Source of the DNA: Actinomycetospora sp. NBRC 106378
GTDB lineage: Bacteria > Actinomycetota > Actinomycetes > Mycobacteriales > Pseudonocardiaceae
Length of the DNA: 64,000 nucleotides
Reading direction: 5' to 3'
Assembly (NCBI RefSeq): GCF_030269685.1
Contig: NZ_BSTT01000009.1
Span: forward strand, 124,001 to 188,000
Part shown: positions 1 to 64,000 of the stretch, in pieces
How positions within the stretch are numbered: position 1 is the stretch's first letter
Layout: each line of letters starts with the position of its first letter
The notes under the pieces: generated by a model
What the model saw: the letters and a program-made list of their open reading frames with translations, nothing else
What the model was told of the DNA's origin: nothing
Database searches by the model: none
Translations under genes and position numbers: made by a program

Positions 1-252
1 CTGGTCGAGGAGCGGGTCGGGGTCGGGGTGCCGGTCGGCTACATCGCGGGCGGCGCGCCGAAGCTGGCCGAGGTGGTGGGCGCGCAGGACCGGCCGGTCG
101 CGCTCCTGACGTGGTTGCTCGCGCCGGGGGTGTTCCACCGGTGGGCCGCCGCGACCGGCGCGGCGGTGGTCGCGGAGCCGTTGGGCGACCACCCGGCGGT
201 CGTGTCGCTGCTCGTCGACCGGTACCGGGCCTCGGTGGCGCTCGCGGGCTGA
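1..252 (+). CDS. Sirohydrochlorin chelatase-like protein (CbiX type), 5' end cut
   Basis: Only the last 83 codons lie in the window; frame 1 is open from the first base and stops with TGA at 250-252. The visible tail runs through a segment ending WLLAPGVFHRW, then EPLGDHPAVV and a final DRYR. This matches the C-terminal half of CbiX-type sirohydrochlorin cobalto/ferrochelatases, which insert a metal into sirohydrochlorin on the siroheme or cobalamin route. The active-site histidines of the N-terminal half are outside the window, so the call rests on the tail only. The next gene begins 80 bp downstream on the same strand. Confidence 0.65.
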   Translation: MVEERVGVGVPVGYIAGGAPKLAEVVGAQDRPVALLTWLLAPGVFHRWAAATGAAVVAEPLGDHPAVVSLLVDRYRASVALAG

Positions 253-332
253 GCCCGTGCCCGCCCCGGAGTATGTCCGGCGGCCCGGATGGGCACTCCC
301 GACCGCGCGGACGGCGGAGGGAGAAGCATCGG

Positions 333-1865
333 GTGGCCGAGGACGAGCTGATCGCCGGGCGCTACCGCGTCGTCGCCCGCGTGGGGAGCGGCGCGATGGG
401 GGTGGTCTGGCGCGCCGAGGACGAGCGGCTGCGGCGCGCGGTGGCCCTCAAACAGGTCCGGCTGCCCGGTGGCGTCGACGAGCGCAGCACCGAGCAGGCC
501 CACCAGCGCGTGATCCGGGAGGGCCGGCTCGTCGCCCGCATCCACCATCCGCACGCCATCTCGGTGTTCGACGTCGTCGACCACGACGGCGAGCCGTGGC
601 TGGTCATGGAGTACCTGCCCTCGCGGAGCCTCGCCGAGGTCGTCGCCGAGGACGGGGCGCTGACGTCGCACGCCGCGGCGGCGATGGGCCACCAGGTCGC
701 CGCGGCGCTGACCGCCGCCCACGCGGCCGGGATCGTCCACCGCGACGTCAAGCCGGGCAACGTCCTCATCGGCACCGACGGCGTCGTCAAGGTGACCGAC
801 TTCGGCATCTCCCGCGCGGTCGACGAGGCCACCATCACCTCGACCGGCATGATGGCGGGCACGCCCGCCTACCTCGCTCCGGAGGTCGCCCGCGGGGCGG
901 CCGCCGACTTCCGGTCGGACGTCTACTCGCTCGGGTCCACGATCTACGCGGCGGTCGAGGGTGCGCCGCCGTTCGGGACGGGCGAGAACCCGCTGGCGCT
1001 GCTGCACCGCGTCGCGACCGGGGACCACCCGGCGCCGCGGCTCGCGGGGAGTCTCGCGCCGCTGCTGGGGCGCCTGCTCGCCACCGACCCGCTGCACCGT
1101 CCGGAGATGCACCAGGTGCGCGACGAGCTCGAGCGCCTCGCCGCGGTCGACGTCGAGACCGACGCGTGGACCGAGGAGGCCCCGGGGACGAGCCCGACGG
1201 TGCCCGTGCCGCCCACGGACCGGCCGGAACCGATGCCGGCCGGCGCCGGCCGCGTCGCGGTCGCGCCGCCCGCACCGGGCCCCACGCATCCGCTGCCGCT
1301 CCGTCCGCAGGAGCCCGACCCGGCGCCGTCGCCCCGCCGTCGCCCGCTGCTGATCGGCCTCGCGCTGCTGCTGGTCGGGGCCGTCGCCGTCGTCGCCCTG
1401 GTGTTCTCGACGTCCGGGGGCGGGGTCACGGGCGCCACCACCGGGCCGTCGACGGGGGCCGCGCCCTCCGCCGGATCCGGATCCGGTTCCGCCTCCGACG
1501 ACGGGTCGGACTCCGACTCCCCGCCCGCCCCCGCCCCGGGGACGTCCGAGCAGGTCGCCCAGCAGCAGGCGATCGTCGACTACTACGGCCTGATCCCGTC
1601 GGACCTCGCCGCAGGGTGGGAGCGGTTGACGCCGTCCTACCAGCGGAACACCGCGGGCGGCTTCGCCGGCTACTCGCAGTTCTGGGGCGACATGAGCCGC
1701 GTGACCGTCCGCGGTGTGTCCCCGGCGCCCGGCGACTCCGTGGACGCCACGGTCACCTACACCTACCGCGACGGGCGCACCAGCTCCGAGCGGACGCTGT
1801 TCCGGATGGTGCAGCAGGACGGCGGGTGGAAGATCGACGGGAGCCAGGTGCTCTCCAGCCGCTGA
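333..1865 (+). CDS. Membrane Ser/Thr protein kinase (Pkn type)
   Basis: A 510-aa Hanks-type kinase. The GTG start at 333 is chosen because GGAGGGAG lies 9 nt upstream and the protein then opens directly before the kinase fold; an in-frame ATG at 273 lacks such a site. The Gly-rich loop GSGAMG is at residues 18-23, the ATP lysine (VALK) at 40, HRDVKPGN begins near 136 and DFG near 156, so all catalytic residues are present. A Pro-rich juxtamembrane linker leads to one transmembrane helix (about 336-359), a Ser/Gly/Asp-rich stretch and an extracellular domain of about 100 residues. That outer domain is not PASTA; it resembles the small wrapped domains on other actinobacterial kinases. The ligand is unknown. 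Confidence 0.93.
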   Translation: MAEDELIAGRYRVVARVGSGAMGVVWRAEDERLRRAVALKQVRLPGGVDERSTEQAHQRVIREGRLVARIHHPHAISVFDVVDHDGEPWLVMEYLPSRSLAEVVAEDGALTSHAAAAMGHQVAAALTAAHAAGIVHRDVKPGNVLIGTDGVVKVTDFGISRAVDEATITSTGMMAGTPAYLAPEVARGAAADFRSDVYSLGSTIYAAVEGAPPFGTGENPLALLHRVATGDHPAPRLAGSLAPLLGRLLATDPLHRPEMHQVRDELERLAAVDVETDAWTEEAPGTSPTVPVPPTDRPEPMPAGAGRVAVAPPAPGPTHPLPLRPQEPDPAPSPRRRPLLIGLALLLVGAVAVVALVFSTSGGGVTGATTGPSTGAAPSAGSGSGSASDDGSDSDSPPAPAPGTSEQVAQQQAIVDYYGLIPSDLAAGWERLTPSYQRNTAGGFAGYSQFWGDMSRVTVRGVSPAPGDSVDATVTYTYRDGRTSSERTLFRMVQQDGGWKIDGSQVLSSR

Positions 1866-1872
1866 CCCGTCG

Positions 1873-2268
1873 TCAGGAACGCCGGTAGCGCTCGGCGTAA
1901 CGGGCCGCGGCCGCCTCGTCCTTGTCGCGGTCGCGTTCCGCGCGGGTGGCGACCCCGGTGCCCACCGGGAAGCCCGCCTTCACCAGCCGGTGCTCGGCGG
2001 TCTCGTGGACGTAGGCCACCGCGAAGATCATGCCCATGATCCCGCCGCCGAGCGCGCACATGAGACGCAGCCACAGCGGGCCGGGGACCAGGACGACGAT
2101 CGCGAGCGCGAACGGCGCGATCTGCACGAGGATCCGGGCGACGTGCCGCAGCCACCAGGTGCGGCAGGTCGTGTCGTGCAGCACCCACGGCGCGAACCGC
2201 TCGGGCAGCCCGCCGCCGTAGGCGTACCAGAGCCACCACAGCGGGCCGGGTCGCTTGACGTTTTGCAC
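1873..2268 (-). CDS. DUF5313 family membrane protein
   Basis: A 131-aa protein with the DUF5313 pattern: RPGPLWWLWYAYGG near the N-terminus, then WVLHDTTCRTW, two hydrophobic segments (about 48-65 and 67-88) and a charged C-terminus rich in Arg, Asp and Glu. The family occurs mainly in mycolata and relatives and has no known function. The GTG start is set by the conserved RPGP segment. This start codon lies inside the palindrome at 2264-2282, so the gene is probably controlled with the divergent MarR/OhrR regulator and its transcript may have a very short leader. It converges on the kinase gene with 7 bp between stops. Confidence 0.8.
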   Translation of the reverse strand: MQNVKRPGPLWWLWYAYGGGLPERFAPWVLHDTTCRTWWLRHVARILVQIAPFALAIVVLVPGPLWLRLMCALGGGIMGMIFAVAYVHETAEHRLVKAGFPVGTGVATRAERDRDKDEAAAARYAERYRRS

Positions 2269-2282
2269 ACCAACAGTATGCA
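2264..2282. promoter_or_regulatory. Imperfect palindrome, candidate OhrR/MarR operator
   Basis: TGCACAC and GTATGCA flank a 5-bp centre; 6 of 7 arm positions are complementary. It sits between the divergent DUF5313 gene and the MarR/OhrR gene and covers the DUF5313 start codon. MarR regulators usually bind such a site in their own divergent promoter. Binding is inferred, not shown. Confidence 0.5.
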
Positions 2283-2304
2283 CCCCACGTGTAGGGTCGC
2301 CGGT

Positions 2305-2754
2305 GTGACGGCGGCCCCGGAGGAGATCGACCCCCTCGCCCTGGAGAACCAGGTGTGCTTCGCGCTGGCCGTGGCGGCCCGCTCGGTGATCGCCCTCTAC
2401 CGCCCGCTGCTCGAGCCGATGGGCCTCACGCACCCGCAGTACCTCGTGATGCTCGCGCTGTGGGGGGAGGAGCCGCTGTCGGTCACGGCGCTCTCGGAGA
2501 AGCTCGCGCTCGACCCCGGCACGCTCTCGCCGCTGCTCAAGCGCCTGGAGGCCCAGGGGCACGTGCGACGACGGCGGGTGCCGGGCAATGAGCGCACGCT
2601 CGCCGTCACCCTCACCGCCGCGGGACGGGCCCTGCGGGCCGAGGCGGAGCGCATCCCGCCGGCGATCGTCGAGCGGCTCGGGATGCCGGTCGAGGAGCTG
2701 CTGCGGTTGCACGGCGACCTGGGCGCGGTGATCGCGGCGGCGCGGGAGACGTAG
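2305..2754 (+). CDS. MarR family regulator, OhrR-like (peroxide sensor type)
   Basis: A 149-aa winged-helix protein. The LENQVCFAL segment places a Cys at residue 18, the position of the reactive Cys of OhrR. It is followed by LTHPQYLVMLALW, LDPGTLSPLLKRLE (recognition helix) and a wing region with Arg repeats. OhrR represses a peroxide-scavenging gene until its Cys is oxidised by organic hydroperoxides. No ohr peroxiredoxin gene is next to it; the divergent neighbour is a DUF5313 gene. The GTG at 2305 gives the usual N-terminus; an ATG at 2278, inside the palindrome, would add nine residues. Confidence 0.85.
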   Translation: MTAAPEEIDPLALENQVCFALAVAARSVIALYRPLLEPMGLTHPQYLVMLALWGEEPLSVTALSEKLALDPGTLSPLLKRLEAQGHVRRRRVPGNERTLAVTLTAAGRALRAEAERIPPAIVERLGMPVEELLRLHGDLGAVIAAARET

Positions 2755-2802
2755 TCCCGGACGGGATGTACAGGTCGGCCGCCGGCGGGGACGCTGCCAG
2801 GC

Positions 2803-3192
2803 ATGACCACCACCACACCGGCGGCGCGCGACGTGGACGTCGCCGCGTCGCAGGACGTGCCCGAGCGGGGCCGGCTCGTCGTCGAGATCGACGGGACGAC
2901 CACCGTCGGGATCTTCCGCTTCGCCGGCCGCCTCTACGCGTGGGAGAACGTCTGCGCCCACCAGGGTGGGCCGGCCTGCCAGGGGCGGATCGTCAGCCGG
3001 GTCCGCGAGCGGCTCGACGACGGGCAGCGCAGCCTCGGGATGCGGTTCGACGAGGACACGATGCACGTGGTGTGCCCGTGGCACGGCTACGAGTACGACG
3101 TGACGACGGGTCGGCACCCGGGGGTCCCGGGGGCGTCGCTGCGGTCGTTCCCGGTGGCCGAGGTGGAGGGCCGGATCCGTGTCACGATCTGA
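2803..3192 (+). CDS. Rieske [2Fe-2S] protein
   Basis: A 129-aa single-domain Rieske protein. The cluster ligands are visible as CAH near residue 49 and CPWHGYEYD near residue 91, giving the C-x-H ... C-x2-H pattern. The loop between them is long and charged, as in ring-hydroxylase-type Rieske domains rather than cytochrome bc1 proteins. It probably passes electrons to an unidentified partner. It is first of three overlapping genes with the unknown protein at 3179 and the amidohydrolase at 3460, so it likely serves the same catabolic step. Confidence 0.9.
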   Translation: MTTTTPAARDVDVAASQDVPERGRLVVEIDGTTTVGIFRFAGRLYAWENVCAHQGGPACQGRIVSRVRERLDDGQRSLGMRFDEDTMHVVCPWHGYEYDVTTGRHPGVPGASLRSFPVAEVEGRIRVTI

Positions 3193-3463
3193 GCGGATCG
3201 CGGCGCTGGTGGCGGAGCTGGAGGCCGAGGTGGCGGCGGGTCTCGACGACGGGGCGATCGCCCGCCTGGAACCCGGCACCGCACGCCGGCTCGTCGGCGT
3301 CGCCGGCCGCTGCTGGGCGGTGGCCGCCGAGGAGGGGCACGACCCGCCGTCGCGAACCGATCTCAGTCCCACCGACGCGGTGGTGCTGGCGACCGCCGCC
3401 CTGCGCAGCAACGACCTGAACCCGTTCGATCTGGCCCTGTGGTTCTCGAGGAGCAGCTCATGA
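3179..3463 (+). CDS. Small protein of unknown function in Rieske-amidohydrolase operon
   Basis: A 94-aa, mostly helical protein with an acidic N-terminal half (IAALVAELEAEV) and a hydrophobic, Leu/Ala-rich middle. I recognise no family. It overlaps the Rieske gene by 14 nt and the amidohydrolase by 4 nt (ATGA), which indicates translational coupling and a shared role. It ends with ALWFSRSSS. It might be an accessory subunit, but nothing in the sequence shows how it acts. Confidence 0.72.
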   Translation: MSRSERIAALVAELEAEVAAGLDDGAIARLEPGTARRLVGVAGRCWAVAAEEGHDPPSRTDLSPTDAVVLATAALRSNDLNPFDLALWFSRSSS

Positions 3464-4662
3464 CCGTCCGGCGCCTGGAGCCCCAGGAGATCACCACCAC
3501 CACCGACACGCGCGACATCCTCGCCAACGCCCGGCGGGACACCGAGCGCTACGGGCTCGACGACTACTTCATCGTCGACGTCGACTCCCACCACGTGGAG
3601 CTCGACTCCTGGCCGGAGATCCTCGGGTACCTCGACTCGCCGGTCATGAAGGACACGGCCGCGCAGATGATGCGGAACTGGCCGCAGGCCTCGCACCTGG
3701 CGCTCCACAACCACCCGCCGGGGCTGACGATGCAGGACGTCTCCGGGCGCATCCCGCACCAGGCGTCGCTGGGGGAGCCGACCCCCGACGTCGGATCGGG
3801 CGCGGAGCGGGACGTGACGCTCGTGCGGCGCGCGATGGAGGCCATGTCGATCGACGTCCAGGTCGTGTTCCCGCAGCCGATGCTGGAGACGGGGCTGCAC
3901 CCGCAACCGGAGGTCGCGACGGCGCTGCTGGCGGCCTACAACCGCTGGTTCACCGCCGAGGTGCTGCCCCGCGAGCCGCGGATCCGGACGATGCTCGGGC
4001 TGCCGTTCGAGAACCCCGATGCGTGCCTCGCGACGATCGAGGAGTTCGCGGACACCCCGGGCGTCATCGGGTTCCTCGTGACCTCGCAGCGGCACGCGGG
4101 CGTGCACCGCAACGCGTACATGCCGGTCTACCGGGAGCTCGAGCGCCGCGGCCTGCCGATCGGGTTCCACGCCGGGCCGAACCAGGCCGACACGATGACC
4201 TCGACGATGAACCGGTTCCTCTCGGCCCACGCGATGAGCTTCGTGACCTGCAACATGACCCACATGACGAACTGGGTCGTCAACGGCATCCCCGAGCGCT
4301 TCCCGGGGCTGCGGACGATCTGGATCGAGAGCGGCCTCGCGTGGCTGCCGTTCATGATGCAGCGCCTCGACCACGAGTACTCGATGCGCCAGTCGGACGC
4401 CCCGCTGCTCACGCGCCCGCCGTCGCACTACATCCGCGAGATGTACTACACCTCCCAGCCGATGGAGTGGACCGACGACAAGCTGCTCGCCGCGACGCTC
4501 GAGGCGATCGACGCGGAGAACACGCTGATGTACTCCAGCGACTGGCCGCACTGGGACTTCGACGTGCCGGGGCGGATCGCGGCGCTGCCGTTCGTCTCCG
4601 AGCACGGCAAGCGCAACATCCTCGGCGAGACGGCGCGCAAGGTGTTCTCGCTGGGCGGCTGA
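3460..4662 (+). CDS. Amidohydrolase family 2 protein (ACMSD-like TIM barrel)
   Basis: A 400-aa metal-dependent hydrolase or decarboxylase of the amidohydrolase-2 superfamily. DVDSHHVE near residue 44 replaces the usual DxHxH metal motif, a conserved GFHAG lies in the middle, WIESGLAW further on, and SSDWPHWDF near the C-terminus carries the last metal Asp. Family members act on aromatic-ring cleavage products and related acids; the substrate here is unknown. The ATG at 3460 overlaps the preceding stop and has GAGGAG close upstream, so it is preferred to the GTG at 3439. The Rieske partner suggests an oxidation-hydrolysis sequence on an aromatic or terpenoid compound. Confidence 0.85.
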   Translation: MTVRRLEPQEITTTTDTRDILANARRDTERYGLDDYFIVDVDSHHVELDSWPEILGYLDSPVMKDTAAQMMRNWPQASHLALHNHPPGLTMQDVSGRIPHQASLGEPTPDVGSGAERDVTLVRRAMEAMSIDVQVVFPQPMLETGLHPQPEVATALLAAYNRWFTAEVLPREPRIRTMLGLPFENPDACLATIEEFADTPGVIGFLVTSQRHAGVHRNAYMPVYRELERRGLPIGFHAGPNQADTMTSTMNRFLSAHAMSFVTCNMTHMTNWVVNGIPERFPGLRTIWIESGLAWLPFMMQRLDHEYSMRQSDAPLLTRPPSHYIREMYYTSQPMEWTDDKLLAATLEAIDAENTLMYSSDWPHWDFDVPGRIAALPFVSEHGKRNILGETARKVFSLGG

Positions 4663-4689
4663 CGACGTACCCACGGGCACCCTGTGCTC

Positions 4690-5064
4690 ATGAGCGGATT
4701 CGTACGCCCGGCCGGGACCGGCGACACCTACGACTTCGACGGCGCCGTGTTCACGGTCAAGGCGTCCGCGGAGGACACCGAGGGCCGGGTGTCGGTCATG
4801 GAGCAGGCCGCACCCGTCGGGCTGGTCGTGGCGCCGCACGTCCACGAGGGGGAGGACGAGATGTTCCACGTCCTCGCGGGCGAGGTCGGCGGGCGGTGCG
4901 GCGACGACGAGTTCACCGCGGCCGCCGGCGACTTCATCTTCCTGCCGCGCGACGTCGAGCACACGCTCTGGGTCCGCGGCGACGAGCCGGTGCGGATGCT
5001 GACGATCTGCGGTCCGGCGAAGTTCGACCGACTGGTGACCGAGCAAGGTCGTCGACGCGGGTAA
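4690..5064 (+). CDS. Cupin domain protein
   Basis: A 124-aa single cupin barrel. Metal-binding motif 1 reads PHVHEGEDEMFHVLAGEV and motif 2 is around LPRDVEHTLWV, so the His and Glu ligands are present. Small cupins of this type include dioxygenases, isomerases and sugar-binding proteins; the specificity cannot be read. It follows the amidohydrolase by 27 bp on the same strand and may be the last gene of that operon. The ATG at 4690 is chosen over a GTG six bases upstream. Confidence 0.85.
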   Translation: MSGFVRPAGTGDTYDFDGAVFTVKASAEDTEGRVSVMEQAAPVGLVVAPHVHEGEDEMFHVLAGEVGGRCGDDEFTAAAGDFIFLPRDVEHTLWVRGDEPVRMLTICGPAKFDRLVTEQGRRRG

Positions 5065-5072
5065 CCGGCCGG

Positions 5073-5642
5073 ATGGCGAAGGGCAAGCAGGACTACGAGA
5101 AGGACTACACCGACCCCGAGCTGCGGGAGCGCCTCAAGGAGGAGATCAAGCAGTCGGACAAGGGCGGTGCGCCCGGGAAGTGGTCCGCGCGCAAGAGCCA
5201 GCTGCTCACCCAGGAGTACGAGCGCCACGGCGGCGACTACAAGCACAAGGACCAGCCCACCGAGGAGCAGCGCAGCCTGAAGCAGTGGACCGACGAGGAG
5301 TGGCAGACCGCCGACGGCTCCGCCGAGGCCCGCGGTGAGGACGGCACCGACCGCTACCTGCCGAAGAAGGCGTGGGAGGAGTTGTCGGAGTCCGAACAAG
5401 AGGAGACCCGCGCGAAGAAGAAGGACGCGTCGAAGAAGGGCCAGGGCACCGTCGACAACACCGACGAGGCCAAGCAGGCCCGCACGGACGCGACGCTCGA
5501 GGAGATGAACGCCGACGACGCGGTCAAGCGGGCGACGTCGATGGAGCCCGACGAGGCGGAGAAGGCCCTCGAGCACGAGAAGGACACGAAGGACCGCAAG
5601 ACCGTGGAGCAGAAGCTCGAGAAGGTCGCCGCGAAGGACTAG
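5073..5642 (+). CDS. DUF5872-like basic/acidic repeat-rich protein
   Basis: A 189-aa, extremely charged, probably disordered or coiled-coil protein. The first 60 residues (YEKDYTDPELRERLKEEIK, then KWSARKSQLL and EYERHGG) match the DUF5872 type found in many bacteria, often with a stress-related or DNA-associated context. The rest is Lys/Glu/Asp-rich with several EEM, EAEKALE and KDAS segments. No enzyme motif is visible. It converges with hrpB so closely that the two stop codons share two bases. Confidence 0.72.
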   Translation: MAKGKQDYEKDYTDPELRERLKEEIKQSDKGGAPGKWSARKSQLLTQEYERHGGDYKHKDQPTEEQRSLKQWTDEEWQTADGSAEARGEDGTDRYLPKKAWEELSESEQEETRAKKKDASKKGQGTVDNTDEAKQARTDATLEEMNADDAVKRATSMEPDEAEKALEHEKDTKDRKTVEQKLEKVAAKD

Positions 5643-8152
5643 GGGCGCCGCGGGTCCTCCGGCCACGCGTGCTTCGGGTAGCGCCCGCGCAGATCGGCGC
5701 GCACCTGCCGGTAGCCCTCGCCCCAGAACGAGGCCAGGTCGGCGGTCACGGCCGCCGGCCGTCCCGCGGGTGAGAGCAGGTGCACGACGACGGGCACCCC
5801 CGCCAGCTCCGGCGCGCGCTCCCACCCGAAGGCGTGCTGCAGCTTGAGGGCGACGGTGGGCTTCTCGGGCTCGGAGTAGTCCACGCGTACCCGTCGCCCG
5901 TCCGGGGTGGTGACGTGCGTCGGGGCGAGCTCGTCGAGCCGGGACGCCTCGGGCCACGGGAGCAGCGCCGTCAGCGGAGGCGTCAGCCGGGCGAGGTCCG
6001 CACGGCGGCGGACGCGGCGCAGGTCGAGCCACTCGTCGGCCCGGGCGAGCAGCGACGCGTCGTCCATCGCGGGCCAGGGTGCGCCCCGGGCCGCGTGCAG
6101 GAAGGCGAGGCGCGCCCGGAGCTCGCGGGCTCCGTCGGTCCAGCGCAGCAGGCCCAGCCCCTCCTCCTGCAGCCCCGTCCGGACGGCGGGTGCGAGGGCC
6201 TCGGCGGTCGGCTGCGGGATCGGGCGTCGGGCGAGGACGATCGCGCCGAGCCGTTCGCGGCGCTCGGCGACGACGTCGCCGTCCTCCCAGGCGATCACCT
6301 CGTCGTCGGTGTGCAGGTGCTCGGCGGCGGAGCGGGCGAGGTCCTCGTCGATCGGCACGGCGAGCCGGACCCGGGCCACCCGGTCGCCGGGGCCGCGAGC
6401 CGCGTCGGCGACGGCGATCCACTGCTGGCCGCGCAGGACCGAGGACGGCCCGACCTCGACGCCGGTGCCACCCGTCGTCAGGAACTCGCGGGAGTCGGCG
6501 GAGCGGGCGCGGGCGAGGCGGTCGGGGTAGGCGAGGGCGACAACCGTGGCGGCGCCGGTCGCGAGGGTGACGTCAGGCAGGCGCGCGCCGCTCGTGGGCT
6601 GCCTGGTGTGCGCCTCGCGGAGGGCCCGGTCGAGACGGCGGACCTCCGCGCGCCAGCCGGGGTCGTCCCCGGCCCGGGCTGAGCGGAGGCGCTCCTCCAG
6701 GTCGTCCGATCCGCCCGGGCCGGCCGTGGCGAGGAGCGCGACCACCTCGGTGGCGAGGCGTGACCCGACGGCGTCGGCGCCGTCGAGCAGGGCGCGGCCC
6801 AGTCGTGGGTGCACTCCGACGCCCGCGACCGCGCGGCCCCGCGAGGTGATGGAGCCCCTATCGGCGTGCTCGGTTGCTCTGTCGTGAACGAGCCCGAGGC
6901 CGCGCAGGGTGGCGCGGGCGGCGTCGAAGGCGGCCGGTGGGGGAGGGTCGAGCAGGGCGAGGCCGCGGGCGTCGGGCGTGCCCCAGCGGGCGAGCGCGAG
7001 GGCGAAGGCGGCGAGGTCGGCGTGGGCGACCTCGGGGTCGTCGTCGCGGTCGCGGTGGGCGTGCTCGGCCTCCGACCAGCATCGATAGGCGACGCCGGGT
7101 GCCTCGCGACCGGCTCGACCGGCCCGCTGGGTGGCCGACGACTGCGACGCGAGCACGGTGACGAGGGCGTCGAGCCCGCGGGCGTGGTCGGTCCAGGGCT
7201 GCCGGGAGAGCCCGGCGTCGACGACGACCCGGACGCCGGGGACGGTCAGGCTGGTCTCGGCGATGGACGTGGTGAGGACGACGCGGCGGGTCGGTGCGAT
7301 GGTCAGCCGTGGCCCACCGCTGACGTCCGGCGCCAGCAGGTCGCCACGCACGCTCCCCGCGAGCACGACGTCCTGCGCCGCGCTGCTCAGCCCGCCGTGC
7401 AGGGGGAGCACCTCGGCGTCGACCCCGGAGAGTCGCCGCGCCACGTCGTCGATCTCGCGGCGGCCGGGGAGGAACACGAGGGCGTCGCCGTCGTGCTCGG
7501 CCAGCGCCCGACGCGTGGTCGCGGCGACGTGGTCGAGCAGGGCCGGCTCCACCCGCATCCCCTGAGGCGGCGGTACGGGGCGGGGCGGCGGGGCCCAGAC
7601 GACCGCGACGTCGTGCAGCGGGTCGGGGGCGGTGACGACGGGGCCGTCGAGGGCGTCGGCCAGCCGGTCGGCGGCGGCGGTCGCCGACGTCGCGAGGAGC
7701 CGGAGGTCGGGGCGCAGGACCCGGGCGTCGACGGTGAACGCGAGCGCCAGGTCGGTGTCGAGGTGGCGCTCGTGGCACTCGTCGAGGACGACCGCGTCGA
7801 CCCCGGCGAGCTCCGGGTCGTGCTGCAGGCGGGCGACGAGCAGGCCCGTCGTCACGACCTCGACCCGCGAGCCCGGCTTGCGCTCGCCGCGGATCGCGTA
7901 GCCGACCCGGTCGCCGACCTTCTCGCCGAGCAGGGACGCCATCCGGGCGGCCGCCGCCCGCACCGCGACCCGTCGGGGTTCGGCGACGAGGACCCGCCCC
8001 TCGACCTGCCCGGCGAGTGCCAGCGGCACGAGCGTGGTCTTGCCGGTGCCGGGCGGCGCGACGAGGACGGCGGTGCCGTGCTCGTCCAGCGCGGCGCGCA
8101 GGGACGGCAGCGCGGCCCGCACCGGCAGGTCGAGCCGCACCTCGTCGATCAC
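5639..8152 (-). CDS. hrpB: ATP-dependent RNA helicase HrpB
   Basis: An 837-aa DExH helicase, close to the usual HrpB length of about 820. Walker A PPGTGKTT is near residues 33-40, motif II DECH at 124-127, SIAETSLT follows in the second RecA lobe and QRAGRAGR marks motif VI. The C-terminal HrpB domain (DLASFWGEGY, then LRGRYPKHAWPEDP) is intact. HrpB's cellular role is poorly defined; it is often dispensable. Residues 275-283 (PDVSGGPRL) are encoded by a 27-bp copy of an intergenic repeat that is also found at 8398-8424, in a stretch longer than usual between motifs IV and V. The GTG start is inferred from the family N-terminus. Confidence 0.92.
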   Translation of the reverse strand: MIDEVRLDLPVRAALPSLRAALDEHGTAVLVAPPGTGKTTLVPLALAGQVEGRVLVAEPRRVAVRAAAARMASLLGEKVGDRVGYAIRGERKPGSRVEVVTTGLLVARLQHDPELAGVDAVVLDECHERHLDTDLALAFTVDARVLRPDLRLLATSATAAADRLADALDGPVVTAPDPLHDVAVVWAPPPRPVPPPQGMRVEPALLDHVAATTRRALAEHDGDALVFLPGRREIDDVARRLSGVDAEVLPLHGGLSSAAQDVVLAGSVRGDLLAPDVSGGPRLTIAPTRRVVLTTSIAETSLTVPGVRVVVDAGLSRQPWTDHARGLDALVTVLASQSSATQRAGRAGREAPGVAYRCWSEAEHAHRDRDDDPEVAHADLAAFALALARWGTPDARGLALLDPPPPAAFDAARATLRGLGLVHDRATEHADRGSITSRGRAVAGVGVHPRLGRALLDGADAVGSRLATEVVALLATAGPGGSDDLEERLRSARAGDDPGWRAEVRRLDRALREAHTRQPTSGARLPDVTLATGAATVVALAYPDRLARARSADSREFLTTGGTGVEVGPSSVLRGQQWIAVADAARGPGDRVARVRLAVPIDEDLARSAAEHLHTDDEVIAWEDGDVVAERRERLGAIVLARRPIPQPTAEALAPAVRTGLQEEGLGLLRWTDGARELRARLAFLHAARGAPWPAMDDASLLARADEWLDLRRVRRRADLARLTPPLTALLPWPEASRLDELAPTHVTTPDGRRVRVDYSEPEKPTVALKLQHAFGWERAPELAGVPVVVHLLSPAGRPAAVTADLASFWGEGYRQVRADLRGRYPKHAWPEDPRRP
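7304..7330 (+). repeat. Family C repeat copy inside hrpB
   Basis: These 27 bases are identical to the reverse complement of 8398-8424 and share 21 bases with the left part of the hairpin at 48405-48425. The copy lies in frame inside hrpB and encodes PDVSGGPRL. Confidence 0.8.
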
Positions 8153-8483
8153 GCCCGCCGGTCTACCAGTCCGCGCTGCTCGGCGGTCGGTCGACGATGG
8201 TGCGCTGCACGCGTCCCGTGGGAGCAGCTCGCCATCGTCGTCATGCGCCGATGGCTCCTCCGACGCATCCGGTGCGACGGATCGGCCACCGACGCTGTGG
8301 GGCACCCGGCGTCGGGACGGAGTGCGGCACACTGCGCCACCCGTGACGCACATTGCCGCACTCGAGGGCGGACCGTGACCGTGGCGGCCTGCTGACACCG
8401 GACGTCAGCGGTGGGCCACGGCTGGCGCAGGACGTCAGCGCCGTGCCAGCCCCGTGCCAGCGGCCCGGCCCAGGGTCGGTGCC
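8153..8483. promoter_or_regulatory. Divergent intergenic region hrpB / ABC exporter, with family C repeat
   Basis: 331 bp between the divergent starts of hrpB and the drrA-like gene, which must hold both promoters. The clearest element is the family C repeat at 8398-8424. A second GACGTCAGCG follows at 8431. I see no convincing promoter hexamers. Confidence 0.5.
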
Positions 8484-9437
8484 ATGCACTCCACCCCCGC
8501 CATCGAGGTCGACGGCCTCGAGCGCTCGTTCGGCGATGTCCGGGCCGTCGACCGCATCTCCTTCACCGCCGAGAAGGGCCAGGTGCTCGGCCTGCTCGGG
8601 CCCAACGGGTCGGGCAAGACGACCACCGTCCGGATGCTCGCCACGCTGCTCCCGCCGACCGGCGGGCACGCGAGCGTCCTCGGCCACGACATCGTCACCG
8701 ACGCCCCCGCGGTGCGTGGCCGGATCGGGCTCACCGGGCAGTACGCGGCCGTCGACGAGGCCCTGACCGGCCGCGACAACCTGTACCTCATCGGCCGGCT
8801 GCTCGACCTCCCGCGCCGCGACGCGAAGGCCCGGGCCACCGCGCTGATCGACCAGTTCGGGCTCACCGAGGCCGCCGACCGCCGCGCCCGCACCTACTCG
8901 GGGGGTATGCGGCGGCGCCTCGACCTGGCCGCGAGCCTGGTCGGACGGCCCGAGGTGCTGTTCCTCGACGAACCGACCACCGGGCTCGACCCGCACCACC
9001 GCAACGAGGTCTGGGACGCGGTCCGGACCCTCGCCGACGACGGCGTCACGGTCCTGCTCACCACCCAGTACCTCGAGGAGGCCGACCAGCTCGCCCACGA
9101 CCTCGTCGTCCTCGACCGCGGCCTCGTCATCGCCTCCGGCACGGCGGCCGAACTGAAGTCGCGGGCCGGTGGCCGGCGGCTGCACGTCCGCCCGGAGCGG
9201 CCGGACGAGGCGGCGCTGGTCGCGGCCATCGTCGCCTCCGACGTCGGGCGGGAGCCGACGATCGCGCCCTCCGGCGAGGTCGTCGTCGGCACCCCGGACC
9301 CGCTCGCGCTGCGTCGCGTCGAGGAGCGGCTGGCCGTCGCCGACATCGCGGTCGCCGAGATCGGCCTGCGCCTGCCCAGCCTCGACGACGTCTTCCTCTC
9401 CCTCACCGGCCGCGCCACCGCAGGAGCCACCGCATGA
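8484..9437 (+). CDS. ABC exporter ATP-binding protein (DrrA type)
   Basis: A 317-aa ATPase with Walker A GPNGSGKTT (39-47), signature YSGGM near 138 and Walker B VLFLDEPTTGLDP near 158. The Q-loop reads GLTGQYAAVDE, the hallmark of the DrrA/daunorubicin-resistance subfamily, and the extra C-terminal domain ends in LPSLDDVFLSLTG. With the membrane partner at 9434 it should export a drug, lipid or self-made compound; the substrate is unknown. The ATG at 8484 starts the family's conserved AIEVDGL segment. The gene overlaps the permease by 4 nt. Confidence 0.93.
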   Translation: MHSTPAIEVDGLERSFGDVRAVDRISFTAEKGQVLGLLGPNGSGKTTTVRMLATLLPPTGGHASVLGHDIVTDAPAVRGRIGLTGQYAAVDEALTGRDNLYLIGRLLDLPRRDAKARATALIDQFGLTEAADRRARTYSGGMRRRLDLAASLVGRPEVLFLDEPTTGLDPHHRNEVWDAVRTLADDGVTVLLTTQYLEEADQLAHDLVVLDRGLVIASGTAAELKSRAGGRRLHVRPERPDEAALVAAIVASDVGREPTIAPSGEVVVGTPDPLALRRVEERLAVADIAVAEIGLRLPSLDDVFLSLTGRATAGATA

Positions 9438-10252
9438 CCGCCACCCTCGAACCGACCACCTCCGTCGTCGGAACAGCGCCTTCCCGACGACGGGTGCCCT
9501 CGACCCTGCGCCACGGCCTGTCCCTCGCGCGGCGCGGGATCGTGAAGACGATCCACTCGCCGGAGGCGCTGATCGACGTGACGCTGCAGCCGGTCATCTT
9601 CCTGCTGCTGTTCGTCTACGTCTTCGGCGGTGCGATCGCCGGCAACAGCAGCGCCTACCTGCACTTCGCGCTGCCCGGCGTCCTGCTCCAGACCGTCGTG
9701 TTCGCCTCGGCGGGCACCGGGGTGGGGCTCGCCGAGGACCTCAAGACCGGGATCTTCGACCGGTTCCGCAGCCTGCCCATCTCCCGGGCGGCCCCGCTGC
9801 TCGGGGCGATCGGCGCGGACCTGGTCCGCTACCTGACGGCGGGCGTGATCATGCTGGTCTTCGGGTTCGCCCTCGGCTACCGCACGGTCGCCTCCCCGCT
9901 CGCGGTGCTCGCCGCGTTCGGGCTGGTCCTCGCGTTCGCGTTCGCCCTGTGCTGGGTGTTCACGGCGTTGGCGATGGTCGTGCGGGAGCCGCGGTCGGTG
10001 CAGGGGCTGTCGGCGACGATCATGCTGCCGCTGACGTTCGCCAGCTCGGTGTTCGTCCCGACGGCGACGATGCCCGGCTGGCTGCAGGGGTTCGTCGCGA
10101 TCAACCCGGTGTCGCGGTCGGCCGACGCGGTGCGGGCGCTGCTCGACGGCGCTCCGGCCGGGGGAGCGGCGGCGATCTCGCTGCTGACGTCCGCCGTCGT
10201 CGTCGTGATCTTCGCGCCACTGGCCGTCGCGCTGTACCGGCGCCGCACCTGA
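9434..10252 (+). CDS. ABC-2 type exporter permease (DrrB type)
   Basis: A 272-aa membrane protein of the ABC-2 family with about six transmembrane helices. Typical DrrB features are QPVIFLLLFVYVFGGAI early, FRSLPISRAAPL in the middle, and PLTFASSVFVPTATMPGWLQ with the following INPVS. It is translationally coupled to the ATPase through an ATGA overlap, and the two form a half-size exporter pair. The gene ends 6 bp before a large inverted repeat. Confidence 0.93.
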   Translation: MTATLEPTTSVVGTAPSRRRVPSTLRHGLSLARRGIVKTIHSPEALIDVTLQPVIFLLLFVYVFGGAIAGNSSAYLHFALPGVLLQTVVFASAGTGVGLAEDLKTGIFDRFRSLPISRAAPLLGAIGADLVRYLTAGVIMLVFGFALGYRTVASPLAVLAAFGLVLAFAFALCWVFTALAMVVREPRSVQGLSATIMLPLTFASSVFVPTATMPGWLQGFVAINPVSRSADAVRALLDGAPAGGAAAISLLTSAVVVVIFAPLAVALYRRRT

Positions 10253-10258
10253 TCCGCG

Positions 10259-10350
10259 CGGCGCGCACACATTCTGGAGAGGCCGGCGGTCGATGCTGCG
10301 GACCCCTACGCGGGACGCACACACCGCCGGCCCGATGTGCGCGCGACGCG
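10259..10350. terminator. Large inverted repeat between convergent genes
   Basis: GGCCGGCGG and CCGCCGGCC form the core stem, and outer GCGCGCACA/TGTGCGCGC sequences flank it imperfectly. It lies between the converging permease and VOC genes and probably works as a bidirectional terminator. There is no U-tract, as in most GC-rich actinobacterial terminators. Confidence 0.5.
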
Positions 10351-10403
10351 CAGGGGCCGCCGGAGTTCAGGCGTCGCAGCCCGAGAGGGTGTGCGGGACG
10401 CGC

Positions 10404-10838
10404 TCAGCCGGCGACCGGGTGGGAGCCGTCGGCGGCCTTCGGGACGAGCACCTCGCCCTCGAGGCCGTCGGGGTCGCGGAAGAACATGCTCCAGGCCGCG
10501 CCGAAGTCGCTGACGGTCCCGTCGGAGGCGCCGTGGGCGACGAGCCGCTCCCGGATCGTCGCGAACGTGGCGTAGGACGACGCGCGCAGCCCGAGGTGGT
10601 CGAGGCGGCCGCGGTGCCACATCGGGGTCTGGCGGTCGGCCTCGTCGCTGCTCGGGATCGTGAAGACGTTGAGCTCGGTGTGCGGCCCGATCCGCATCAC
10701 CGTCATCGTCTCCTCCCCGTCCTGCCCGTGCCGCTCGGTCGGGCCGATCTCGGCGTCGAAGACGGCGGCGTAGAACGACCCGAGGCGGGCCGGGTCGTGG
10801 GTGAGGCAGGCGACGTGGTCGACCCCGTCGAGCAGCAT
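10404..10838 (-). CDS. VOC (glyoxalase/bleomycin resistance) family protein
   Basis: A 144-aa vicinal-oxygen-chelate fold protein. It starts with VDHVACLTHDPARLGSFY, has RLDHLGLRA at the start of the second beta-alpha unit, and ends in FRDPDGLEGEVLVP, which carries the conserved metal-ligand Glu. Such proteins include isomerases, dioxygenases and drug-binding proteins; the exact activity cannot be read. The ATG at 10838 has GAGGGGATGAGG just upstream. It may be co-transcribed with the AfsR-like regulator upstream of it, 81 bp away on the same strand. Confidence 0.83.
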   Translation of the reverse strand: MLLDGVDHVACLTHDPARLGSFYAAVFDAEIGPTERHGQDGEETMTVMRIGPHTELNVFTIPSSDEADRQTPMWHRGRLDHLGLRASSYATFATIRERLVAHGASDGTVSDFGAAWSMFFRDPDGLEGEVLVPKAADGSHPVAG

Positions 10839-10919
10839 GTCCTCATCCCCTCGTCGGCGGAACACGGGCACGGTACCGAGCCTGAGGAGCCGGGTCTTCT
10901 CGTGGCGCGAGGGTTCCCC

Positions 10920-13900
10920 TCACGCACGAGGAGTGAAGCCGCAGGCCGTCATGGTCGCGACGACGTCCGGGTCGCCCAGGTGCAGCGCCCCGCGCCGGGC
11001 GACGGCCTCCGCGAGCAGGTCGGCGGCCCGGGCGGGGTCGCCCTCGGCCAGCGCCAGCCGGGCCGCGGTCTCGGCGACCTGCCCGCGGACCGGGCCGTCC
11101 CTCGCCTCCTCGGCGGCGCGGCGGGCGGCGTCGACCTCCACGCGGGCCTCGTCGAGCCGGCCGAGATCGATCAGGGTGGCCGCGGTGATGCCGTGGACGA
11201 CGGCCTCCCGCTGGGCGCGGCCCGGGCCGAGTCCGTCGCCCGACGACACCGGGTGTGCGTGCAACGTGGCGAGCGCCCGCTGCGGGTCCCCGAGGCGGCG
11301 GTCGACGTCGGCGCCGCCCCACGCGAGCCAGGCGGCGGTGCTCGGGTCCTGGGAGCCCCGCGCGGCCTCGTCGGCCCGCCGCAGCTGCTCGCGGGCCACC
11401 GCCGCATCGCCCTCGCGGGCCGCGAGCGCGGCGAGCCGGAGGCGGTACTGCGGGACGTCGTCGGCGTTGTCCAGCTCCGCCGCGAGCGCGATCGCCGTCG
11501 TGAACGTCCGGCGGGCGGCGTCCCGGTCCCCGGCGAGGTCCTCGAGCTCGCCGAGCGAGAAGGTCGTCATCCCGAGCCCGAACCGGTCGCCGAGCGCCGC
11601 GAACCCCTCGTGCGCCGCGCGCAGGCACCGGCGCTGGCCGTCGAGGTCGCCGGCGTTCTCGGCGTGCACCGCCGCGATCTGGGCCGCGGCCGCCCGCAGC
11701 CACGGGTCGTCGGCGGTCGCGACGAGGTCGAGCAGCCCGGACCGGTCGTCGTCGAGGAACGCCCGGGCCGTCGGCGCGTGCAGCGCGACCACCGGGTGCC
11801 ACGGCCGGGGTAGCCCCGGGAGCATCGCGAGGACGGCGGCGGACTCGGCCCGGACGTCGGTGCCGGGGACGATCACGGCCCGCAGCACGGTGTGCAGCGA
11901 CGCGTTGAGCGCGACGTCCGTCCCCGTCGCGGGAACCGGGAGCGCGAAGAGCGCCTCCGCCCACCGGATGAGGCTCGCCATGTCGCCGCGGACCACCCAG
12001 CTCCACGTGAGTGCCGCGAGCAGGCGGTGGCCCCCGACCGCGTCCCCGGCGTCGATCAGCCGTTCGAGGGCCCGCACCGCCTCGCCGTCGACCTCCCGCA
12101 CGACGGCGAGCGCCTCGAGCTGCCGGCCGCCGCGCAGGCACGGCTCCACGGGTTCCAGGACGCCCAGCACCCATGCGGCGTGCGCGGCGAACACGGCGTC
12201 GCGCTCGCCCGAGGCCTCCAGCCGGGCCAGGGCGTACTCGCGGATCGTCTCGAGCATGCGGTACCGCGTCGGCTCGCCCGGCGCCGCGACGACCAGGGAC
12301 TTCTCCACGAGCTGCCCGAGGAGATCGAACGCCTCCTCGCCGCACACCGCCTCCACGGCGCGGACGTCGACCGCGCCGGCGAAGGCCCCGAACCGGGCGG
12401 CGGCCCGGCGTTCGGCGTCGGTCAGCAGGTCCCAGCTCCAGTCCACCACCGCCCGCAGCGTCTGGTGGCGGGGCAGCGCGGTCCGCGCCCCCGTCGTCAG
12501 GAGCCGGAAGCGGTCGGCCAGGCGCTCGGCGATCTCGGCGGGTTCGAGGCTCCGGACGCGCGCGGCGGCGAGCTCGATCGGCAGCGGCTGGCCGTCGAGG
12601 CGCCGGCAGATCTCGCGCACGCTCGACTCCTGGCCGTTCGCCTCGAACCCCGGCCGCACGGCGGCGGCCCGCTCGACGAACAGCTCGACGGCGTGCCCGT
12701 CGTCGAGCGCGCCCAGCGGGTGGAGCACCTCGCCGGGCACCCCCAGCGGCTCGCGGCTGGTGGCGAGGACGACGAGCCCGGGCACGGCGGCGAGCAGCTC
12801 GTGGGCGAGCGTCGCCGCGGCGTCGACCAGGTGCTCGCAGTTGTCGAGCACCAGGACCGTCTCCCGGCCGCCGAGCGCAGCGCGCAACCGGGGCAGCACG
12901 CCGTCCGGCGCGACGGGTTCGCCGAGGGCGAGCTCCGGGCCGCCGACCGCGTGCAGCACGGTCGGGGCGACCTGGTCGTCGCCCGTCAGCGCGGCCAGCT
13001 CCGCCACCGCGACCCGGCGGGCGTCGTCGCGCACCGCCTCCGTCACCAACCGCGTCTTCCCCGCTCCACCCGGCCCGGTGACCGTGACCAGTCGCGCGCT
13101 CGTGGCGAGCGCCCGCAGGCGGGCGAGGTCGTCGGCACGCCCGACGAAGGAGGTCAGGGCGCGCGGTCGCGCCCGTCCGGACCCCCGGTCGAGCACGCCG
13201 ACCGGGGGTGCGGGGGCAGCCGGCGCGTCCTGCAGGAGCTCGGTGCGGGCCCGCGCGAGCTCCGGACCGGGGTCGACGCCGAGCTCCTCGGCGAGGGCGC
13301 CGCGGGTGCGGTCGAGCGCGGCGAGGGCATCGGCGCGACGGCCGCCCGCGTGGAGCCCGCGGGCCAGGGCGACGGCGCTGGTCTCGCGGAGCGGGTCGGC
13401 CGCGAGGATCGCGACGAGGGTGTCGCGCCCGGCGTCGGGGCGGCCGACGGCGAGGCCACGCGCGGCGAGGTCCTCCGCGGCGGCGGCGCGGGCGTCGGTG
13501 AGACGCGCGGCGGCCGGGCGCGCGAACGGGAGGTCCTGCACGCCGCCCAGGACCGGGTCCTGCCACAGGTCGAGCGCCTCGGTCAGGACGGCGCAGGCGC
13601 GCCCGTCGTCGAGCTCGGCGCGTGCGGTGCGGCGCAGGCCCGCGAACCGGAGGGCGTCCACCTCGTCCGGTGCGACGTCGAGGACGTAGCCGCCGGCGGA
13701 CGACCGGACCCGCTCCGCCCCGAGCGCCCGGCGCAGGCGCGACGCGAGCGACTGCAGGGCGTTCGCCGTCGACGGCGGGTCCTCGCCCCACAGCGCGTCG
13801 ACCAGCGTGGCCGCGTCCACCGGACGGCCGGCGTCGAGCGCGAGCCGCGCCAGCAACCCGCGCAACCGCGGGCCGGCGGGCAGCAGCTCACGCCCGTCGT

Positions 13901-13940
13901 CGTCGGCCACCGAGACGGGGCCGAGCAGGCGGATGGGCAC
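10920..13940 (-). CDS. AfsR/SARP-like BTAD-NB-ARC transcriptional regulator
   Basis: A 1006-aa regulator. The N-terminal winged helix (RLLGPVSV, then LRGLLARLAL and VDALWGEDPP) is followed by a BTAD domain (about 90-240), an NB-ARC ATPase with Walker A TGPGGAGKTR near 288-297 and LVLDNCEHLVDAA, and a long alpha-helical TPR-like tail. This layout is shared with AfsR-type proteins that switch secondary metabolism genes in response to a ligand or phosphorylation. The GTG at 13940 begins the conserved VPIRLLG. Its stop codon falls in a family E repeat fragment. It lies directly downstream of the flavoprotein gene of the Nit1C-like cluster but is separated from it by a strong hairpin, so a regulatory link is only possible. 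Confidence 0.9.
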   Translation of the reverse strand: MPIRLLGPVSVADDDGRELLPAGPRLRGLLARLALDAGRPVDAATLVDALWGEDPPSTANALQSLASRLRRALGAERVRSSAGGYVLDVAPDEVDALRFAGLRRTARAELDDGRACAVLTEALDLWQDPVLGGVQDLPFARPAAARLTDARAAAAEDLAARGLAVGRPDAGRDTLVAILAADPLRETSAVALARGLHAGGRRADALAALDRTRGALAEELGVDPGPELARARTELLQDAPAAPAPPVGVLDRGSGRARPRALTSFVGRADDLARLRALATSARLVTVTGPGGAGKTRLVTEAVRDDARRVAVAELAALTGDDQVAPTVLHAVGGPELALGEPVAPDGVLPRLRAALGGRETVLVLDNCEHLVDAAATLAHELLAAVPGLVVLATSREPLGVPGEVLHPLGALDDGHAVELFVERAAAVRPGFEANGQESSVREICRRLDGQPLPIELAAARVRSLEPAEIAERLADRFRLLTTGARTALPRHQTLRAVVDWSWDLLTDAERRAAARFGAFAGAVDVRAVEAVCGEEAFDLLGQLVEKSLVVAAPGEPTRYRMLETIREYALARLEASGERDAVFAAHAAWVLGVLEPVEPCLRGGRQLEALAVVREVDGEAVRALERLIDAGDAVGGHRLLAALTWSWVVRGDMASLIRWAEALFALPVPATGTDVALNASLHTVLRAVIVPGTDVRAESAAVLAMLPGLPRPWHPVVALHAPTARAFLDDDRSGLLDLVATADDPWLRAAAAQIAAVHAENAGDLDGQRRCLRAAHEGFAALGDRFGLGMTTFSLGELEDLAGDRDAARRTFTTAIALAAELDNADDVPQYRLRLAALAAREGDAAVAREQLRRADEAARGSQDPSTAAWLAWGGADVDRRLGDPQRALATLHAHPVSSGDGLGPGRAQREAVVHGITAATLIDLGRLDEARVEVDAARRAAEEARDGPVRGQVAETAARLALAEGDPARAADLLAEAVARRGALHLGDPDVVATMTACGFTPRA

Positions 13941-13981
13941 GGGATCATTGTGCCGCCGCCCGACCGCGGGAGCCCGGAACA

Positions 13982-14031
13982 CACGAACGGGCCGTTCGTC
14001 ACCGGAGACGGTGACGAACGGCCCGTTCGTG
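13982..14031. terminator. Perfect 23-bp hairpin (family D)
   Basis: Arms 13982-14004 and 14009-14031 are exact reverse complements with a GAGA loop. It sits 14 bp past the stop of the flavoprotein gene and should terminate that transcript before the AfsR-like gene. The arm core ACGAACG..CCGTTCGT recurs at 24845-24900. Confidence 0.75.
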
Positions 14032-14045
14032 CGGAGAGAGCAGCG

Positions 14046-15410
14046 TCAGGAACCCAGCGCCAGCACGTTGCAGACGTCGCCGCGGCCGCCGGAGCTGGTC
14101 AGCCCGCGCTGCGAGCGGATGCGCTCGGCGAGGTAGCGGGCGTCGTCGCCCACCCCGGAGAACCGGCCCGAACCCCAGGTCCACTGCCAGGGCAGGCCGA
14201 GGAAGTAGAGCCCGGGCGCACTCGTGACGCCGCGCTGGTGGCCCGGCGCGCCACGGCCGGAGAACACCGGGACGTCGACCCACGCGAAGTTCTGCCGGAA
14301 GCCGATGCACCAGACGACGCTCGTGATGCCCGAGGAGGCGAGCTCGAGCGTCGTCGGGTCGGTCTCGGACCGCCAGACCGGGGTGTAGCGCTCCTCGACC
14401 GGGGCGTCGAGCTGCCGGTCGGCGATGTACTTGTCGATCGTGTCCTTGATCGACTCGGACACCTCGTCGGCGTGGTCGAGGCGCTCGGTGAGGTCGGGGT
14501 TGAAGTGCAGGACGCCGTCGCGGTGGTCGGTCATCAGCCCGTAGAGCCGCATCCCGTCGCGGGCGTGGGCGCGCAGGTCGATGTCGCGCCCGCCGTCGCG
14601 GCCGGTCACGTAGTGGTTGGCCTGCGCCCGGACCGCCTCCCGGCGCGGGTGCTCGGTGACGGGCATCCGGTAGTAGCCCATCTCGTCGAGCCAGTCGGTC
14701 ACGTCGCGGCCGCGGTAGAAGCGCGCCACGCGCGGGGCGTCACCGACGACGAGGTGGACCGTGCGGCCCTCGAGGTGCAGGTCCTCGGCGATCTGCGCCC
14801 CGGACTGCCCGGAGCCGACGACGAGCACCTCGCCGGGCGGCAGCTGCGCCCCGCTCTTGTAGTCCTGCGACTGGACCTGGGTGATCCCCTCCGGCAGCGG
14901 CTGGGACAGCGGCGGGGTGATCGGGGTGTGGTAACCGCCGGTGGCGACGACGACCTGGTCGGCCGTGCACTCACCGGCGGTCGTCGCGAGGTGGTAGGTG
15001 CCGTGGTCGTCGCGGGAGAGCCGCGTGACCCCGACCCCCTCGAGCAGCGGCGGCTCCACGAACGTCCGGTAGGCCTCCAGGTACTCGACGATCTGCGAGC
15101 GCACCATGAACCCGTGCGGGTCGGTGCCCCCGAAGCCGCGGCCCTGCTCGTCGAGGCCGTAGGGGAAGTCGGGCAGGTTGCACTGCCAGTTCGGGGTCAC
15201 CAGGCAGAAGGTGTCCCAGCGGTAGGTCTTCCACGAGTGCGCGACCTCGTCGCGCTCGAGCACGAGGTGGTCGACGCCCGCCCGCTGCAGGCACCGGCTC
15301 ATCGACAGGCCGGCCTGGCCGCCGCCGATGACGATCACGGGGCGGTGGACTCCGGTGAGGTCGCTCGGGACGTCCGGGCGGCCGCGGGTGGGAAGCGGCG
15401 TGACGGTCAT
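14046..15410 (-). CDS. MSMEG_0569-type flavin-dependent oxidoreductase of the Nit1C-like cluster
   Basis: A 454-aa flavoprotein of the FMO/CzcO-like group. The FAD Rossmann motif VIGGGQAG is near 27-34 and a second nucleotide motif VVGSGQSG near 197-204, so NAD(P)H-dependent oxidation is likely. Conserved segments WDTFCLVTPNW and GFRQNFAWV are present. It is the only member of the cluster on the minus strand, divergent from the Sll0783-like gene, as NitH-type proteins accompany the same set in other bacteria. The substrate is unknown. The ATG start is the only one near the conserved N-terminus. Confidence 0.87.
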   Translation of the reverse strand: MTVTPLPTRGRPDVPSDLTGVHRPVIVIGGGQAGLSMSRCLQRAGVDHLVLERDEVAHSWKTYRWDTFCLVTPNWQCNLPDFPYGLDEQGRGFGGTDPHGFMVRSQIVEYLEAYRTFVEPPLLEGVGVTRLSRDDHGTYHLATTAGECTADQVVVATGGYHTPITPPLSQPLPEGITQVQSQDYKSGAQLPPGEVLVVGSGQSGAQIAEDLHLEGRTVHLVVGDAPRVARFYRGRDVTDWLDEMGYYRMPVTEHPRREAVRAQANHYVTGRDGGRDIDLRAHARDGMRLYGLMTDHRDGVLHFNPDLTERLDHADEVSESIKDTIDKYIADRQLDAPVEERYTPVWRSETDPTTLELASSGITSVVWCIGFRQNFAWVDVPVFSGRGAPGHQRGVTSAPGLYFLGLPWQWTWGSGRFSGVGDDARYLAERIRSQRGLTSSGGRGDVCNVLALGS

Positions 15411-15807
15411 GGCCGGGGAGTTCCTTCCGGAGCGCGAGTGCGAATGAGCGCAGAGTTCGCCCGCGGTGTTTCCGAATGGTTGCGTGCGGAGGGCCGCCGT
15501 ATTTCGGAATGTTTCGCAACACGCACGTCACGAACGGCCCGACCGGTGACGTCTTCGTAGTCACGTGGAAATGACCGGGAAACAGGCGGTTGGTGTGCTC
15601 TGGCAGCACGACGTCCGGGACAGCGACGACCCGGTCCCGTAGTCCCGGTCCGATCGTCACCAGGGGGTCATCGTGCCCGGCTTCTGGGCGACGGTGCGGC
15701 AGAAGGTGACCGGAAAGTCCGCGGGCAGCCCCGCGGCGGCTCCGGACACCGCTCCACCGGCGTCACCCGAGATCGCTCCGCCCACCGCAGATTCGAAGGA
15801 GAACGGC
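15411..15807. promoter_or_regulatory. Divergent control region of the Nit1C-like cluster
   Basis: 397 bp between the flavoprotein ATG and the Sll0783-like ATG. The stretch 15465-15525 is clearly less GC-rich than the surroundings and contains TTCCGAA and TTTCGGAA in opposite orientation, about 26 bp apart. At 15546-15583 GTGAC, GTAGT, GAAAT and GAAAC follow one another in an 11-bp register, which weakly resembles GlnR boxes. An in-frame GTG at 15673 could extend the downstream protein by 45 residues, but they are low-complexity and the ribosome site favours 15808. Confidence 0.45.
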
Positions 15808-16326
15808 ATGACCACGGCCGAACTGTCCGACGTCGAGCAGAAGAGCCTCGAGGAGATCCCGCACCCCTCCCTGCCGGAGGGCTCCAGCATCTACGGCGGC
15901 ACCAAGGTCTTCCCCGACCTGCAGGCCGAGGGTGGCGAGACCTACTTCACCCTCGTCCACGGCATCGCCCACGAGTCCTCGGTCAGCTTCGTCGCGGTCC
16001 TGCAGGCCACGCGGGCGCTGCGCAAGGGCTTCGAGTCGGCCATGTACTTCTACGGCCCCGGTTCGCTGAACTGCCTCGCCACCCGCGGGTTCCCGACCAC
16101 GGGCACCTCGGCCTTCCCCGGCGAGCACAACATCAACGACCAGCTGAAGACGTTCATGTCCGAGGGCGGCAAGGTGTTCTGCTGCCGCTTCGGGCTCTCG
16201 CTGCACGGTGCCCGCGAGGAGGACCTCATCGAGGGGATCATCCCGACGCACCCGCTCGACGTCCAGGACGCGCTCATCTACTACGCGCGCAAGGGCGCCA
16301 TCATCAACTCGACCTACCAGCTCTAG
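15808..16326 (+). CDS. MSMEG_0572/Sll0783 family nitrogen-starvation response protein
   Basis: A 172-aa protein of the Sll0783/MSMEG_0572 family. Characteristic segments are SSIYGGTKVFPDL, YFTLVHGIAHESSVSFVA, SLNCLATRGFP and FCCRFGLSLHGA; three Cys are conserved in position. No reaction is known. The Synechocystis member is needed for normal polyhydroxybutyrate build-up under nitrogen starvation, and a relative belongs to the Nit1C cluster linked to cyanide assimilation. AAGGAG lies 8 nt before the ATG at 15808, fixing the start. A 21-bp hairpin follows the stop immediately. Confidence 0.93.
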   Translation: MTTAELSDVEQKSLEEIPHPSLPEGSSIYGGTKVFPDLQAEGGETYFTLVHGIAHESSVSFVAVLQATRALRKGFESAMYFYGPGSLNCLATRGFPTTGTSAFPGEHNINDQLKTFMSEGGKVFCCRFGLSLHGAREEDLIEGIIPTHPLDVQDALIYYARKGAIINSTYQL

Positions 16327-16336
16327 GTGCCTCCGG

Positions 16337-16382
16337 CAGGTGAGCACTAATCCGTGCTCAGGCACGGATTAGTGCTCACCTG
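16337..16382. terminator. Perfect 21-bp hairpin inside the Nit1C-like cluster
   Basis: Arms 16337-16357 and 16362-16382 are exact reverse complements around a TCAG loop. It starts 11 bp after the Sll0783-like stop and ends 32 bp before the radical SAM start. It may terminate or attenuate transcription, so the first protein would be made in excess over the rest. Confidence 0.7.
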
Positions 16383-16413
16383 CGGCCCGCCGCACATCGA
16401 GGAGGTCCCCGCG

Positions 16414-17523
16414 TTGTCCGCTCCCGCCGAATCCCGTTCCGGGCTCGACGTCCGTTCCGAGGTGGCAGTCCGCGGCGTCGCGGTCGATCTCGGCTCCACC
16501 ATCCCGCTGCGCCGCCCCGGCGGCGCCGGTCCCTCCGACGACGGGCACCTGCTCGTCGACGGCCTGAAGACCACCCTGCCGATCAACCCGTCGAGCCCCT
16601 TCCGGCTCCGGGACGGCCGGATCGTGCGCACCGGTCCCGACGGCGGGATCACCGACCTCGGCGTGGCCGTCGACACCGTCGCCCGGCCCGCCTTCTACGA
16701 CCTCACCACCGCCGACGGCGTCCGCTACGAGCAGATCGCGCGGCTGCACGGGAACGACGTGCTCGCGACGACGGTCGTGCAGACCTGCGTGCGCTACGAC
16801 GAAGCCGACCGCTGCCGCTTCTGCGCGATCGAGCAGTCGCTGCGCACCGGCGCGACCACCGCGGTGAAGACGCCCGCCCAGCTCGCCGAGGTCGCCGAGG
16901 CCGCGGTGCGGCTCGACGGCGTCCGGCAGATGGTCATGACGACGGGGACGAGCAACGGCCGCGACCGCGGCGCCCGCCACCTCGCGCGGTGCACCGCGGC
17001 GATCCGCGCCGCGGTGCCGGCCCTGCCGATCCAGGTGCAGTGCGAGCCCCCGGCGCCGGACGACCTCGACGCGCTGCGGGCACTCAAGGACGCCGGGGCC
17101 GACGCGATCGGCATCCACGTCGAGTCCCTCGACGACGCCGTCCGCCGCCGCTGGATGCCGGGCAAGGCCACGGTCCCGCTCGAGCAGTACTGGACGGCGT
17201 GGCACGAGAGCGTCCGCCTCTTCGGCCGCAACGCCGTGTCCACCTACCTCATCGTCGGTCTCGGCGAGGACCCCGACGAGCTGGTCGCGGGCGCCGAGCA
17301 GCTGATTGCTGCGGGCGTCTACCCCTTCGTCGTCCCCTACCGCCCGATCCCCGGGACGCTCGCGTTCGCCGACGGCGACCCCGCACCCGACCCGGCCCTC
17401 CTCGCCGACGTCACCGCCCGGGTGGCCGCCGCCCTGCGCGCGGCCGGCATGCGGGGCGCCGACCAGGCCGCCGGCTGCGCGGCCTGCGGGGCCTGCTCCG
17501 CCCTCTCCGCGGCGGGGGGCTGA
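16414..17523 (+). CDS. MSMEG_0568-type radical SAM protein
   Basis: A 369-aa radical SAM enzyme of the Nit1C/MSMEG_0568 family. The TTG at 16414 is taken as start because GGAGG lies 8 nt upstream and no ATG or GTG fits. The cluster-binding Cys are C125, C134 and C137, spaced C-x8-C-x2-C instead of the usual C-x3-C-x2-C, followed by AIEQSL. Later barrel segments include MVMTTGTSNG, QVQCEPP, DAIGIHVESLDD and STYLIVGLGED. A second Cys group, C355-x2-C358-x2-C361, sits at the very C-terminus and may bind another iron-sulfur cluster. The reaction is not known; it probably builds the small molecule of this cluster. Confidence 0.92.
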   Translation: MSAPAESRSGLDVRSEVAVRGVAVDLGSTIPLRRPGGAGPSDDGHLLVDGLKTTLPINPSSPFRLRDGRIVRTGPDGGITDLGVAVDTVARPAFYDLTTADGVRYEQIARLHGNDVLATTVVQTCVRYDEADRCRFCAIEQSLRTGATTAVKTPAQLAEVAEAAVRLDGVRQMVMTTGTSNGRDRGARHLARCTAAIRAAVPALPIQVQCEPPAPDDLDALRALKDAGADAIGIHVESLDDAVRRRWMPGKATVPLEQYWTAWHESVRLFGRNAVSTYLIVGLGEDPDELVAGAEQLIAAGVYPFVVPYRPIPGTLAFADGDPAPDPALLADVTARVAAALRAAGMRGADQAAGCAACGACSALSAAGG

Positions 17524-17527
17524 TCCG

Positions 17528-19018
17528 ATGGCGCCGCCGCTCGACGATGTGGCTGTCCTGCCGTCCGGTGAGGGCAACGACGCTTTCCTGTCACGGGGGA
17601 GGGGACTCTCCGCCGCCGAGGAGATCCTCGGCGGTCTGGTGCGCCGCCCCCGGGACGTCACGATCTCCGAGGCGCCCGCCGCGGACGCGTCGCACCCCGA
17701 CGTCGTCGCCCACCGCGCCCTGCGCCGCGCGGTGTTCGTCGACGAGCAGCGGGTCTTCGCCCACGACGACCTCGACGACACCGACACCGACCCCCGGGCG
17801 ATCGTGCTCGTCGCCCGCGACGCCGACGGCAGCGTCCTCGGCGGCGTGCGCCTCGGACCCGCCCGGCCGGGCGAGCCCGACCTGGGCTGGTGGACCGGCA
17901 GTCGGCTCGCGGTCGACGTCGACGGCCGGCGCCGGGCCGGGGTGCGGGTGGGCGCGACGCTCGTCCGCGCCGCGGTGGCCCGCGCCGAGACGGCGGGCGT
18001 GCTCCGCTTCGAGGCCGACGTCCAGACCCCGAACCGGCGGCTGTTCGAACGGCTGGGCTGGGAGACCGTCGCCCCGTCGCGCACCGTCGGCGGCGTCGAC
18101 CACGTGCGGATGCGGCGCCCGATGGACCGGATCCAGCGGCTCGTCGCCGCCACGAAGGCCCCGCTCGCCGGACTCGTGGCGGGCCTGGCCCCGGCCGGGT
18201 TCGTCGGCGACGACGGCGCCCCGGTGCCCGGCACGGACATGGTCGCGGCCTGCGACGCGATCCTGCCCGCGATGGTGGAGCGCGACCCGGAATGGGCCGG
18301 CTGGTGCTCCGTCCTGGTCAACCTCAACGACCTCGCCGCGATGGGCGCCCGCCCCGTGGGCCTGCTCGACGCGGTCGGCGGCACCGACGCCAGGTCCGTC
18401 GGGCGCGTGCTGCGCGGGATGCGCGCCGCGGCCGAGGCCTACGGTGTGCCGGTCCTCGGCGGGCACACCACGGTCGACGTCCCCGCCTCCCTCGCGGTCA
18501 CCGCGCTCGGCACCACGTCCCGCCCCGTCCCCGCGGGGGGCGGTCGGGTCGGGCACGAGGTGCGCCTCACCGTGGATCTGGACGGCGGGTGGCGGCCCGG
18601 CTACACCGGTCGCCAGTTCGACACCACCTCGCGGCGCCGCCCCGAGGAGCTGCGCGCGATGGTCGGGGCGATCGGACCGGACGCCGCGTACCGGCCGGCG
18701 GCCGCCAAGGACGTCAGCATGGCGGGCCTCGTCGGGACCCTCGGGATGCTCGCGGAGGCCAGCGGCACCGGCGCGGTCCTCGACGTGGCCGCGGTACCGC
18801 GACCCGACGGGGTGGGCGTCGCGGACTGGTTCACCTGCTTCCCCGGCTTCGCGCTGCTGACCACCGACGAGCCGGGAGCCCCGCTCCCGGCCGCGGGACC
18901 CGCCGTCGGACAGGCGTGCGGGGAACTCGTCGAGGGCGCGGGCGTGACGCTGCGCTGGCCCGACGGGGCGACCACAACCGCGGTCACGGACACCGTGACC
19001 GGACTCGGGAGGGCCTGA
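17528..19018 (+). CDS. Fused GNAT acetyltransferase - AIR synthase-like protein (MSMEG_0567/Sll0787 type)
   Basis: A 496-aa two-domain protein. The N-terminal GNAT domain (about 45-205) has FEADVQTPNRRLFERLGW, the acetyl-CoA-fold end typical of the MSMEG_0567 N-acetyltransferase. The C-terminal half (about 210-490) is AIR-synthase related (PurM-like ATP-binding fold), with VLVNLNDLAAMGARPVG, VLGGHTTVDVPASLAVTALG and KDVSMAGLVGTLGML. In some other genomes these are two proteins; here they are fused. The first 20 or so residues come from a family A repeat copy, so a GTG near 17640 could be the true start. It starts 5 bp after the radical SAM stop and overlaps the nitrilase by one base. Confidence 0.9.
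   Translation: MAPPLDDVAVLPSGEGNDAFLSRGRGLSAAEEILGGLVRRPRDVTISEAPAADASHPDVVAHRALRRAVFVDEQRVFAHDDLDDTDTDPRAIVLVARDADGSVLGGVRLGPARPGEPDLGWWTGSRLAVDVDGRRRAGVRVGATLVRAAVARAETAGVLRFEADVQTPNRRLFERLGWETVAPSRTVGGVDHVRMRRPMDRIQRLVAATKAPLAGLVAGLAPAGFVGDDGAPVPGTDMVAACDAILPAMVERDPEWAGWCSVLVNLNDLAAMGARPVGLLDAVGGTDARSVGRVLRGMRAAAEAYGVPVLGGHTTVDVPASLAVTALGTTSRPVPAGGGRVGHEVRLTVDLDGGWRPGYTGRQFDTTSRRRPEELRAMVGAIGPDAAYRPAAAKDVSMAGLVGTLGMLAEASGTGAVLDVAAVPRPDGVGVADWFTCFPGFALLTTDEPGAPLPAAGPAVGQACGELVEGAGVTLRWPDGATTTAVTDTVTGLGRA
17549..17594 (+). repeat. Family A repeat copy at the start of the GNAT-AIR gene
   Basis: The right part, CAACGACGCTTTCCTG plus TCAC, matches the right arm of the palindrome at 53050-53114 with one difference. 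The left arm is degenerate. The copy lies within the first codons of the annotated reading frame. Confidence 0.7.
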
Positions 19019-19860
19019 TGACGCTCACCTTCGCCGCTGCCGCCGAGGGCTTCGTGCGGGACCTGGACGAGGACTTCCGGCGGATCGAGGGCCTCATCGG
19101 GCAGGCCCGCGCCGCCGGCGCCGACCTGCTCGCGCTGCCGGAGGCCGCCCTCGGGGGTTACCTGTCCTCGCTGCACGACGACCCGGACGACGTGCCGCCG
19201 CAGCTCGACCCCGACGGGCCCGAGATCGCGCGGCTGGTGGCCCTCGCGGGCGACCTCGTGGTCACCGCCGGGTACTGCGAGCGCGGCGACGCCGCCTCCG
19301 GCGGGCGGCCGTACAACAGCGCGGTCGCGGTGCACGGCGACGGCGTGCTCGGCCGGCACCGCAAGGTCCACCAGCCGCTGAACGAGAACAACTCCTACGC
19401 GGCCGGCGACCGGTTCGCCGCCTTCGACTCCCCGGTCGGGCGGCTCGGGATGATGATCTGTTACGACAAGGCGTTCCCCGAGGCCGCGCGGGCCCTCGCC
19501 GTCGACGGCGCGCGGATCGTGGTGTGCATGTCGGCCTGGCCCGCCTCGCGGACCAACCGGGCTCCGGTGCTCGCCGACGACCGCTGGACCCGTCGGTTCG
19601 ACCTGTTCGACCGGGCCCGGGCGCTGGAGAACCAGATCGTCTGGGTGTCGGCCAACCAGGCCGGGACGTTCGGCTCGATGCAGCTCGTGGCGAGCGCGAA
19701 GGTCGTCGACCCGGGCGGGGAGGTCCTCGACACCACCGGCACCCGCGCCGGACTCGCCGTCGCCTCGATCGACGTCGACGACGCGGTGGACAACGCCCGC
19801 CGCTTCATGGGCCACCTGCGCGACCGCCGGGAGGCCAGCTACACGTCGGTCCCGGCCTAG
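19018..19860 (+). CDS. Nitrilase, Nit1/Sll0784 family (catalytic triad intact)
   Basis: A 280-aa carbon-nitrogen hydrolase. The catalytic triad is complete: E42 in ALPEAALGGY, K116 in RHRKVHQP and C148 in MMICYDKAFPE. The family hydrolyses nitriles or amides through a Cys thioimidate. The Nit1C relative is essential for the cyanide-assimilation phenotype reported in Pseudomonas, and the Synechocystis relative is a nitrilase with aliphatic and aromatic dinitrile activity. The true substrate here is unknown. The ATG overlaps the previous stop by one base, and the gene is followed 11 bp later by a paralogue lacking the triad. Confidence 0.92.
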   Translation: MTLTFAAAAEGFVRDLDEDFRRIEGLIGQARAAGADLLALPEAALGGYLSSLHDDPDDVPPQLDPDGPEIARLVALAGDLVVTAGYCERGDAASGGRPYNSAVAVHGDGVLGRHRKVHQPLNENNSYAAGDRFAAFDSPVGRLGMMICYDKAFPEAARALAVDGARIVVCMSAWPASRTNRAPVLADDRWTRRFDLFDRARALENQIVWVSANQAGTFGSMQLVASAKVVDPGGEVLDTTGTRAGLAVASIDVDDAVDNARRFMGHLRDRREASYTSVPA

Positions 19861-19871
19861 GCCCGGGCCCC

Positions 19872-20699
19872 GTGCTCCGGATCGCCGCCGCAGCGGCCCA
19901 CTTCACCCGCGACCTCGAGTTCGACCTCGAACGGATCGGCGTCATCGTCGCGCACGCGCGCGACGCCGGGGTCCGGCTGCTGGCCCTGCCCGACGGGGCG
20001 CTCGGCGGGTACGTGACCGACCTGCGCCCGGACGACCTCGAGGCGGTGGACCTGCCGCCCGCGCTCGAGCCCAACGGCGACGCGGTGCGCTCGGTCATCG
20101 ACCTCGCCGAGGACATGGTCGTGTGCCTCGGGTACTGCGAGCGGGGGCCCGGTGGCGAGCTCTACAACGCCGCGGTCGCGCTCTGCGGGGACGGGATCCT
20201 CGGTCGGCACCGCAAGGTGCACCAGCCGGCGGGCGTGGCCAAGCTGTTCACGCCGGGCTGCGGGTTCTCGGCCTTCGACAGCCCGGTCGGGCGCCTCGGG
20301 ATGCTCATCGACCACGACAAGACGTTCCCGGAGTCGGCCCGGGCGCTGGCGCTCGACGGCGCGACCACGATCGCCTGCCTCTCCGCGTGGCCGACCTCCC
20401 TGACCAACCGCGCGCCGCGCATGGCCCAGGACCGGCAGGCCCGGCTGTTCGACCTCTACGACCAGTCGCGGGCCGCCGAGAACCAGGTGCTGTGGCTGTC
20501 GGCGAACCAGAGCGGGCGGTCGGGCGCGCTGCACTTCCTGGGGCGGGCGAAGGTCGTCGGGCCCGGTGGGGAGATCCTCGCGCGGACCTGGTCCAAGGGC
20601 GGCCTCGCCGTCGCCGAGGTCGACCCCGCCGCGATGGTCGACGCCGCGCGGGCCGTCCTGCACCACCTCGACGAACGACGGCCCTCGGCGTACTCGTGA
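19872..20699 (+). CDS. Nitrilase-fold paralogue lacking catalytic Cys and Glu
   Basis: A 275-aa protein that aligns with the preceding nitrilase along its whole length, with shared GRHRKVHQP, FDSPVGRLGM and PESARALALDGA. The catalytic Glu is replaced by D41 (LALPDGALGGY), the catalytic Cys by D147 (MLIDHDKTFPE), and only the triad Lys (K115) remains. It is intact and at the same codon bias, so it is not a decaying pseudogene. The most likely roles are a regulatory or structural partner of the active nitrilase, or a protein that binds the substrate without cutting it. The GTG start at 19872 is inferred from the alignment. It overlaps the glycosyltransferase by 4 nt. Confidence 0.88.
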   Translation: MLRIAAAAAHFTRDLEFDLERIGVIVAHARDAGVRLLALPDGALGGYVTDLRPDDLEAVDLPPALEPNGDAVRSVIDLAEDMVVCLGYCERGPGGELYNAAVALCGDGILGRHRKVHQPAGVAKLFTPGCGFSAFDSPVGRLGMLIDHDKTFPESARALALDGATTIACLSAWPTSLTNRAPRMAQDRQARLFDLYDQSRAAENQVLWLSANQSGRSGALHFLGRAKVVGPGGEILARTWSKGGLAVAEVDPAAMVDAARAVLHHLDERRPSAYS

Positions 20700-21781
20700 G
20701 GATCCGGCTCTCCACCTACTCCACCAAGCCCCGCGGTGGGGTCGTCCACACGCTCGCCCTGGCCGAGGCGCTGGGCCGGGCCGGGCACGACGTCGAGGTG
20801 TGGGCGCTCGCGCGCGGCGGCGACACCTCCTTCTTCCGGGACGTCGCCGTCCCGATCCGGCTCGTCGGGGTGCCCGATCTCGACGGCGAGTCGGTCGGCG
20901 ACCGCATCCTGCGCTCGATCTCCCTCCTGACCGCAGCGCTCTCGGAGGCGGGTCCGGTCGACGTCCGGCACGCCCAGGACTGCCTCACCGCCAACGCCGA
21001 GGGCGCGGCGCACGGGTACGCGGGTCTGGTCCGCACCGTGCACCACCTGGACCAGTTCACGACGCCGTCGCTCGCCGCCTGCCACGAACGCGCCCTGGTG
21101 CGGCCCGCGCAGCTGCTCTGCGTCTCCGAGTCGGTCGCCGCCGAGGTGGCGGCGGGCTGGGACCGGACCGCACCCGTCGTCGGGAACGGGGTGGACGCGG
21201 CCCGGTTCGCCGCGGCCGAGGCGGCCGGCGCGGGCGAGCCGTGGCGGGCCCGGTTCGGGCGCTACGTGCTGTCGGTCGGCGGCATCGAGCCGCGCAAGGG
21301 GACCGTGGACCTGGTCCGGGCGATGGCGGACGTCGACGCGCCCCTGGTGATCGCCGGCGGCGACACCCTCTTCGACTACCGCGGCTACCGCGACGAGGTG
21401 TTCGCCCTCGCGGCGTCGCTGGGCGTGGAGCCGGTGGTCCTCGGGCCCGTTCCCGACGACGAGCTCCCCGGGCTCGTGGCCGGCGCGTCCGCCTTCGCGT
21501 TCCCCTCGACCAAGGAGGGCTTCGGGCTCGCCGCCATGGAGGCGCTGGCCGCCGGGGTGCCCGTCGTCGCGCGGGACCTGCCGGTGCTGCGGGAGGTGTT
21601 CGCGGGCGCGGTGCGGTTCGCGGCGGACGCTCCCGGGTTCGCCGCCGAGCTCCGGGGTGTGCTCGCGGGGGACGACCCGGGCGCCCCGGCGCGCACGTCG
21701 ATCGGGCGCGCCCTGGCCGCCTCGCACACCTGGGACGCCGTCGCGGCGCGGCACCTGGCGGAGTACGCCGCCGCGCCGTGA
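20696..21781 (+). CDS. MSMEG_0565-type glycosyltransferase (GT4/GT-B fold)
   Basis: A 361-aa GT-B glycosyltransferase. The N-terminus IRLSTYSTKPRGGVVHTLAL is typical of the MSMEG_0565 family; the donor domain has LSVGGIEPRKGTVDL and the E-x7-E-like segment KEGFGLAAMEALAAGVPVV. It probably glycosylates the product of the cluster. Its GTG lies in a GTGA overlap with the nitrilase-like gene, making it the last cistron. Its TGA is the first part of a family A repeat copy shared with the converging monooxygenase gene. Confidence 0.9.
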   Translation: MRIRLSTYSTKPRGGVVHTLALAEALGRAGHDVEVWALARGGDTSFFRDVAVPIRLVGVPDLDGESVGDRILRSISLLTAALSEAGPVDVRHAQDCLTANAEGAAHGYAGLVRTVHHLDQFTTPSLAACHERALVRPAQLLCVSESVAAEVAAGWDRTAPVVGNGVDAARFAAAEAAGAGEPWRARFGRYVLSVGGIEPRKGTVDLVRAMADVDAPLVIAGGDTLFDYRGYRDEVFALAASLGVEPVVLGPVPDDELPGLVAGASAFAFPSTKEGFGLAAMEALAAGVPVVARDLPVLREVFAGAVRFAADAPGFAAELRGVLAGDDPGAPARTSIGRALAASHTWDAVAARHLAEYAAAP

Positions 21782-21818
21782 CAGGACGTCGTTGCTGTCA
21801 TCCAGTGGCAGCTCCGGC
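21778..21818. repeat. Family A repeat copy between convergent genes
   Basis: GTGACAGGACGTCGTTGCTG begins at the glycosyltransferase stop; an inverted GTGGCAG follows after a short loop. The stop codons of both converging genes (21779-21781 and 21798-21800) lie inside the element. It is a partial copy of the palindrome at 53050-53114. Confidence 0.7.
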
Positions 21819-22130
21819 CACATCGTCGGGCGCGGTGCCCGCGTGGACCTGCTCGTAGACGGCGGGGGTCGAGGCGACCTCGGCCCACTCCGGCCCGCTG
21901 ACGAGGGTCCGGAACTCCTCGTCGTGTGCCGCGGCGACGGCGGCAGGCGAGGCCCAGCGCGCCACGTTCACGAAACGGAACCGCGCGTCGGGCGCGAGTG
22001 AGCGGTACAGGCGGTGGCCCTCGTACCCGGCCCGGGTGCGCATGTGGGCGTTGACGTCCTGCCAGCGGGCGAAGAAGTCGTCCTCGCGACCGGCGGGGAC
22101 CTCGAAGCAGTTGACGAACGTGACGGACAT
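21798..22130 (-). CDS. Antibiotic biosynthesis monooxygenase (ABM) domain protein
   Basis: A 110-aa dimeric ferredoxin-like fold protein. It starts with VTFVNCFEVPAGREDDFF, followed by GYEGHRLYRSL and FVNVARWASPAAVAAA, the usual ABM pattern found in quinol monooxygenases, heme-degrading proteins and stress proteins. The activity cannot be assigned. It is divergent from a TetR gene and shares a control region holding tandem operators, so that TetR protein very likely represses it. Confidence 0.83.
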   Translation of the reverse strand: MSVTFVNCFEVPAGREDDFFARWQDVNAHMRTRAGYEGHRLYRSLAPDARFRFVNVARWASPAAVAAAHDEEFRTLVSGPEWAEVASTPAVYEQVHAGTAPDDVAGAATG

Positions 22131-22148
22131 GACGGGCTCCTTCTCTGA

Positions 22149-22184
22149 GTGCACTGCTGTGCAGTGAGTGCACTGTCGTACACT
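22149..22184. promoter_or_regulatory. Tandem operator between ABM and TetR genes
   Basis: Two 17-bp units beginning GTGCACTG are spaced 19 bp apart at 22149-22165 and 22168-22184. The first contains the perfect palindrome CACTGC-TGT-GCAGTG. This is the expected form of a TetR-family operator in a divergent promoter. Confidence 0.65.
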
Positions 22185-22213
22185 GAGGCTTCCGTCGTCA
22201 AGAAGGAGCCCCG

Positions 22214-22846
22214 ATGGACACCCGGGAGGCGCAGCGCCGCCGGACGCGCCGCGCGATCGTCGACGCCACTGCGGGTCTGCTCGCCGCCGATCCCGCGCGC
22301 ACGCCGGCGGTCGCCGAGATCGCGGCGGTCGCCGAGGTCTCGCGGCGGACGGTCTACCTGCACTTCCCGACCCTCGACCAGCTCCTGCTCGACGCCGTGC
22401 TCGGCAGCCTGTCCGGCGACGTCGACGCCGCGCTCGAGGCCGCACCGGCCGACGACGTCCGGGCCCGGGTGATCGCACTCGTCGACGCCGTCGTGGCCAC
22501 GATGGGCACCTCGCTGGGGCTGGGTCGCCGCCTGGTCGCGCTGACGGCCGGGTGGAGCCCGCAGGAGGACGGGGCGCCACGGCGCGGCTACCGGCGCGTC
22601 GGGTGGATCGAGGCGGCCCTCGCACCGCTGCGCGAGGTCCTCGGCGCCGACGCGTTCGAGGACCTCGTCTCGGCGCTCGCCGTCGTCATCGGCTGGGAGG
22701 CCGTGGTGGTGTTGACCGACGTCCGGGGGTTGACCGTCGCGAAGGCCGGCGAGGTGTGCCGCCGGGCCGCGCTCGCGCTCCTCGACGCCGCGACCGACGA
22801 GGTGCGACGCGCCCCGTGGGTACACCCCTGCCGTGACCACCCCTGA
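22214..22846 (+). CDS. TetR family transcriptional regulator
   Basis: A 210-aa regulator. The N-terminal helix-turn-helix spans about residues 10-55 and ends in the typical VSRRTVYLHFPTLDQLLLDAV; the C-terminal ligand domain is not recognisable. AAGGAG sits 7 nt before the ATG. It should control the divergent ABM gene through the repeats at 22149-22184 and possibly itself with the DsbA-like gene, which it overlaps by 14 nt. Confidence 0.9.
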   Translation: MDTREAQRRRTRRAIVDATAGLLAADPARTPAVAEIAAVAEVSRRTVYLHFPTLDQLLLDAVLGSLSGDVDAALEAAPADDVRARVIALVDAVVATMGTSLGLGRRLVALTAGWSPQEDGAPRRGYRRVGWIEAALAPLREVLGADAFEDLVSALAVVIGWEAVVVLTDVRGLTVAKAGEVCRRAALALLDAATDEVRRAPWVHPCRDHP

Positions 22847-23561
22847 CATCCGGTACTGGTTCGACCCCGTCTGCCCCTACTGCTGGCTGACCAGCGGCTG
22901 GGTCCGCACCGTGGCCCGTCGGCGTGACCTGACCGTGCAGTGGCAGTTCATCTCGCTGCGGCTGCTCAACGCCGGAGTCGACTACGACGCGCAGTTCCCG
23001 CCGGAGTACGAGGCCGGGCACACCGCGGGACTGCGGCTGCTGCGGGTGTGCGCGGCGGTGCGCGAGGCCCACGGCGACGAGGCCGTCGGCCGGTTCTACG
23101 AGCACCTCGGCGACGCCGTGTTCGAGCAGGGCGAGGTCCCCGAGCACTCCAGCGAGCGGGAGCGCCGCGGTACCCGGGACTTCGTCGTGCCGGTGCTGGA
23201 GGCCGCCGGCTTCGACCCCGCCCTCGCCGACGCGCTCGACGACGACCGTCACGACGCGACGATCCAGGCCGAGACCGACGAGGCGCTGTCGCTGGTGGGC
23301 AAGGACGTCGGCACCCCGCTCATGCAGATCGCGCCGCCCGACGGGCTCGCCTTCTTCGGGCCGGTGATCAGCCGCCGACCGACCGAGGAGCAGGCCGAGG
23401 AGTTGTGGGACCACGTCGTGGGGCTCGCGAGCTTCCCCGGGTTCGCCGAGCTCAAGCGCAGCCTGCGGGAACGCCCGCAGCTCCCGGCGTTCGGCGTCGC
23501 GGCGGGCGAGACCGGGATCGTCGAGGACTGGCACGGCGGCAGCCGCCGGCAGCACCGGTGA
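22833..23561 (+). CDS. DsbA-family oxidoreductase (Rv2466c-like mycothiol-dependent reductase)
   Basis: A 242-aa thioredoxin-fold protein with the active site DPVCPYCW (C14, C17) and a helical insertion. The length, YWFDPVCP start and the cis-Pro region around GTPLMQI resemble Rv2466c-type proteins, which use mycothiol to reduce oxidised substrates and nitro-prodrugs. The GTG start overlaps the TetR gene by 14 nt, so the two are co-translated, and the TetR ligand may be an electrophile or oxidant that this enzyme handles. Confidence 0.83.
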   Translation: MTTPDIRYWFDPVCPYCWLTSGWVRTVARRRDLTVQWQFISLRLLNAGVDYDAQFPPEYEAGHTAGLRLLRVCAAVREAHGDEAVGRFYEHLGDAVFEQGEVPEHSSERERRGTRDFVVPVLEAAGFDPALADALDDDRHDATIQAETDEALSLVGKDVGTPLMQIAPPDGLAFFGPVISRRPTEEQAEELWDHVVGLASFPGFAELKRSLRERPQLPAFGVAAGETGIVEDWHGGSRRQHR

Positions 23562-23615
23562 CGTGACACGCGATCGGGCGCGACCGGCCGCGCGGACTGC
23601 TTAGGGTGGCGAACG

Positions 23616-24821
23616 ATGAGTGCCCAGGCGGAGGCCCCGCCCACCCACCTCGGCCGACCCACCGTGCTGCTGCTCGCCGTGGTGTGCGGCGCGGCGGTCG
23701 CGAACATCTACTACGCGCAGCCGCTGCTCCCCGTCGTCGCGCAGGCCTTCGGCGTCGGCGAGGGCACGGCGGGCTACCTCGTCACGGCCTCGCAGATCGG
23801 CTACGCGCTGGCCCTGGCCTTCCTCGTGCCCGCGGGCGACATCCTGGAGCGGCGCCGGCTGGTCAGCACGCTGCTCGCGCTCACCGGCGTGCTGCTGCTG
23901 GGCGCCGCGGCCGCACCCACGCTCGGGGTGCTGCTCGGGGCCGTGGCGATCGTCGCCGTGACCTCCGCGGTCGCGCAGATCGTGGTGCCGATGGCTGCGT
24001 CGCTGGCCGACGACGCGAACCGCGGGTCGGTCGTCGGGACCGTGATGAGCGGGCTGCTGGTCGGCATCCTGCTCGCCCGCACCGTCGCCGGTCTGGTCGC
24101 CGAGATCGGCGGCTGGCGGCTCGTGTTCGTCCTCGCGGCCGTCGTCATGGTGGTACTCGCGGCGCTGGTGCGGCTCGCGCTGCCGAAGGTCGCGGTCGCG
24201 GCCGAGGCGTCGTACCCGTCGCTCCTGGCCTCGGTCGGCTCGATCGTGCGCCACGACTCCCTGGTCCGACGGCGGATGCTGCTCGGCGGCGTCGGGTTCG
24301 GCTGCTTCACGATCCTGTGGACAGCGCTGTCGTTCCTGCTCGCCGCACCGCCCTACTCCTACGGGTCGGGCGTCATCGGACTGTTCGGGCTCGCCGGCCT
24401 CGCCGGGGCGCTCGCCGCGATCTGGGCGGGCCGCTTCGCCGACCGCGGGCACGGGCGGCGAACCGTGACGGTCGGCCTGGTGCTGCTGCTCGCGAGCTGG
24501 GGGCTGCTCGCGCTCGGCGGCGCGTCCCTGGTCGCGCTGATCGCGGGCATCGTCGTGCTCGACCTCGCCCAGCAGCTGCTCCAGATCAGCCACCAGCACG
24601 CCATCTACGCCCGTCGCCCGAACGCCCGCAGCCGCGTGACCAGCGCCTACCTGGTCTCGGCGTTCATCGGCGGCGGGATCGCGTCGGCCCTGACGTCGGG
24701 GCTCTACGCCACCGTCGGCTGGGTCGGGGTGTGCACGCTCGGAGCGGTGGCGGCCCTCGTCGGGCTCGGGGTGTGGGTCCTCGAACTGCTCCGGCCGGCG
24801 CCGACCGAGCCGGTCGGCTGA
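23616..24821 (+). CDS. MFS transporter (efflux type)
   Basis: A 401-aa major facilitator with about 12 transmembrane helices. It starts with VVCGAAVANIYYAQPLLPVVA, the signature of the YnfM/AraJ-like efflux branch, and the loop 2-3 motif is GDILERRRL. The substrate is unknown. It is 54 bp downstream of the DsbA-like gene on the same strand and could be the last gene of that TetR-controlled operon. A family D hairpin follows the stop. Confidence 0.9.
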   Translation: MSAQAEAPPTHLGRPTVLLLAVVCGAAVANIYYAQPLLPVVAQAFGVGEGTAGYLVTASQIGYALALAFLVPAGDILERRRLVSTLLALTGVLLLGAAAAPTLGVLLGAVAIVAVTSAVAQIVVPMAASLADDANRGSVVGTVMSGLLVGILLARTVAGLVAEIGGWRLVFVLAAVVMVVLAALVRLALPKVAVAAEASYPSLLASVGSIVRHDSLVRRRMLLGGVGFGCFTILWTALSFLLAAPPYSYGSGVIGLFGLAGLAGALAAIWAGRFADRGHGRRTVTVGLVLLLASWGLLALGGASLVALIAGIVVLDLAQQLLQISHQHAIYARRPNARSRVTSAYLVSAFIGGGIASALTSGLYATVGWVGVCTLGAVAALVGLGVWVLELLRPAPTEPVG

Positions 24822-24844
24822 GACCCGTCGTCGGGGGCCTCGAA

Positions 24845-24900
24845 CGGAACGAACGACCCGTTCGTGGCTTCTAGGTGCACGAACGACCCGTTCGTTCCGG
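24845..24900. terminator. Imperfect hairpin (family D) between MFS and ATL genes
   Basis: CGGAACGAACG..TTCGTG and its complement CACGAACG..CGTTCGTTCCG form a long stem with a few internal mismatches. It lies between convergent genes. Its right arm also encodes the last nine residues and the stop of the ATL gene, so the element predates or extended that 3' end. Confidence 0.65.
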
Positions 24901-25188
24901 CTCCGGGAACACGTGTCGCTGGTCCTTCGCCGCGCGCGCGTCGACGACGAGGACCCCCTCGAGGGTCAGACGCCGGATCTGCTCGACGGCGATGTGCGGC
25001 GCCGGGATCCCGGTGGTCCGCAGCACGCGGTGCCACGGGACGTCCGCGCCGTCCTCGCGCAGGACCGTGCCGACCACCCGGGCCGACTTCTCGCCCGCGG
25101 CGGCCGCGACGTCGCCGTAGCTGCACCACGAGCCCTCCGGGATCGACGCGACCACCGCGCGGATCCGCTCGTGCCGTTCCTCGTCCAC
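24871..25188 (-). CDS. Alkyltransferase-like (ATL) DNA base-flipping protein
   Basis: A 105-aa protein of the MGMT DNA-binding family. The alkyl-acceptor motif PCHR is replaced by PWHR at 51-54, so it cannot transfer an alkyl group. It keeps IPEGSWCSYGDVA and the RVVG region that inserts the Arg finger. ATL proteins flag O6-alkylguanine for nucleotide-excision repair. It is the counterpart of Rv3204 next to adnAB. The GTG start at 25188 is inferred from family length. The C-terminal nine residues are coded by the hairpin arm. Confidence 0.87.
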   Translation of the reverse strand: MDEERHERIRAVVASIPEGSWCSYGDVAAAAGEKSARVVGTVLREDGADVPWHRVLRTTGIPAPHIAVEQIRRLTLEGVLVVDARAAKDQRHVFPEPERTGRSCT

Positions 25189-25245
25189 GCCCCGGAGTCT
25201 GCGCCCGGAGTGTGCGCCGCGGGCCCGTGGGGGCATCCGGCGGCC

Positions 25246-25641
25246 ATGACGACCACGCCCCTGCAGGACGCCGCACGAGTGGGCCTCGGCACGTTCCTGG
25301 CCGGCGCCGGGCTCTCGCACCTGACCGTCGCGCGCCGGGGCTTCCGGGCGCAGGTGCCCGACTTCGTGCCCCTGGAGGTCGACCGTACCGTGGTGCTCTC
25401 CGGCGTCGCGGAGATCGCGCTCGGCACCGCGCTCGCGGCGCTCCCGTCGCAGCGCCGGCGGGTCGGGACGCTCGCCGCCCTGTTCTTCACCGCCGTGTTC
25501 CCGGGCAACGTCGCACAGTGGCGCCACCGTCGCGACGGGCTGGGCCTGAACTCCGACCGCACGCGGTTCCTGCGGCTGTTCGCGCAGCCGGTGCCGATCG
25601 CGGTCGCGCTGTGGTCGACCGGGGTCGTGCCCCGGCGCTGA
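25246..25641 (+). CDS. DoxX-like small membrane protein
   Basis: A 131-aa protein with about four transmembrane helices. It has LGTFLAGAGLSHLTVARR, a central LSGVAEIALGTALA and FFTAVFPGNVAQW, which resembles the DoxX-like protein at 37888 (FLAVFPANVQMAW). The function is unknown; DoxX proteins are associated with thiol stress in mycobacteria. It is divergent from the ATL gene with 57 bp between starts. The ATG at 25246 is the first good start. Confidence 0.75.
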   Translation: MTTTPLQDAARVGLGTFLAGAGLSHLTVARRGFRAQVPDFVPLEVDRTVVLSGVAEIALGTALAALPSQRRRVGTLAALFFTAVFPGNVAQWRHRRDGLGLNSDRTRFLRLFAQPVPIAVALWSTGVVPRR

Positions 25642-25645
25642 GGAA

Positions 25646-26716
25646 TCAGGCCCGGCGCGCGTAGGCGTCGACGAAGCAGTAGACGCCGTAGGCGGCGAGC
25701 CCCCCGCTCACCCCGACGAGGGCCACCGTGCCGAACGGTCCGGCGCCCTCGATGAACCACATCGCCTGGGTGAAGCCGCCCGAGTGCCGCGCGTCGCCGG
25801 TGATCGCGGCCTCCGCGAAGAGGATCCCGACGGAGCCGGTGAGAGCGGCGCGGGCGAGGTTGCCGTAGGTCCCCGCGATCCGGGCGACCACCCGCAGCCG
25901 CGGGGTCAGCCGCGCCGCGTGCAGGTCGCCGAGGTAGGTCGCGTTCAGTCCGGTCCAGCACATCCCGACGGCCATCCCGAGCGCGATCGCGGCGGCCACG
26001 CCGACCGCGACCCGCCCGGCGGGGAGCGCGAAGATGCTCGTGACCAGGTCACTGACCCCGTGCGGGGCGGACGGGGCGGGCGGACCACCGGGCGGCGGCC
26101 CCCGGAACGGACCGATCGCCGGCGGGAACGCGAGCGACGCCATCGAGAACATGGCGATGGCCTTGCCGGCGGCCCCGCAGCGCTTGCGGAACCGCTCGCC
26201 GCCCTCGACCCACCGGAAACCGACCAGGGCCGCCCGGGTCTGCCACACCCCGAAGGCGACGAGCCCCAGGATCGACAGCCCGAGCAGCGCCGCGCCGACC
26301 GGTCCGATCCCCGCGATCACCGCGATCGCGCCCTGCTGGTCGGCGTGCACGGTGCTGCTCCCGCGCATCAGGACGACGGCGAGGCCCGCCAACAGCAGGT
26401 GCAGCACCCCGTAGGTGATCAGCCCGCCACGTCCGAGGAGCTCGACCCCGTAGACCCCGGCGTCGCCGGACGGGTTCGTGGCGGAGCTGAGCACGCCGCG
26501 GAGTCGGGCGCGCACCGCCCGCCGGGTGCCGCCGGGAGCGGTCTCCGGCTCGGCCGTCTCCGGCGCCGTGGTCTCCGGCGCCGTGGTTCTCGGCGCCGCG
26601 GTCTCCGGCGCCGCAGGTGCCGCGGGCAGCGGGTGGATCGGCGCGGCCTCCGACGCCGCCGGCAGCGGATGCGCCGACGGGGCCGGCGCGCGACGACTGC
26701 GGACGAGGGGTGGCAC
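25646..26716 (-). CDS. DUF1206 family membrane protein with Pro/Ala/Thr-rich N-terminus
   Basis: About 356 aa. The C-terminal 270 residues are a DUF1206 unit with six predicted transmembrane helices arranged as repeats: GRGGLITYGVLHLLLAG, GLVAFGVWQ, RLRVVARIAGTYGNLARA and GGLAAYGVYCFVDAYARR. The N-terminal 100 residues are low-complexity, with repeated APETTA and PLPAA segments. No function is known for the family. The start is uncertain: GTG 26716 has GGGAG 4 nt upstream, while GTG 26803 would extend the low-complexity region by 29 residues. It is divergent from adnA. Confidence 0.78.
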   Translation of the reverse strand: MPPLVRSRRAPAPSAHPLPAASEAAPIHPLPAAPAAPETAAPRTTAPETTAPETAEPETAPGGTRRAVRARLRGVLSSATNPSGDAGVYGVELLGRGGLITYGVLHLLLAGLAVVLMRGSSTVHADQQGAIAVIAGIGPVGAALLGLSILGLVAFGVWQTRAALVGFRWVEGGERFRKRCGAAGKAIAMFSMASLAFPPAIGPFRGPPPGGPPAPSAPHGVSDLVTSIFALPAGRVAVGVAAAIALGMAVGMCWTGLNATYLGDLHAARLTPRLRVVARIAGTYGNLARAALTGSVGILFAEAAITGDARHSGGFTQAMWFIEGAGPFGTVALVGVSGGLAAYGVYCFVDAYARRA

Positions 26717-26865
26717 GGCGCTCCCGGGCAGGACGACGGGGCGGCGCCCCCGCGGGCCGCGTGTACCGCCAGGATCCCCGCGGGCACCGCGGACCACACG
26801 CACCCGGAGCTGAAGATGTGCGCCCGTGCCCGAGGCTGTCGGGGGGTCGTGGTTCCCTCGGGGAC

Positions 26866-29800
26866 ATGACGGTCGAGTCGGCTCCGAGACTGCTGCGGTC
26901 GGCCACGCGGCTGCCCGCCGATCTCCTGCTCGACGACGGGTCGCGGCGGGTCCTCGAGCACCGCGCGGGCTTCCTGCGGGTCCTCGGCGGCCCCGGGACG
27001 GGGAAGACGACGCTGCTCGCCGAGCGGGTGGCGCGGCTGCTGCACGCGGACCCCGACGCCGGGTCGCTCGTCCTGGTGGGCGACCGGCGGTCGGCCGCCG
27101 CGCTCCGGGAGCGGATCTCGGCCCGACGGCGGGTGCTGGCGGGCGAGGCGGGCGGCGGGCTGACCGCCGCGCGCGAGCCGCTGGTGCGCAGCGTGCACTC
27201 CTACGCCTTCGCCGTGCTGCGCCGGCACGCCGCCCGACAGGACCAGGCGCCGCCGCGGCTGCTGCCCGGCGCCCAGCAGGACGCGATGGTGCGCGACCTC
27301 CTCGCCGGGGAGGCCGCGGGGGTGGGTCGCGCCTCGGGGTGGCCGGCCCGGCTCGCGCCCGCCCTCGAGGCGCCCGCGTTCGCCGCCGAGGTGCGGGACC
27401 TGCTGCTGCGTGCCGCCGAGCGCGGGCTCGGGCCGCGGGAGCTGCGGGCGCTGGGCAAGGAGCACGACGTCGCGGTGTGGGTCGCGGCGGCGCGCTTCTA
27501 CCAGTCCTACGAGGAGGTCACGCTGTTGCGGGCGGCCGCGGGCTCCGCGAACCCGCTCGCCTCGGCGCCGCCGCTGGACGCCGCGGAGCTGGTCGCGGCG
27601 GTGCTCGACGCGTTCGCGCAGGACCCGGGGCTGCTCGAGGCCGAGCAGGCGGCCGTCCGGCACCTCGTCGTCGACGACGCGCACGACATGGATCCCCAGC
27701 AGCTCGAGCTCGGCCGGGTGCTCGGGCGCAGCGCCACCACGTACCTGCTGGCGGGCGACCCCGACTCGTCCGTGCTCGGGTTCCGCGGTGCCGCGCCGGG
27801 CCTGCTGCGCGACGCGGATCCGGGCGGCGACGCCACGGCGGTGCTGCACGTCGACCATCGCGGCACCCGGGCGGTGCGCGACGCGGTGGCGCGGGTGATC
27901 GAGCCGCTCCGGGGCACCGGTCCGGCCCGCCGCCGCACCGGCCCGGCGGGGGAGGACCCTGAGGGCGGGGCGGCCACGGTCTCGGTGTTCGCCACGCCGG
28001 GTCACCAGGCGGCCTGGGTGGCCGACACGCTGCGCCGCGCCCACCTCGTCGACGGGGTGCCGTGGTCGCGGCTGGCGGTGGTGGTCCGGTCGGTGCCGCT
28101 GTCGCTGCCGCCCCTGCGCCGGGCGCTGCTGGCCGCCGGGGTGCCGCTCGCCGTTCCCGCCGACGACACACCGCTCGCGGCCCTGCCCGCCGTCGCGCCC
28201 CTGCTGACGCTGCTGCGGGCCGCGTCCGCGGCGGCCGTCGCGCCGCCCGCCGAGGCGCTGGACGCCGACACCGCTCTCGGGCTGCTCGTGTCCCCCCTCG
28301 GCGGGGCCGAGCCGCTCGGGCTCCGCCGCCTGCGCCGGGGCCTCCTGCGGCTGCACGAGGGCGGTGGGAGCGGGGAGTCCCGCTCCAGCGACGAGCTGAT
28401 CGTCGACGTGCTGGCCGACCACCTGGCCGGCCGGCCCGACCGGCTCACGCTGCTGCCCGACGGCGACGTCGGGCCGCTGCGGCGGATCGCCCGGCTGCTC
28501 GCCACCGCGGTGGAGGCGATCCGCGCCGGGCAGAGCGTGCCCGACGGGGTCTGGTCGGTGTGGTCGGCGAGCGGGCTGCAACGGCGCTGGGTCGCGGTGA
28601 GCGAGCGCGGCGGGGTGGCCGGCGCCCAGGCCGACCGCGACCTCGACGCCGTCGTCGCCCTCGTCGAGCGCGCCGGCCGCTACGCCGAGGAGCTGCCGGG
28701 CGGCACCGTCGCCGGGTTCGTCGCCCAGGTCGACGAGCAGCGCATCCGCAGCGACTCGCTCGCGCCCCGCGCACCCGACGGCGAGGCGGTCGCCCTGCTC
28801 ACCGCGCACGCCGCGCGCGGTCGGGAGTGGGACGTCGTCGTCGTGCCCGACGTCCAGGAGGGCGTGTGGCCCGACCTGCGCCGTCGCGGCACGCTGCTCG
28901 GCGTCGAGCGGATGATCGACGTGCTCGCGGGTGTCCCCGACGACCCGGCGCTGTCCACCCGCGTGCCGCTGCTCGACGAGGAGCGGCGACTGTTCGCGGT
29001 CGCCCTGTCGCGGGCCCGGCAGGCCGTCCACGTCGGGGCGGTCGAGGCCGAGGACGTCACGCCGTCGCGGTTCCTCGACGACGTGGCGCCCACGGTGTCG
29101 GTCGACGACGCCCCGCGCCCGCGGGTGCGGCCCCGCCGCTCCCTCGTGCTCGCGGAGCTGGTGGGCGACCTGCGCCGCGCGGTCACCGACCCCGACTCTG
29201 ACCCGGCACGGCGGGAACGCGCCGCCGCGCACCTGGCCCGGCTCGCCGAGGCCGGGGTGGCCGGCGCCGACCCCGACGAGTGGTACGGCCTGCTCGAGGT
29301 GTCCACCACCGACCGGCTGCGCGAGGACGGGGCACCGATCGCGGTGAGCCCGAGCGCGGTCGAGACGATCCTGACCTGCCCGCTGCGCTGGGCGCTGCAG
29401 GCGCACGGCGGCGACGACTCGGACTCGCTGGCCTCGGTCACGGGGTCGCTGGTGCACGCGCTCGTGCAGCGCGCGGCCGAGGGGGCGGGCGAGCGGGAGC
29501 TCGGGGAGGCCCTGGACGTGGCGTGGGCGTCGGTCGACGCGGGGGCGCCCTGGTTCTCCCGCCGCGAGCTGGCGAACTGCCGGTCGATGCTGCGCTCGTT
29601 CCTGTCCTGGCGCGACGCGTCGCGGCGGGAGCTGACCGAGGTCGCGGTGGAGGAGTCGGTCGCCGCCCGGCTCGCCGAGGGCGTCGCCATCCGGGGCCGG
29701 GTCGACCGGCTGGAGGTGGACGACCGGGGCCGCCCCGTGATCGTCGACGTCAAGACCGGCAAGTCGCCGATCAGCGCCCCGGCCGCGCAGGAGCACCCCC

Positions 29801-30114
29801 AGCTCGCGGTGTACCAGCTCGCCGTGGCGCTGGGGGCGTTCAGCGAGGTCCTCGCGGGGCCGTCCGACTCCGCCGCCCGCTCCGTGCCGGGCGGCGCCCG
29901 GCTGATCTACCTCCAGCGCGACGGCGGCGAGGCGAAGACCCGCGCGCAGCCGCCGCTCGACGAGGAGGGTGTCGAGCACTGGCGCGAGCAGGTCGCCACC
30001 GCGGCCCGCCTGACCGCCGGTCCGCGTTTCGTCGGGCAGGAGAACGACGCCTGCCCACGCTGTCCGGTGCGCACGGCCTGCCCCGTGCACACCTCGGGGA
30101 GGCAGGTGCCGTGA
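26866..30114 (+). CDS. adnA: AdnA: helicase-nuclease subunit of AdnAB
   Basis: A 1082-aa UvrD-like helicase joined to a RecB/AddB nuclease. Walker A LGGPGTGKTT is at 40-49, and motif II reads VVDDAHD, which departs from the usual DExxQ. Near the C-terminus VDRLEVDD..VIVDVKTGKSP is the nuclease D-x(n)-D-x-K core. The Cys before PLRWAL (about 840) and the trio in CPRCPVRTACP form a four-Cys iron-sulfur site as in AddB-type nucleases. With AdnB it resects double-strand breaks in actinobacteria that use AdnAB. Start ATG 26866. It overlaps adnB by 4 nt, and the pair is flanked by the ATL gene as in mycobacteria. Confidence 0.92.
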   Translation: MTVESAPRLLRSATRLPADLLLDDGSRRVLEHRAGFLRVLGGPGTGKTTLLAERVARLLHADPDAGSLVLVGDRRSAAALRERISARRRVLAGEAGGGLTAAREPLVRSVHSYAFAVLRRHAARQDQAPPRLLPGAQQDAMVRDLLAGEAAGVGRASGWPARLAPALEAPAFAAEVRDLLLRAAERGLGPRELRALGKEHDVAVWVAAARFYQSYEEVTLLRAAAGSANPLASAPPLDAAELVAAVLDAFAQDPGLLEAEQAAVRHLVVDDAHDMDPQQLELGRVLGRSATTYLLAGDPDSSVLGFRGAAPGLLRDADPGGDATAVLHVDHRGTRAVRDAVARVIEPLRGTGPARRRTGPAGEDPEGGAATVSVFATPGHQAAWVADTLRRAHLVDGVPWSRLAVVVRSVPLSLPPLRRALLAAGVPLAVPADDTPLAALPAVAPLLTLLRAASAAAVAPPAEALDADTALGLLVSPLGGAEPLGLRRLRRGLLRLHEGGGSGESRSSDELIVDVLADHLAGRPDRLTLLPDGDVGPLRRIARLLATAVEAIRAGQSVPDGVWSVWSASGLQRRWVAVSERGGVAGAQADRDLDAVVALVERAGRYAEELPGGTVAGFVAQVDEQRIRSDSLAPRAPDGEAVALLTAHAARGREWDVVVVPDVQEGVWPDLRRRGTLLGVERMIDVLAGVPDDPALSTRVPLLDEERRLFAVALSRARQAVHVGAVEAEDVTPSRFLDDVAPTVSVDDAPRPRVRPRRSLVLAELVGDLRRAVTDPDSDPARRERAAAHLARLAEAGVAGADPDEWYGLLEVSTTDRLREDGAPIAVSPSAVETILTCPLRWALQAHGGDDSDSLASVTGSLVHALVQRAAEGAGERELGEALDVAWASVDAGAPWFSRRELANCRSMLRSFLSWRDASRRELTEVAVEESVAARLAEGVAIRGRVDRLEVDDRGRPVIVDVKTGKSPISAPAAQEHPQLAVYQLAVALGAFSEVLAGPSDSAARSVPGGARLIYLQRDGGEAKTRAQPPLDEEGVEHWREQVATAARLTAGPRFVGQENDACPRCPVRTACPVHTSGRQVP

Positions 30115-33100
30115 CCGGCGTGATGAGCGGGCTGATCGACCCGATGGAGCTCTCCGAACGGCTCGGGCTGCGGCGCCCGACCGACGAGCAGGCCGAGGTG
30201 ATCGCGGCGCCGTTCGCGTCGGCGCTGGTCACCGCAGGGGCCGGCTCGGGCAAGACCGAGACGATGGCGGCCCGCGTGGTGTGGCTGGTGGCCAACGGCG
30301 TCGTCACGCCCGACCAGGTCCTCGGGCTCACGTTCACCCGCAAGGCCGCCGGGCAGCTCGCCGACCGGATCCGCAAGCGGCTGCGCCGCCTCGCGTCCGA
30401 CCCGTTGCTGGACGAGATCGACCCCAGCGGTGAGCGTCGCGTGCTGGTGCGCACCCTCGAGCCGACCGTGTCGACCTACCACGCCTACGCCGGACGGCTG
30501 CTCACCGAGCACGGGCTGCGGTTGCCCACCGACCCCGGGGCCCGGCTGCTCTCGCCCACCGCGTCGTGGCAGCTCGCCCACCGCGTGGTCTCCTCCTGGG
30601 CCCGCGACCTCGACACGTCGCTGATCCCCACCACCGTGACGCAGTACGTCCTCGCCCTGGCCGGGGAGCTGGGGGAGCACCTGGCCGACCCGGACGCGCT
30701 GCAGGCGCACACCGAGGCGCTGTGCCGGGTGATCGAGTCGACCCCGCCGGCGAAGCGACAGAAGGCCGCGGTGCCGCAGAGCCTGGTCAAGATCGTCGAG
30801 CGTCAGCGCTTCCGGGCGGCGCTGCTCCCGCTGGTCGCCGAGCTCGCCGCCCGCAAGCGCGCCGAACGGTGCCTCGACTTCGCCGACCAGATGGCGGCCG
30901 CGGCCCGGCTGGCCGACGAGCACCCGGAGGTGGGGCAGGCCGAGCGCGGGATGTTCCGGGCGGTGCTGCTCGACGAGTACCAGGACACCGGCCACGCCCA
31001 GCGGATCATGCTGCGGGCGTTGTTCGCGGGGGACGAGGCCACGGCGGTGACCGCGGTGGGCGACCCGTTCCAGTCGATCTACGGCTGGCGCGGCGCGAGC
31101 GCGGCCAACCTGCCCCGGTTCGTCACCGACTTCCCCCGGCCCGACCCGGACGGCGAGTGGGTGGCCGCGCGCCGCTTCGGGCTGCTCACGAGCTTCCGGA
31201 ACCCGCCCGAGGTGCTCGGCCTCGCCAACGGGGTCGTCGAACCGCTCCGCGAGCCGCGGGCCCTCGACGGGGTCGGTGAGCTGCGGGCGTTCGCCGGGGC
31301 CGCGCCGGGCGACGTGCGGGTCGCGCTGCACCCCGACGTGCTCGCCGAGCGCGCGTGGATGGCCGACGCGGTGGCCGACCGGTGGCGGGCGGCGCTCGAC
31401 GCGGGCGAGCCGGCGCCGACCAGTGCGGTGCTCGTCCGGCGTCGTGCCGACATGACCGAGATCGCGGCGGCCCTGCGTGACCGGGGGCTGCCGGTCGAGG
31501 TGGTCGGGCTCGGCGGGCTGCTCGACGAGCCCGAGGTGCGCGACCTCGTCTCGGCGCTGCGGCTCGTCGTCGACCCGCTCGCGGGCGGCGCGGCGGTCCG
31601 GCTGCTCACGGGGGCGCGGTGGCGGATCGGCGGAGCCGACCTCGCCGCGCTGTGGCGGCGCGCCCGCGAGCTCGCCGCCCCGCCCACGCCGCCCGACCTG
31701 CCGACGGCCGCCGCGCCCGACCCGATCGCCGACGCCCTGCCCGGTGAGCACGCCGAACGGGCCGGGCTGGTCGACGCGCTCGACGACCCCGGGCCCCCGG
31801 CGCGCTACTCGGCCGCCGGGTTCGCCCGGATCACCCGGCTCGCCCGCGAGCTCGCGGGCCTGCGACGCCGGGTGACGGCGCCGCTGGTCGACCTGGTCGC
31901 CGACGTCGAGCGGACCCTGCTGCTCGACGTCGAGGCGGTCGCCCGTCCCGGCGCGGTGGGCCGGGCGCACCTCGACGCCTTCGCCGACGTCGTCGCCGAC
32001 TTCTCCGGCGGCGCCGCGGCCTCCGGCGGCACGGCGACCCCGACGGCGCTGCTCGCCTACCTCGACGCCGCCGAGGACGCGGAGGACGGCCTGACGCCGG
32101 GGGAGGTCGACGTGGCCGCCGCCTCCGATCCGGCGCTCGGCGGCACCCGGGTCCAGGTCCTGACGGCGCACGCCGCGAAGGGCCTGGAGTGGCAGGTCGT
32201 GGCAGTGCCGCACGTCTGCGCCAAGGTGTTCCCGGGGCCGAAGCTCAGCGGCTCGTGGCTGACGACGATCCCGTCGCTGCCGGTCGACCTGCGCGGTGAC
32301 CGGCCCGACCTGCCGGCGCTCGACGTCTCCGGGGTCGGCGACCGCAAGGAGCTCACCGACCGCCTGGACCGCCACGAGCAGGAGTTCGACGAGCGGCGCC
32401 TGGTCGAGGAGCGGCGCCTGTTCTACGTCGCGCTCACCCGGGCGGAGCGGACGCTGCTGGTCTCGGGCCACTGGTGGGGCGAGTCCGGGAGCACGCCGCG
32501 GGGGCCGTCGGACTTCCTGCAGGAGGTCGGGACCCTGGCCGGGACGGTCGGCGCGGTCCTCGACACGTGGGCCGACCCGCCGGAGGAGGGCACGGACAAC
32601 CCGCTCGCCGAGACCGTGCGCGCCGAGGCGTGGCCGATCGACCCGCTGGTCGGGCGACGGGAGGCGGTCGAGGAGGGCGCGGCGCTGGTCCGCGCCGCTC
32701 GCGAGCGTGCGGCCGAGGTGCCGGCGGACGACCCCGACACGGACGGTTGGGCCGCCGACGTCGACGTGCTGCTCGCCGAGCGGGCCGCCACCCGGGAACG
32801 GCACGCCCGCGTGCTGCTGCCCCCGCAGCTCTCGGTCAGCCAGCTCGTCGACCTCGCGGCCGACCCCGACGCGCTCGCCCGGCGGCTGCGCCGGCCGGTG
32901 CCCCGCCCGCCCGACCCGCGCGCCCGCCGCGGGACGGAGTTCCACGCGTGGGTCGAGCGGTGGTTCGCCCGCACCGAGCTGCTCGAGTTCGACGAGCTGC
33001 CGGGCGCGGCGGACGACGCGGCCGACGACGACGCCGAGGCGGCCGCCGACCTCGCCGTGCTGCAGGACCGCTTCACCGCGAGCCGGTGGGCCTCGCGCAG

Positions 33101-33530
33101 CCCCGTGGCGGTCGAGGTGCCGTTCGAGACCGAGGTCGAGGGCACGTTGGTGCGCGGCCGGATCGACGCCGTGTTCGCCGACCCCGACGGCGGGGCCACG
33201 GTCGTCGACTGGAAGACCGGCGCACCACCCGGCCCGGAGGCGATGCCGGCCCTGTCGGTCCAGCTGGCGGCCTACCGGCTGGCGTGGGCGGCGCTCACGG
33301 GCACGCCCGTCGAGCGGGTCCGCGCGGCGCTGCACTACGTCCGGGACGACCGCACCGTCACCCCGGCCGACCTGCTCGACGCCGCCGGGCTGCGCGCCCT
33401 CGTGGCGAGCGTGCCGGTGGAGGTCCGCGAACCCGTCGGCGACGACGTCGTGCGCGGGGCCGACTTCGCGGACGACGAGGCCGATCCCGACACCACGGAC
33501 TTCGACGAGGGCGACCCGGAGGTGCGCTGA
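30111..33530 (+). CDS. adnB: AdnB: motor-nuclease subunit of AdnAB
   Basis: A 1139-aa UvrD/RecB-type protein. It has TAGAGSGKTETM (41-52), the motif Ia-like GLTFTRKAAGQL, motif [36 protein letters not shown], and VALTRAERTLL as motif VI. The C-terminal nuclease has GTEFHAWVERWF and RIDAVFADPD..VVDWKTG with intact acidic residues and Lys. In mycobacteria AdnB is the main motor. The GTG start is in a GTGA overlap with adnA. Immediately downstream are a 9-bp tandem repeat and two family B repeats. Confidence 0.93.
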   Translation: MTGVMSGLIDPMELSERLGLRRPTDEQAEVIAAPFASALVTAGAGSGKTETMAARVVWLVANGVVTPDQVLGLTFTRKAAGQLADRIRKRLRRLASDPLLDEIDPSGERRVLVRTLEPTVSTYHAYAGRLLTEHGLRLPTDPGARLLSPTASWQLAHRVVSSWARDLDTSLIPTTVTQYVLALAGELGEHLADPDALQAHTEALCRVIESTPPAKRQKAAVPQSLVKIVERQRFRAALLPLVAELAARKRAERCLDFADQMAAAARLADEHPEVGQAERGMFRAVLLDEYQDTGHAQRIMLRALFAGDEATAVTAVGDPFQSIYGWRGASAANLPRFVTDFPRPDPDGEWVAARRFGLLTSFRNPPEVLGLANGVVEPLREPRALDGVGELRAFAGAAPGDVRVALHPDVLAERAWMADAVADRWRAALDAGEPAPTSAVLVRRRADMTEIAAALRDRGLPVEVVGLGGLLDEPEVRDLVSALRLVVDPLAGGAAVRLLTGARWRIGGADLAALWRRARELAAPPTPPDLPTAAAPDPIADALPGEHAERAGLVDALDDPGPPARYSAAGFARITRLARELAGLRRRVTAPLVDLVADVERTLLLDVEAVARPGAVGRAHLDAFADVVADFSGGAAASGGTATPTALLAYLDAAEDAEDGLTPGEVDVAAASDPALGGTRVQVLTAHAAKGLEWQVVAVPHVCAKVFPGPKLSGSWLTTIPSLPVDLRGDRPDLPALDVSGVGDRKELTDRLDRHEQEFDERRLVEERRLFYVALTRAERTLLVSGHWWGESGSTPRGPSDFLQEVGTLAGTVGAVLDTWADPPEEGTDNPLAETVRAEAWPIDPLVGRREAVEEGAALVRAARERAAEVPADDPDTDGWAADVDVLLAERAATRERHARVLLPPQLSVSQLVDLAADPDALARRLRRPVPRPPDPRARRGTEFHAWVERWFARTELLEFDELPGAADDAADDDAEAAADLAVLQDRFTASRWASRSPVAVEVPFETEVEGTLVRGRIDAVFADPDGGATVVDWKTGAPPGPEAMPALSVQLAAYRLAWAALTGTPVERVRAALHYVRDDRTVTPADLLDAAGLRALVASVPVEVREPVGDDVVRGADFADDEADPDTTDFDEGDPEVR

Positions 33531-33542
33531 CCTCGCCGACCT

Positions 33543-33587
33543 TGCTGACCGTGCTGACCGTGCTGACCGTGCTGACCGTGCTGACCG
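33543..33587 (+). repeat. Tandem repeat, five copies of a 9-mer
   Basis: TGCTGACCG is repeated exactly five times, 13 bp after the adnB stop. It contains a TGA in each unit and shows no inverted symmetry. A diverged unit precedes it. Confidence 0.85.
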
Positions 33588-33645
33588 CGAGAGTTACATG
33601 AGGCAGGTCCCGGGGTCCGCAGACCTGCCTGATGTACCCCTCGCG
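33586..33645. repeat. Family B inverted repeat, copy 1
   Basis: CGCGAG and CTCGCG flank TACATGAGGCAGGTC and its near-complement GACCTGCCTGATGTA around a 12-nt centre. Related elements are at 33678, 55660 and 63213. It can fold as a terminator-like hairpin after adnB. Confidence 0.75.
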
Positions 33646-33677
33646 CAGCGGGCCAGGGGCGCGCTGACCGCGGGGGG

Positions 33678-33722
33678 CACGTGAGGCCGGCCGGACCCGC
33701 CCTCGGATCTGCCTGATGTGCA
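33678..33722. repeat. Family B inverted repeat, copy 2
   Basis: CACGTGAGGC ... GCCTGATGTG, about 33 bp after copy 1. The stretch CTGACCGCG precedes both copies, which suggests a local duplication. The inner stem is more degenerate than in copy 1. Confidence 0.65.
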
Positions 33723-33793
33723 GCCCACGGCCCGGGCGGGTCGTCGTCCGACGCTGCTGGCCACCACGGCGCCACGAGGGGGATGATCGTGGG

Positions 33794-34771
33794 GTGAGCA
33801 ACGTCGAGACGGCACCCGACGAGGTCCTCTGCGACGGCAGCGAGGCCCCCGACGCCGCGGTGGAGATCCTGAGCCCGCGCGAGGTGCCGCTCGGTGGGCC
33901 GCGGGCGATGACGGTGCGCCGGACCCTCCCGCAGCGGCAGCGCTCGCTCATCGGCGCGTGGTGCTTCCTCGACCACTACGGCCCCGACGACGTGTCGGTG
34001 TCGGGCGGGATGGACGTCGCTCCGCACCCGCACACCGGGCTCGCCACCGTGAGCTGGCTGTTCACCGGCGAGGTGGAGCACCGCGACTCCCACGGGGTGC
34101 ACGCCATCGTCCGGCCCGGAGAGCTGAACCTCATGACCGGCGGCCACGGCGTGTGCCACTCGGAGGTCTCCACCCCCGACACCACGGTGCTGCACGGGGC
34201 GCAGCTCTGGCTGGCCCTGCCCGACGCGCAGCGCGACACCCCCCGCGCCTTCGCCCACCACGCCCCCGACGCGGTCGACCTCGTGGGCGCGACGCTGCGG
34301 GTGTTCCTCGGCGAGCTCGCCGGGATCAGCAGCCCTGTCGAGACGTTCAGCCCCCTGCTCGGCGCCGAGGTGCTCCTCGAGCCGCACGCGACGGTGACCC
34401 TGGACGTCGACCCCGCCTTCGAGCACGGCGTGCTCGTGGACACCGGCCGTCTCGCGATCGGCGGGCACCCGGTCGCGGCGGCCGAGCTCGCCTACCTCGC
34501 GCCCGGTCGCGAGCGGATCGAGCTCACCAACCCCGACGACGAGCCGGCCCGGCTCCTCCTGCTCGGCGGCACGCCCTTCGGCGAGCAGATCGTCATGTGG
34601 TGGAACTTCGTCGGGCGCTCTCACGACGAGATCGCGTCGTTCCGGGCCGCGTGGGAGGACGACCCCGAGCAGCGGTACGGCCACGTCACGGGCTACGTCG
34701 GCCGGGACGGCTCCACCGCACGCCTGCACGCCCCCGCGCTGCCGAACGCGACCATCCGTCCCCGCGGTTGA
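33794..34771 (+). CDS. Pirin family protein (bicupin)
   Basis: A 325-aa pirin with both cupin domains. The metal ligands H78, H80, H122 and E124 appear in PHPHTGLATVSW and GGHGVCHSE. The C-terminal segment reads GGTPFGEQIVMWWNFVGRSHDEI, typical of pirins. Pirins include quercetin 2,3-dioxygenases and redox-sensitive cofactors; the physiological role here is unknown. The GTG at 33794 is the only suitable start after the repeat block. It is followed by an oxidoreductase operon after a 149-bp region with its own operator-like repeats. Confidence 0.9.
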   Translation: MSNVETAPDEVLCDGSEAPDAAVEILSPREVPLGGPRAMTVRRTLPQRQRSLIGAWCFLDHYGPDDVSVSGGMDVAPHPHTGLATVSWLFTGEVEHRDSHGVHAIVRPGELNLMTGGHGVCHSEVSTPDTTVLHGAQLWLALPDAQRDTPRAFAHHAPDAVDLVGATLRVFLGELAGISSPVETFSPLLGAEVLLEPHATVTLDVDPAFEHGVLVDTGRLAIGGHPVAAAELAYLAPGRERIELTNPDDEPARLLLLGGTPFGEQIVMWWNFVGRSHDEIASFRAAWEDDPEQRYGHVTGYVGRDGSTARLHAPALPNATIRPRG

Positions 34772-34799
34772 TCCGCACACGGACCGTGAGGTCCGGCTC

Positions 34800-34920
34800 G
34801 TACTCTCCGTGACAGATCCAGCGCAGAACTGCGTCTTGTGTCACGCAGAGTGTGCTCTCTACGGTCGATGACAGCGATCACTCACCCGAGTGACACTGAT
34901 GCGATCACGGAGAGTTCGAC
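34800..34920 (+). promoter_or_regulatory. Putative operator/promoter region upstream of the flavin oxidoreductase trio
   Basis: GTGACA (34809) and TGTCAC (34839) form an imperfect hairpin with CGCAG-AA-CTGCG at its tip. Further on, TGACAGCGATCAC and TGACACTGATGCGATCAC occur as direct repeats before GGAGAG and the ATG at 34921. The density of GTGACA/TGTCAC motifs suggests a regulator site; the regulator is unknown. Confidence 0.4.
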
Positions 34921-36294
34921 ATGACCGAGCTGTTCACTCCCACCGTCTCCGCCTCCCTCGACCTCACCGAGCTCCGCAGAGCCGTGACCGGACCCGTGTG
35001 GGATCCGGGGGACGTCGCGGTCGTCGCCGAGCTCGCGGGCTTCAACCTCGCGCCCGTGCACGAGCCGGTCGGCGTCGTGGGGGCCACCGACGCGCACGAC
35101 GTGGCCGCGGCCGTGCGCTGGGCCCGCGCCCGCGACCTCGGCGTCGCGGTCGTCGCCACCGGGCACGCCGACTTCTCCCACCGCGGCACGCTGATCGTCT
35201 CCACCCGGCGCCTCGACCGGTGCGACGTCGACCCCGCCGCGCGCACCGCCGTCGTCGGCGCGGGTGTGAAGTGGGCCCGCGTCATCGAGGCCGCCGCCCC
35301 GCACGGCCTGACGGGGGTCAGTGGCTCGACCACCGACGTCGGGGTCGTCGGCTTCTGCACCGGCGGCGGCGTCGGCCCGATGATCCGCCGCTTCGGGTTG
35401 GGCTCCGACCGGGTGCGCGCGATCACGGTGGTCACCGGCGAGGGCGCGATCCGCGAGGTCGGCCCGGGCGACGAGCTCTTCGACGCGATGCTGGGCGGCA
35501 AGGACGCCGCCGGGATCGTCGTCGAGATGACCGTCGAGCTCGTCGAGGTCTCCCGCTTCTACGGCGGGGCGATCTTCTACGACGCCGCCGACGCACCCGC
35601 CGTCCTCCACGCGTGGCGGGAGTGGCAGGCGGGCCTGGGGGAGAACACCACCACCTCGATCGCGATCCTGCGGATGCCCGACCTCGAGGCGGCGCCGCCG
35701 CCGCTGCGCGGGCGGACGGTCGTGCACCTGCGGGTCTGGCACCTGGGCCCGGAGATCGAGGGCCTCGAGGTCCTCTCGCCGATGCGCCGGGTCGCCACGC
35801 CGATCGTGGACATGGTCGACGAGCTGCCCTCGGCGGCGATCGACGCGGTGCACTGCGACCCCACCGACCCGATGCCCTCCTGGATCACCGGCGGCCACCT
35901 CCGCGAGATCACCGCGGAGACCATCGACACGGTCCTGGAGATCGCCGGGCCGCAGCGGGAGCTGCCGGTCATCATCGTCGAGCTGCGCCAGACCGGTGGT
36001 CGGGGCGTGCGCGGCACGCAGGGGGTCGCGGCCCGGGCGCCCTACACGGTCGGCGTGGTCGCGCCCATGGTGCCGGCGCTGGCCGAGGTTGTGCCCGCGG
36101 TCGGGCTCGGCCTGGTCGACGCCCTCGCGGCGTGGTCGACCGGCACGGTGCCCGCGAACTACGCCTCGCCCGAGACGATCGCCGCCCGGCCGGGGGCCTG
36201 CTGGGACGACGACGGGCGGGCCCGGCTGGCCGCGGTCGTCGCCCGGACCGACCCCGACGGCGTGCTCGGCGGCCGACGGCTCGGGCTGCGCTGA
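34921..36294 (+). CDS. FAD-binding oxidoreductase (PCMH/berberine-bridge-enzyme type)
   Basis: A 457-aa protein of the FAD-linked oxidase group. The FAD domain has GVVGATDAHDVAAAVRWARA, VVATGHADF (His in the flavinylation region), GAGVKWARVIEAA and the Gly-rich STTDVGVVGFCTGGGVGPMIRRFGL. The middle is the substrate domain. The C-terminus ARTDPDGVLGGRR corresponds to the end of such enzymes, although the classical BBE motif is weak. The substrate is unknown. GGAGAG is 6 nt before the ATG. Two shortened relatives follow directly. Confidence 0.87.
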   Translation: MTELFTPTVSASLDLTELRRAVTGPVWDPGDVAVVAELAGFNLAPVHEPVGVVGATDAHDVAAAVRWARARDLGVAVVATGHADFSHRGTLIVSTRRLDRCDVDPAARTAVVGAGVKWARVIEAAAPHGLTGVSGSTTDVGVVGFCTGGGVGPMIRRFGLGSDRVRAITVVTGEGAIREVGPGDELFDAMLGGKDAAGIVVEMTVELVEVSRFYGGAIFYDAADAPAVLHAWREWQAGLGENTTTSIAILRMPDLEAAPPPLRGRTVVHLRVWHLGPEIEGLEVLSPMRRVATPIVDMVDELPSAAIDAVHCDPTDPMPSWITGGHLREITAETIDTVLEIAGPQRELPVIIVELRQTGGRGVRGTQGVAARAPYTVGVVAPMVPALAEVVPAVGLGLVDALAAWSTGTVPANYASPETIAARPGACWDDDGRARLAAVVARTDPDGVLGGRRLGLR

Positions 36295-36360
36295 GCGGAA
36301 CACCGGCAGAGGAACACAGAACACAGGGACACGGACCGGATCGGACGACGGGGGGACGTC

Positions 36361-37107
36361 ATGACGATCGATCCACGCGAACTGCCCGCCCGGCGCGTGC
36401 TGCGCGCCGGGCGGGCGGGTCGGGCCGCCGCGGAGCTCGAACCGCTCCTCGACGGCCCGGTGTTCGCGCCGTACACGATCGACGCCGCCGTCGAGCTGTG
36501 CGCCGACCCGACCGTCGGGGCGCTGCCACGGCTGCTCGCGGTGGTGGGGGCGACGAGCACCGACGACGTCGCCGCGGCGGTCGGCTGGGCCGGCGCGCAC
36601 GGGGTGCGGGTCGCGGTCGTCGACTCCCGCCCCCATCGCCCGCCGCTCGCGGTCGGACCGACGGGAGCCGCGGTGCGCCCGCTGATCGTGGTCACCCTCG
36701 GCCGCCTCGACCGGGTGCACCTCGATCGGGGGGCACGGACGCTGCGTGCCGGGGTCGGTGCGTCGTGGGCGGCGGTGCACCGGGCCGCCGCCCGCGACGG
36801 TCAGGGCCCACGGGCCCTGCTGTGCCGGCCCGGCCTGGTCGCCCACGGCGTCGGGACGGTGACGAGGCGGGCGGTCGTCCTCGTCACCGGCGACGGCACG
36901 GTGCACCGGCTCGCGGCCGGGGTCGGGGACCCCGACCTGTGGTGGGCCTACCGGGCGCGGCCCGAGCGCGTCGGTGTCCTGACCGAGGTCGTGCTCGACC
37001 CGTGGGACGCGGCGGCCCTGGCGCGGCGGTCGCCGTGGAGCGCGGGCGACCGGATGCGTTTCGCGGACGTCGTACGCCGACACGACCCCGACGCAACACT
37101 CACCTGA
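36361..37107 (+). CDS. Condensed paralogue of the FAD-binding oxidoreductase, copy 2
   Basis: A 248-aa protein resembling the ends of the gene at 34921 but lacking its middle. Shared segments are LDGPVFAPYTIDAAVEL, AVVGATSTDDVAAAVGWAGAHG, RAGVGASWAAVHRAAA, VLVTGDGTVHRL and the C-terminal RHDPDAT. The His of VVATGHADF and the Gly-rich CTGGGVG stretch are absent, and the roughly 200-residue substrate domain is missing, so FAD binding is doubtful. The frame is clean with normal codon bias, arguing for a maintained protein. GGGGGGAC before the ATG serves as ribosome site. Confidence 0.78.
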   Translation: MTIDPRELPARRVLRAGRAGRAAAELEPLLDGPVFAPYTIDAAVELCADPTVGALPRLLAVVGATSTDDVAAAVGWAGAHGVRVAVVDSRPHRPPLAVGPTGAAVRPLIVVTLGRLDRVHLDRGARTLRAGVGASWAAVHRAAARDGQGPRALLCRPGLVAHGVGTVTRRAVVLVTGDGTVHRLAAGVGDPDLWWAYRARPERVGVLTEVVLDPWDAAALARRSPWSAGDRMRFADVVRRHDPDATLT

Positions 37108-37159
37108 TCGGACGGGGAATCCGGATAACCCTTCCGGGTCGGCGAACGATGCACCGGGC

Positions 37160-37882
37160 GTGACCATCAGTCCGCGTCCGCACCGTGGCGACGCCGCCGG
37201 CCGCGTGGCCCGTGCGGCCCTCGAGCTCGGCGAGCTCGTGCACGGTCCGGTGCTCGCGCCCCACACCGCCGACGCCGCCGTCGAACTGCTGCGCACCGTC
37301 TCCCTCGGGCGTCCGCCGTCGCACCTGGTGGCCGTGGTCGGGGCCACCGGCACCGCGGACGTCGTCCACACCCTGGCCTGGGCGAACGCGCACGACGTCG
37401 AGGTGGTCGTCCTCGACCCGCACACCGCGCAGCCGCCGAGCCGCTCCGGGCGGCCGACCGTGGCCCTCTCCCTCGCCCGCGCCGACCGCGTCGTCGTCCG
37501 TGACGGCCTGGTGCACGCCGGCGTGGGCGCCTCCTGGGCGCAGGTCCGTCGGGTGGTCGCCGGCGGTGGTGGCACGGTGCGCGTCCCGCGCCGCGGCGAC
37601 ACCGTGGCCGACGCCCCCGGCGCGGGTGGTCTGCGCGGGGTCACCCTGGTCACCGGCGACGCCGTGGTGCACGAGCTGGCCGGCGCCCACCCGGACCCCG
37701 AGTTGTGGTGGGCGTTCCGGTGCCGCCCGGAGGCGGTCGGGGTGGTCACCGAGGTCGTCCTCGACGCCGACGGAGCGGGCCCGGCCCTGCTCGCCGCCGA
37801 CCCCGCGGACACCGACGAGGCCCGCTTCACCGCGCTCGCCCGCCGTCACGATCCCGCCGGGGTCCTCGGCCTCCCGGCCTGA
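37160..37882 (+). CDS. Condensed paralogue of the FAD-binding oxidoreductase, copy 3
   Basis: A 240-aa protein, closest to copy 2 (36361): LVHGPVLAPHTADAAVEL, AVVGATGTADVVHTLAWANAHD, HAGVGASWAQVRRVVA, TLVTGDAVVHEL and PDPELWWAFRCRPEAVGVVTEVVLD. It too lacks the flavinylation His, the Gly-rich FAD motif and the middle domain. The two short copies share WWAYR/WWAFR-x-RPE(R/A)VGVxTEVVLD, which the full-length copy lacks, so they are sister duplicates. The GTG start is the first in frame. No function can be assigned; a partner or regulator of the full-length enzyme is possible. Confidence 0.76.
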   Translation: MTISPRPHRGDAAGRVARAALELGELVHGPVLAPHTADAAVELLRTVSLGRPPSHLVAVVGATGTADVVHTLAWANAHDVEVVVLDPHTAQPPSRSGRPTVALSLARADRVVVRDGLVHAGVGASWAQVRRVVAGGGGTVRVPRRGDTVADAPGAGGLRGVTLVTGDAVVHELAGAHPDPELWWAFRCRPEAVGVVTEVVLDADGAGPALLAADPADTDEARFTALARRHDPAGVLGLPA

Positions 37883-37887
37883 CCTGC

Positions 37888-38289
37888 TCAGGAGTCGGCG
37901 CGCACCCGCAGGGCGTGGGTGATCATCGGGTACTGCAGCGGCAGCCGCCCGAGGGCCACCGCCTGCCACGGCCACGGGCGGCGTCGCCAGTCCCACGCCA
38001 TCTGCACGTTCGCCGGGAAGACCGCCAGGAACAGCCCGACGGCGGCGGTCGCCCCCAGCCGCCGCGTCCGCGGCACGGCCACCGCGGTCCCGACGGCGAG
38101 CTCCACCACCCCGCTGGCGTAGGTCCAGAACCGCGCCTCGCCCGGGATCCAGGGCGGGACGAGGGTGTCGAACGGCGCCGGCGCGGCGAAGTGCAGCACC
38201 CCCATCCCCAGCAGCGGGTACGCGAGCAGCGCTGCGGACGTCTCGGGCGAGGGACGACGGCGGCGACGCAGGAGGGCCATGACGATCAC
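37888..38289 (-). CDS. DoxX-like membrane protein at the end of the peptide operon
   Basis: A 133-aa protein with four hydrophobic helices: AYPLLGMGVLHFAAP, YASGVVELAVGTAVA, AAVGLFLAVFPANVQMAW and a last amphipathic end. It resembles the protein at 25246. The GTG at 38289 overlaps the GntR stop by 4 nt; ATG 38280 would remove three residues. As last cistron of the gamma-glutamyl-peptide operon it may have a thiol-stress role, which is speculation. It converges on the third oxidoreductase copy with 5 bp between. Confidence 0.75.
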   Translation of the reverse strand: MIVMALLRRRRRPSPETSAALLAYPLLGMGVLHFAAPAPFDTLVPPWIPGEARFWTYASGVVELAVGTAVAVPRTRRLGATAAVGLFLAVFPANVQMAWDWRRRPWPWQAVALGRLPLQYPMITHALRVRADS

Positions 38290-38906
38290 GATAGGCGCGA
38301 CACGCTGCGGCGGGACGCCCGCACGTGGTCACCCGTGAGCGTCGCGGCGCGCTCGGCGTCGCGGGACCGGACGGCGTCGACGATCCCGGCGTGCTCGGCC
38401 CAGGACTCGGCGGCCCGCACCCGCACGTCGGAGGCGTAGAGCCAGCGGACGGTGCCCGAGAGCTGCTGCTGCAGCGCGACGAGGGCGGGGTTGCCGCTCG
38501 CCCGGGCCACCGCCAGGTGGAAGCGGTCGTTGAGCTCGGGGAGGACGTCGAGTCGTTCGTCGGCCAGCGCGGCCCGGCCGTGGGCCACGATCACCTCGAG
38601 CTCGATGAGCGCGTCCTGCCCGGCGCGCTGCGCAGCCCGCCGCGCCGACGTGCGTTCCACGGTCTCCCGCACCTCGAACAGGTCTTCGGCCTCGTCGGCG
38701 GACAGGCTCGCGACCCGCGCGCCCCGGTAGGCCTCGACGACGACCAGCCCCTCGCTGGCGAGCACCCGCAGCGCCTCCCGCACGGGGACGCGGGACACGC
38801 CGTAGCGCTGCGAGAGCCGCGCCTCGACCAGGCGCTCGCCGGGAGCGAGCGCCCCGCCGACGATGTCCGAGCGCAGGCGGCGCGCCGCCTCCTCGGTGGC
38901 GTTCAC
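38286..38906 (-). CDS. GntR family regulator, FadR/FCD subgroup
   Basis: A 206-aa regulator. The winged helix contains LRSDIVGGALAPGERLVEARLSQRYGVSRVPVREALRVLASEGLV, and the C-terminal FCD domain has DRFHLAVARASGNPAL and HAGIVDAVRSRDAERAATLTGDHV, with the usual metal-binding Asp/His positions. It is translationally coupled to the ABC ATPase gene, so it is a within-operon regulator. The palindrome at 45792-45801 before the first gene is a plausible target. Ligands of this group are usually small carboxylates; here possibly gamma-glutamyl compounds or amino acids. Confidence 0.92.
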   Translation of the reverse strand: MNATEEAARRLRSDIVGGALAPGERLVEARLSQRYGVSRVPVREALRVLASEGLVVVEAYRGARVASLSADEAEDLFEVRETVERTSARRAAQRAGQDALIELEVIVAHGRAALADERLDVLPELNDRFHLAVARASGNPALVALQQQLSGTVRWLYASDVRVRAAESWAEHAGIVDAVRSRDAERAATLTGDHVRASRRSVSRLS

Positions 38907-40504
38907 GCCGCTCGCCCGGGCACCGCCGCCAGCAGCTCCCGGGTGTACTCGGCCTCCGGCGCCTCGAGGACCCGGGCGGCCGGGCCCTGCTCCTCCACCC
39001 GGCCGCTCCGCATCACGACCACGCGGTCGGCGATGCGCCGCACCACCCCGAGGTCGTGGGAGATGAACAGGTAGGCCAGCCCGAGCCGTTCCTGCAGGTC
39101 CTCGAGCAGCCGCAGCACCTGGTCCTGCACGAGGACGTCGAGCGCCGAGACGGCCTCGTCGCACACGACCAGCTGCGGTTCCAGGGCCAGCGCGCGGGCG
39201 ATCGCCACCCGCTGACGCTGACCCCCGGAGAGCTCCCGCGGCACCCGCCGGCCGGTCGTCGCGGGCAGGGCGACGGCGTCGAGCAGCTCGGCCACGCGGG
39301 CGCCCCGGCCGTCGTGGCCGTGCACCCGCAACGGTTCCGCGATCAGCGAGGCGACCGTCCACGTCGGGTCGAGCGACCCGAACGGGTCCTGGAGGACCGG
39401 CTGCACCGCGGCGGCCACGGTGCGACGCTCCGCCCGGTCCAGACCCGAGCGCACCCCGGTCTCCCGGCCGTCGAGCCGGACCGTACCCGACGACGGGGCG
39501 AGCAGGCCCAGGGCGATCCGCGCGGCGGTCGTCTTCCCCGATCCCGACTCCCCGACGACGGCGGTGGTCGTGCCGGGGGCGACGGCGAACGACACGTCGT
39601 CCAGGGCGTGCACCGTGTGCCCGCCCCGCAGCCGGAACCGGTGGGACACCCCGTCGAGCTCCAGCACCGGGGCCGTGTCCGGGAGCGCCCCGGCCACCGC
39701 GCGGGGCGCCCCGGGGGACAGCCCGGGGGAGGCGTCGATGAGGGCGCGGGTGTAGTCGTCGGTGGGCGAACGCAGCACGCGGGCCGCGCCGCCGGCCTCG
39801 GCGACGCGTCCGTCGCGCAGCACGACCACGCGGTCGGCGCGCTCCGCGGCGAGCCCGAGGTCGTGGGTGACCAGCAGCAGCGAGGTGCCGGACGACGCGG
39901 TCAGCTCGCCGACGAGGTCGAGGATGCGCCGCGCGACGGTGACGTCGAGCGCGGACGTCGGCTCGTCGGCCAGCAGCAGCGCCGGCCGGCAGGCGAGCGC
40001 GATCGTCACGAGCACCCGCTGACGCATCCCGCCGGAGAGTTCGTGCGGATACTGCACGGCCCGGCGGGCGGGTTCGGGGATCCCGGCAGCGGCCAGCAGG
40101 TCGACGGCGCGCCCGCGCGCGTCCCGCCGGCTCTCGGCCAGGCCGTGCGCGCGCAGCGCCGTCGCGACCTGCGTCCCCACCCGTCGCACCGGGTCCAGCC
40201 CCGAGAGCGGGTCCTGCGGGACCAGCCCGATCCCCGCGCCGCGCAGCTCCCGCAGCCGTCGCGGACCCGCCGTCGTGATGTCCTCGCCGCGGAAGCGCAC
40301 CGACCCGGCGGTGACCCGCCCGCCGGCGGGCAGCAGGCCCAGGACGGCGAGCGCGGTCGTCGACTTCCCCGACCCCGAGCCGCCGACCAGGGCCACCCGC
40401 TCGCCCGCCCCGATCGTGAGGTCGACGCCGTGCACCACCTCGTCGTCGCCGAACGCGACCCGCAGACCGCGCACCTCGAGGACCGGCTCACCGTCCGACG
40501 GCAT
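38903..40504 (-). CDS. Peptide ABC transporter ATPase, fused DppD-DppF type
   Basis: A 533-aa protein with two ATP-binding cassettes. The first has VGGSGSGKST, LSGGMRQR and LLLADEPTSALD; the second has VGESGSGKTT, LSGGQRQR and VVCDEAVSALD. They correspond to DppD and DppF fused, energising the permeases at 42311 and 43198. It imports di/oligopeptides or similar compounds. The ATG is inside the end of the gamma-glutamyltransferase gene (17-nt overlap). Confidence 0.93.
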   Translation of the reverse strand: MPSDGEPVLEVRGLRVAFGDDEVVHGVDLTIGAGERVALVGGSGSGKSTTALAVLGLLPAGGRVTAGSVRFRGEDITTAGPRRLRELRGAGIGLVPQDPLSGLDPVRRVGTQVATALRAHGLAESRRDARGRAVDLLAAAGIPEPARRAVQYPHELSGGMRQRVLVTIALACRPALLLADEPTSALDVTVARRILDLVGELTASSGTSLLLVTHDLGLAAERADRVVVLRDGRVAEAGGAARVLRSPTDDYTRALIDASPGLSPGAPRAVAGALPDTAPVLELDGVSHRFRLRGGHTVHALDDVSFAVAPGTTTAVVGESGSGKTTAARIALGLLAPSSGTVRLDGRETGVRSGLDRAERRTVAAAVQPVLQDPFGSLDPTWTVASLIAEPLRVHGHDGRGARVAELLDAVALPATTGRRVPRELSGGQRQRVAIARALALEPQLVVCDEAVSALDVLVQDQVLRLLEDLQERLGLAYLFISHDLGVVRRIADRVVVMRSGRVEEQGPAARVLEAPEAEYTRELLAAVPGRAA

Positions 40505-42314
40505 AGCCCTGCATCCCCCTCGGGTTGGCGGCGCCCCACAGCACCCCGCGGTCGCGGTCGATCCCGACGGCCGAGAGCCGCCCCAGTGCCCAGTCGCCGG
40601 CGCGGGTGACGCGGTGGCCGCGCCGGTCCAGCTCGGCGATCACGTCCTCGCCGAGGCGGTCCTCGACGGTCGCGTTCGCGGGCTCGCGGTCGCGCGGCCA
40701 GAACGAGCCGGGCGACGACGTCGTGTGCAGGGCGGGGGCGTCGATCGCGGCCTGTGGTGACCACCCGCCCGCGAGGGTGCGCAGCAGGTACAGCAGCTGC
40801 CACTGGTCCTGCTGGTCGCCCCCGGGGGAGCCCAGCGCGACGACGGGGCCGCGGTCGTCGAGCACCAGCGTGGGCGTCAGCGTGGTGCGCGGTCGGCGGC
40901 CCGGGGTGAGCGTGGAGGGCAGGCCCTCCTCCAACCACGTCATCTGCAGTCGCGTCCCGAGGGCGAAGCCGAGCTCCGGGACGGTCGGCGACGACTGCAG
41001 CCAGCCTCCGGACGGGGTCGCGGAGACGATGTTGCCCCACCGGTCCACCACGTCCACGTGACAGGTGTCGCCGCGCACTTCTCCCGTCGCTGCGCTCGCC
41101 TGCTGCGTCTCGCCCGCGAGGGTCACCGTCGGCTCGCCCACCGCCGACCCCGCGCTGACCGCCGGGGCCGAGCCCGCCGTCGCGAGCTCCGCCATCCGCG
41201 GCTCGCGCCCGCCGACCCGGCCCGGCCGGACGTCGGCCGAGGCCTCGTCGCCGATCAGCGCCCGCCGCGCGTCGAGGTAGGCGGGGTCGAGCAGCTCGTC
41301 GACGGTCACCGGGGAGTCTCCGCCGAACCACGCCTCCCGGTCGGCCTGCGCGAGCTTGATCGCCTCCAGCACGCGGTGGGCGCCCTCGCCGGTCGCCGGG
41401 TCGGGCGGGTCCGGCTCGAGCAGGGCCAGCATCTGCAGCAGGGCCGGGCCCTGCCCCCAGGGCGGGGTCTTCGCCACCCGGTACCCGAGGAAGGTCCCGA
41501 CGAAGGCGTCGGTCACCGAGGCCCGCCAGCCGGCGGAGTCGGCGACGGTCAGCACCCCGGCGTGGTCGGTGCCCGAGGAGTGCCGGTGCGGTGCACGGCA
41601 GAAGGCCGCGATCGCCTCGGCGACGAAGCCCTCGGCCCACACCTCGCGCACCGCGTCGACCCGCGCCGCGCGGGTGGGGCCCTGCGCGGCGGCGGCGAGC
41701 CGGTCGAGCGTGTCGGCCCACGCGGGGTTGCGCAGCACCGCGCCGGGCGCGGGGGGACGGCCGTCGGGCAGCCACAGCGCGGCCGAGGAGGGCCAGTGGT
41801 CGCGGAACAGGTCCGCGACCGCCCCGATCGTCGAGCCGATCCGCCCGACCGCCGGGAAGCCGTCGCGGGCGTAGCCGATCGCGGGGCCGACGACGTCGCC
41901 GACCTCCCAGGTGCCGTGGTCGCGCAGCAGGAGCAGCCACGCGTCGGTGGCGCCGGGGATCGCCGCGGCCAGCGCCCCCGCACCCGGTACGCGGTCGAGG
42001 CCCTCGTCGCGGTAGCGCGCCGCGGAGGCGGCCGCCGGGGCGGGTCCCTGGCCGTCGAGCACCCGGGGAGTGGGGTCCTCCGCCGTCGCGAAGATCGCCG
42101 TCAGGTCGCCGCCCGGGCCGTTGAGGTGCGGCTCGACGACCTGCAGGACGAAGGCGGCCGACACCGCGGCGTCGAAGGCGTTGCCGCCGCGCTCCAGCAC
42201 ACCCATCGCGGTCGCCGAGGCGGCCCAGTGGGTGGAGGCGGCCATCCCGACCGTGCCCTCCAGGGTGGGCCGGGTGGTGAAGGCGGGTTCGCGGGTGAAG
42301 CGGGGGGAGGTCAT
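40488..42314 (-). CDS. Gamma-glutamyltransferase / glutathione hydrolase-like, cytoplasmic
   Basis: A 608-aa Ntn-hydrolase of the GGT family. The predicted autocleavage nucleophile is T417 in GDTCHVDVVDRWGN, and SSPTVPELGFALGTRLQMTWL plus SPGGDQQDQWQ match the small subunit. No signal peptide is visible, so the enzyme should act inside the cell. GGT removes the gamma-glutamyl group from glutathione and similar peptides. It is embedded between permease DppC (ATGA overlap) and the ATPase gene, which points to cleavage of the imported peptide. The conserved oxyanion/substrate motif around NGPGGDL is intact. Confidence 0.9.
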   Translation of the reverse strand: MTSPRFTREPAFTTRPTLEGTVGMAASTHWAASATAMGVLERGGNAFDAAVSAAFVLQVVEPHLNGPGGDLTAIFATAEDPTPRVLDGQGPAPAAASAARYRDEGLDRVPGAGALAAAIPGATDAWLLLLRDHGTWEVGDVVGPAIGYARDGFPAVGRIGSTIGAVADLFRDHWPSSAALWLPDGRPPAPGAVLRNPAWADTLDRLAAAAQGPTRAARVDAVREVWAEGFVAEAIAAFCRAPHRHSSGTDHAGVLTVADSAGWRASVTDAFVGTFLGYRVAKTPPWGQGPALLQMLALLEPDPPDPATGEGAHRVLEAIKLAQADREAWFGGDSPVTVDELLDPAYLDARRALIGDEASADVRPGRVGGREPRMAELATAGSAPAVSAGSAVGEPTVTLAGETQQASAATGEVRGDTCHVDVVDRWGNIVSATPSGGWLQSSPTVPELGFALGTRLQMTWLEEGLPSTLTPGRRPRTTLTPTLVLDDRGPVVALGSPGGDQQDQWQLLYLLRTLAGGWSPQAAIDAPALHTTSSPGSFWPRDREPANATVEDRLGEDVIAELDRRGHRVTRAGDWALGRLSAVGIDRDRGVLWGAANPRGMQGYAVGR

Positions 42315-43201
42315 CGTCGGGCTCCCGTGGCGGGGTCGAGGCGGTCGCGCAGCGCGTCCCCGACCAGGTTGAACGCCAGGCAGAGCAGCGCGAGCACGAC
42401 ACCGGGCAGCACCGCGGGCCACGCGGTGCGGTACAGGTACTGCTGGGCGTCGGAGAGCATGATCCCCAGACTCGAGCCCGGCGGCTGGATGCCCAGCCCG
42501 AGGAACGAGAGCACGGCCTCGCCGAGCACCACCTGGGGCAGGATCACCGTCGCCTGCACGACGATGGTCGACGCCGCGTTCGGGAGCACGTGCCCGAGCA
42601 GCATCCCCGGCGCGCGGGCGTCCATGGCGCGCGCGGCGAGCACGAAGTCGGTGGCCCGCACCCGCAGCGTCTCGGCCCGCACCGTGAGGGCCACGTGCGG
42701 GACGTAGGCCAGTCCCAGCGAGATCGCGGCGCCGCCCAGGCTCGGGCCCTGCACGGCCGCGAACCCGATCGCGAGCACGAGGAACGGGAAGGCGAGCATG
42801 ACGTCGGTGATCCGCGCGATCACCGGGTCGAGCCGGCGCCACCAGCCGGCGGCCAGCCCCAGCAGCGTCCCGAGCACCACGCTGACGGCCACCCCGATCG
42901 CGGCGACCTGCAGGGAGCTGCGCAGGCCGTAGAGGGTGCGGGAGGCGAGGTCGCGGCCGAGGTCGTCGGTGCCCAACGGGAACCCGATCGTCAGCGGCAC
43001 CTGGAAGGGCAGGGCGAAGTGGACCTGGGTCGGCGGGTACGGCGCGAGCAGCGGGGCCCCGACGCCGGCGAGGACCAGCACGACGACGAGCGCGCCGCCG
43101 ACCGCCCCCGCCGGGTCGGCCCGGAGGGCCGCCCGGAGTCGGGCCCCGCGTGGCCCGCGGGGCTCCTGCCGCGCGGACGCGGCCGTCACGACGGCGGTCA
43201 C
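42311..43201 (-). CDS. Peptide ABC transporter permease DppC type
   Basis: A 296-aa permease with about six transmembrane helices. The N-terminal cytoplasmic arm precedes AALRADPAGAVGGALVVVLVL. The ABC coupling segment is ARAMDARAPGMLLGHVLPNA, and QPPGSSLGIMLSDAQ is typical of DppC/OppC. Its GTG start overlaps the dppB stop and its stop overlaps the GGT start. Confidence 0.92.
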   Translation of the reverse strand: MTAVVTAASARQEPRGPRGARLRAALRADPAGAVGGALVVVLVLAGVGAPLLAPYPPTQVHFALPFQVPLTIGFPLGTDDLGRDLASRTLYGLRSSLQVAAIGVAVSVVLGTLLGLAAGWWRRLDPVIARITDVMLAFPFLVLAIGFAAVQGPSLGGAAISLGLAYVPHVALTVRAETLRVRATDFVLAARAMDARAPGMLLGHVLPNAASTIVVQATVILPQVVLGEAVLSFLGLGIQPPGSSLGIMLSDAQQYLYRTAWPAVLPGVVLALLCLAFNLVGDALRDRLDPATGARR

Positions 43202-44154
43202 GCGGCCGCTCCCGCGACCCGGATCCGCGGGTCGACCACGGAGTAGAGGACGTCCACGAGCAGGTTGATCACGACGTAGGCCGCCGTCACCACGAGCACC
43301 ACCGCCTGCACCACCGGGTAGTCGCGACTGAAGACCGAGTCCAGCGTGAGCTTGCCGAGTCCCGGCAGACCGAAGATCCGTTCGGTCACCGCGGCGCCCG
43401 CGATGAGCGTCCCGAGCTGCAGCCCGACGATGGTCGTGAGCACGACCAGGGAGTTGCGCAGGGCCACCGTCCACACCACGCGGTTCTCCGACAGGCCGGT
43501 GGCCCGGGCGGTGCGCACGAAGTCGGAGTCGAGCGCCCCCAGCATCGAGGCGCGTGTCTGGCGCAGCACCACGGCCGCCGTCGGGAGCCCGACGATCACC
43601 GCGGGCAGGATCAGGTGGTGCAGCGCCCGCAGGGGATCGGTGAGCGGGGAGACGTAGCCCGAGGCGGGGAAGGCGCCGAGCCCGACGGCGAGGTAGAGCA
43701 CCGCGAGCAGGCCGAGCCAGAACACCGGGACCGAGAGCGCCGCCAGCGAGAACACCGAGGCGAGCCACTCCGGCCACCGGCCGCGGTACCGGGCGGCGAG
43801 GACGCCCGCGACGATCCCGACGGCGACCGCGACGAGCAGGGCCAGGACCGACAGCTGCAGGGTGACCGGCAGGGCCGAGAGGATCGCGTCCGACACCGGC
43901 TCGCCGGTCCGCGTGGAGGTGCCGAGGTCCCCGGTGACGGTGCGGCCGAGGAAGCGCAGGTACTGGACGACGAGGGGCTGGTCCAGGCCGAGCTGCGCGC
44001 GCACGGTGGCGAGGGTCGCCGGGTCGGCCTCCTCGCCCGCAGCCGCGAGCGCCGGGTCGCCGGGCAGCGCACGGACCCCGAGGAAGATCACCAGCGAGGC
44101 GAGCAGCAGCGTGACCACCGCCTGGGCCAGGCGGGAGGCGAGACGGCGGATCAC
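43198..44154 (-). CDS. Peptide ABC transporter permease DppB type
   Basis: A 318-aa permease with six transmembrane helices. It begins with the usual signal-anchor helix, followed by VRALPGDPALAAAGEEAD and LGLDQPLVVQYLRFL. The coupling loop reads RQTRASMLGALDSDFVRTARATGLS and the C-terminus DVLYSVVDPRIRV, both diagnostic of DppB/OppB. GTG start in a GTGA overlap with the binding-protein gene. Confidence 0.93.
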   Translation of the reverse strand: MIRRLASRLAQAVVTLLLASLVIFLGVRALPGDPALAAAGEEADPATLATVRAQLGLDQPLVVQYLRFLGRTVTGDLGTSTRTGEPVSDAILSALPVTLQLSVLALLVAVAVGIVAGVLAARYRGRWPEWLASVFSLAALSVPVFWLGLLAVLYLAVGLGAFPASGYVSPLTDPLRALHHLILPAVIVGLPTAAVVLRQTRASMLGALDSDFVRTARATGLSENRVVWTVALRNSLVVLTTIVGLQLGTLIAGAAVTERIFGLPGLGKLTLDSVFSRDYPVVQAVVLVVTAAYVVINLLVDVLYSVVDPRIRVAGAAA

Positions 44155-45770
44155 GGGGTGCCCCCGGTCCGCGCGAACCCGGCCCGGGAGAGCCGGACGA
44201 CGCCGTCGGCGAAGGTCTGCACGCCGAGCACCTCGCTGCGCGCGGCGGTGAGGTTGCGCTGGCGGTAGAGGTAGACGAGCGGGTTGTCGCGCTGCACCTG
44301 CTCGGTCGCCTGCGCGTAGAGCCGTGTACGGGCGGCGGTGTCGAACGTGGCCGCGGCGTCGGCGAGCAGGCGGTCCACCTCCGGGTCGGCGTAGTCGCCG
44401 TAGTTGGCGCCGGCCCCCGTCGTCAGGAAGCGGGTGGTGTTGCCGTCCGGGTCGATGCGGCCGGACCAGCCGAGCTGCAGCGCGGAGAAGGTGCCGTCGG
44501 TCTGCACGTCGAGCAGCGTCGAGTACTCCACGGGCTCGATCCGCAGGTCGAAGCCGGCGTCGGCGACAGCGGCCTGCAGCGCCTGGGCGAGCCGCAGCGA
44601 GTCCGCCGTGTTCGAGGTCTGCATGGTGATCGGGAACGGCACCGGCACCCCGGCCTGGGCCAGCAGCGCCCGGGCGCCCGCCGGGTCGTAGGCCGGGCAC
44701 CCGACGTCGGCGGCGGCGCCGAAGTCGGTGTTCGGGGAGATCGGCGAGCAGGCCGGGGTGTACCAGCCGTTGAACACGACGTCGGCGAGCCGGGCCCGGT
44801 CGACGGCCTTCGAGAACGCGAGCCGGATGCGGGGGTCGTGGGCGAGCGGCGTGTCGTCCTCCGGTCGCTTCGGGGCGCTGTTGAAGGTGACGGCCTGGTA
44901 GCCGAGGGAGAGGGTCTTGGTGACGCGGACGTCGCTCTCGCGGGCGAGGGCGTCGACGTCCTGCGGGGAGATGCTGTCGGCCACCTGGATGTCGCCGGAG
45001 CGCAGGTTGGCCGCGCGGACGCCGGCGTCGGACATGATCCGGTAGGTGATGCGGTCGAGCGGGACCGCGGCGGCGTCGTAGTAGAGCGGGTCGCGTTCGA
45101 CGGTGATCGCGGTCTGGGCGACGCGGTCGACGAACCGGAACGGGCCGACGCAGACGGGGCGCTGGGAGAAGTTCGTGCCCTCGGCCGCCAGCGCGGCGGG
45201 CGACATGATCATGCCGGCCCGGTCGGCGAGTGCCGCGGTGATCGGGGCGAACGGGCGGGCGAAGCGCAGGGTGACCCGGTCCGGCCCGTCGGCGGTGATC
45301 GTGCGCAGCGAGCCGAGCTCGGACTTGCGCTGCGACCCGGGGAGCGTGAGGTGCCGCTGCAGGCTGGTCACGACGGCGGCCGCGTCGAAGGGGGTGCCGT
45401 CGGCGAAGCGGACGCCGGTGGAGCGGACCGGGAAGGACACGGTGAGCCCGCCGTCGGTGACGGTCGGCAGGGCCGTGGCCAGCTGCGGCACCAGGTTCCC
45501 GGCCGCGTCGATGTCGAAGAGCTTCTCGCAGATGCTCGACATGACGTAGCGGGTGTAGAGCGAGCTCGACGTCGTCGGGTCCAGCTTGTCCGGCTCGGCG
45601 GACAGCCCCATGACGAGCTCGCCGCCGTGCCGGACCGCGCCGGGCGGCGCCGGGTCGCCGGGGACGTCGGCGGGGTCGACCTGCGCGCGGTTGTCGTACT
45701 GCGGCGCGACGCAGGCGGCGAGCAGGACCGCCACGGCCGCGAGCAGCGCGGCGAGGAGCGTCCGGCGCAT
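44151..45770 (-). CDS. Peptide ABC transporter substrate-binding lipoprotein (SBP family 5)
   Basis: A 539-aa family 5 extracytoplasmic solute-binding protein. The signal peptide ends in LLAAC, a lipobox with Cys at residue 19, so it is a lipoprotein. GGELVMGLSAEPDKLDP, the VRFADGTPFDAAAVV region and LQLGWSGRIDPDGN are typical. The ligand cannot be read, but GGT in the same operon suggests glutathione or gamma-glutamyl peptides. It is the first gene of the minus-strand operon; the palindrome at 45792 lies 22 bp upstream. Confidence 0.92.
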   Translation of the reverse strand: MRRTLLAALLAAVAVLLAACVAPQYDNRAQVDPADVPGDPAPPGAVRHGGELVMGLSAEPDKLDPTTSSSLYTRYVMSSICEKLFDIDAAGNLVPQLATALPTVTDGGLTVSFPVRSTGVRFADGTPFDAAAVVTSLQRHLTLPGSQRKSELGSLRTITADGPDRVTLRFARPFAPITAALADRAGMIMSPAALAAEGTNFSQRPVCVGPFRFVDRVAQTAITVERDPLYYDAAAVPLDRITYRIMSDAGVRAANLRSGDIQVADSISPQDVDALARESDVRVTKTLSLGYQAVTFNSAPKRPEDDTPLAHDPRIRLAFSKAVDRARLADVVFNGWYTPACSPISPNTDFGAAADVGCPAYDPAGARALLAQAGVPVPFPITMQTSNTADSLRLAQALQAAVADAGFDLRIEPVEYSTLLDVQTDGTFSALQLGWSGRIDPDGNTTRFLTTGAGANYGDYADPEVDRLLADAAATFDTAARTRLYAQATEQVQRDNPLVYLYRQRNLTAARSEVLGVQTFADGVVRLSRAGFARTGGTP

Positions 45771-45791
45771 GACCGCCCCCGATCGTGTACG

Positions 45792-45801
45792 CGGTATACC
45801 G
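45792..45801. promoter_or_regulatory. CGGTATACCG palindrome, candidate GntR/FCD operator
   Basis: A perfect 10-bp palindrome with GTAC-rich flanks, 22 bp upstream of the binding-protein ATG and between it and the divergent M20 gene. FCD-type GntR regulators often bind GTATAC-centred sites. The encoded GntR at 38286 is the obvious candidate, but binding is inferred. Confidence 0.45.
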
Positions 45802-45900
45802 AGTGGTCCGTACCTGAGGGAACCCGATCGGGTGAGTGATCGGAAGGGGCGCGGTGTCACGAGCACGTTTCGTCCTCGGCCCCGGGACTAGCGTGGGGGC

Positions 45901-47322
45901 GTGACCAGCACGATCGAGCCGCTGTCCGGGACCGTCGAGCAGACCGAGGTGGCGGCCCGCGCCGACGCCTTCGTCGCCGAGCTGTCGGAGTGGCTGCGCA
46001 TCCCCTCGATCAGCGCCGACCCCGGGCACCACGGCGACGTGGCGCGCTCGGCGGAGTGGCTCGCGTCGACCCTGCGGCGCGACGGGTGGCCGGAGGTCGA
46101 GGTCTGGTCGGACACGGCGGCGCTGCCCGCGGTGTACGCGCACTGGCCCGCCGCCGACCCGGCGGCTCCGACCGTCCTGGTCTACGGCCACCACGACGTG
46201 CAGCCCGCCGATCTCGACGACGGCTGGTCCTTCGCGCCCTTCGACCCGCAGGTCGTGGGGGAGGAGCTGCGCGGTCGCGGCGCGTCCGACGACAAGGGGC
46301 ACGTCGCGATGGTGCTGCTCGGGGTCCGGGCCCACCTCGCGGCCACCGGCGCGACCGCCCCGGCCGTGTCGCTGAAGCTGCTGGTCGAGGGCGAGGAGGA
46401 GTCGGGCTCCGCCCACCTCGCCGAGCTGCTCGCCGCGCACGGCGACGCCCTCGCGTGCGACGAGATCGTGGTGACCGACACCGGCATGGTCGACCGGGAG
46501 ACGCCGACGGTCTGCTGCGGGATGCGCGGGCTGGTCGACCTGGAGGTCGTCTACCGCGGCGCCGCCGTCGACCTGCACTCCGGCCAGTTCGGCGGGGCGG
46601 TGCCCAACCCGGTCACCGAGCTCGCCCGGCTGGTCGCGACCTTCCACGACGTCGACGGGCGCATCGCGGTGCCCGGGTTCTACGACGACGTGCGTGAGCC
46701 GACCGCCGAGGAGCGCGCCGCCTGGGCCGCACTGCCCTTCGACGAGCCGGCGTGGCTCGCGGGCTCCGCCGCCGGGGCGATGGCCACGTCGGGCGAGGCG
46801 GGCTGGTCGACCTACGAGCGGCTCTGGGCGCGCCCGACCGCCGAGGTCAACGGTCTGCACGGCGGGTACGCCGGGCCCGGCCACAAGACGATCGTGCCGC
46901 ACTCGGCGACGCTCAAGATGACGTTCCGGCTCGTCGACGCCCAGGACCCGGCGCGCATCAAGCCGCTGCTCGAGCGGTTCGTGGCCGAGCGGGTGCCGGC
47001 GGGCATCGACGCCGACGTGTCGACCGGCGGGCCCGGCGTGCCGCCGCTCATCTGCGACCTCGACTCGCCGCTGGTCGCGTCGATCCGCGAGGCGATGGGC
47101 GTCGCGCTGGGCGCCGAGGTGCTGCCGGCGCGCGAGGGCGGCAGCGGGCCGGAGGCGCTCCTGACGACGGCGCTCGACGCCCCGCTGGCCTTCCTCGGCG
47201 TCATGCTGCCCGGCGACCGGATCCACGCCCCGGACGAGCGGGCGGTGCTCCCGTTGCTGCTGCGCGGCGCCGAGTCCGTCGCCCACCTGTGGCGGCTGCT
47301 GGGGTCGCGCGCTGCTGCCTGA
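45901..47322 (+). CDS. M20 family metallodipeptidase
   Basis: A 473-aa zinc peptidase of the M20/CPG2 (CNDP-like) group. Metal ligands are visible in YGHHDVQP, GRGASDDKG (bridging Asp), and VEGEEESGSAHL (catalytic Glu pair). A dimerisation domain lies in the middle, and HAPDER holds the last His. Such enzymes cleave dipeptides, including Cys-Gly. It is divergent from the peptide-import operon, with only 130 bp between start codons. GTG start; its TGA is the first part of a family A repeat. Confidence 0.9.
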   Translation: MTSTIEPLSGTVEQTEVAARADAFVAELSEWLRIPSISADPGHHGDVARSAEWLASTLRRDGWPEVEVWSDTAALPAVYAHWPAADPAAPTVLVYGHHDVQPADLDDGWSFAPFDPQVVGEELRGRGASDDKGHVAMVLLGVRAHLAATGATAPAVSLKLLVEGEEESGSAHLAELLAAHGDALACDEIVVTDTGMVDRETPTVCCGMRGLVDLEVVYRGAAVDLHSGQFGGAVPNPVTELARLVATFHDVDGRIAVPGFYDDVREPTAEERAAWAALPFDEPAWLAGSAAGAMATSGEAGWSTYERLWARPTAEVNGLHGGYAGPGHKTIVPHSATLKMTFRLVDAQDPARIKPLLERFVAERVPAGIDADVSTGGPGVPPLICDLDSPLVASIREAMGVALGAEVLPAREGGSGPEALLTTALDAPLAFLGVMLPGDRIHAPDERAVLPLLLRGAESVAHLWRLLGSRAAA

Positions 47323-47376
47323 CAGGAAAGCGTCGTTGCTGTCGGCCCGTGGCAGCAACGACGTCCTGCCACCGGG
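47319..47376. repeat. Family A repeat copy at the end of the M20 gene
   Basis: GACAGGAAAGCGTCGTTGCT and, after a short loop, AGCAACGACGTCCTGCCAC. The stop codon of the M20 gene lies in its first bases. It is one of four copies and probably folds into a terminator hairpin. Confidence 0.75.
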
Positions 47377-47417
47377 AGGTTGCCTTCGAGCGCACTCGAG
47401 GACCTAGCGTCGAACGC

Positions 47418-48395
47418 ATGATCACAGCGCAGCAGACCCCGATCGGTTCCGGGTTCGGTGCGAGGACCACCGCGGCGGAGGTCGTGGCGGGCCTTGACCT
47501 CTCCGGGCGGCTGGCCCTCGTCACCGGTGGCTACTCCGGCCTCGGGCTCGAGGCCGTCCGGGCCCTCACGGCGGCAGGCGCCCACGTGGTCGTCCCGGCC
47601 CGTCGTCGGGACGTGGCGCAGGAGGCCCTGGCCGGTCTCGACGGCGTCACCACCGACGAGCTCGACCTGGCCGACCTCGACTCCGTCGCCGCCTTCGCGG
47701 ACCGTCGCCTGGCCGCCGGCCACCGCCTCGACGTCGTCATCGACAACGCGGGGGTCATGGCCTGTCCGCTCGAGCGCGTCGGGCCGGGCTGGGAGCGCCA
47801 GTTCGCGACCAACCACCTCGGCCACTTCGCCCTGGTCAACCGGCTCGCGCCGCTCCTGGACGGCGACTCGCGGGTGGTCTCGGTGTCCTCCCGCGGCCAC
47901 CACTTCTCCGACCTGCACCGCGACGACGTGCACTACGAGCACCGGGACTACGACAAGTGGCAGGCCTACGGCCAGTCGAAGACCGCGAACGTGCTGTTCG
48001 CCGTCGGGCTCGCCGCCCGCGGCGTCCGCGCGTTCGCCCTGCACCCCGGCGGGATCATGACGCCGCTGCAGCGTCACCTCCCGCTGGCGGAGATGGTCGC
48101 GCTGGGCTGGAAGGACGAGCAGGGCAACCCCGGCCCGGCGGCCGCGAACCTCAAGACGCCCGAGCAGGGCGCGGCCACCGAGACCTGGGCGGCCACGAGC
48201 CCGCAGCTCGCCGACCTCTCCGGGGTCTACCTCGAGGACTGCGAGGTGGCGATCGCCGTCGACACCTCCGTGCCGCCCGACTCGCGCGGTGGCTACCCGG
48301 GGGGTGTCATGCCGTACGCGATCGACGCCGACGCCGCCGAGTGGCTGTGGGCGGCCTCGGTCGAGGCGACCGGCGTGGACGGCTTCCCGCGCTGA
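47418..48395 (+). CDS. Short-chain dehydrogenase/reductase (retinol dehydrogenase-like)
   Basis: A 325-aa SDR. The cofactor motif is TGGYSGLGLE near 38-47, VIDNAGVMA follows, and the catalytic Ser, Tyr and Lys are in VVSVSSRGHH and YGQSKTAN. It belongs to the long 'classical' group of WWOX/retinol-dehydrogenase-like reductases, which oxidise or reduce carbonyl compounds with NAD(P)H; the substrate is unknown. The gene stands alone: a family A repeat separates it from the M20 gene and a family C hairpin follows. Confidence 0.92.
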   Translation: MITAQQTPIGSGFGARTTAAEVVAGLDLSGRLALVTGGYSGLGLEAVRALTAAGAHVVVPARRRDVAQEALAGLDGVTTDELDLADLDSVAAFADRRLAAGHRLDVVIDNAGVMACPLERVGPGWERQFATNHLGHFALVNRLAPLLDGDSRVVSVSSRGHHFSDLHRDDVHYEHRDYDKWQAYGQSKTANVLFAVGLAARGVRAFALHPGGIMTPLQRHLPLAEMVALGWKDEQGNPGPAAANLKTPEQGAATETWAATSPQLADLSGVYLEDCEVAIAVDTSVPPDSRGGYPGGVMPYAIDADAAEWLWAASVEATGVDGFPR

Positions 48396-48407
48396 TCCCG
48401 GAGACAG

Positions 48408-48450
48408 CCGTGGCCCACCGCTGACACCCACCGTCAGTGGTGGGCCACGG
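48408..48450. terminator. Hairpin with 18-bp stem (family C)
   Basis: Arms 48408-48425 and 48433-48450 are complementary apart from one G-T pair, with a 7-nt loop, 12 bp after the SDR stop. The left arm with its upstream bases (48405-48425) is identical over 21 bp to the copy inside hrpB at 7304. Confidence 0.75.
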
Positions 48451-48577
48451 CCGACCCGGTGGTGGCTCGGCCGGTCGGGAGCTCGGGACCGTGCCGGGCA
48501 GCGGGTCGGTGTACCAGCCGGTCGCGCTGGGTACTGCCCGGGGATCCCTCCATCGGGTGCGGCGCGGCGTGAGCAGA

Positions 48578-49297
48578 ATGTCAGCCGTGTCACTCACGGT
48601 CGACGGCCTCCTGCCACGCGCCACCGCCTCCGCGCGTCCCCGGGTCGCCGAGAGTGATCACCGCTCCACCCGCACCCTCGTGCTGCTCGTCGCGCTCGCG
48701 CTGGGCGCCCTGGCCGTCGTCGCGCTCGTCGTGCCGAGGGTGCCGGCGCTCGCCCAGGCGGTCGGGCTCGGCCCGGCGCCCGCCGCGACGCCCGTGGCGC
48801 CGCCGGTGACGGTGACCGCCGTGGTCACCGCCACCGCGTCGTGCCTGTCCACCGACCCCCACGACCGGGTGGTCCTCGACGTGGCGGGCGCCCGCCGCGA
48901 GGCCGCCCTCGACGGCTGCGGGCGCAACGTCGGCTTCCCGGTCCCGGTGCAGGTGCCCGCCGACGGCGCGATCACCGGTCCCCTCGCCGTGGCAGGCATC
49001 GGCCAGGAGGGTGCGCGGACCGCCACCGACACCGCGGGCGACGCCGTGTCCCCGCTGGTGGCCCGCCTCGAGCTCGCGCTCGCGGTCGCCGCGGCCCTCG
49101 GAGCCGGCTCGCTGGTCGTCGCCCTGAGCCGGCAGCGTCGGCCCGCGCGCCGCCCTGCGGCGCGCGCCGGTGCCCGTCCGGCCGCCCGTGCCGCGGCCCG
49201 TCCGTCCCGCGGCCGCGCGTGTGCCGCGACCCGGCGTCCGGGGCACCGACCCGCCCGGGGCGCCGTCCCCGCCGTGCGGAACCGCCCGCGCCGTTAG
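48578..49297 (+). CDS. Hypothetical membrane protein with basic C-terminus
   Basis: A 239-aa protein with no recognised family. It has two hydrophobic helices (about 32-54 and 155-175). Between them is a compact outer segment with two Cys (SCLSTDPHDR and LDGCGRNVGF) that could form a disulfide. The last 60 residues are Arg/Ala/Pro-rich. The ATG at 48578 is chosen; GTG 48569 is possible. It precedes the M16 peptidase pair by 9 bp, so it may be part of that operon. Confidence 0.65.
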   Translation: MSAVSLTVDGLLPRATASARPRVAESDHRSTRTLVLLVALALGALAVVALVVPRVPALAQAVGLGPAPAATPVAPPVTVTAVVTATASCLSTDPHDRVVLDVAGARREAALDGCGRNVGFPVPVQVPADGAITGPLAVAGIGQEGARTATDTAGDAVSPLVARLELALAVAAALGAGSLVVALSRQRRPARRPAARAGARPAARAAARPSRGRACAATRRPGHRPARGAVPAVRNRPRR

Positions 49298-49306
49298 GGT
49301 CGGGGG

Positions 49307-50611
49307 GTGAGTACGGCCCCCACCTCCGCGCCTCCGGAGCAGCGACAGCGCCTGACGCTCGACAACGGTCTGCGGGTGCTCCTCGCGCCCGACCGTTCCA
49401 ACCCCGTCGTCGGGGTCGCCGTCCACGTCGACGTCGGGTTCCGCAGCGAGCCGGAGGGGCGCACCGGGTTCGCGCACCTCTTCGAGCACCTGATGTTCCA
49501 GGGCTCGGAGAGCCTCGAGAAGCTCGCGCACTTCCGCCACGTGCAGGGCTCCGGCGGCGTGTTCAACGGGTCGACCCACCAGGACTACACCGACTACTTC
49601 GAGATCCTCCCCGCGGGTGCGCTCGAGCGCGGCCTGTTCCTCGAGGCCGACCGGCTGCGCGCGCCGAAGCTGACCGAGGAGAACCTCCGCAACCAGATCG
49701 ACGTGGTGAAGGAGGAGATCCGCCTCAACGTGCTCAACCGGCCCTACGGCGGCTTCCCCTGGATCCTGCTGCCGCCGGTGCTGTACTCGACCTATCCCAA
49801 CGCCCACAACGGGTACGGCGACTTCCGCGACCTCGAGACCTCCACCCTCGACGACGCCGCGGCGTTCTTCGACGCCTACTACGCGCCGGGCAACGCGGTG
49901 CTGACCGTCGTCGGGGACTTCGACCCGGACGACGCCGCCGAGCTCGTCGGCCGCCACTTCGGGGACATCCCCGCCCGCCCGGTGCCCGCACGGCCCTCCT
50001 TCGGCGAGCCCGCGCCCGACGGCGAGCGGCACGAGTCGGTCGTCGACGCCCACGCACCGCTACCCGCGCTGGCCATGGGCTACCGCCTGCCCGACCCCGG
50101 CACGGACCTCCAGGGCTACCTCGCCCACGCGGTGCTGGGCAGCCTGCTCACCGACGGCGAGGCGGCCCGCCTCACGCAGCGCCTCGTCTACGGCGAGGGG
50201 CTCGTCACCGACGTGTCCGCCTCGGCCGGCCTGATGGGCGCGCCGCTGGACGCGCGGGATCCCGACACCTTCACGATCACCGCCGTCCACCCGGACACCG
50301 TCGACCCGCGCCGGGTCGTCGACGCGGTCGACGCCGAGCTCCTCGTCCTCGGCGAGCGCGGCCCCGACCCCGAGGAGCTGCGCCGGGTCACCGCCCGGTG
50401 GGCGGGCGCCCTGCACCGCGAGCACGACCGGCTGATGAACCGGATGCTCGCCCTCGGTTCGGCCGAGCTGGTCCACGGCCGGGCGGAGCTCTCCGACGAG
50501 CTGCCCGGCGCGATCGCGGCCGTGACCCCCGAGGCGGTGGCCGCCGCCGCGAACGCGCTGCGCCCCGACGCCCGCGCCCTGCTCGTCCTCACCCCGGGAG
50601 CCTCCGCATGA
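49307..50611 (+). CDS. M16 family zinc metallopeptidase, catalytic subunit
   Basis: A 434-aa inverzincin. The inverted zinc motif HxxEH is HLFEH at residues 57-61, and the distal Glu lies in NQIDVVKEEIRLN. Members of this family act on peptides, with a second inactive subunit. The next gene encodes a relative lacking HxxEH, so the two should form a two-subunit peptidase like PqqL/YmxG pairs. GTG start; the gene ends in an ATGA overlap with its partner. Confidence 0.92.
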   Translation: MSTAPTSAPPEQRQRLTLDNGLRVLLAPDRSNPVVGVAVHVDVGFRSEPEGRTGFAHLFEHLMFQGSESLEKLAHFRHVQGSGGVFNGSTHQDYTDYFEILPAGALERGLFLEADRLRAPKLTEENLRNQIDVVKEEIRLNVLNRPYGGFPWILLPPVLYSTYPNAHNGYGDFRDLETSTLDDAAAFFDAYYAPGNAVLTVVGDFDPDDAAELVGRHFGDIPARPVPARPSFGEPAPDGERHESVVDAHAPLPALAMGYRLPDPGTDLQGYLAHAVLGSLLTDGEAARLTQRLVYGEGLVTDVSASAGLMGAPLDARDPDTFTITAVHPDTVDPRRVVDAVDAELLVLGERGPDPEELRRVTARWAGALHREHDRLMNRMLALGSAELVHGRAELSDELPGAIAAVTPEAVAAAANALRPDARALLVLTPGASA

Positions 50612-52005
50612 CCGCCCCCACGGCTCCGTCGCCCGCCGAGCGCCGCTCCGCCGCGGAGATCGGCCGCACCCCGGCCGGCCCCCGCGAGCTGCCCCCGCTG
50701 CGACCCCAGCCGCAGGTCCCGGCCCCGGAGGAGGTCGACACCGTCCTGACGACGGGTCTGCGCGTCATCGCGGTGCGCCGTCCCGGCGTGCCGATGGTCG
50801 AGCTCCGCCTGCGCATCCCGTTCTCCGGCGAGGACGCCCGGCGCCCGATGCACGCGGCGGTCGCCGAGGTGCTCGCCTCCACCGTGCTCTCCGGCACCAA
50901 CCGCCGCAGCCGGGTCTCCCTCGACGACGACCTCGCGGGTGTCGGCGGCGAGATCGGCTTCTCGGTCGACCCGGAGCGGCTCGCCGCCGCCGGGCACTCC
51001 CTGGCGGAGGGGCTGCCGACGCTGCTCGACGTCGTCGCCGACGTCCTCACCGGGGCGACCTATCCCGACGACGAGGTGGGCCGGGAGCGCGAGCGCCTCG
51101 CCGAGCGCATCCAGGTGGCCTCCGCCCAGCCGTCGGTGATCGCGCGCCGCGCGCTGCAGCGCCACCGCTACGGCGACCACCCGGTCACCCGGGAGATGCC
51201 CGACGTCGCCGACGTCGCGGCGGTCACCCGCGACGACCTGCTCGTCATGCACCGCCGTCAGGTGGTGCCGCGGGGCTCGGTGCTCGTGCTCGTCGGCGAC
51301 CTCGACCCGGCCGGTGCCGTCGCCGCCACCGAGGCGGCCCTGGCCGCCTGGGACACGCCCGGCGAGGCCGGCCTGCTGCCGCCGCTGCCCGAGCTGCACG
51401 GCTCGGACCTGCTGCTCGTCGACCGCCCGGGCGCCGTGCAGTCGCAGCTGCGGCTCTCCGCGGCCGCGGTCCCGCGCACCGATGCGCGCTATCCGGCGCT
51501 GCAGCTGGCCAACCTGGCGTTCGGCGGCTACTTCTCCTCGCGACTCGTGGAGAACCTGCGCGAGGACAAGGGCTACACCTACCACGCGTCGTCGTCGCTG
51601 GAGTTCGACCCGTACGGTGCCGCGCTGCTCGTCGAGACCGACTGCGCCTCCGAGGTCACCGCGCCCGCACTGCTCGAGATGCGCTACGAGCTGGGCCGCG
51701 TCGCCGTGGTCCCGCCGACCGCGGCCGAGCTGGAGTCGGCCCGTCGCTACGCGGTGGGGTCGCTGCTCATCTCGATGAACACCCAGGCGGGGCTCGCCTC
51801 GACGCTGGCCGGGCTGGCCGGGGTGGGACTGGATCCGGAGTGGGTGCGGGAGCACCCGCAGCGCCTGGAGGCCGTGACGCTCGAGCAGGTGCACGCCGCG
51901 GCCGCCGAGTTCCTCGCCCCGTCGCGTTTCACCGGGGTGGTGGTGGCCGACGCCGCGACGTCGTCGGAGTCGTTGCGGGCGCTGGGTGGTATCAGGATCC
52001 CGTGA
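50608..52005 (+). CDS. M16 family peptidase-like, non-catalytic subunit
   Basis: A 465-aa M16-fold protein without HxxEH. It keeps the Arg/Tyr substrate-binding pair of M16B partners in NLREDKGYTYHA, as in mitochondrial MPP-alpha and other inactive subunits. It should pair with the catalytic subunit directly upstream (4-nt overlap). The N-terminal 45 residues are Pro-rich. It overlaps nudC by 4 nt, forming a tight operon. Confidence 0.9.
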   Translation: MTAPTAPSPAERRSAAEIGRTPAGPRELPPLRPQPQVPAPEEVDTVLTTGLRVIAVRRPGVPMVELRLRIPFSGEDARRPMHAAVAEVLASTVLSGTNRRSRVSLDDDLAGVGGEIGFSVDPERLAAAGHSLAEGLPTLLDVVADVLTGATYPDDEVGRERERLAERIQVASAQPSVIARRALQRHRYGDHPVTREMPDVADVAAVTRDDLLVMHRRQVVPRGSVLVLVGDLDPAGAVAATEAALAAWDTPGEAGLLPPLPELHGSDLLLVDRPGAVQSQLRLSAAAVPRTDARYPALQLANLAFGGYFSSRLVENLREDKGYTYHASSSLEFDPYGAALLVETDCASEVTAPALLEMRYELGRVAVVPPTAAELESARRYAVGSLLISMNTQAGLASTLAGLAGVGLDPEWVREHPQRLEAVTLEQVHAAAAEFLAPSRFTGVVVADAATSSESLRALGGIRIP

Positions 52006-53045
52006 CCACTGCACCCACGGCGGGCCCCGACATGCGGGCGGCGTTCCACCTCGACACCCTGCCGCGGCTCTCGCGGTCCACCGTCGACCGCCGGGAGCAG
52101 GTGCGCGACGACCCGGAGCACGTGACGTCGACCTGGCCGCTGGCCCGGGTGGTGCGGGTCGACCCGCAGGGGCGCACGCCGGTCGAGGAGCAGCCCGACG
52201 GGTCGCTGCGCGTCGCCGACGTCCCGTCCCGCGAGTTCGGCACGTCGATCCCGGACGGTGCGGTCCTGCTCGGCGAGGAGGACGGCACCGTCTACTGGGG
52301 CGTGCGGGTGCCCGACGCCGACGCCTCGAACGACGCCGGGTCGGGGTTCTCCTCGACCGAGCTGTGGCGGGACCTGCGGGTGTCCGGGGGTGACCTGGAC
52401 GCGCACTCGGCCGGGTTGCTGACGACGGCGGTGGCCCTGCTGTCGTGGCAGGAGCGCGCCCGCTTCTGCACCCGCGACGGCTCCCCGATGCGCGCGATCA
52501 AGGCGGGCTGGGCGCAGCTGTGCGAGGCGAACGACCACGAGGAGTACCCCCGCACCGACCCGTCGATGATCTGCCTGGTGCACGACGGCGCCGACCGCGT
52601 GCTGCTCGCCCGCCAGCCGATCTGGCCCGCCGGCCGGTACTCCGTGCTCGCCGGGTTCGTGGAGGCCGGCGAGTCGCTCGAGGCGTGCGTGGCCCGCGAG
52701 TGCGCCGAGGAGGTCGGCGTCACCGTCTCGACCATCACCTACCTCGGCTCCCAGCCCTGGCCGTTCCCGCGCTCGCTGATGATCGGCTTCTCCGCGGTGG
52801 CCGACCCGGAGCAGCCGCTGCGCCTGCAGGAGGGCGAGATCGAGAACGCCCGCTGGGTCACCCGCGACGAGCTGCGCGCGGCGCTGGAGGCCGGCGACTG
52901 GATGACCCGCGAGGGCGAGGGCCCCCGGGGCGCCCACGGTGTCGGCGGCACGGCGTTCGAGGCCGGCGAGGACCGCGAGCTCATCCTGCCCGGCGGGGTG
53001 TCGATCGCCCGCGCGATGCTGGAGGCGTGGGCCGCCGCAGGCTGA
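52002..53045 (+). CDS. nudC: NADH pyrophosphatase NudC-like Nudix hydrolase
   Basis: A 347-aa Nudix enzyme. The Nudix box starts in GFVEAGESLEACVARECAEEVGV and the NudC signature SQPWPFP follows, which distinguishes NADH/NAD-cap hydrolases. The zinc ribbon before the catalytic domain is degenerate: one Cys in FCTRDG and one in QLCEAN, where the family has four. The YPRTDPSMI segment is intact. It corresponds to Rv3199c in the conserved adnAB-uvrD2 region. Start GTG in an overlap with the M16-like gene. Confidence 0.9.
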   Translation: MTTAPTAGPDMRAAFHLDTLPRLSRSTVDRREQVRDDPEHVTSTWPLARVVRVDPQGRTPVEEQPDGSLRVADVPSREFGTSIPDGAVLLGEEDGTVYWGVRVPDADASNDAGSGFSSTELWRDLRVSGGDLDAHSAGLLTTAVALLSWQERARFCTRDGSPMRAIKAGWAQLCEANDHEEYPRTDPSMICLVHDGADRVLLARQPIWPAGRYSVLAGFVEAGESLEACVARECAEEVGVTVSTITYLGSQPWPFPRSLMIGFSAVADPEQPLRLQEGEIENARWVTRDELRAALEAGDWMTREGEGPRGAHGVGGTAFEAGEDRELILPGGVSIARAMLEAWAAAG

Positions 53046-53049
53046 CCCT

Positions 53050-53114
53050 CCCCGTGGCAGGAAAGCGTCGTTGCTGTCACCCGGTGACAGCAACGACGCT
53101 TTCCTGCCACGGGG
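53050..53114. terminator. Perfect 32-bp palindrome (family A, best copy)
   Basis: Arms 53050-53081 and 53083-53114 are exact reverse complements around a single centre base. It lies between the convergent nudC and Lrp genes and should act as a bidirectional terminator. Other copies are at 17549, 21778 and 47319. Confidence 0.85.
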
Positions 53115-53123
53115 GAACGTCCG

Positions 53124-54089
53124 TCAGCGCGCGGCGTACACCGTGTCCGCGGCCTTGACGGTGCGGATCACGGGTGCCGACTCGACCTCCGTGACGCCGG
53201 GCAGCTCGGCCACCGTCGTCGTCAGGTAGCGGTAGAAGGCGGCGGGACCGGCGCTGGCGATCGACGCGTAGACGTTCGTCCGGCCCGTCGTGGCGGCGGC
53301 GAACGGCACCTCCGGGTGGGCCGCCAACGCGCGGCCCACCTCGTCGAGGTGCCGCGGGAGCACGGTGAGGTGGAGCATCGTGCGCATCGGCTGGTCGTGG
53401 ACGGCCGGCGCCACGTCGACGTCGAGGTAGAGCACCCCGCCGGCCCGGAGGTCGGCGAGCCGGCGTCGCACGGTCGAGGCGGACGTGCCGCACGCGCGGG
53501 CCACGTCCTCGACCGGCGCCCGCCCGTCGACCCGGAGCAGCCGCAGGATGCGGCGGTCCAGGTCGTCGAGCGTCGGCGGCTCCCCCGGGGGCGGCACCGC
53601 GACGGAGAGAGCGGCGACCTGCTCGGCGGCGAGCGGGCCGACCTTGGCGTACGGCTCGCGCGCCCCGCCGTAGAACACGTGCAGCACCTGCTGGGCACTC
53701 ACGTCGAGGATCCGCGGGGTCCTGGGCAGGCGTCCGAGCAGCAGGTCCCCGGCCGCGGCGGTGTCCGGCGCGCGCAGCGAGCACGTGATCTCCGTGCCGC
53801 CGGAGGTCAGGCTCACCCACGAGGTGTCCGGCCGCCGGGCGAGTGCGTCGGCGATCTCGGGGGCGGCGTCGGGAGCGCAGCGCGCGCGGACCATCCACTG
53901 GTCCTCCCCGAGCAGCACCGGGTCGCTCGCCCCGATCACGCGGAGGGCCTGGACCGAGCGCAGCCGGGCGTACCGCCGGGCCACCGTCTGGTCCGAGACC
54001 CCCAACACCTCCGCGACCCGGCGGAACGGGGCCCGGCCGTCGATCTGCAGCGCCTGGATGAGGGCGCGGTCCAGGACGTCGAGTTCCAC
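53124..54089 (-). CDS. Lrp/AsnC-family regulator with two tandem units
   Basis: A 321-aa protein holding two Lrp-like units: HTH 1 (LDVLDRALIQALQIDGRAPFRRVAEVLGVS) and HTH 2 (LDDLDRRILRLLRVDGRAPVEDVARACGTS), each followed by a RAM-type region. Duplicated Lrp proteins of this sort are common in actinomycetes and usually govern a neighbouring transport or catabolic gene. It is divergent from an MFS pump with direct repeats in the shared promoter, suggesting the pump is the target. GTG start at 54089. Confidence 0.9.
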   Translation of the reverse strand: MELDVLDRALIQALQIDGRAPFRRVAEVLGVSDQTVARRYARLRSVQALRVIGASDPVLLGEDQWMVRARCAPDAAPEIADALARRPDTSWVSLTSGGTEITCSLRAPDTAAAGDLLLGRLPRTPRILDVSAQQVLHVFYGGAREPYAKVGPLAAEQVAALSVAVPPPGEPPTLDDLDRRILRLLRVDGRAPVEDVARACGTSASTVRRRLADLRAGGVLYLDVDVAPAVHDQPMRTMLHLTVLPRHLDEVGRALAAHPEVPFAAATTGRTNVYASIASAGPAAFYRYLTTTVAELPGVTEVESAPVIRTVKAADTVYAAR

Positions 54090-54107
54090 CGCCCCGAGCC
54101 TGGCAGA

Positions 54108-54178
54108 TGTCGAGGACCGCCGGAAGTGTGCGATCCGCTCGTCCTGACCGACGCGCCGTGTCGAGGATCGTCGGGAGT
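54108..54178. promoter_or_regulatory. Direct repeats in the Lrp-MFS divergent promoter
   Basis: TGTCGAGGACCGCCGGAAGT at 54108 and TGTCGAGGATCGTCGGGAGT at 54159 match at 17 of 20 positions and are 51 bp apart (close to five helical turns). They lie between the divergent starts and are a likely Lrp target. Confidence 0.55.
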
Positions 54179-54217
54179 CGACGGCACCGGCCGTCGTGGA
54201 GACCGAGGAGAACCGAC

Positions 54218-55630
54218 ATGCGTCGCTGGTGGCCCCTGGTGGCGATCTGCCTGGGCACCTTCATGTTGCTCGTGGACGTGACGATCGTGAACGTCGCCCT
54301 GCCCGCCATGTCCGGGTCCCTGGGCTCGTCCTTCGCGGGCCTGCAGTGGGTGATCGACGGGTACGCGCTGGCCCTCGCCGCGCTGCTCATGCTCGCGGGC
54401 TCGGCGGCCGACCGCTTCGGGCGGCGCCGCCTCTACCTGGCGGGGCTCGTCGTCTTCGCCGTCGCGTCGCTGGCCTGCGGTCTCGCACCGACCGCGGGCG
54501 TCCTCGTCGCTGCGCGGGTGGTGCAGGGCGCGGGCGGTGCGGCGATGTTCGCGACCACGGCCGCCCTGCTCGCCGGCACCTATCACGGCCGCGACCGGGG
54601 GACCGCCTTCGGCGTGTGGGGCGCCGTCAACGGGCTCGCCGCGGCCTGCGGCCCCCTCGTCGGCGGCGTGCTCACCGAGGTCTGGGGATGGCGGGCGATC
54701 TTCCTCGTCAACCTGCCGGTCGCCGCTCTCGCCGTCGCCCTGACCCTCGCGGTCGTCGCGCGGGACACCCGCACCGACGGCACCGCCCGCATCGACCTCG
54801 GCGGCGCCGCGGCGTTCACCGTCGCCTCGACCGCTCTGGTCTACGGCCTGATCGAGGCGGGCGCCGCCGGCTGGTCGGCCGCCACGACGGTCGTCCCGCT
54901 GCTCGTCGCCGCCGTCGCGGTCGTGGTGTTCGTCGCGGTCGAGGGGCGGGTCGCACACCCGATGCTCGACCTCGCCCTGTTCCGCAACCGGTCGTTCACC
55001 GCCCTCATGGTCGCCGCGGCGGTCCTCTCCGGGGCGGCCTTCGCCCACCTCGCGCTGGTCTCCCTCTGGCTGCAGGAGGTGCTGCGACTGTCGCCGATCC
55101 GGGCCGGCCTCGCGGTGGTCCCGCTCTCGATCGCCGCCTTCGTGGTGTCCGCGGTGGCCGGTCGCTTCCTCCACGGCGGGTCGCCGGCTCGGCCGGTCGC
55201 CGGGGGACTCGCCCTGATCGGGCTCGGGGTGCTGCTCCTGACGGTCGTCGACGCCGGGTCGGGGCCGTGGGCCCTCCTGCCCGGTCTCGTCGTGAGCGGG
55301 CTCGGTGTCGGCCTCGCGACCCCGGTCCTCGTCTCGGCGACCCTCGCGGTGCTGCCGCCGGCGAAGGCGGGGGTCGGTAGCGCCGCGGTCAACACGTTCC
55401 GCCAGCTCGGGCTGGCCGTGGGCCTCGCGGTGCTCGGCACCGTGTTCACGGGCCACGCGGACCCGACGGCCCCCGGCGCGACGGGCTACGCCGACGGCCT
55501 CGACGCGGTCTTCCTGACGGCGGGTGTCGCCGCGCTGGCGGCGGCCGCGCTCGTCGTCGTGCTGGTGCGCCGCCCGGCTCCGGCGCCGGCCGCTGCCCCG
55601 ACTGAGCGAAGGGCCCCGTCGGTCGGATAG
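54218..55630 (+). CDS. MFS multidrug efflux pump, EmrB/QacA (DHA2) type
   Basis: A 470-aa transporter with about 14 helices. It has LVDVTIVNVALPAM and LQWVIDGYALALAAL in helices 1-2 and GSAADRFGRRRLYL as motif A, both typical of DHA2 pumps. The motif C region is GPLVGGVLTEVWGWRAIFLVNLP. The GAGGAG ribosome site is 7 nt before the ATG. It is probably repressed by the divergent Lrp-type protein. The last codons (TERRAPSV) are encoded by an arm that is repeated in the hairpin at 55732. Confidence 0.93.
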   Translation: MRRWWPLVAICLGTFMLLVDVTIVNVALPAMSGSLGSSFAGLQWVIDGYALALAALLMLAGSAADRFGRRRLYLAGLVVFAVASLACGLAPTAGVLVAARVVQGAGGAAMFATTAALLAGTYHGRDRGTAFGVWGAVNGLAAACGPLVGGVLTEVWGWRAIFLVNLPVAALAVALTLAVVARDTRTDGTARIDLGGAAAFTVASTALVYGLIEAGAAGWSAATTVVPLLVAAVAVVVFVAVEGRVAHPMLDLALFRNRSFTALMVAAAVLSGAAFAHLALVSLWLQEVLRLSPIRAGLAVVPLSIAAFVVSAVAGRFLHGGSPARPVAGGLALIGLGVLLLTVVDAGSGPWALLPGLVVSGLGVGLATPVLVSATLAVLPPAKAGVGSAAVNTFRQLGLAVGLAVLGTVFTGHADPTAPGATGYADGLDAVFLTAGVAALAAAALVVVLVRRPAPAPAAAPTERRAPSVG

Positions 55631-55659
55631 GCGGGCCGCGGGCGCCCTTCGCCCACCGC

Positions 55660-55718
55660 CGCGAGGTACACGTGAGGCAGCGTGCGGGACGTCCGAGCGT
55701 GCCTGGTGTGCACCTCGT
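55660..55718. repeat. Family B inverted repeat, copy 3
   Basis: GCGAGGTACACGTGAGGCAG and TGCCTGGTGTGCACCTCG flank an 18-bp centre. It shares the outline of the copies at 33586 and 63213. Confidence 0.7.
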
Positions 55719-55731
55719 GGCGGCCCCGGAA

Positions 55732-55784
55732 CGAGCGAAGGGCCCCTCCGGTCGATCTACTCGACCGGAGGGGCCCTTCGCTCG
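55732..55784. terminator. Perfect 24-bp hairpin between MFS and mycoredoxin genes
   Basis: Arms 55732-55755 and 55761-55784 are exact reverse complements with a TCTAC loop, in the convergent gap. The arm sequence GAGCGAAGGGCCCC also occurs at 55605, in the last codons of the MFS gene. Confidence 0.85.
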
Positions 55785-55797
55785 GAACGGGGTGGGC

Positions 55798-56058
55798 TCA
55801 CGCGCCCGACGCGGCCTCCGCCTTCGCCAGCGCGGACTTGACCTCGGCGAAGCTCGGGTTCGTGGCGGCCGAGCCGTCGGGGTAGACGACGGTCGGCACC
55901 GTCCGGTTCCCGCCGTTGATGCGGGTCACGATGTCGGCGGCGTCCGGCGTGCGCTCGATGTCGACCTCGGAGTAGCCGATCCCCTCGCGGTCCAGCTGGC
56001 TCTTCAGCCGCCGGCAGAAGCCGCACCAGCTGGTCGTGTACATCGTCATCTGCGCCAT
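55798..56058 (-). CDS. mrx1: Mycoredoxin (mycothiol-dependent glutaredoxin)
   Basis: An 86-aa glutaredoxin-fold protein. The active site is WCGFC (C12, C15), followed by RLKSQLDREGIGYSEVDIE, then NGGNRTVPTVVYPDGS and TNPS, the Mrx1 pattern. It reduces mycothiol-mixed disulfides. It corresponds to Rv3198A beside uvrD2. ATG 56058 is preferred to an in-frame GTG 9 nt upstream. A proline-catabolism gene lies 25 bp upstream in the same direction. Confidence 0.92.
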   Translation of the reverse strand: MAQMTMYTTSWCGFCRRLKSQLDREGIGYSEVDIERTPDAADIVTRINGGNRTVPTVVYPDGSAATNPSFAEVKSALAKAEAASGA

Positions 56059-56083
56059 GTGAGGCACAACGCGCGGAGGCGCG

Positions 56084-59000
56084 TCAGGCTTCCACGTGTC
56101 CGAAGCGGTGACGGGTCACACTCACGGCCTGCTCGCGCAGCACGGAGAGCAGTTCGCGGCGTCCGTCGGCGAGCACCGGGCCCTCGACGAGGGTCGCGCC
56201 CACCTCACCCGCCCGCCGGCGCAGCGCCTCCGTCGGCGCCTCGACCACCCGCAGGCGCTCGCCGGGCTCCGGGACGACCTCGGGCGTCACGTCGGCCACC
56301 GGGACCCCGGCACACGCCCCGGCGAGGCGCAGCCGCACGACGTCCCGGTCCGCCGCGCCGTCCCCGAGCACGACCCGCAGGCCCGGCAGCGGCCGGTAGC
56401 GGAACACGTTGGCCTCCGCGGCGATGCCGGTCGGGTCGTGCTCCACGCCGAACTCCTCGCGCCACCAGAACGCGTCCGACGCCGCCGCCGCGCGCAACCA
56501 CGCGAGGTCGTCCGCCGGGACCGACGAGGCCACTGACGCCAGCAGCGCCGCGGCCTCGCGGCCCAGGGGCGCCGACTCCGGGACCGACGCGTCCGCCCAC
56601 GTCCCGAACTGCGCCACGTAGTTCGGCCCCCCGGGCTTCGCACCGGGACCCACCACCGAGCCCTTCCAGCCCCCGAACGACTGGCGCTGCACGATCGCCC
56701 CGGTGATGTGCCGGTTGACGTAGGCGTTCCCGACCTCGACCCGCTCCATCCAGTGCTCGACCTCGTCCCGGTCGAGCGAGTGCAGCCCACCGGTGAGCCC
56801 GAAGCCGGTCGCGTTCTGCCACGCGATCGCCTCGTCCAGCGACCCGGCCGCCATCAGCCCGAGCACCGGGCCGAAGCACTCCGTGAGGTGGAACCACGAC
56901 CCGGGGGACACACCCTCACGCACCCCCGGAGTCCACTGCGCGTCACCCGTCCGGCGGGGCTCGACGAGCCACGTCTCGCCGTCGGAGAGGGTGGTCAGGG
57001 CCCGCTCCAGCTTGGGCGAGAGGTCACCGACGAGCGGGCCCATCGTCGACGACAGGTCCGTCCCGGGCCCCACGCGCAGCGTCCGCACCGCGTCGACCAG
57101 CTGCCGGCGGAACCGGCGGCCGACCGGCGTGCGCGGGTCGCCGACCGGGCCCACCAGGACGGCCAGCGAGGCGGCCGAGCACTTCTGCCCGGCGTGCCCG
57201 AACGCGGAGCGCACGAGGTCGGCGACCGCCAGGTCGGGGTCGGCCGCCGGGGTGATCACGAGCGCGTTCTTGCCGCTGGTCTCGGCGAGGACCCCCAGGT
57301 CCGGGCGCCACGAGCGGAACAGGGCCGCGGTCTCGCTCGCCCCCGTGAGGACGACCCGGTCCACCGCGGGATGCGTGATCACCCGGCGTCCGGCGTCGCT
57401 CTCGTCGGTGTGGACGAGCTGCAGGGCGTCCGCCGGGATCCCCGCCCGGTGCAGGGCCGCGACCCCGACCTCGGCGCACGCCCGGACCTGCGGCGCGGGC
57501 TTGATGACGACGGCCGCCCCGGCCGCCAGCGCGGCCAGACACCCACCCAGCGGGATCGCCACCGGGAAGTTCCACGGCGGCGTCACGACGACGACCCGGT
57601 CCGGCGTGAACCGGGCGGGGTCGAGCTCCTCCGCGCGGTCGGCGTAGTAGGCCGCGAAGTCGACGGCCTCCGAGATCTCGGGGTCGGCCTCGGCGACCGT
57701 CTTGCCCGCCTCGTGCACCATCGTCGTCAGCAGCTCGGTCCGCGCCGCGGCCAGCGCCCGGGCCGCCCCGCGCAGCCGCCGCGCCCGTTCGCTCGGCGTC
57801 GCGGTCCGCCACGACGACGCCGCCGCGCGCTCCACCACGGCGTCGACCGCGGCCGGGTCGGTCAGCTCGGGTTCCCGGACGACGGCGGGTGCGGCGGCCA
57901 CCGCGCGGCGCGCCCACTCCCGGTTCGCGCCGAGCGAGGGATCGGTGTCGGGCTCGTTGCGGAACCGCAGCGGGAACTCCCCGACCACCTCGGTCGTCCG
58001 GTCCTGCGTGCGCCGCGGGGTGTCGGCGACGGCGTCGCGCTCGGCCACCGAGGCGCGGAAACGGTCGAGGTAGGACTCCGGCCCCTCCGCGGAGAACATC
58101 GCGTACAGGTAGTTCTCCCGCCCGGCGTTCTCCTCCAGGCGCCGGACGAGGTAGCTGACGGCGGCGTCGAAGTCCTCCGCGTGCACCACCGGGGTGTAGA
58201 GCACGAGCCCGCTCTCCGGGAGGTCCGCGGCCACCGCCCGGGCCTGGGCGGGCGCCATGCCCTGCAGCATCTCGACGTCCATCTGCGCCGGGACCCCGCG
58301 GGCGGCCGCCAGCTCCACGGCGAGCGCCACGTGGTGCAGGTGGTGGCTCGCCACCCCGATCCGCAGGGCGTCCGCGAGGCCCGGCCGCAGCGCGTGCTCG
58401 AGCAGCCGCACGTAGTTGGCGTCGACCTCGGCCTTCGTCGCGTAGGGCGCCTGCGGCCAGTCGTGCACGGCCGCGTCGACCCGTTCCATCGCGAGGTTCG
58501 CGCCCTTGACCAGCCGGACCTTGACCGGCGCACCGCCGGCGTCGACCCGTCGTCGGGAAAAGGCGGCGAGGTGCTCCAGCGCCGCGACCGAGTCCGGCAG
58601 GTAGGCCTGCAGGACGATGCCCGCGGAGTAGCCGCGCAGCGACGGCCGGTCGAGCAGGGCGGTGAAGAGGGCGACCGTGAGGTCGAGGTCCTTGTACTCC
58701 TCCATGTCGAGGTTGAGGAAGACGCCGTGGTCGCGTGCGGTCTCGAACAGCGGCGTCAGGCGCCGCACGAGCCGGTCCCGGCTGCCCTCGAGGTCCCACG
58801 GCACGAGCTGGCTCGCCACCGAGGAGGCCTTCACCGAGACGTAGTCGACGTCGTCGCGGCGGATCAGCTCGAGGGTGCGCGCGAGCCGGCGGTCGGCCTC
58901 GTCCTCGCCGAGCACCGCCTCGCCGAGCAGGTTGAGGTTCAGCCGGAAGCCGTCGGCCCGGGCGGCGGCGAGGCGGCGGCCCAGGACGCGGCCGGACGCG

Positions 59001-59383
59001 TCCACCACGAGGTGCCCGACCAGCTGCTGCAGCCGGCGGCGGGCGAGCGGGACCACGACCCGCGGGAGCCGCGGGGCGAGCGCGGCGCCCGCCCGCAGCA
59101 TCAGCCGGTCCAGGGCCGTGGCGAAGCCGGGCAGCGTCGCCCCGCGGCCCGCGAGCCGGGCGAGCTCCCGGGCGGCCACCGCGTCGTCCTCCGGGCGCGC
59201 GACCCGGTCGACGAAGTGCATCGCGAAGTCGACGCCCGCGGGGTCGTGCACGAGCGAGGCGAGCCGTCGGGTCGCCGCGTCGTGCCCCGCCTCGTCGCTC
59301 GCCGCGGCCCAGCGCGCCGCGCGGGCGACCGCCCGCTCGACCAGCGCCTCGTCGAGGCCCACCCCCGTCAGCTGCTCGCTCAT
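56084..59383 (-). CDS. Bifunctional proline dehydrogenase / P5C dehydrogenase (PutA-like)
   Basis: A 1099-aa enzyme. The N-terminal PRODH barrel (about 120-450) has VDYVSVKASSV, FLNLDMEEYKDLDLT, LVKGANLAMERV and GVASHHLHHV. The C-terminal aldehyde dehydrogenase (about 480-960) has PPWNFPVAIPLGG, LAETSGKNALVI and the catalytic Cys in FGHAGQKCSAASL. Proline is oxidised to P5C and on to glutamate. There is no N-terminal ribbon-helix-helix domain, so it is not a self-regulating trifunctional PutA. A divergent PAS-AraC regulator is the likely control. Confidence 0.92.
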   Translation of the reverse strand: MSEQLTGVGLDEALVERAVARAARWAAASDEAGHDAATRRLASLVHDPAGVDFAMHFVDRVARPEDDAVAARELARLAGRGATLPGFATALDRLMLRAGAALAPRLPRVVVPLARRRLQQLVGHLVVDASGRVLGRRLAAARADGFRLNLNLLGEAVLGEDEADRRLARTLELIRRDDVDYVSVKASSVASQLVPWDLEGSRDRLVRRLTPLFETARDHGVFLNLDMEEYKDLDLTVALFTALLDRPSLRGYSAGIVLQAYLPDSVAALEHLAAFSRRRVDAGGAPVKVRLVKGANLAMERVDAAVHDWPQAPYATKAEVDANYVRLLEHALRPGLADALRIGVASHHLHHVALAVELAAARGVPAQMDVEMLQGMAPAQARAVAADLPESGLVLYTPVVHAEDFDAAVSYLVRRLEENAGRENYLYAMFSAEGPESYLDRFRASVAERDAVADTPRRTQDRTTEVVGEFPLRFRNEPDTDPSLGANREWARRAVAAAPAVVREPELTDPAAVDAVVERAAASSWRTATPSERARRLRGAARALAAARTELLTTMVHEAGKTVAEADPEISEAVDFAAYYADRAEELDPARFTPDRVVVVTPPWNFPVAIPLGGCLAALAAGAAVVIKPAPQVRACAEVGVAALHRAGIPADALQLVHTDESDAGRRVITHPAVDRVVLTGASETAALFRSWRPDLGVLAETSGKNALVITPAADPDLAVADLVRSAFGHAGQKCSAASLAVLVGPVGDPRTPVGRRFRRQLVDAVRTLRVGPGTDLSSTMGPLVGDLSPKLERALTTLSDGETWLVEPRRTGDAQWTPGVREGVSPGSWFHLTECFGPVLGLMAAGSLDEAIAWQNATGFGLTGGLHSLDRDEVEHWMERVEVGNAYVNRHITGAIVQRQSFGGWKGSVVGPGAKPGGPNYVAQFGTWADASVPESAPLGREAAALLASVASSVPADDLAWLRAAAASDAFWWREEFGVEHDPTGIAAEANVFRYRPLPGLRVVLGDGAADRDVVRLRLAGACAGVPVADVTPEVVPEPGERLRVVEAPTEALRRRAGEVGATLVEGPVLADGRRELLSVLREQAVSVTRHRFGHVEA

Positions 59384-59470
59384 GGGTCCACTGTGCACCC
59401 GGGGTCCGACAGTCCTCTTGTCCGAATCCGGCGCTCCCGGCGCCGCGCCCCGCCAACGAGGATGGGACCC

Positions 59471-60202
59471 GTGGACCTGCCCGCCGACGCCCTCGTCGCG
59501 CTCTTCGCCGAGCTCACCGGCGTCATGTTCTGCGCGAAGGACGCCGAGGGCCGCTACACCGAGGTCAACGACGCGTTCGTCCGGCGCGCCGGCCGCCGCG
59601 ACCGCGCCGCGGTCGTGGGGCGCCGCGCCGGCGAGCTGTTCGTCCCCGCCCTCGCCGAGCGCTACGAGGAACAGGACGCGCGGGTCCTCGCCGAGGGCCG
59701 CACGCTGCGCCACGAGCTGGAGCTGATCCGTCGCGCGGGCGGCGTGCCCGGCTGGTTCCTCACGACCAAGGTGCCGGTCCACGCGGACGGGCGCGTGGTC
59801 GGCGTGGTCAGTGTGTCCGAGGACCTGCGCTCGGCCGACGAGGGCGATCCCGCGCTGCCCGCCCTCTCCCGCGTCGTCGACCTCGTGGCCGCCCGGGTCG
59901 ACGACCCGCCCCGCGTCGAGGAGATGGCGGCGACCGCGGGGATGTCGAGCTCCGCCCTGGAACGGCGGATGCGCGCGGTCTTCGGGCTCGCCCCGACCCA
60001 GTTCGTGCTGCGCGCCCGCATCGACCGCGCCCGCTCCCTGCTCACCACCACCGGGCTCCCGCTCGCCGAGGTGGCGCTGGCCTGCGGGTTCTACGACCAG
60101 CCCGCCTTCACCCGGCAGTTCGCGCGCCTCGCGGGGGAGACGCCGGGGCAGTTCCGACGACGGGCCCGGCCGGTCGGGCCCCACGGTGTCGGACCCGCTT
60201 GA
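59471..60202 (+). CDS. PAS-AraC family transcriptional regulator
   Basis: A 243-aa protein with an N-terminal PAS domain (about 5-115; [21 protein letters not shown] and [17 protein letters not shown]) and a C-terminal AraC DNA-binding domain ([36 protein letters not shown]). The PAS domain may sense a small molecule such as proline. It is divergent from the proline enzyme gene with an 87-bp gap between starts, so it very likely controls it. GTG 59471 with GAGG 9 nt upstream is preferred; ATG 59462 is possible. Confidence 0.88.
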
Positions 60203-60206
60203 GACG

Positions 60207-62336
60207 ATGGCTCCCGTGGCGGCGGACCGGAGTGCGACCGAGGCGATCGAGCACGGACTGGATCCCGAGCAGCGCGCGGCGGTCGTCGCCCCGCGCGGTC
60301 CGGTCTGCGTGCTCGCGGGGGCCGGCACCGGCAAGACCCGCACCATCACCCGCCGGATCGCCCACCTCGCCCGCACCGAGCAGGTCCGGCCCGGCCAGGT
60401 CCTCGCGGTCACCTTCACCGCGCGCGCGGCGGGGGAGATGCGGACCCGCCTGCGGGACCTCGGCGTCGGCGGGGTGCAGGCCCGCACGTTCCACGCCGCG
60501 GCGCTGCGCCAGCTCCGCTACTTCTGGCCCCGGTCCGTCGGCGGCGAGGCGTGGCCGCTGCTGGACAACAAGATGCGGTTCGTCGGGCAGGCCGCCCAGC
60601 GCGCCGGCGCCGCCACGAACCGGGAGTCGCTGCGCGACCTCGCGAGCGAGATCGAGTGGTCCAAGGCGTGCCTGGTGGCGCCGGACCACTACGTCGAGGC
60701 CGTCGCGAAGGTGCAGCGCGACACGCCCGCGCCCGCGGACCAGGTCGCGACGGTCTACGCGGGCTACGAGGAGCTGAAGAACCGCGCGGAGCAGCTCGAC
60801 TTCGAGGACCTGCTCATCCACACGGCGGGCGCGCTGGAGGAGACCCCGGAGGTCGCGGACGAGTTCCGGGAGCGGTACCGCTGCTTCGTCGTCGACGAGT
60901 TCCAGGACGTCACCCCGCTGCAGCACCGCCTGCTCGACGCCTGGCTCGGCGGCCGGGACGACCTCACCGTCGTCGGCGACGCCAACCAGACGATCTACTC
61001 CTTCGCCGGCGCGAGCCCGTCCTACCTGCTGGACTTCCCCCGCCGGCACCCCGAGGCCCAGGTGGTCCGGCTGGTGCGCGACTACCGGTCCACCCCGCAG
61101 GTGGTGGCGGCCGCCAACACCGTGATCGGCGCCGCCCGCGGGCGCGCCGCGGGCAGCCGGCTGCGCCTCGAGGGGCAGCGGCCGCCCGGCCCGACGCCGG
61201 ACTTCGCCGAGCACGACGACGAGCCCGCGGAGGCGACCGCGGTCGCGGAGCAGATCCGCGGGCTGATCGACGACGGGGTGCCCGCCGCCGAGATCGCCGT
61301 GCTCTTCCGGATCAACGCCCAGTCGGAGGTCTACGAGCAGGCCCTCTCCGACCTCGGGATCGCCTACCAGGTCCGTGGCGGCGAGCGGTTCTTCCAGCGC
61401 ACCGAGGTGAAGAACGCGATCGCGGCGCTCCGCACGCTCGGCAACCGCCTCGAGGGCGGGCCCGAGGCCGTCGTCGGCGCCGACGTCGTCACCACGGTCC
61501 GGGCGGCGCTCGGGGAGCAGGGCCTCACCGACACCCCGCCCGCCGGCAGCGCGTCCGACGGCGCCCAACGGCAGCGCTGGGAGTCGCTGCGGGCCCTCGC
61601 GGAGCTCGCCACCGACCTCGTCGAGGCGCTCCCCGAGGCCACCTACGCCGCCTTCCTCGCCGAGCTGTCCACCCGGATGCAGGCCCAGCACCCGCCGACG
61701 GTGCAGGGCGTGACGCTCGCGTCCCTGCACGCGGCGAAGGGCCTGGAGTGGGATGCGGTGTTCCTCGTCGGGCTCGTCGACGGCACCCTGCCGATCCAGC
61801 ACGCCGACGGCGACGACGAGGCGGTGGAGGAGGAGCGGCGCCTGCTCTACGTCGGCGTGACCCGGGCGCGCGTGCACCTGCGCATCTCCTGGGCGTTGGC
61901 CCGGCAGTCCGGCGGGCGGCGCTCGCGACGGCGGAGCCGCTTCCTCTACGGCCTGGTCCCCGACGACCACCCCGCCGCGCGCAAGCCCGGGTCCGGCGTC
62001 GACGGCGGGCCGAAGGCGAAGGCGGCCCGGGCGTCGTGCCGGATCTGCGGGAAGGCCCTCGGCGACGCCGCCGCCCAGAAGATCGGCCGCTGCACCGAGC
62101 ACCCGTCCGACGTCGACGTCGAGCTGCTCGACGCGCTGCGCACGTGGCGGTCGAACGAGGCCAAGCAGCGGTCGGTCCCGGCCTACGTGGTGTTCACCGA
62201 CGCCACGCTCGTCGCGCTCGCCGAGCAGCGCCCGCAGGACACGAAGGGCCTGGTCACGATCCCGGGGATCGGGGCGTCGAAGCTCGAACGCTACGGCGAG
62301 GACGTCCTGACGATGGTGCGCGAGCACGCTTCCTGA
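60207..62336 (+). CDS. uvrD2: UvrD2-type ATP-dependent DNA helicase
   Basis: A 709-aa SF1A helicase. Walker [11 protein letters not shown] is at 37-46, motif II VVDEFQD near 230, [12 protein letters not shown] and [13 protein letters not shown] mark motifs V-VI. The C-terminal part has C611-x2-C614, C629 and a near His (the usual tetracysteine module in modified form) and ends in an HRDC domain ([28 protein letters not shown]). In mycobacteria UvrD2 is essential. It begins 4 bp after the AraC-type gene. Confidence 0.93.
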
Positions 62337-62356
62337 GATTTCTCCGGTTAATTCGA

Positions 62357-62386
62357 TTGCGGCCCTCGCGGGAGGGCCCCTAGGTT
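62357..62386 (+). promoter_or_regulatory. whiB7 promoter with AT-rich upstream motif
   Basis: TTGCGG at 62357-62362 and TAGGTT at 62381-62386 are separated by 18 bp. Just upstream of the -35 lies TTAATTCGA, an AT-rich patch that stands out in this GC-rich sequence. WhiB7-dependent promoters carry exactly such an AT-rich element before -35, so the gene is probably autoactivated. The 18-bp spacer itself contains GGCCCTC-GCG-GGAGGGCC. Confidence 0.65.
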
Positions 62387-62822
62387 CGACAGCACTCCGG
62401 CGCGCGTGGTGCCGGGGCGAGATCAGGGGGGTGTGCCACCGATGAAGCTCTTGCTCACGGGCATGCCCGTCTCACCGGCCGTCGCGGCAACAGCTGCGAC
62501 GGCACACGTCTGCGCGTGGGACCGCGTGGCCACCGGTGCGTCGCTCACGCGCACCCGTGCGTTCGCGGACGTCCCGGTGGGCGAGTGGGGGATCCCGACG
62601 TCGGGTTCCTCCGGCTCCCGCCCGGGCGGCACCCCCGCCCCGCAGCGTCACGTCGATCTCGTCCCGTCCTGTCCGCGCCCGAGCGGTGGTCAGCCCCAGG
62701 ACTGACCACCACGCCCACCAGGCCGCGGACCACTCGGTTCGCGGCCTTCGTCGTCCCACGAGGACGACGCCCTCCGCGGCCCGGGAGACCACCCCGAACA
62801 CCCGCCGTTGGAGGTCCGACCC
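62387..62822 (+). ncRNA. whiB7 5' leader with attenuator-like structures
   Basis: About 430 nt of untranslated or uORF-containing RNA. Predicted hairpins are GGTGGTCAG/CTGACCACC (62685-62710), GGCCGCG/CGCGGCC (62721-62746) and CGTCGTCC/GGACGACG (62749-62769). The last two share or border sequence, so they could form alternative folds. whiB7/wblC leaders in mycobacteria and Streptomyces work by uORF-linked attenuation that is relieved by ribosome-targeting antibiotics; this layout fits that. Confidence 0.55.
62442..62705 (+). CDS. Possible upstream ORF in the whiB7 leader
   Basis: ATG at 62442 with GGGGGG 11 nt upstream opens an 87-codon frame whose TGA (62703-62705) lies in the right arm of the first hairpin. 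Its product has no recognised family and a Pro/Ser/Gly-rich tail. A five-codon frame GTGTGCCACCGATGA (62429) overlaps its start. Translation of one of these may set the fold of the leader. It is more likely regulatory than a functional protein. Confidence 0.4.
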   Translation: MKLLLTGMPVSPAVAATAATAHVCAWDRVATGASLTRTRAFADVPVGEWGIPTSGSSGSRPGGTPAPQRHVDLVPSCPRPSGGQPQD

Positions 62823-63140
62823 ATGTATCCCGTCCCCGCCGTCCTCGACCAACCCGTGTCGGACTCCCTGCCCTGCCGCACGGAGCCCGACGACCTGTGG
62901 TTCTCCGACCACCCGTCCGAGCTCGAGCAGGCCAAGCTGCTGTGCGCCGCCTGTCCGATCCGGCGCGCGTGCCTGACCGGCGCGCTCGAGCGGCGGGAGT
63001 TCGCCGGGGTGTGGGGAGGCGAGATCCTCGACCGTGGAGCCGTGATCGCGCGCAAGCGCCCGCGGGGTCGGCCGTCCAAGGCCGACCTGGCGCGGGACGC
63101 CGAGATCGCGGCCGCCCGGGCGGGCGCCGGCGTGGCGTGA
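62823..63140 (+). CDS. whiB7: WhiB7 transcriptional activator of intrinsic drug resistance
   Basis: A 105-aa WhiB-family [4Fe-4S] protein. Cys 18, 41, 44 and 50 form the cluster site (LPCRTEP, CAACPIRRAC), GVWGGE (62-67) is the turn, and RPRGRPSK (79-86) is the AT-hook that identifies WhiB7 among WhiB paralogues. It binds the AT-rich motif through the hook and partners with the primary sigma factor. Its placement after uvrD2 and beside the AarF-type kinase gene matches mycobacteria. GAGG is 9 nt upstream of the ATG. Confidence 0.95.
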   Translation: MYPVPAVLDQPVSDSLPCRTEPDDLWFSDHPSELEQAKLLCAACPIRRACLTGALERREFAGVWGGEILDRGAVIARKRPRGRPSKADLARDAEIAAARAGAGVA

Positions 63141-63160
63141 CGCCCCGGCACCGCCCCCGC

Positions 63161-63207
63161 GTGAGGGGAACCTTCGAGCCGCAGGAGCGCTCGAGGGTTC
63201 CCCTCGC
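63161..63207. terminator. Hairpin after whiB7 (family E)
   Basis: GTGAGGGGAACC-TTCGAGC pairs with GCTCGA-GGGTTCCCCTCGC with one bulge. The right arm GAGGGTTCCCCTC recurs exactly at 10909-10921, at the end of the AfsR-like gene. Confidence 0.7.
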
Positions 63208-63212
63208 GCCCC

Positions 63213-63272
63213 CGCGAGACGCACATGGGGCAGGTTCCCGCGCCCGCGGACCGGCCTGGCGTGGCCCTCGCG
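63213..63272. repeat. Family B inverted repeat, copy 4
   Basis: CGCGAGACGCACATGGGGC and GGCCTGGCGTGGCCCTCGCG around a GC-rich centre, in the convergent gap between whiB7 and the AarF gene. Confidence 0.7.
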
Positions 63273-63287
63273 ACCTCGACGGAGGTC

Positions 63288-64000
63288 CTAGACGTCGAAC
63301 CCCGGCTGCCAGTCCCGGAAGATCGACCGCAGCCCGATCTCGGCGTCGAGCTGGCACAGGACCGCCACCGACGCGAGCGTCACACGGTGGATGAGCAGGT
63401 ACTGCGGCGGCAGGTTGAGCCCGCGGCCGGTCTCGAACTCCGGGCGCCGCAGGTCGCCGAGCCGCTCGGCCTGCCCACGGATCCACTCCCGGGTGAAGTG
63501 GAACTTCTCGGTGCGCAGCGGGTCGACCAGCGGGCCCAGGTAGGCCATCGCGCGGTCCGGGGTCATCTCGGTGTCCGGCAGCACGAAGTTCAGGTCGCGC
63601 AGCAGCTGCAGCAGCTCGTCCGACCGGTCCTCCACCGCGAGCGCGAGCATCTCGCCGAGCTCGTGGGGCAGCCCTTCGGGCAGCCGGGCGACGGCGCCGA
63701 AATCGATGACACACAGGCGGCCGTCGGGGAGCACCTGGAAGTTGCCGGGGTGCGGGTCCGCGTGCAGCATCCCGACCCGCGCGGGCGCCGAGAAGTGGAA
63801 GGTGGACAGCAGGGAGCCGACCCGGTCGCGCTCCTCGGGCTCCCCGGTGCGGATGATCTGCGACAGCGGCGTCCCGGTGATCCACTCCGAGACCATCGCC
63901 TTCGGCGCGGACGCGACGACCCGGGGCACCACCACGTGCTCGTCGCCCTCGAACGCGGCGGCGAACGCGCGCTGGGCGTCGGCCTCGTCGCGGTAGTCGA
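63288..64000 (-). CDS. ABC1/AarF (UbiB) family atypical kinase, N-terminus cut
   Basis: The C-terminal 236 residues are visible. They contain the UbiB/AarF motifs: VSEWITGTPL, LHADPHPGNFQVLPDGRLCVIDFGAVARLP (catalytic D and metal Asp) and the helical end ARVGMLH. This is the family of Rv3197, which lies beside whiB7 in mycobacteria. The function in this lineage is unclear. The start lies beyond position 64000. Confidence 0.9.
   Translation of the reverse strand, partial: DYRDEADAQRAFAAAFEGDEHVVVPRVVASAPKAMVSEWITGTPLSQIIRTGEPEERDRVGSLLSTFHFSAPARVGMLHADPHPGNFQVLPDGRLCVIDFGAVARLPEGLPHELGEMLALAVEDRSDELLQLLRDLNFVLPDTEMTPDRAMAYLGPLVDPLRTEKFHFTREWIRGQAERLGDLRRPEFETGRGLNLPPQYLLIHRVTLASVAVLCQLDAEIGLRSIFRDWQPGFDV

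Follow-up and report, generated by a model that had tools for sequence, protein, structure and literature searches.

The gene at positions 19872 to 20699 (plus strand), here called Npse, encodes a carbon-nitrogen hydrolase paralogue that, as judged from its sequence and those of its relatives, is part of an old and widely maintained branch of the nitrilase superfamily, in which the catalytic Cys has become Asp and which is carried under a hydrolase label. The window analyzed is the whole stretch of 64,000 nt from the soil actinobacterium Actinomycetospora sp. NBRC 106378 (contig NZ_BSTT01000009.1, positions 124,001 to 188,000), in which Npse neighbors a paralogue with an intact catalytic site, Nact (19018 to 19860, plus strand). 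The same swap is present in every related gene read, which is why we regard the protein as old and maintained. We propose, with a probability of about one half, that Npse represents a neofunctionalised branch using its own pocket without thioester chemistry to bind or convert a nitrile or amide of the pathway.

Gene content of the cluster

Npse lies in an MSMEG_0565-0572-type cluster, with members of the 0565, 0567, 0568, 0569 and 0572 families side by side and all above curated cut-offs. These are an MSMEG_0569 family flavin-dependent oxidoreductase (14046 to 15410, minus strand; TIGR04046, 635.5 bits, cut-off 498.35), an MSMEG_0572/Sll0783 family nitrogen starvation response protein (15673 to 16326, plus strand; TIGR04044, 248.4 bits over residues 61-216, cut-off 109.85), an MSMEG_0568 family radical SAM protein (16354 to 17523, plus strand; TIGR04043, 501.1 bits, cut-off 303.7), an MSMEG_0567 fusion of GNAT and AIR-synthase-like parts (17528 to 19018, plus strand; TIGR04045, 98.7 bits, and TIGR04050, 456.4 bits, both above cut-off when scanned from 17306) and an MSMEG_0565 family glycosyltransferase (20696 to 21781, plus strand; TIGR04047, 399.5 bits when scanned from 20699, cut-off 259.85). 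Between the last two, Nact occupies the MSMEG_0571 position and Npse the MSMEG_0566 position. The presumed start of the fusion gene is an ATG at 17528, right behind the radical SAM stop, in a reading frame open from 17306; that of the glycosyltransferase gene is a GTG.

The ATG of Nact at 19018 overlaps the stop TGA (19016 to 19018) of the preceding gene, and Nact ends in TAG. The stop TGA of Npse (20697 to 20699) overlaps a GTG at 20696 that is in frame with the glycosyltransferase, in agreement with the translational coupling of these two genes described in an earlier, sequence-only reading of the locus. A single MSMEG_0570 family match was found in the genome, on another contig. Downstream of the cluster, window positions 21798 to 22846 hold an ABM-domain gene (minus strand) and a gene for a TetR-type regulator (plus strand). 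Among the best 80 of 185 relatives, the nearest named loci are from Actinomycetospora and are 90-97% identical.

The cluster had been described as Nit1C-like, and this holds for the 0572-like, radical SAM, GNAT, AIR-like and flavoprotein genes; the Nit1C nitrilase itself is absent. Neither paralogue is a Nit1C/Nit6803 nitrilase: the TIGR04048 cut-off is 502.6 bits, and Npse and Nact score 22.8 and 20.9 bits, respectively. The best TIGR04048 match in the host genome, on another contig, reaches 150.7 bits and is likewise below cut-off. The locus is consequently no Nit1C cluster in the strict sense, which includes a TIGR04048 nitrilase. No Nit6803-type nitrilase scored above cut-off in any of the 24 genomes with a glycosyltransferase match over or near cut-off. 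On its gene content, the cluster is best described as a Nit1C variant without the Nit1C nitrilase, with the Nact/Npse pair in its place.

Catalytic residues, conservation and selection

Npse is an open frame of 275 amino acids without internal stops, and its GC3 (0.975) is close to that of Nact (0.979), so the earlier statement that it shows neither frame damage nor codon drift stands. Nact is its best other match in the whole genome, with 55% identity over query residues 2-274, and the two do align end to end as had been noted. Npse belongs to the nitrilase superfamily by descent, scoring 99.2 bits with Pfam CN_hydrolase (Nact 131.9 bits; cut-off 23.2) and having the superfamily fold: AlphaFold2 models of both proteins (Npse, pLDDT 90.7 and pTM 0.91; Nact, pLDDT 93.6) show the ordinary fold and are closest to Pyrococcus amidase/nitrilase.

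A competent nitrilase or amidase has a Glu-Lys-Cys triad and a second Glu. Nact retains all four as E42 (GAG), K116 (AAG), E123 (GAG) and C148 (TGT). Npse instead has D41 (GAC, 19992 to 19994, plus strand) at the general-base Glu position, K115 (AAG, 20214 to 20216, plus strand) as the retained catalytic Lys, V122 (GTG) at the second Glu and D147 (GAC, 20310 to 20312, plus strand) at the catalytic Cys position. Replacement of Glu and Cys by Asp, with Lys the one triad residue left, had been reported before under the Nact numbering (E42, C148); the loss of the second Glu in the window genome had not. A single miscalled base at the Cys position is ruled out because going from TGT or TGC to GAC requires at least two base changes; all 124 orthologues described below agree on Asp, and a sequencing error that would restore the Cys, raised earlier as a reason for doubt, was rejected.

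Relatives were drawn from a scan of genome contigs (80 loci, the best 80 of 185 relatives), a family sample (249 genomes searched, matches in 59), a class sample (profile search of 393 genomes, 49 positive) and a phylum-level search with the glycosyltransferase family (24 of 396 genomes above cut-off). Loci repeating a counted genome and matches of 690 bases or fewer or under the bit limits were excluded before counting, as were sequences with N and identical proteins (residue counts, dN/dS and entropy sets). The resulting alignment, with repeats removed, holds 124 distinct Npse and 127 distinct Nact proteins. Two truncated proteins stand outside the residue counts, an Npse at a contig end with D at the Cys position (L174) and a Nact with EKEC (L175).

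The Cys position is Asp in 124/124 Npse proteins and Cys in 127/127 Nact proteins. The base Glu position of Npse is D in 114, G in 5, Y in 2, H in 2 and Q in 1, and never E. The catalytic Lys is kept in 123 of the 124, the exception being a Gln in a metagenome-derived protein; at the second Glu position the residue is E in 100, V in 15, I in 7, L in 1 and D in 1, the 24 losses including the window's clade. Each Nact position is constant (E, K, E and C in all 127), leaving EKEC intact in every distinct orthologue. Conservation of the Asp replacements in other genomes, proposed earlier as a check, is thus complete at the Cys position and extends to 114/124 at the Glu position; orthologues that keep the triad were looked for, and neither these nor an Npse with Cys nor a transitional form was found among the 124 distinct proteins. 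The sole Lys to Gln copy is encoded on an Actinomycetospora metagenome contig (L021:6001-6801), on which no further cluster gene was found in the 11,992 of 13,254 bases examined.

An outgroup-rooted tree of 92 rows places Npse and Nact as sister clades with SH-aLRT values of 88 and 89; the method is a quick one, neither support earned a star from the program, and the program warned of long outgroup branches and of odd letter composition in two outgroup rows. Both genes are also carried by a locus (L146) that judging by its handle is outside the class. The simplest reading of the tree would be one old duplication, with or without transfer. No Npse was seen outside Actinomycetota, the best 80 of 185 relatives all being actinobacterial by title. 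A plasmid search returned four records, all Rhodococcus, with two places each; in the one copy read, Npse has LPDA, RKVHQPAGE and LIDYDK where Nact has LPEA, RKVHQPLGE and QICYDK. Two Rhodococcus megaplasmids (L256:1444-8918 and L257:1444-8930) carry the Nact/Npse cluster with an MSMEG_0570 gene. Since transposases lie nearby, the cluster may be mobile there as a unit.

Nei-Gojobori dN/dS values in two Actinomycetospora groups are 0.123 (15 pairs) and 0.144 (28 pairs) for Npse, and 0.156 and 0.159 for Nact in the corresponding groups, and on these values Npse is evidently under purifying selection. Over 103 loci with both genes, mean entropy at 49 catalytic-loop positions, hand-picked from sequence without coordinates and excluding the four catalytic positions, is 0.354 bits in Npse and 0.476 bits in Nact; at the remaining 209 positions it is 1.012 and 1.079 bits. 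Compared with those of Nact, the loops show no relaxation, an equal or greater difference being obtained in 6810 of 10000 random draws. Thirteen positions are fixed (at least 95%) in Npse and variable in Nact, including C85, G121, R180, R191 and K242, and seven are fixed in Nact and variable in Npse; nine (41, 147, 151, 189, 192, 202, 223, 263 and 268) are fixed differently in each family (at least 90%). The most conserved group compared in Npse is helices 152-160 and 187-204, with a mean entropy of 0.290, a group that overlaps the loops. A conserved Gly-x-x-Glu follows a short way after C85, which is Cys in at least 95% of Npse proteins.

A relic reading, with Npse an inactive duplicate about to be lost, would fit the five different residues at the base Glu position, the losses of the second Glu and the one Lys to Gln change. 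It is nonetheless extremely improbable given the unbroken Asp, a dN/dS of about 0.12-0.14 and full-length open frames in many families of the class; decay is rejected because selection is purifying and the loops are no less conserved than those of Nact. The term maintained pseudoenzyme, used in the sequence-only reading, applies as far as maintenance and loss of the Cys are concerned; in its strict sense of no catalysis it exceeds the evidence, since Npse has retained the pocket, with residues that are fixed in it and not in Nact.

A pocket of its own, a partner or a sensor

In the nitrilase superfamily a thioester is formed on Cys, with Glu as the base. Npse is the MSMEG_0566-type branch by gene order and the sister of Nact, and because both the nucleophile and the base are lost, the Cys chemistry of the superfamily should be impossible for it. 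What appears to remain is a constant Asp opposite a nearly constant Lys in a kept pocket, for which three readings remain: the Asp may pair with the buried Lys while the pocket binds a ligand, it may be the nucleophile or base of another reaction, or the pocket may be kept for assembly with Nact. We favor a model in which the pocket, with Asp147 facing Lys115, would bind an intermediate of the cluster, a nitrile or amide, and possibly convert it without a thioester, and in which hydrolysis itself would be left to Nact. Npse would then act as a pathway protein of its own and not as an obligate subunit of Nact.

A more specific version, which we consider doubtful, makes Npse a nucleophile-switched enzyme: Asp147 and Lys115, with the Npse-only residues C85, R180, R191 and K242, would catalyze a thioester-free reaction that might, for example, hydrate or rearrange a nitrile or amide from the radical SAM/AIR part, and Nact would finish the hydrolysis. 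Against an elaborate site, G, Y, H and Q all occur at the former Glu position, and 23/124 proteins have V, I or L in place of the second Glu (one more has D); because of this variation the data do not demand one. The own-pocket reading itself faces objections. The invariant Asp could merely pair with a buried Lys, the strong conservation of the pair of helices behind the Cys position would suit an interface as well, and a solitary Npse occurs in only one of the 33 Npse-bearing genomes of the class sample.

The nature of a ligand is hinted at by related clusters. The host genome has three nitrile hydratase alpha-type matches elsewhere, two of them above cut-off. A second type of MSMEG_0572-family gene occurs in the family, 39-50% identical to that of the window in the loci read, and four of five such loci (L246-L249, not L250) carry nitrile hydratase alpha, beta and accessory genes no more than 15 kb away. 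The same set is found within this distance of weaker glycosyltransferase matches in 3 of 21 loci (L156, L160 and L161 of L150-L170). These assignments come from a family scan of L247, where the three genes lie at 7219-9462, and from BLAST to L247 for the other six loci. One Actinomycetospora-group genome (G118) has both the second MSMEG_0572 type and the Nact/Npse type, and part of a nitrile hydratase beta-type gene is present at the edge of a Pseudonocardia ammonioxydans locus (L013:3-326), about 6 kb upstream of Npse. One kind of core seems to be accompanied alternatively by nitrile hydratase, by the Nit1C nitrilase or by the Nact/Npse pair, and this suggests a nitrile or amide as the cluster intermediate. 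Related-core clusters beside nitrile hydratase genes thereby narrow the substrate search.

The pairing of the two genes bears on whether Npse is instead a heteromeric partner, a non-catalytic subunit that would assemble with Nact and shape or regulate its active site. The paralogues are sisters within one cluster, and of the 49 positive class genomes, 32 have two matches, 16 have Nact alone and one has Npse alone; at least two matches are present in 57 of the 59 positive family genomes. In the 32 two-match genomes the Npse residues were read in all, and the second match is in the Nact score range, with EKEC read in 15 and in part in one more. Two loci (L051 and L171) keep both paralogues with no radical SAM, AIR or glycosyltransferase match in the stretch read. 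Helices 152-160 and 187-204, which we take to be the usual dimer face of the superfamily, contain three of the nine differently fixed positions (189, 192 and 202) and, as noted, are the most conserved group in Npse. Superfamily members form filaments and tetramers according to structure entries.

Several observations weigh against such a subunit. Co-occurrence is not obligate, and the 16 Nact-only loci (L229-L244, EKEC) are otherwise equipped, with 0572, 0568 and 0567 matches in 14 and a glycosyltransferase in all 16. Nact stands directly before Npse in 62/133 loci, compared with a glycosyltransferase directly after Npse in 121/133, where directly means the next of the seven query genes within 200 bases and some loci finish at contig ends. 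Mirror-tree correlations of Npse over 59 complete loci are 0.846 with 0569, 0.835 with 0568, 0.825 with 0567, 0.782 with 0565, 0.769 with Nact and 0.529 with 0572, so that Nact ranks above 0572 only, and the partial correlation with Nact is -0.12; no special Nact-Npse coevolution was found in this set. No open reading frame with both domains was found among 179 loci. The suggestion that Npse is a subunit or sensor for the active nitrilase therefore gains no specific support, and we regard the partner role as possible but on the unlikely side. A role for Npse with its own pocket appears somewhat more likely.

The solitary Npse (L226:8342-9205, D-K-E-D) is in a genome 98% complete (G662) that has no match in the Nact range; no MSMEG_0572-family match was found in that genome, nor any cluster gene within the adjoining 25 kb of the locus. 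Its neighbors encode ChrB_C and aldose 1-epimerase proteins, the aldose 1-epimerase gene lying directly behind Npse. The gap between Nact and the glycosyltransferase was looked at in six of the 16 Nact-only loci: in four (L229, L231, L235 and L238) it is taken up by a different FAD-type protein whose family matches are weak, L242 has an MSMEG_0569 type above cut-off, and L243 has an MSMEG_0569 query match at 423 bits. In a metagenome genome 87% complete, a cluster lacks Npse and has a truncated Nact (L175:7796-8296), which may reflect a deletion spanning the pair or a faulty assembly.

That a glycosyltransferase gene comes directly after Npse in 121/133 loci, wherever Nact stands, could also mean that Npse is a sensor or carrier. 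In this role it would bind a nitrogen-status signal or the nitrile or amide of the pathway, and would either regulate a second protein of the cluster or pass the ligand on to it, the candidates including the glycosyltransferase, the AIR-like enzyme and the flavoprotein. The partial mirror-tree correlations of Npse, highest with 0567 (0.40) and 0.32 with 0569, are in line with this, as is the induction of the M. smegmatis genes under nitrogen limitation described in the accessible parts of PMC4222082, PMC4617892 and PMC6039565. Yet all 16 Nact-only loci have the glycosyltransferase although they lack Npse, no glycosyltransferase match was found in the stretch read around the Npse of L051, L171 or L226, and the adjacency may reflect ancestral gene order. 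We consider a sensor or carrier role quite unlikely.

Comparison with known systems

In two loci from the taxonomic order to which the window belongs (L145 and L147, both with a D-K-E-D Npse) the gene order is 0572, Nact, 0569, 0568, 0567, Npse, 0565. Because this order fits the locus numbering of M. smegmatis, Npse probably corresponds to MSMEG_0566 and Nact to MSMEG_0571. MSMEG_0566 of the 'gpr' operon, like Npse, lies between the MSMEG_0567 and MSMEG_0565 genes, the match being by gene order alone. As far as the available text goes, nitrogen limitation induces both MSMEG_0566, named aliphatic amidase, and MSMEG_0571, named carbon-nitrogen hydrolase (PMC4222082, PMC4617892). The MSMEG_0565-0572 operon is GlnR-dependent, and when it is deleted, peroxide resistance and the NADPH/NADP ratio fall (PMC6039565). 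The latter source also suggests that a UGA of MSMEG_0571, in the place of Nact, is read as selenocysteine. In the accessible portions of these three papers the missing Cys of MSMEG_0566 goes unmentioned.

The Nit1C cluster (PMC1199592, 2005; nitBCDEFGH of a cyanotrophic Pseudomonas, PMC11049912), as described in the portions available, shares the 0572-like, radical SAM, GNAT, AIR-like and flavoprotein genes with the window cluster and differs in having the TIGR04048 nitrilase where the window has the Nact/Npse pair. No cluster substrate was found named in what was available of PMC4222082, PMC4617892, PMC6039565, PMC1199592 and PMC11049912. Operon induction and deletion phenotypes were already known; judging from the literature searched, which mostly excludes subscription papers and in which no superfamily branch with a clade-wide Cys to Asp change was found described, that change in the MSMEG_0566-type branch appears to be new here.

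The family is labelled 'carbon-nitrogen hydrolase family protein' or, in the text seen, 'aliphatic amidase', and since the superfamily nucleophile is absent the label probably misleads. The constant Asp offers a sharp handle, either on a non-catalytic binder in a nitrile/amide pathway or on a new use of the nitrilase fold.

Pyrococcus PH0642 amidase/nitrilase and the protein that we take the Pyrococcus entries to name PaNit (1j31, 6ypa, 3ivz) have Glu and, in the wild type, Cys where Npse has Asp. Among alpha/beta hydrolases, haloalkane dehalogenase and epoxide hydrolase use an Asp nucleophile. They are a precedent for a change of nucleophile to Asp with new chemistry, although their fold is another one and catalysis by Npse is hypothetical. 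In type II polyketide synthases, KS-alpha and the Cys-less KS-beta, or chain-length factor, form an obligate heterodimer, which serves as the analogy for the partner role considered for Npse. These are likewise neighboring paralogues, one of which has exchanged its nucleophilic Cys for another conserved residue; they differ in fold and in being an obligate pair, whereas Nact and Npse each occur alone in some genomes.
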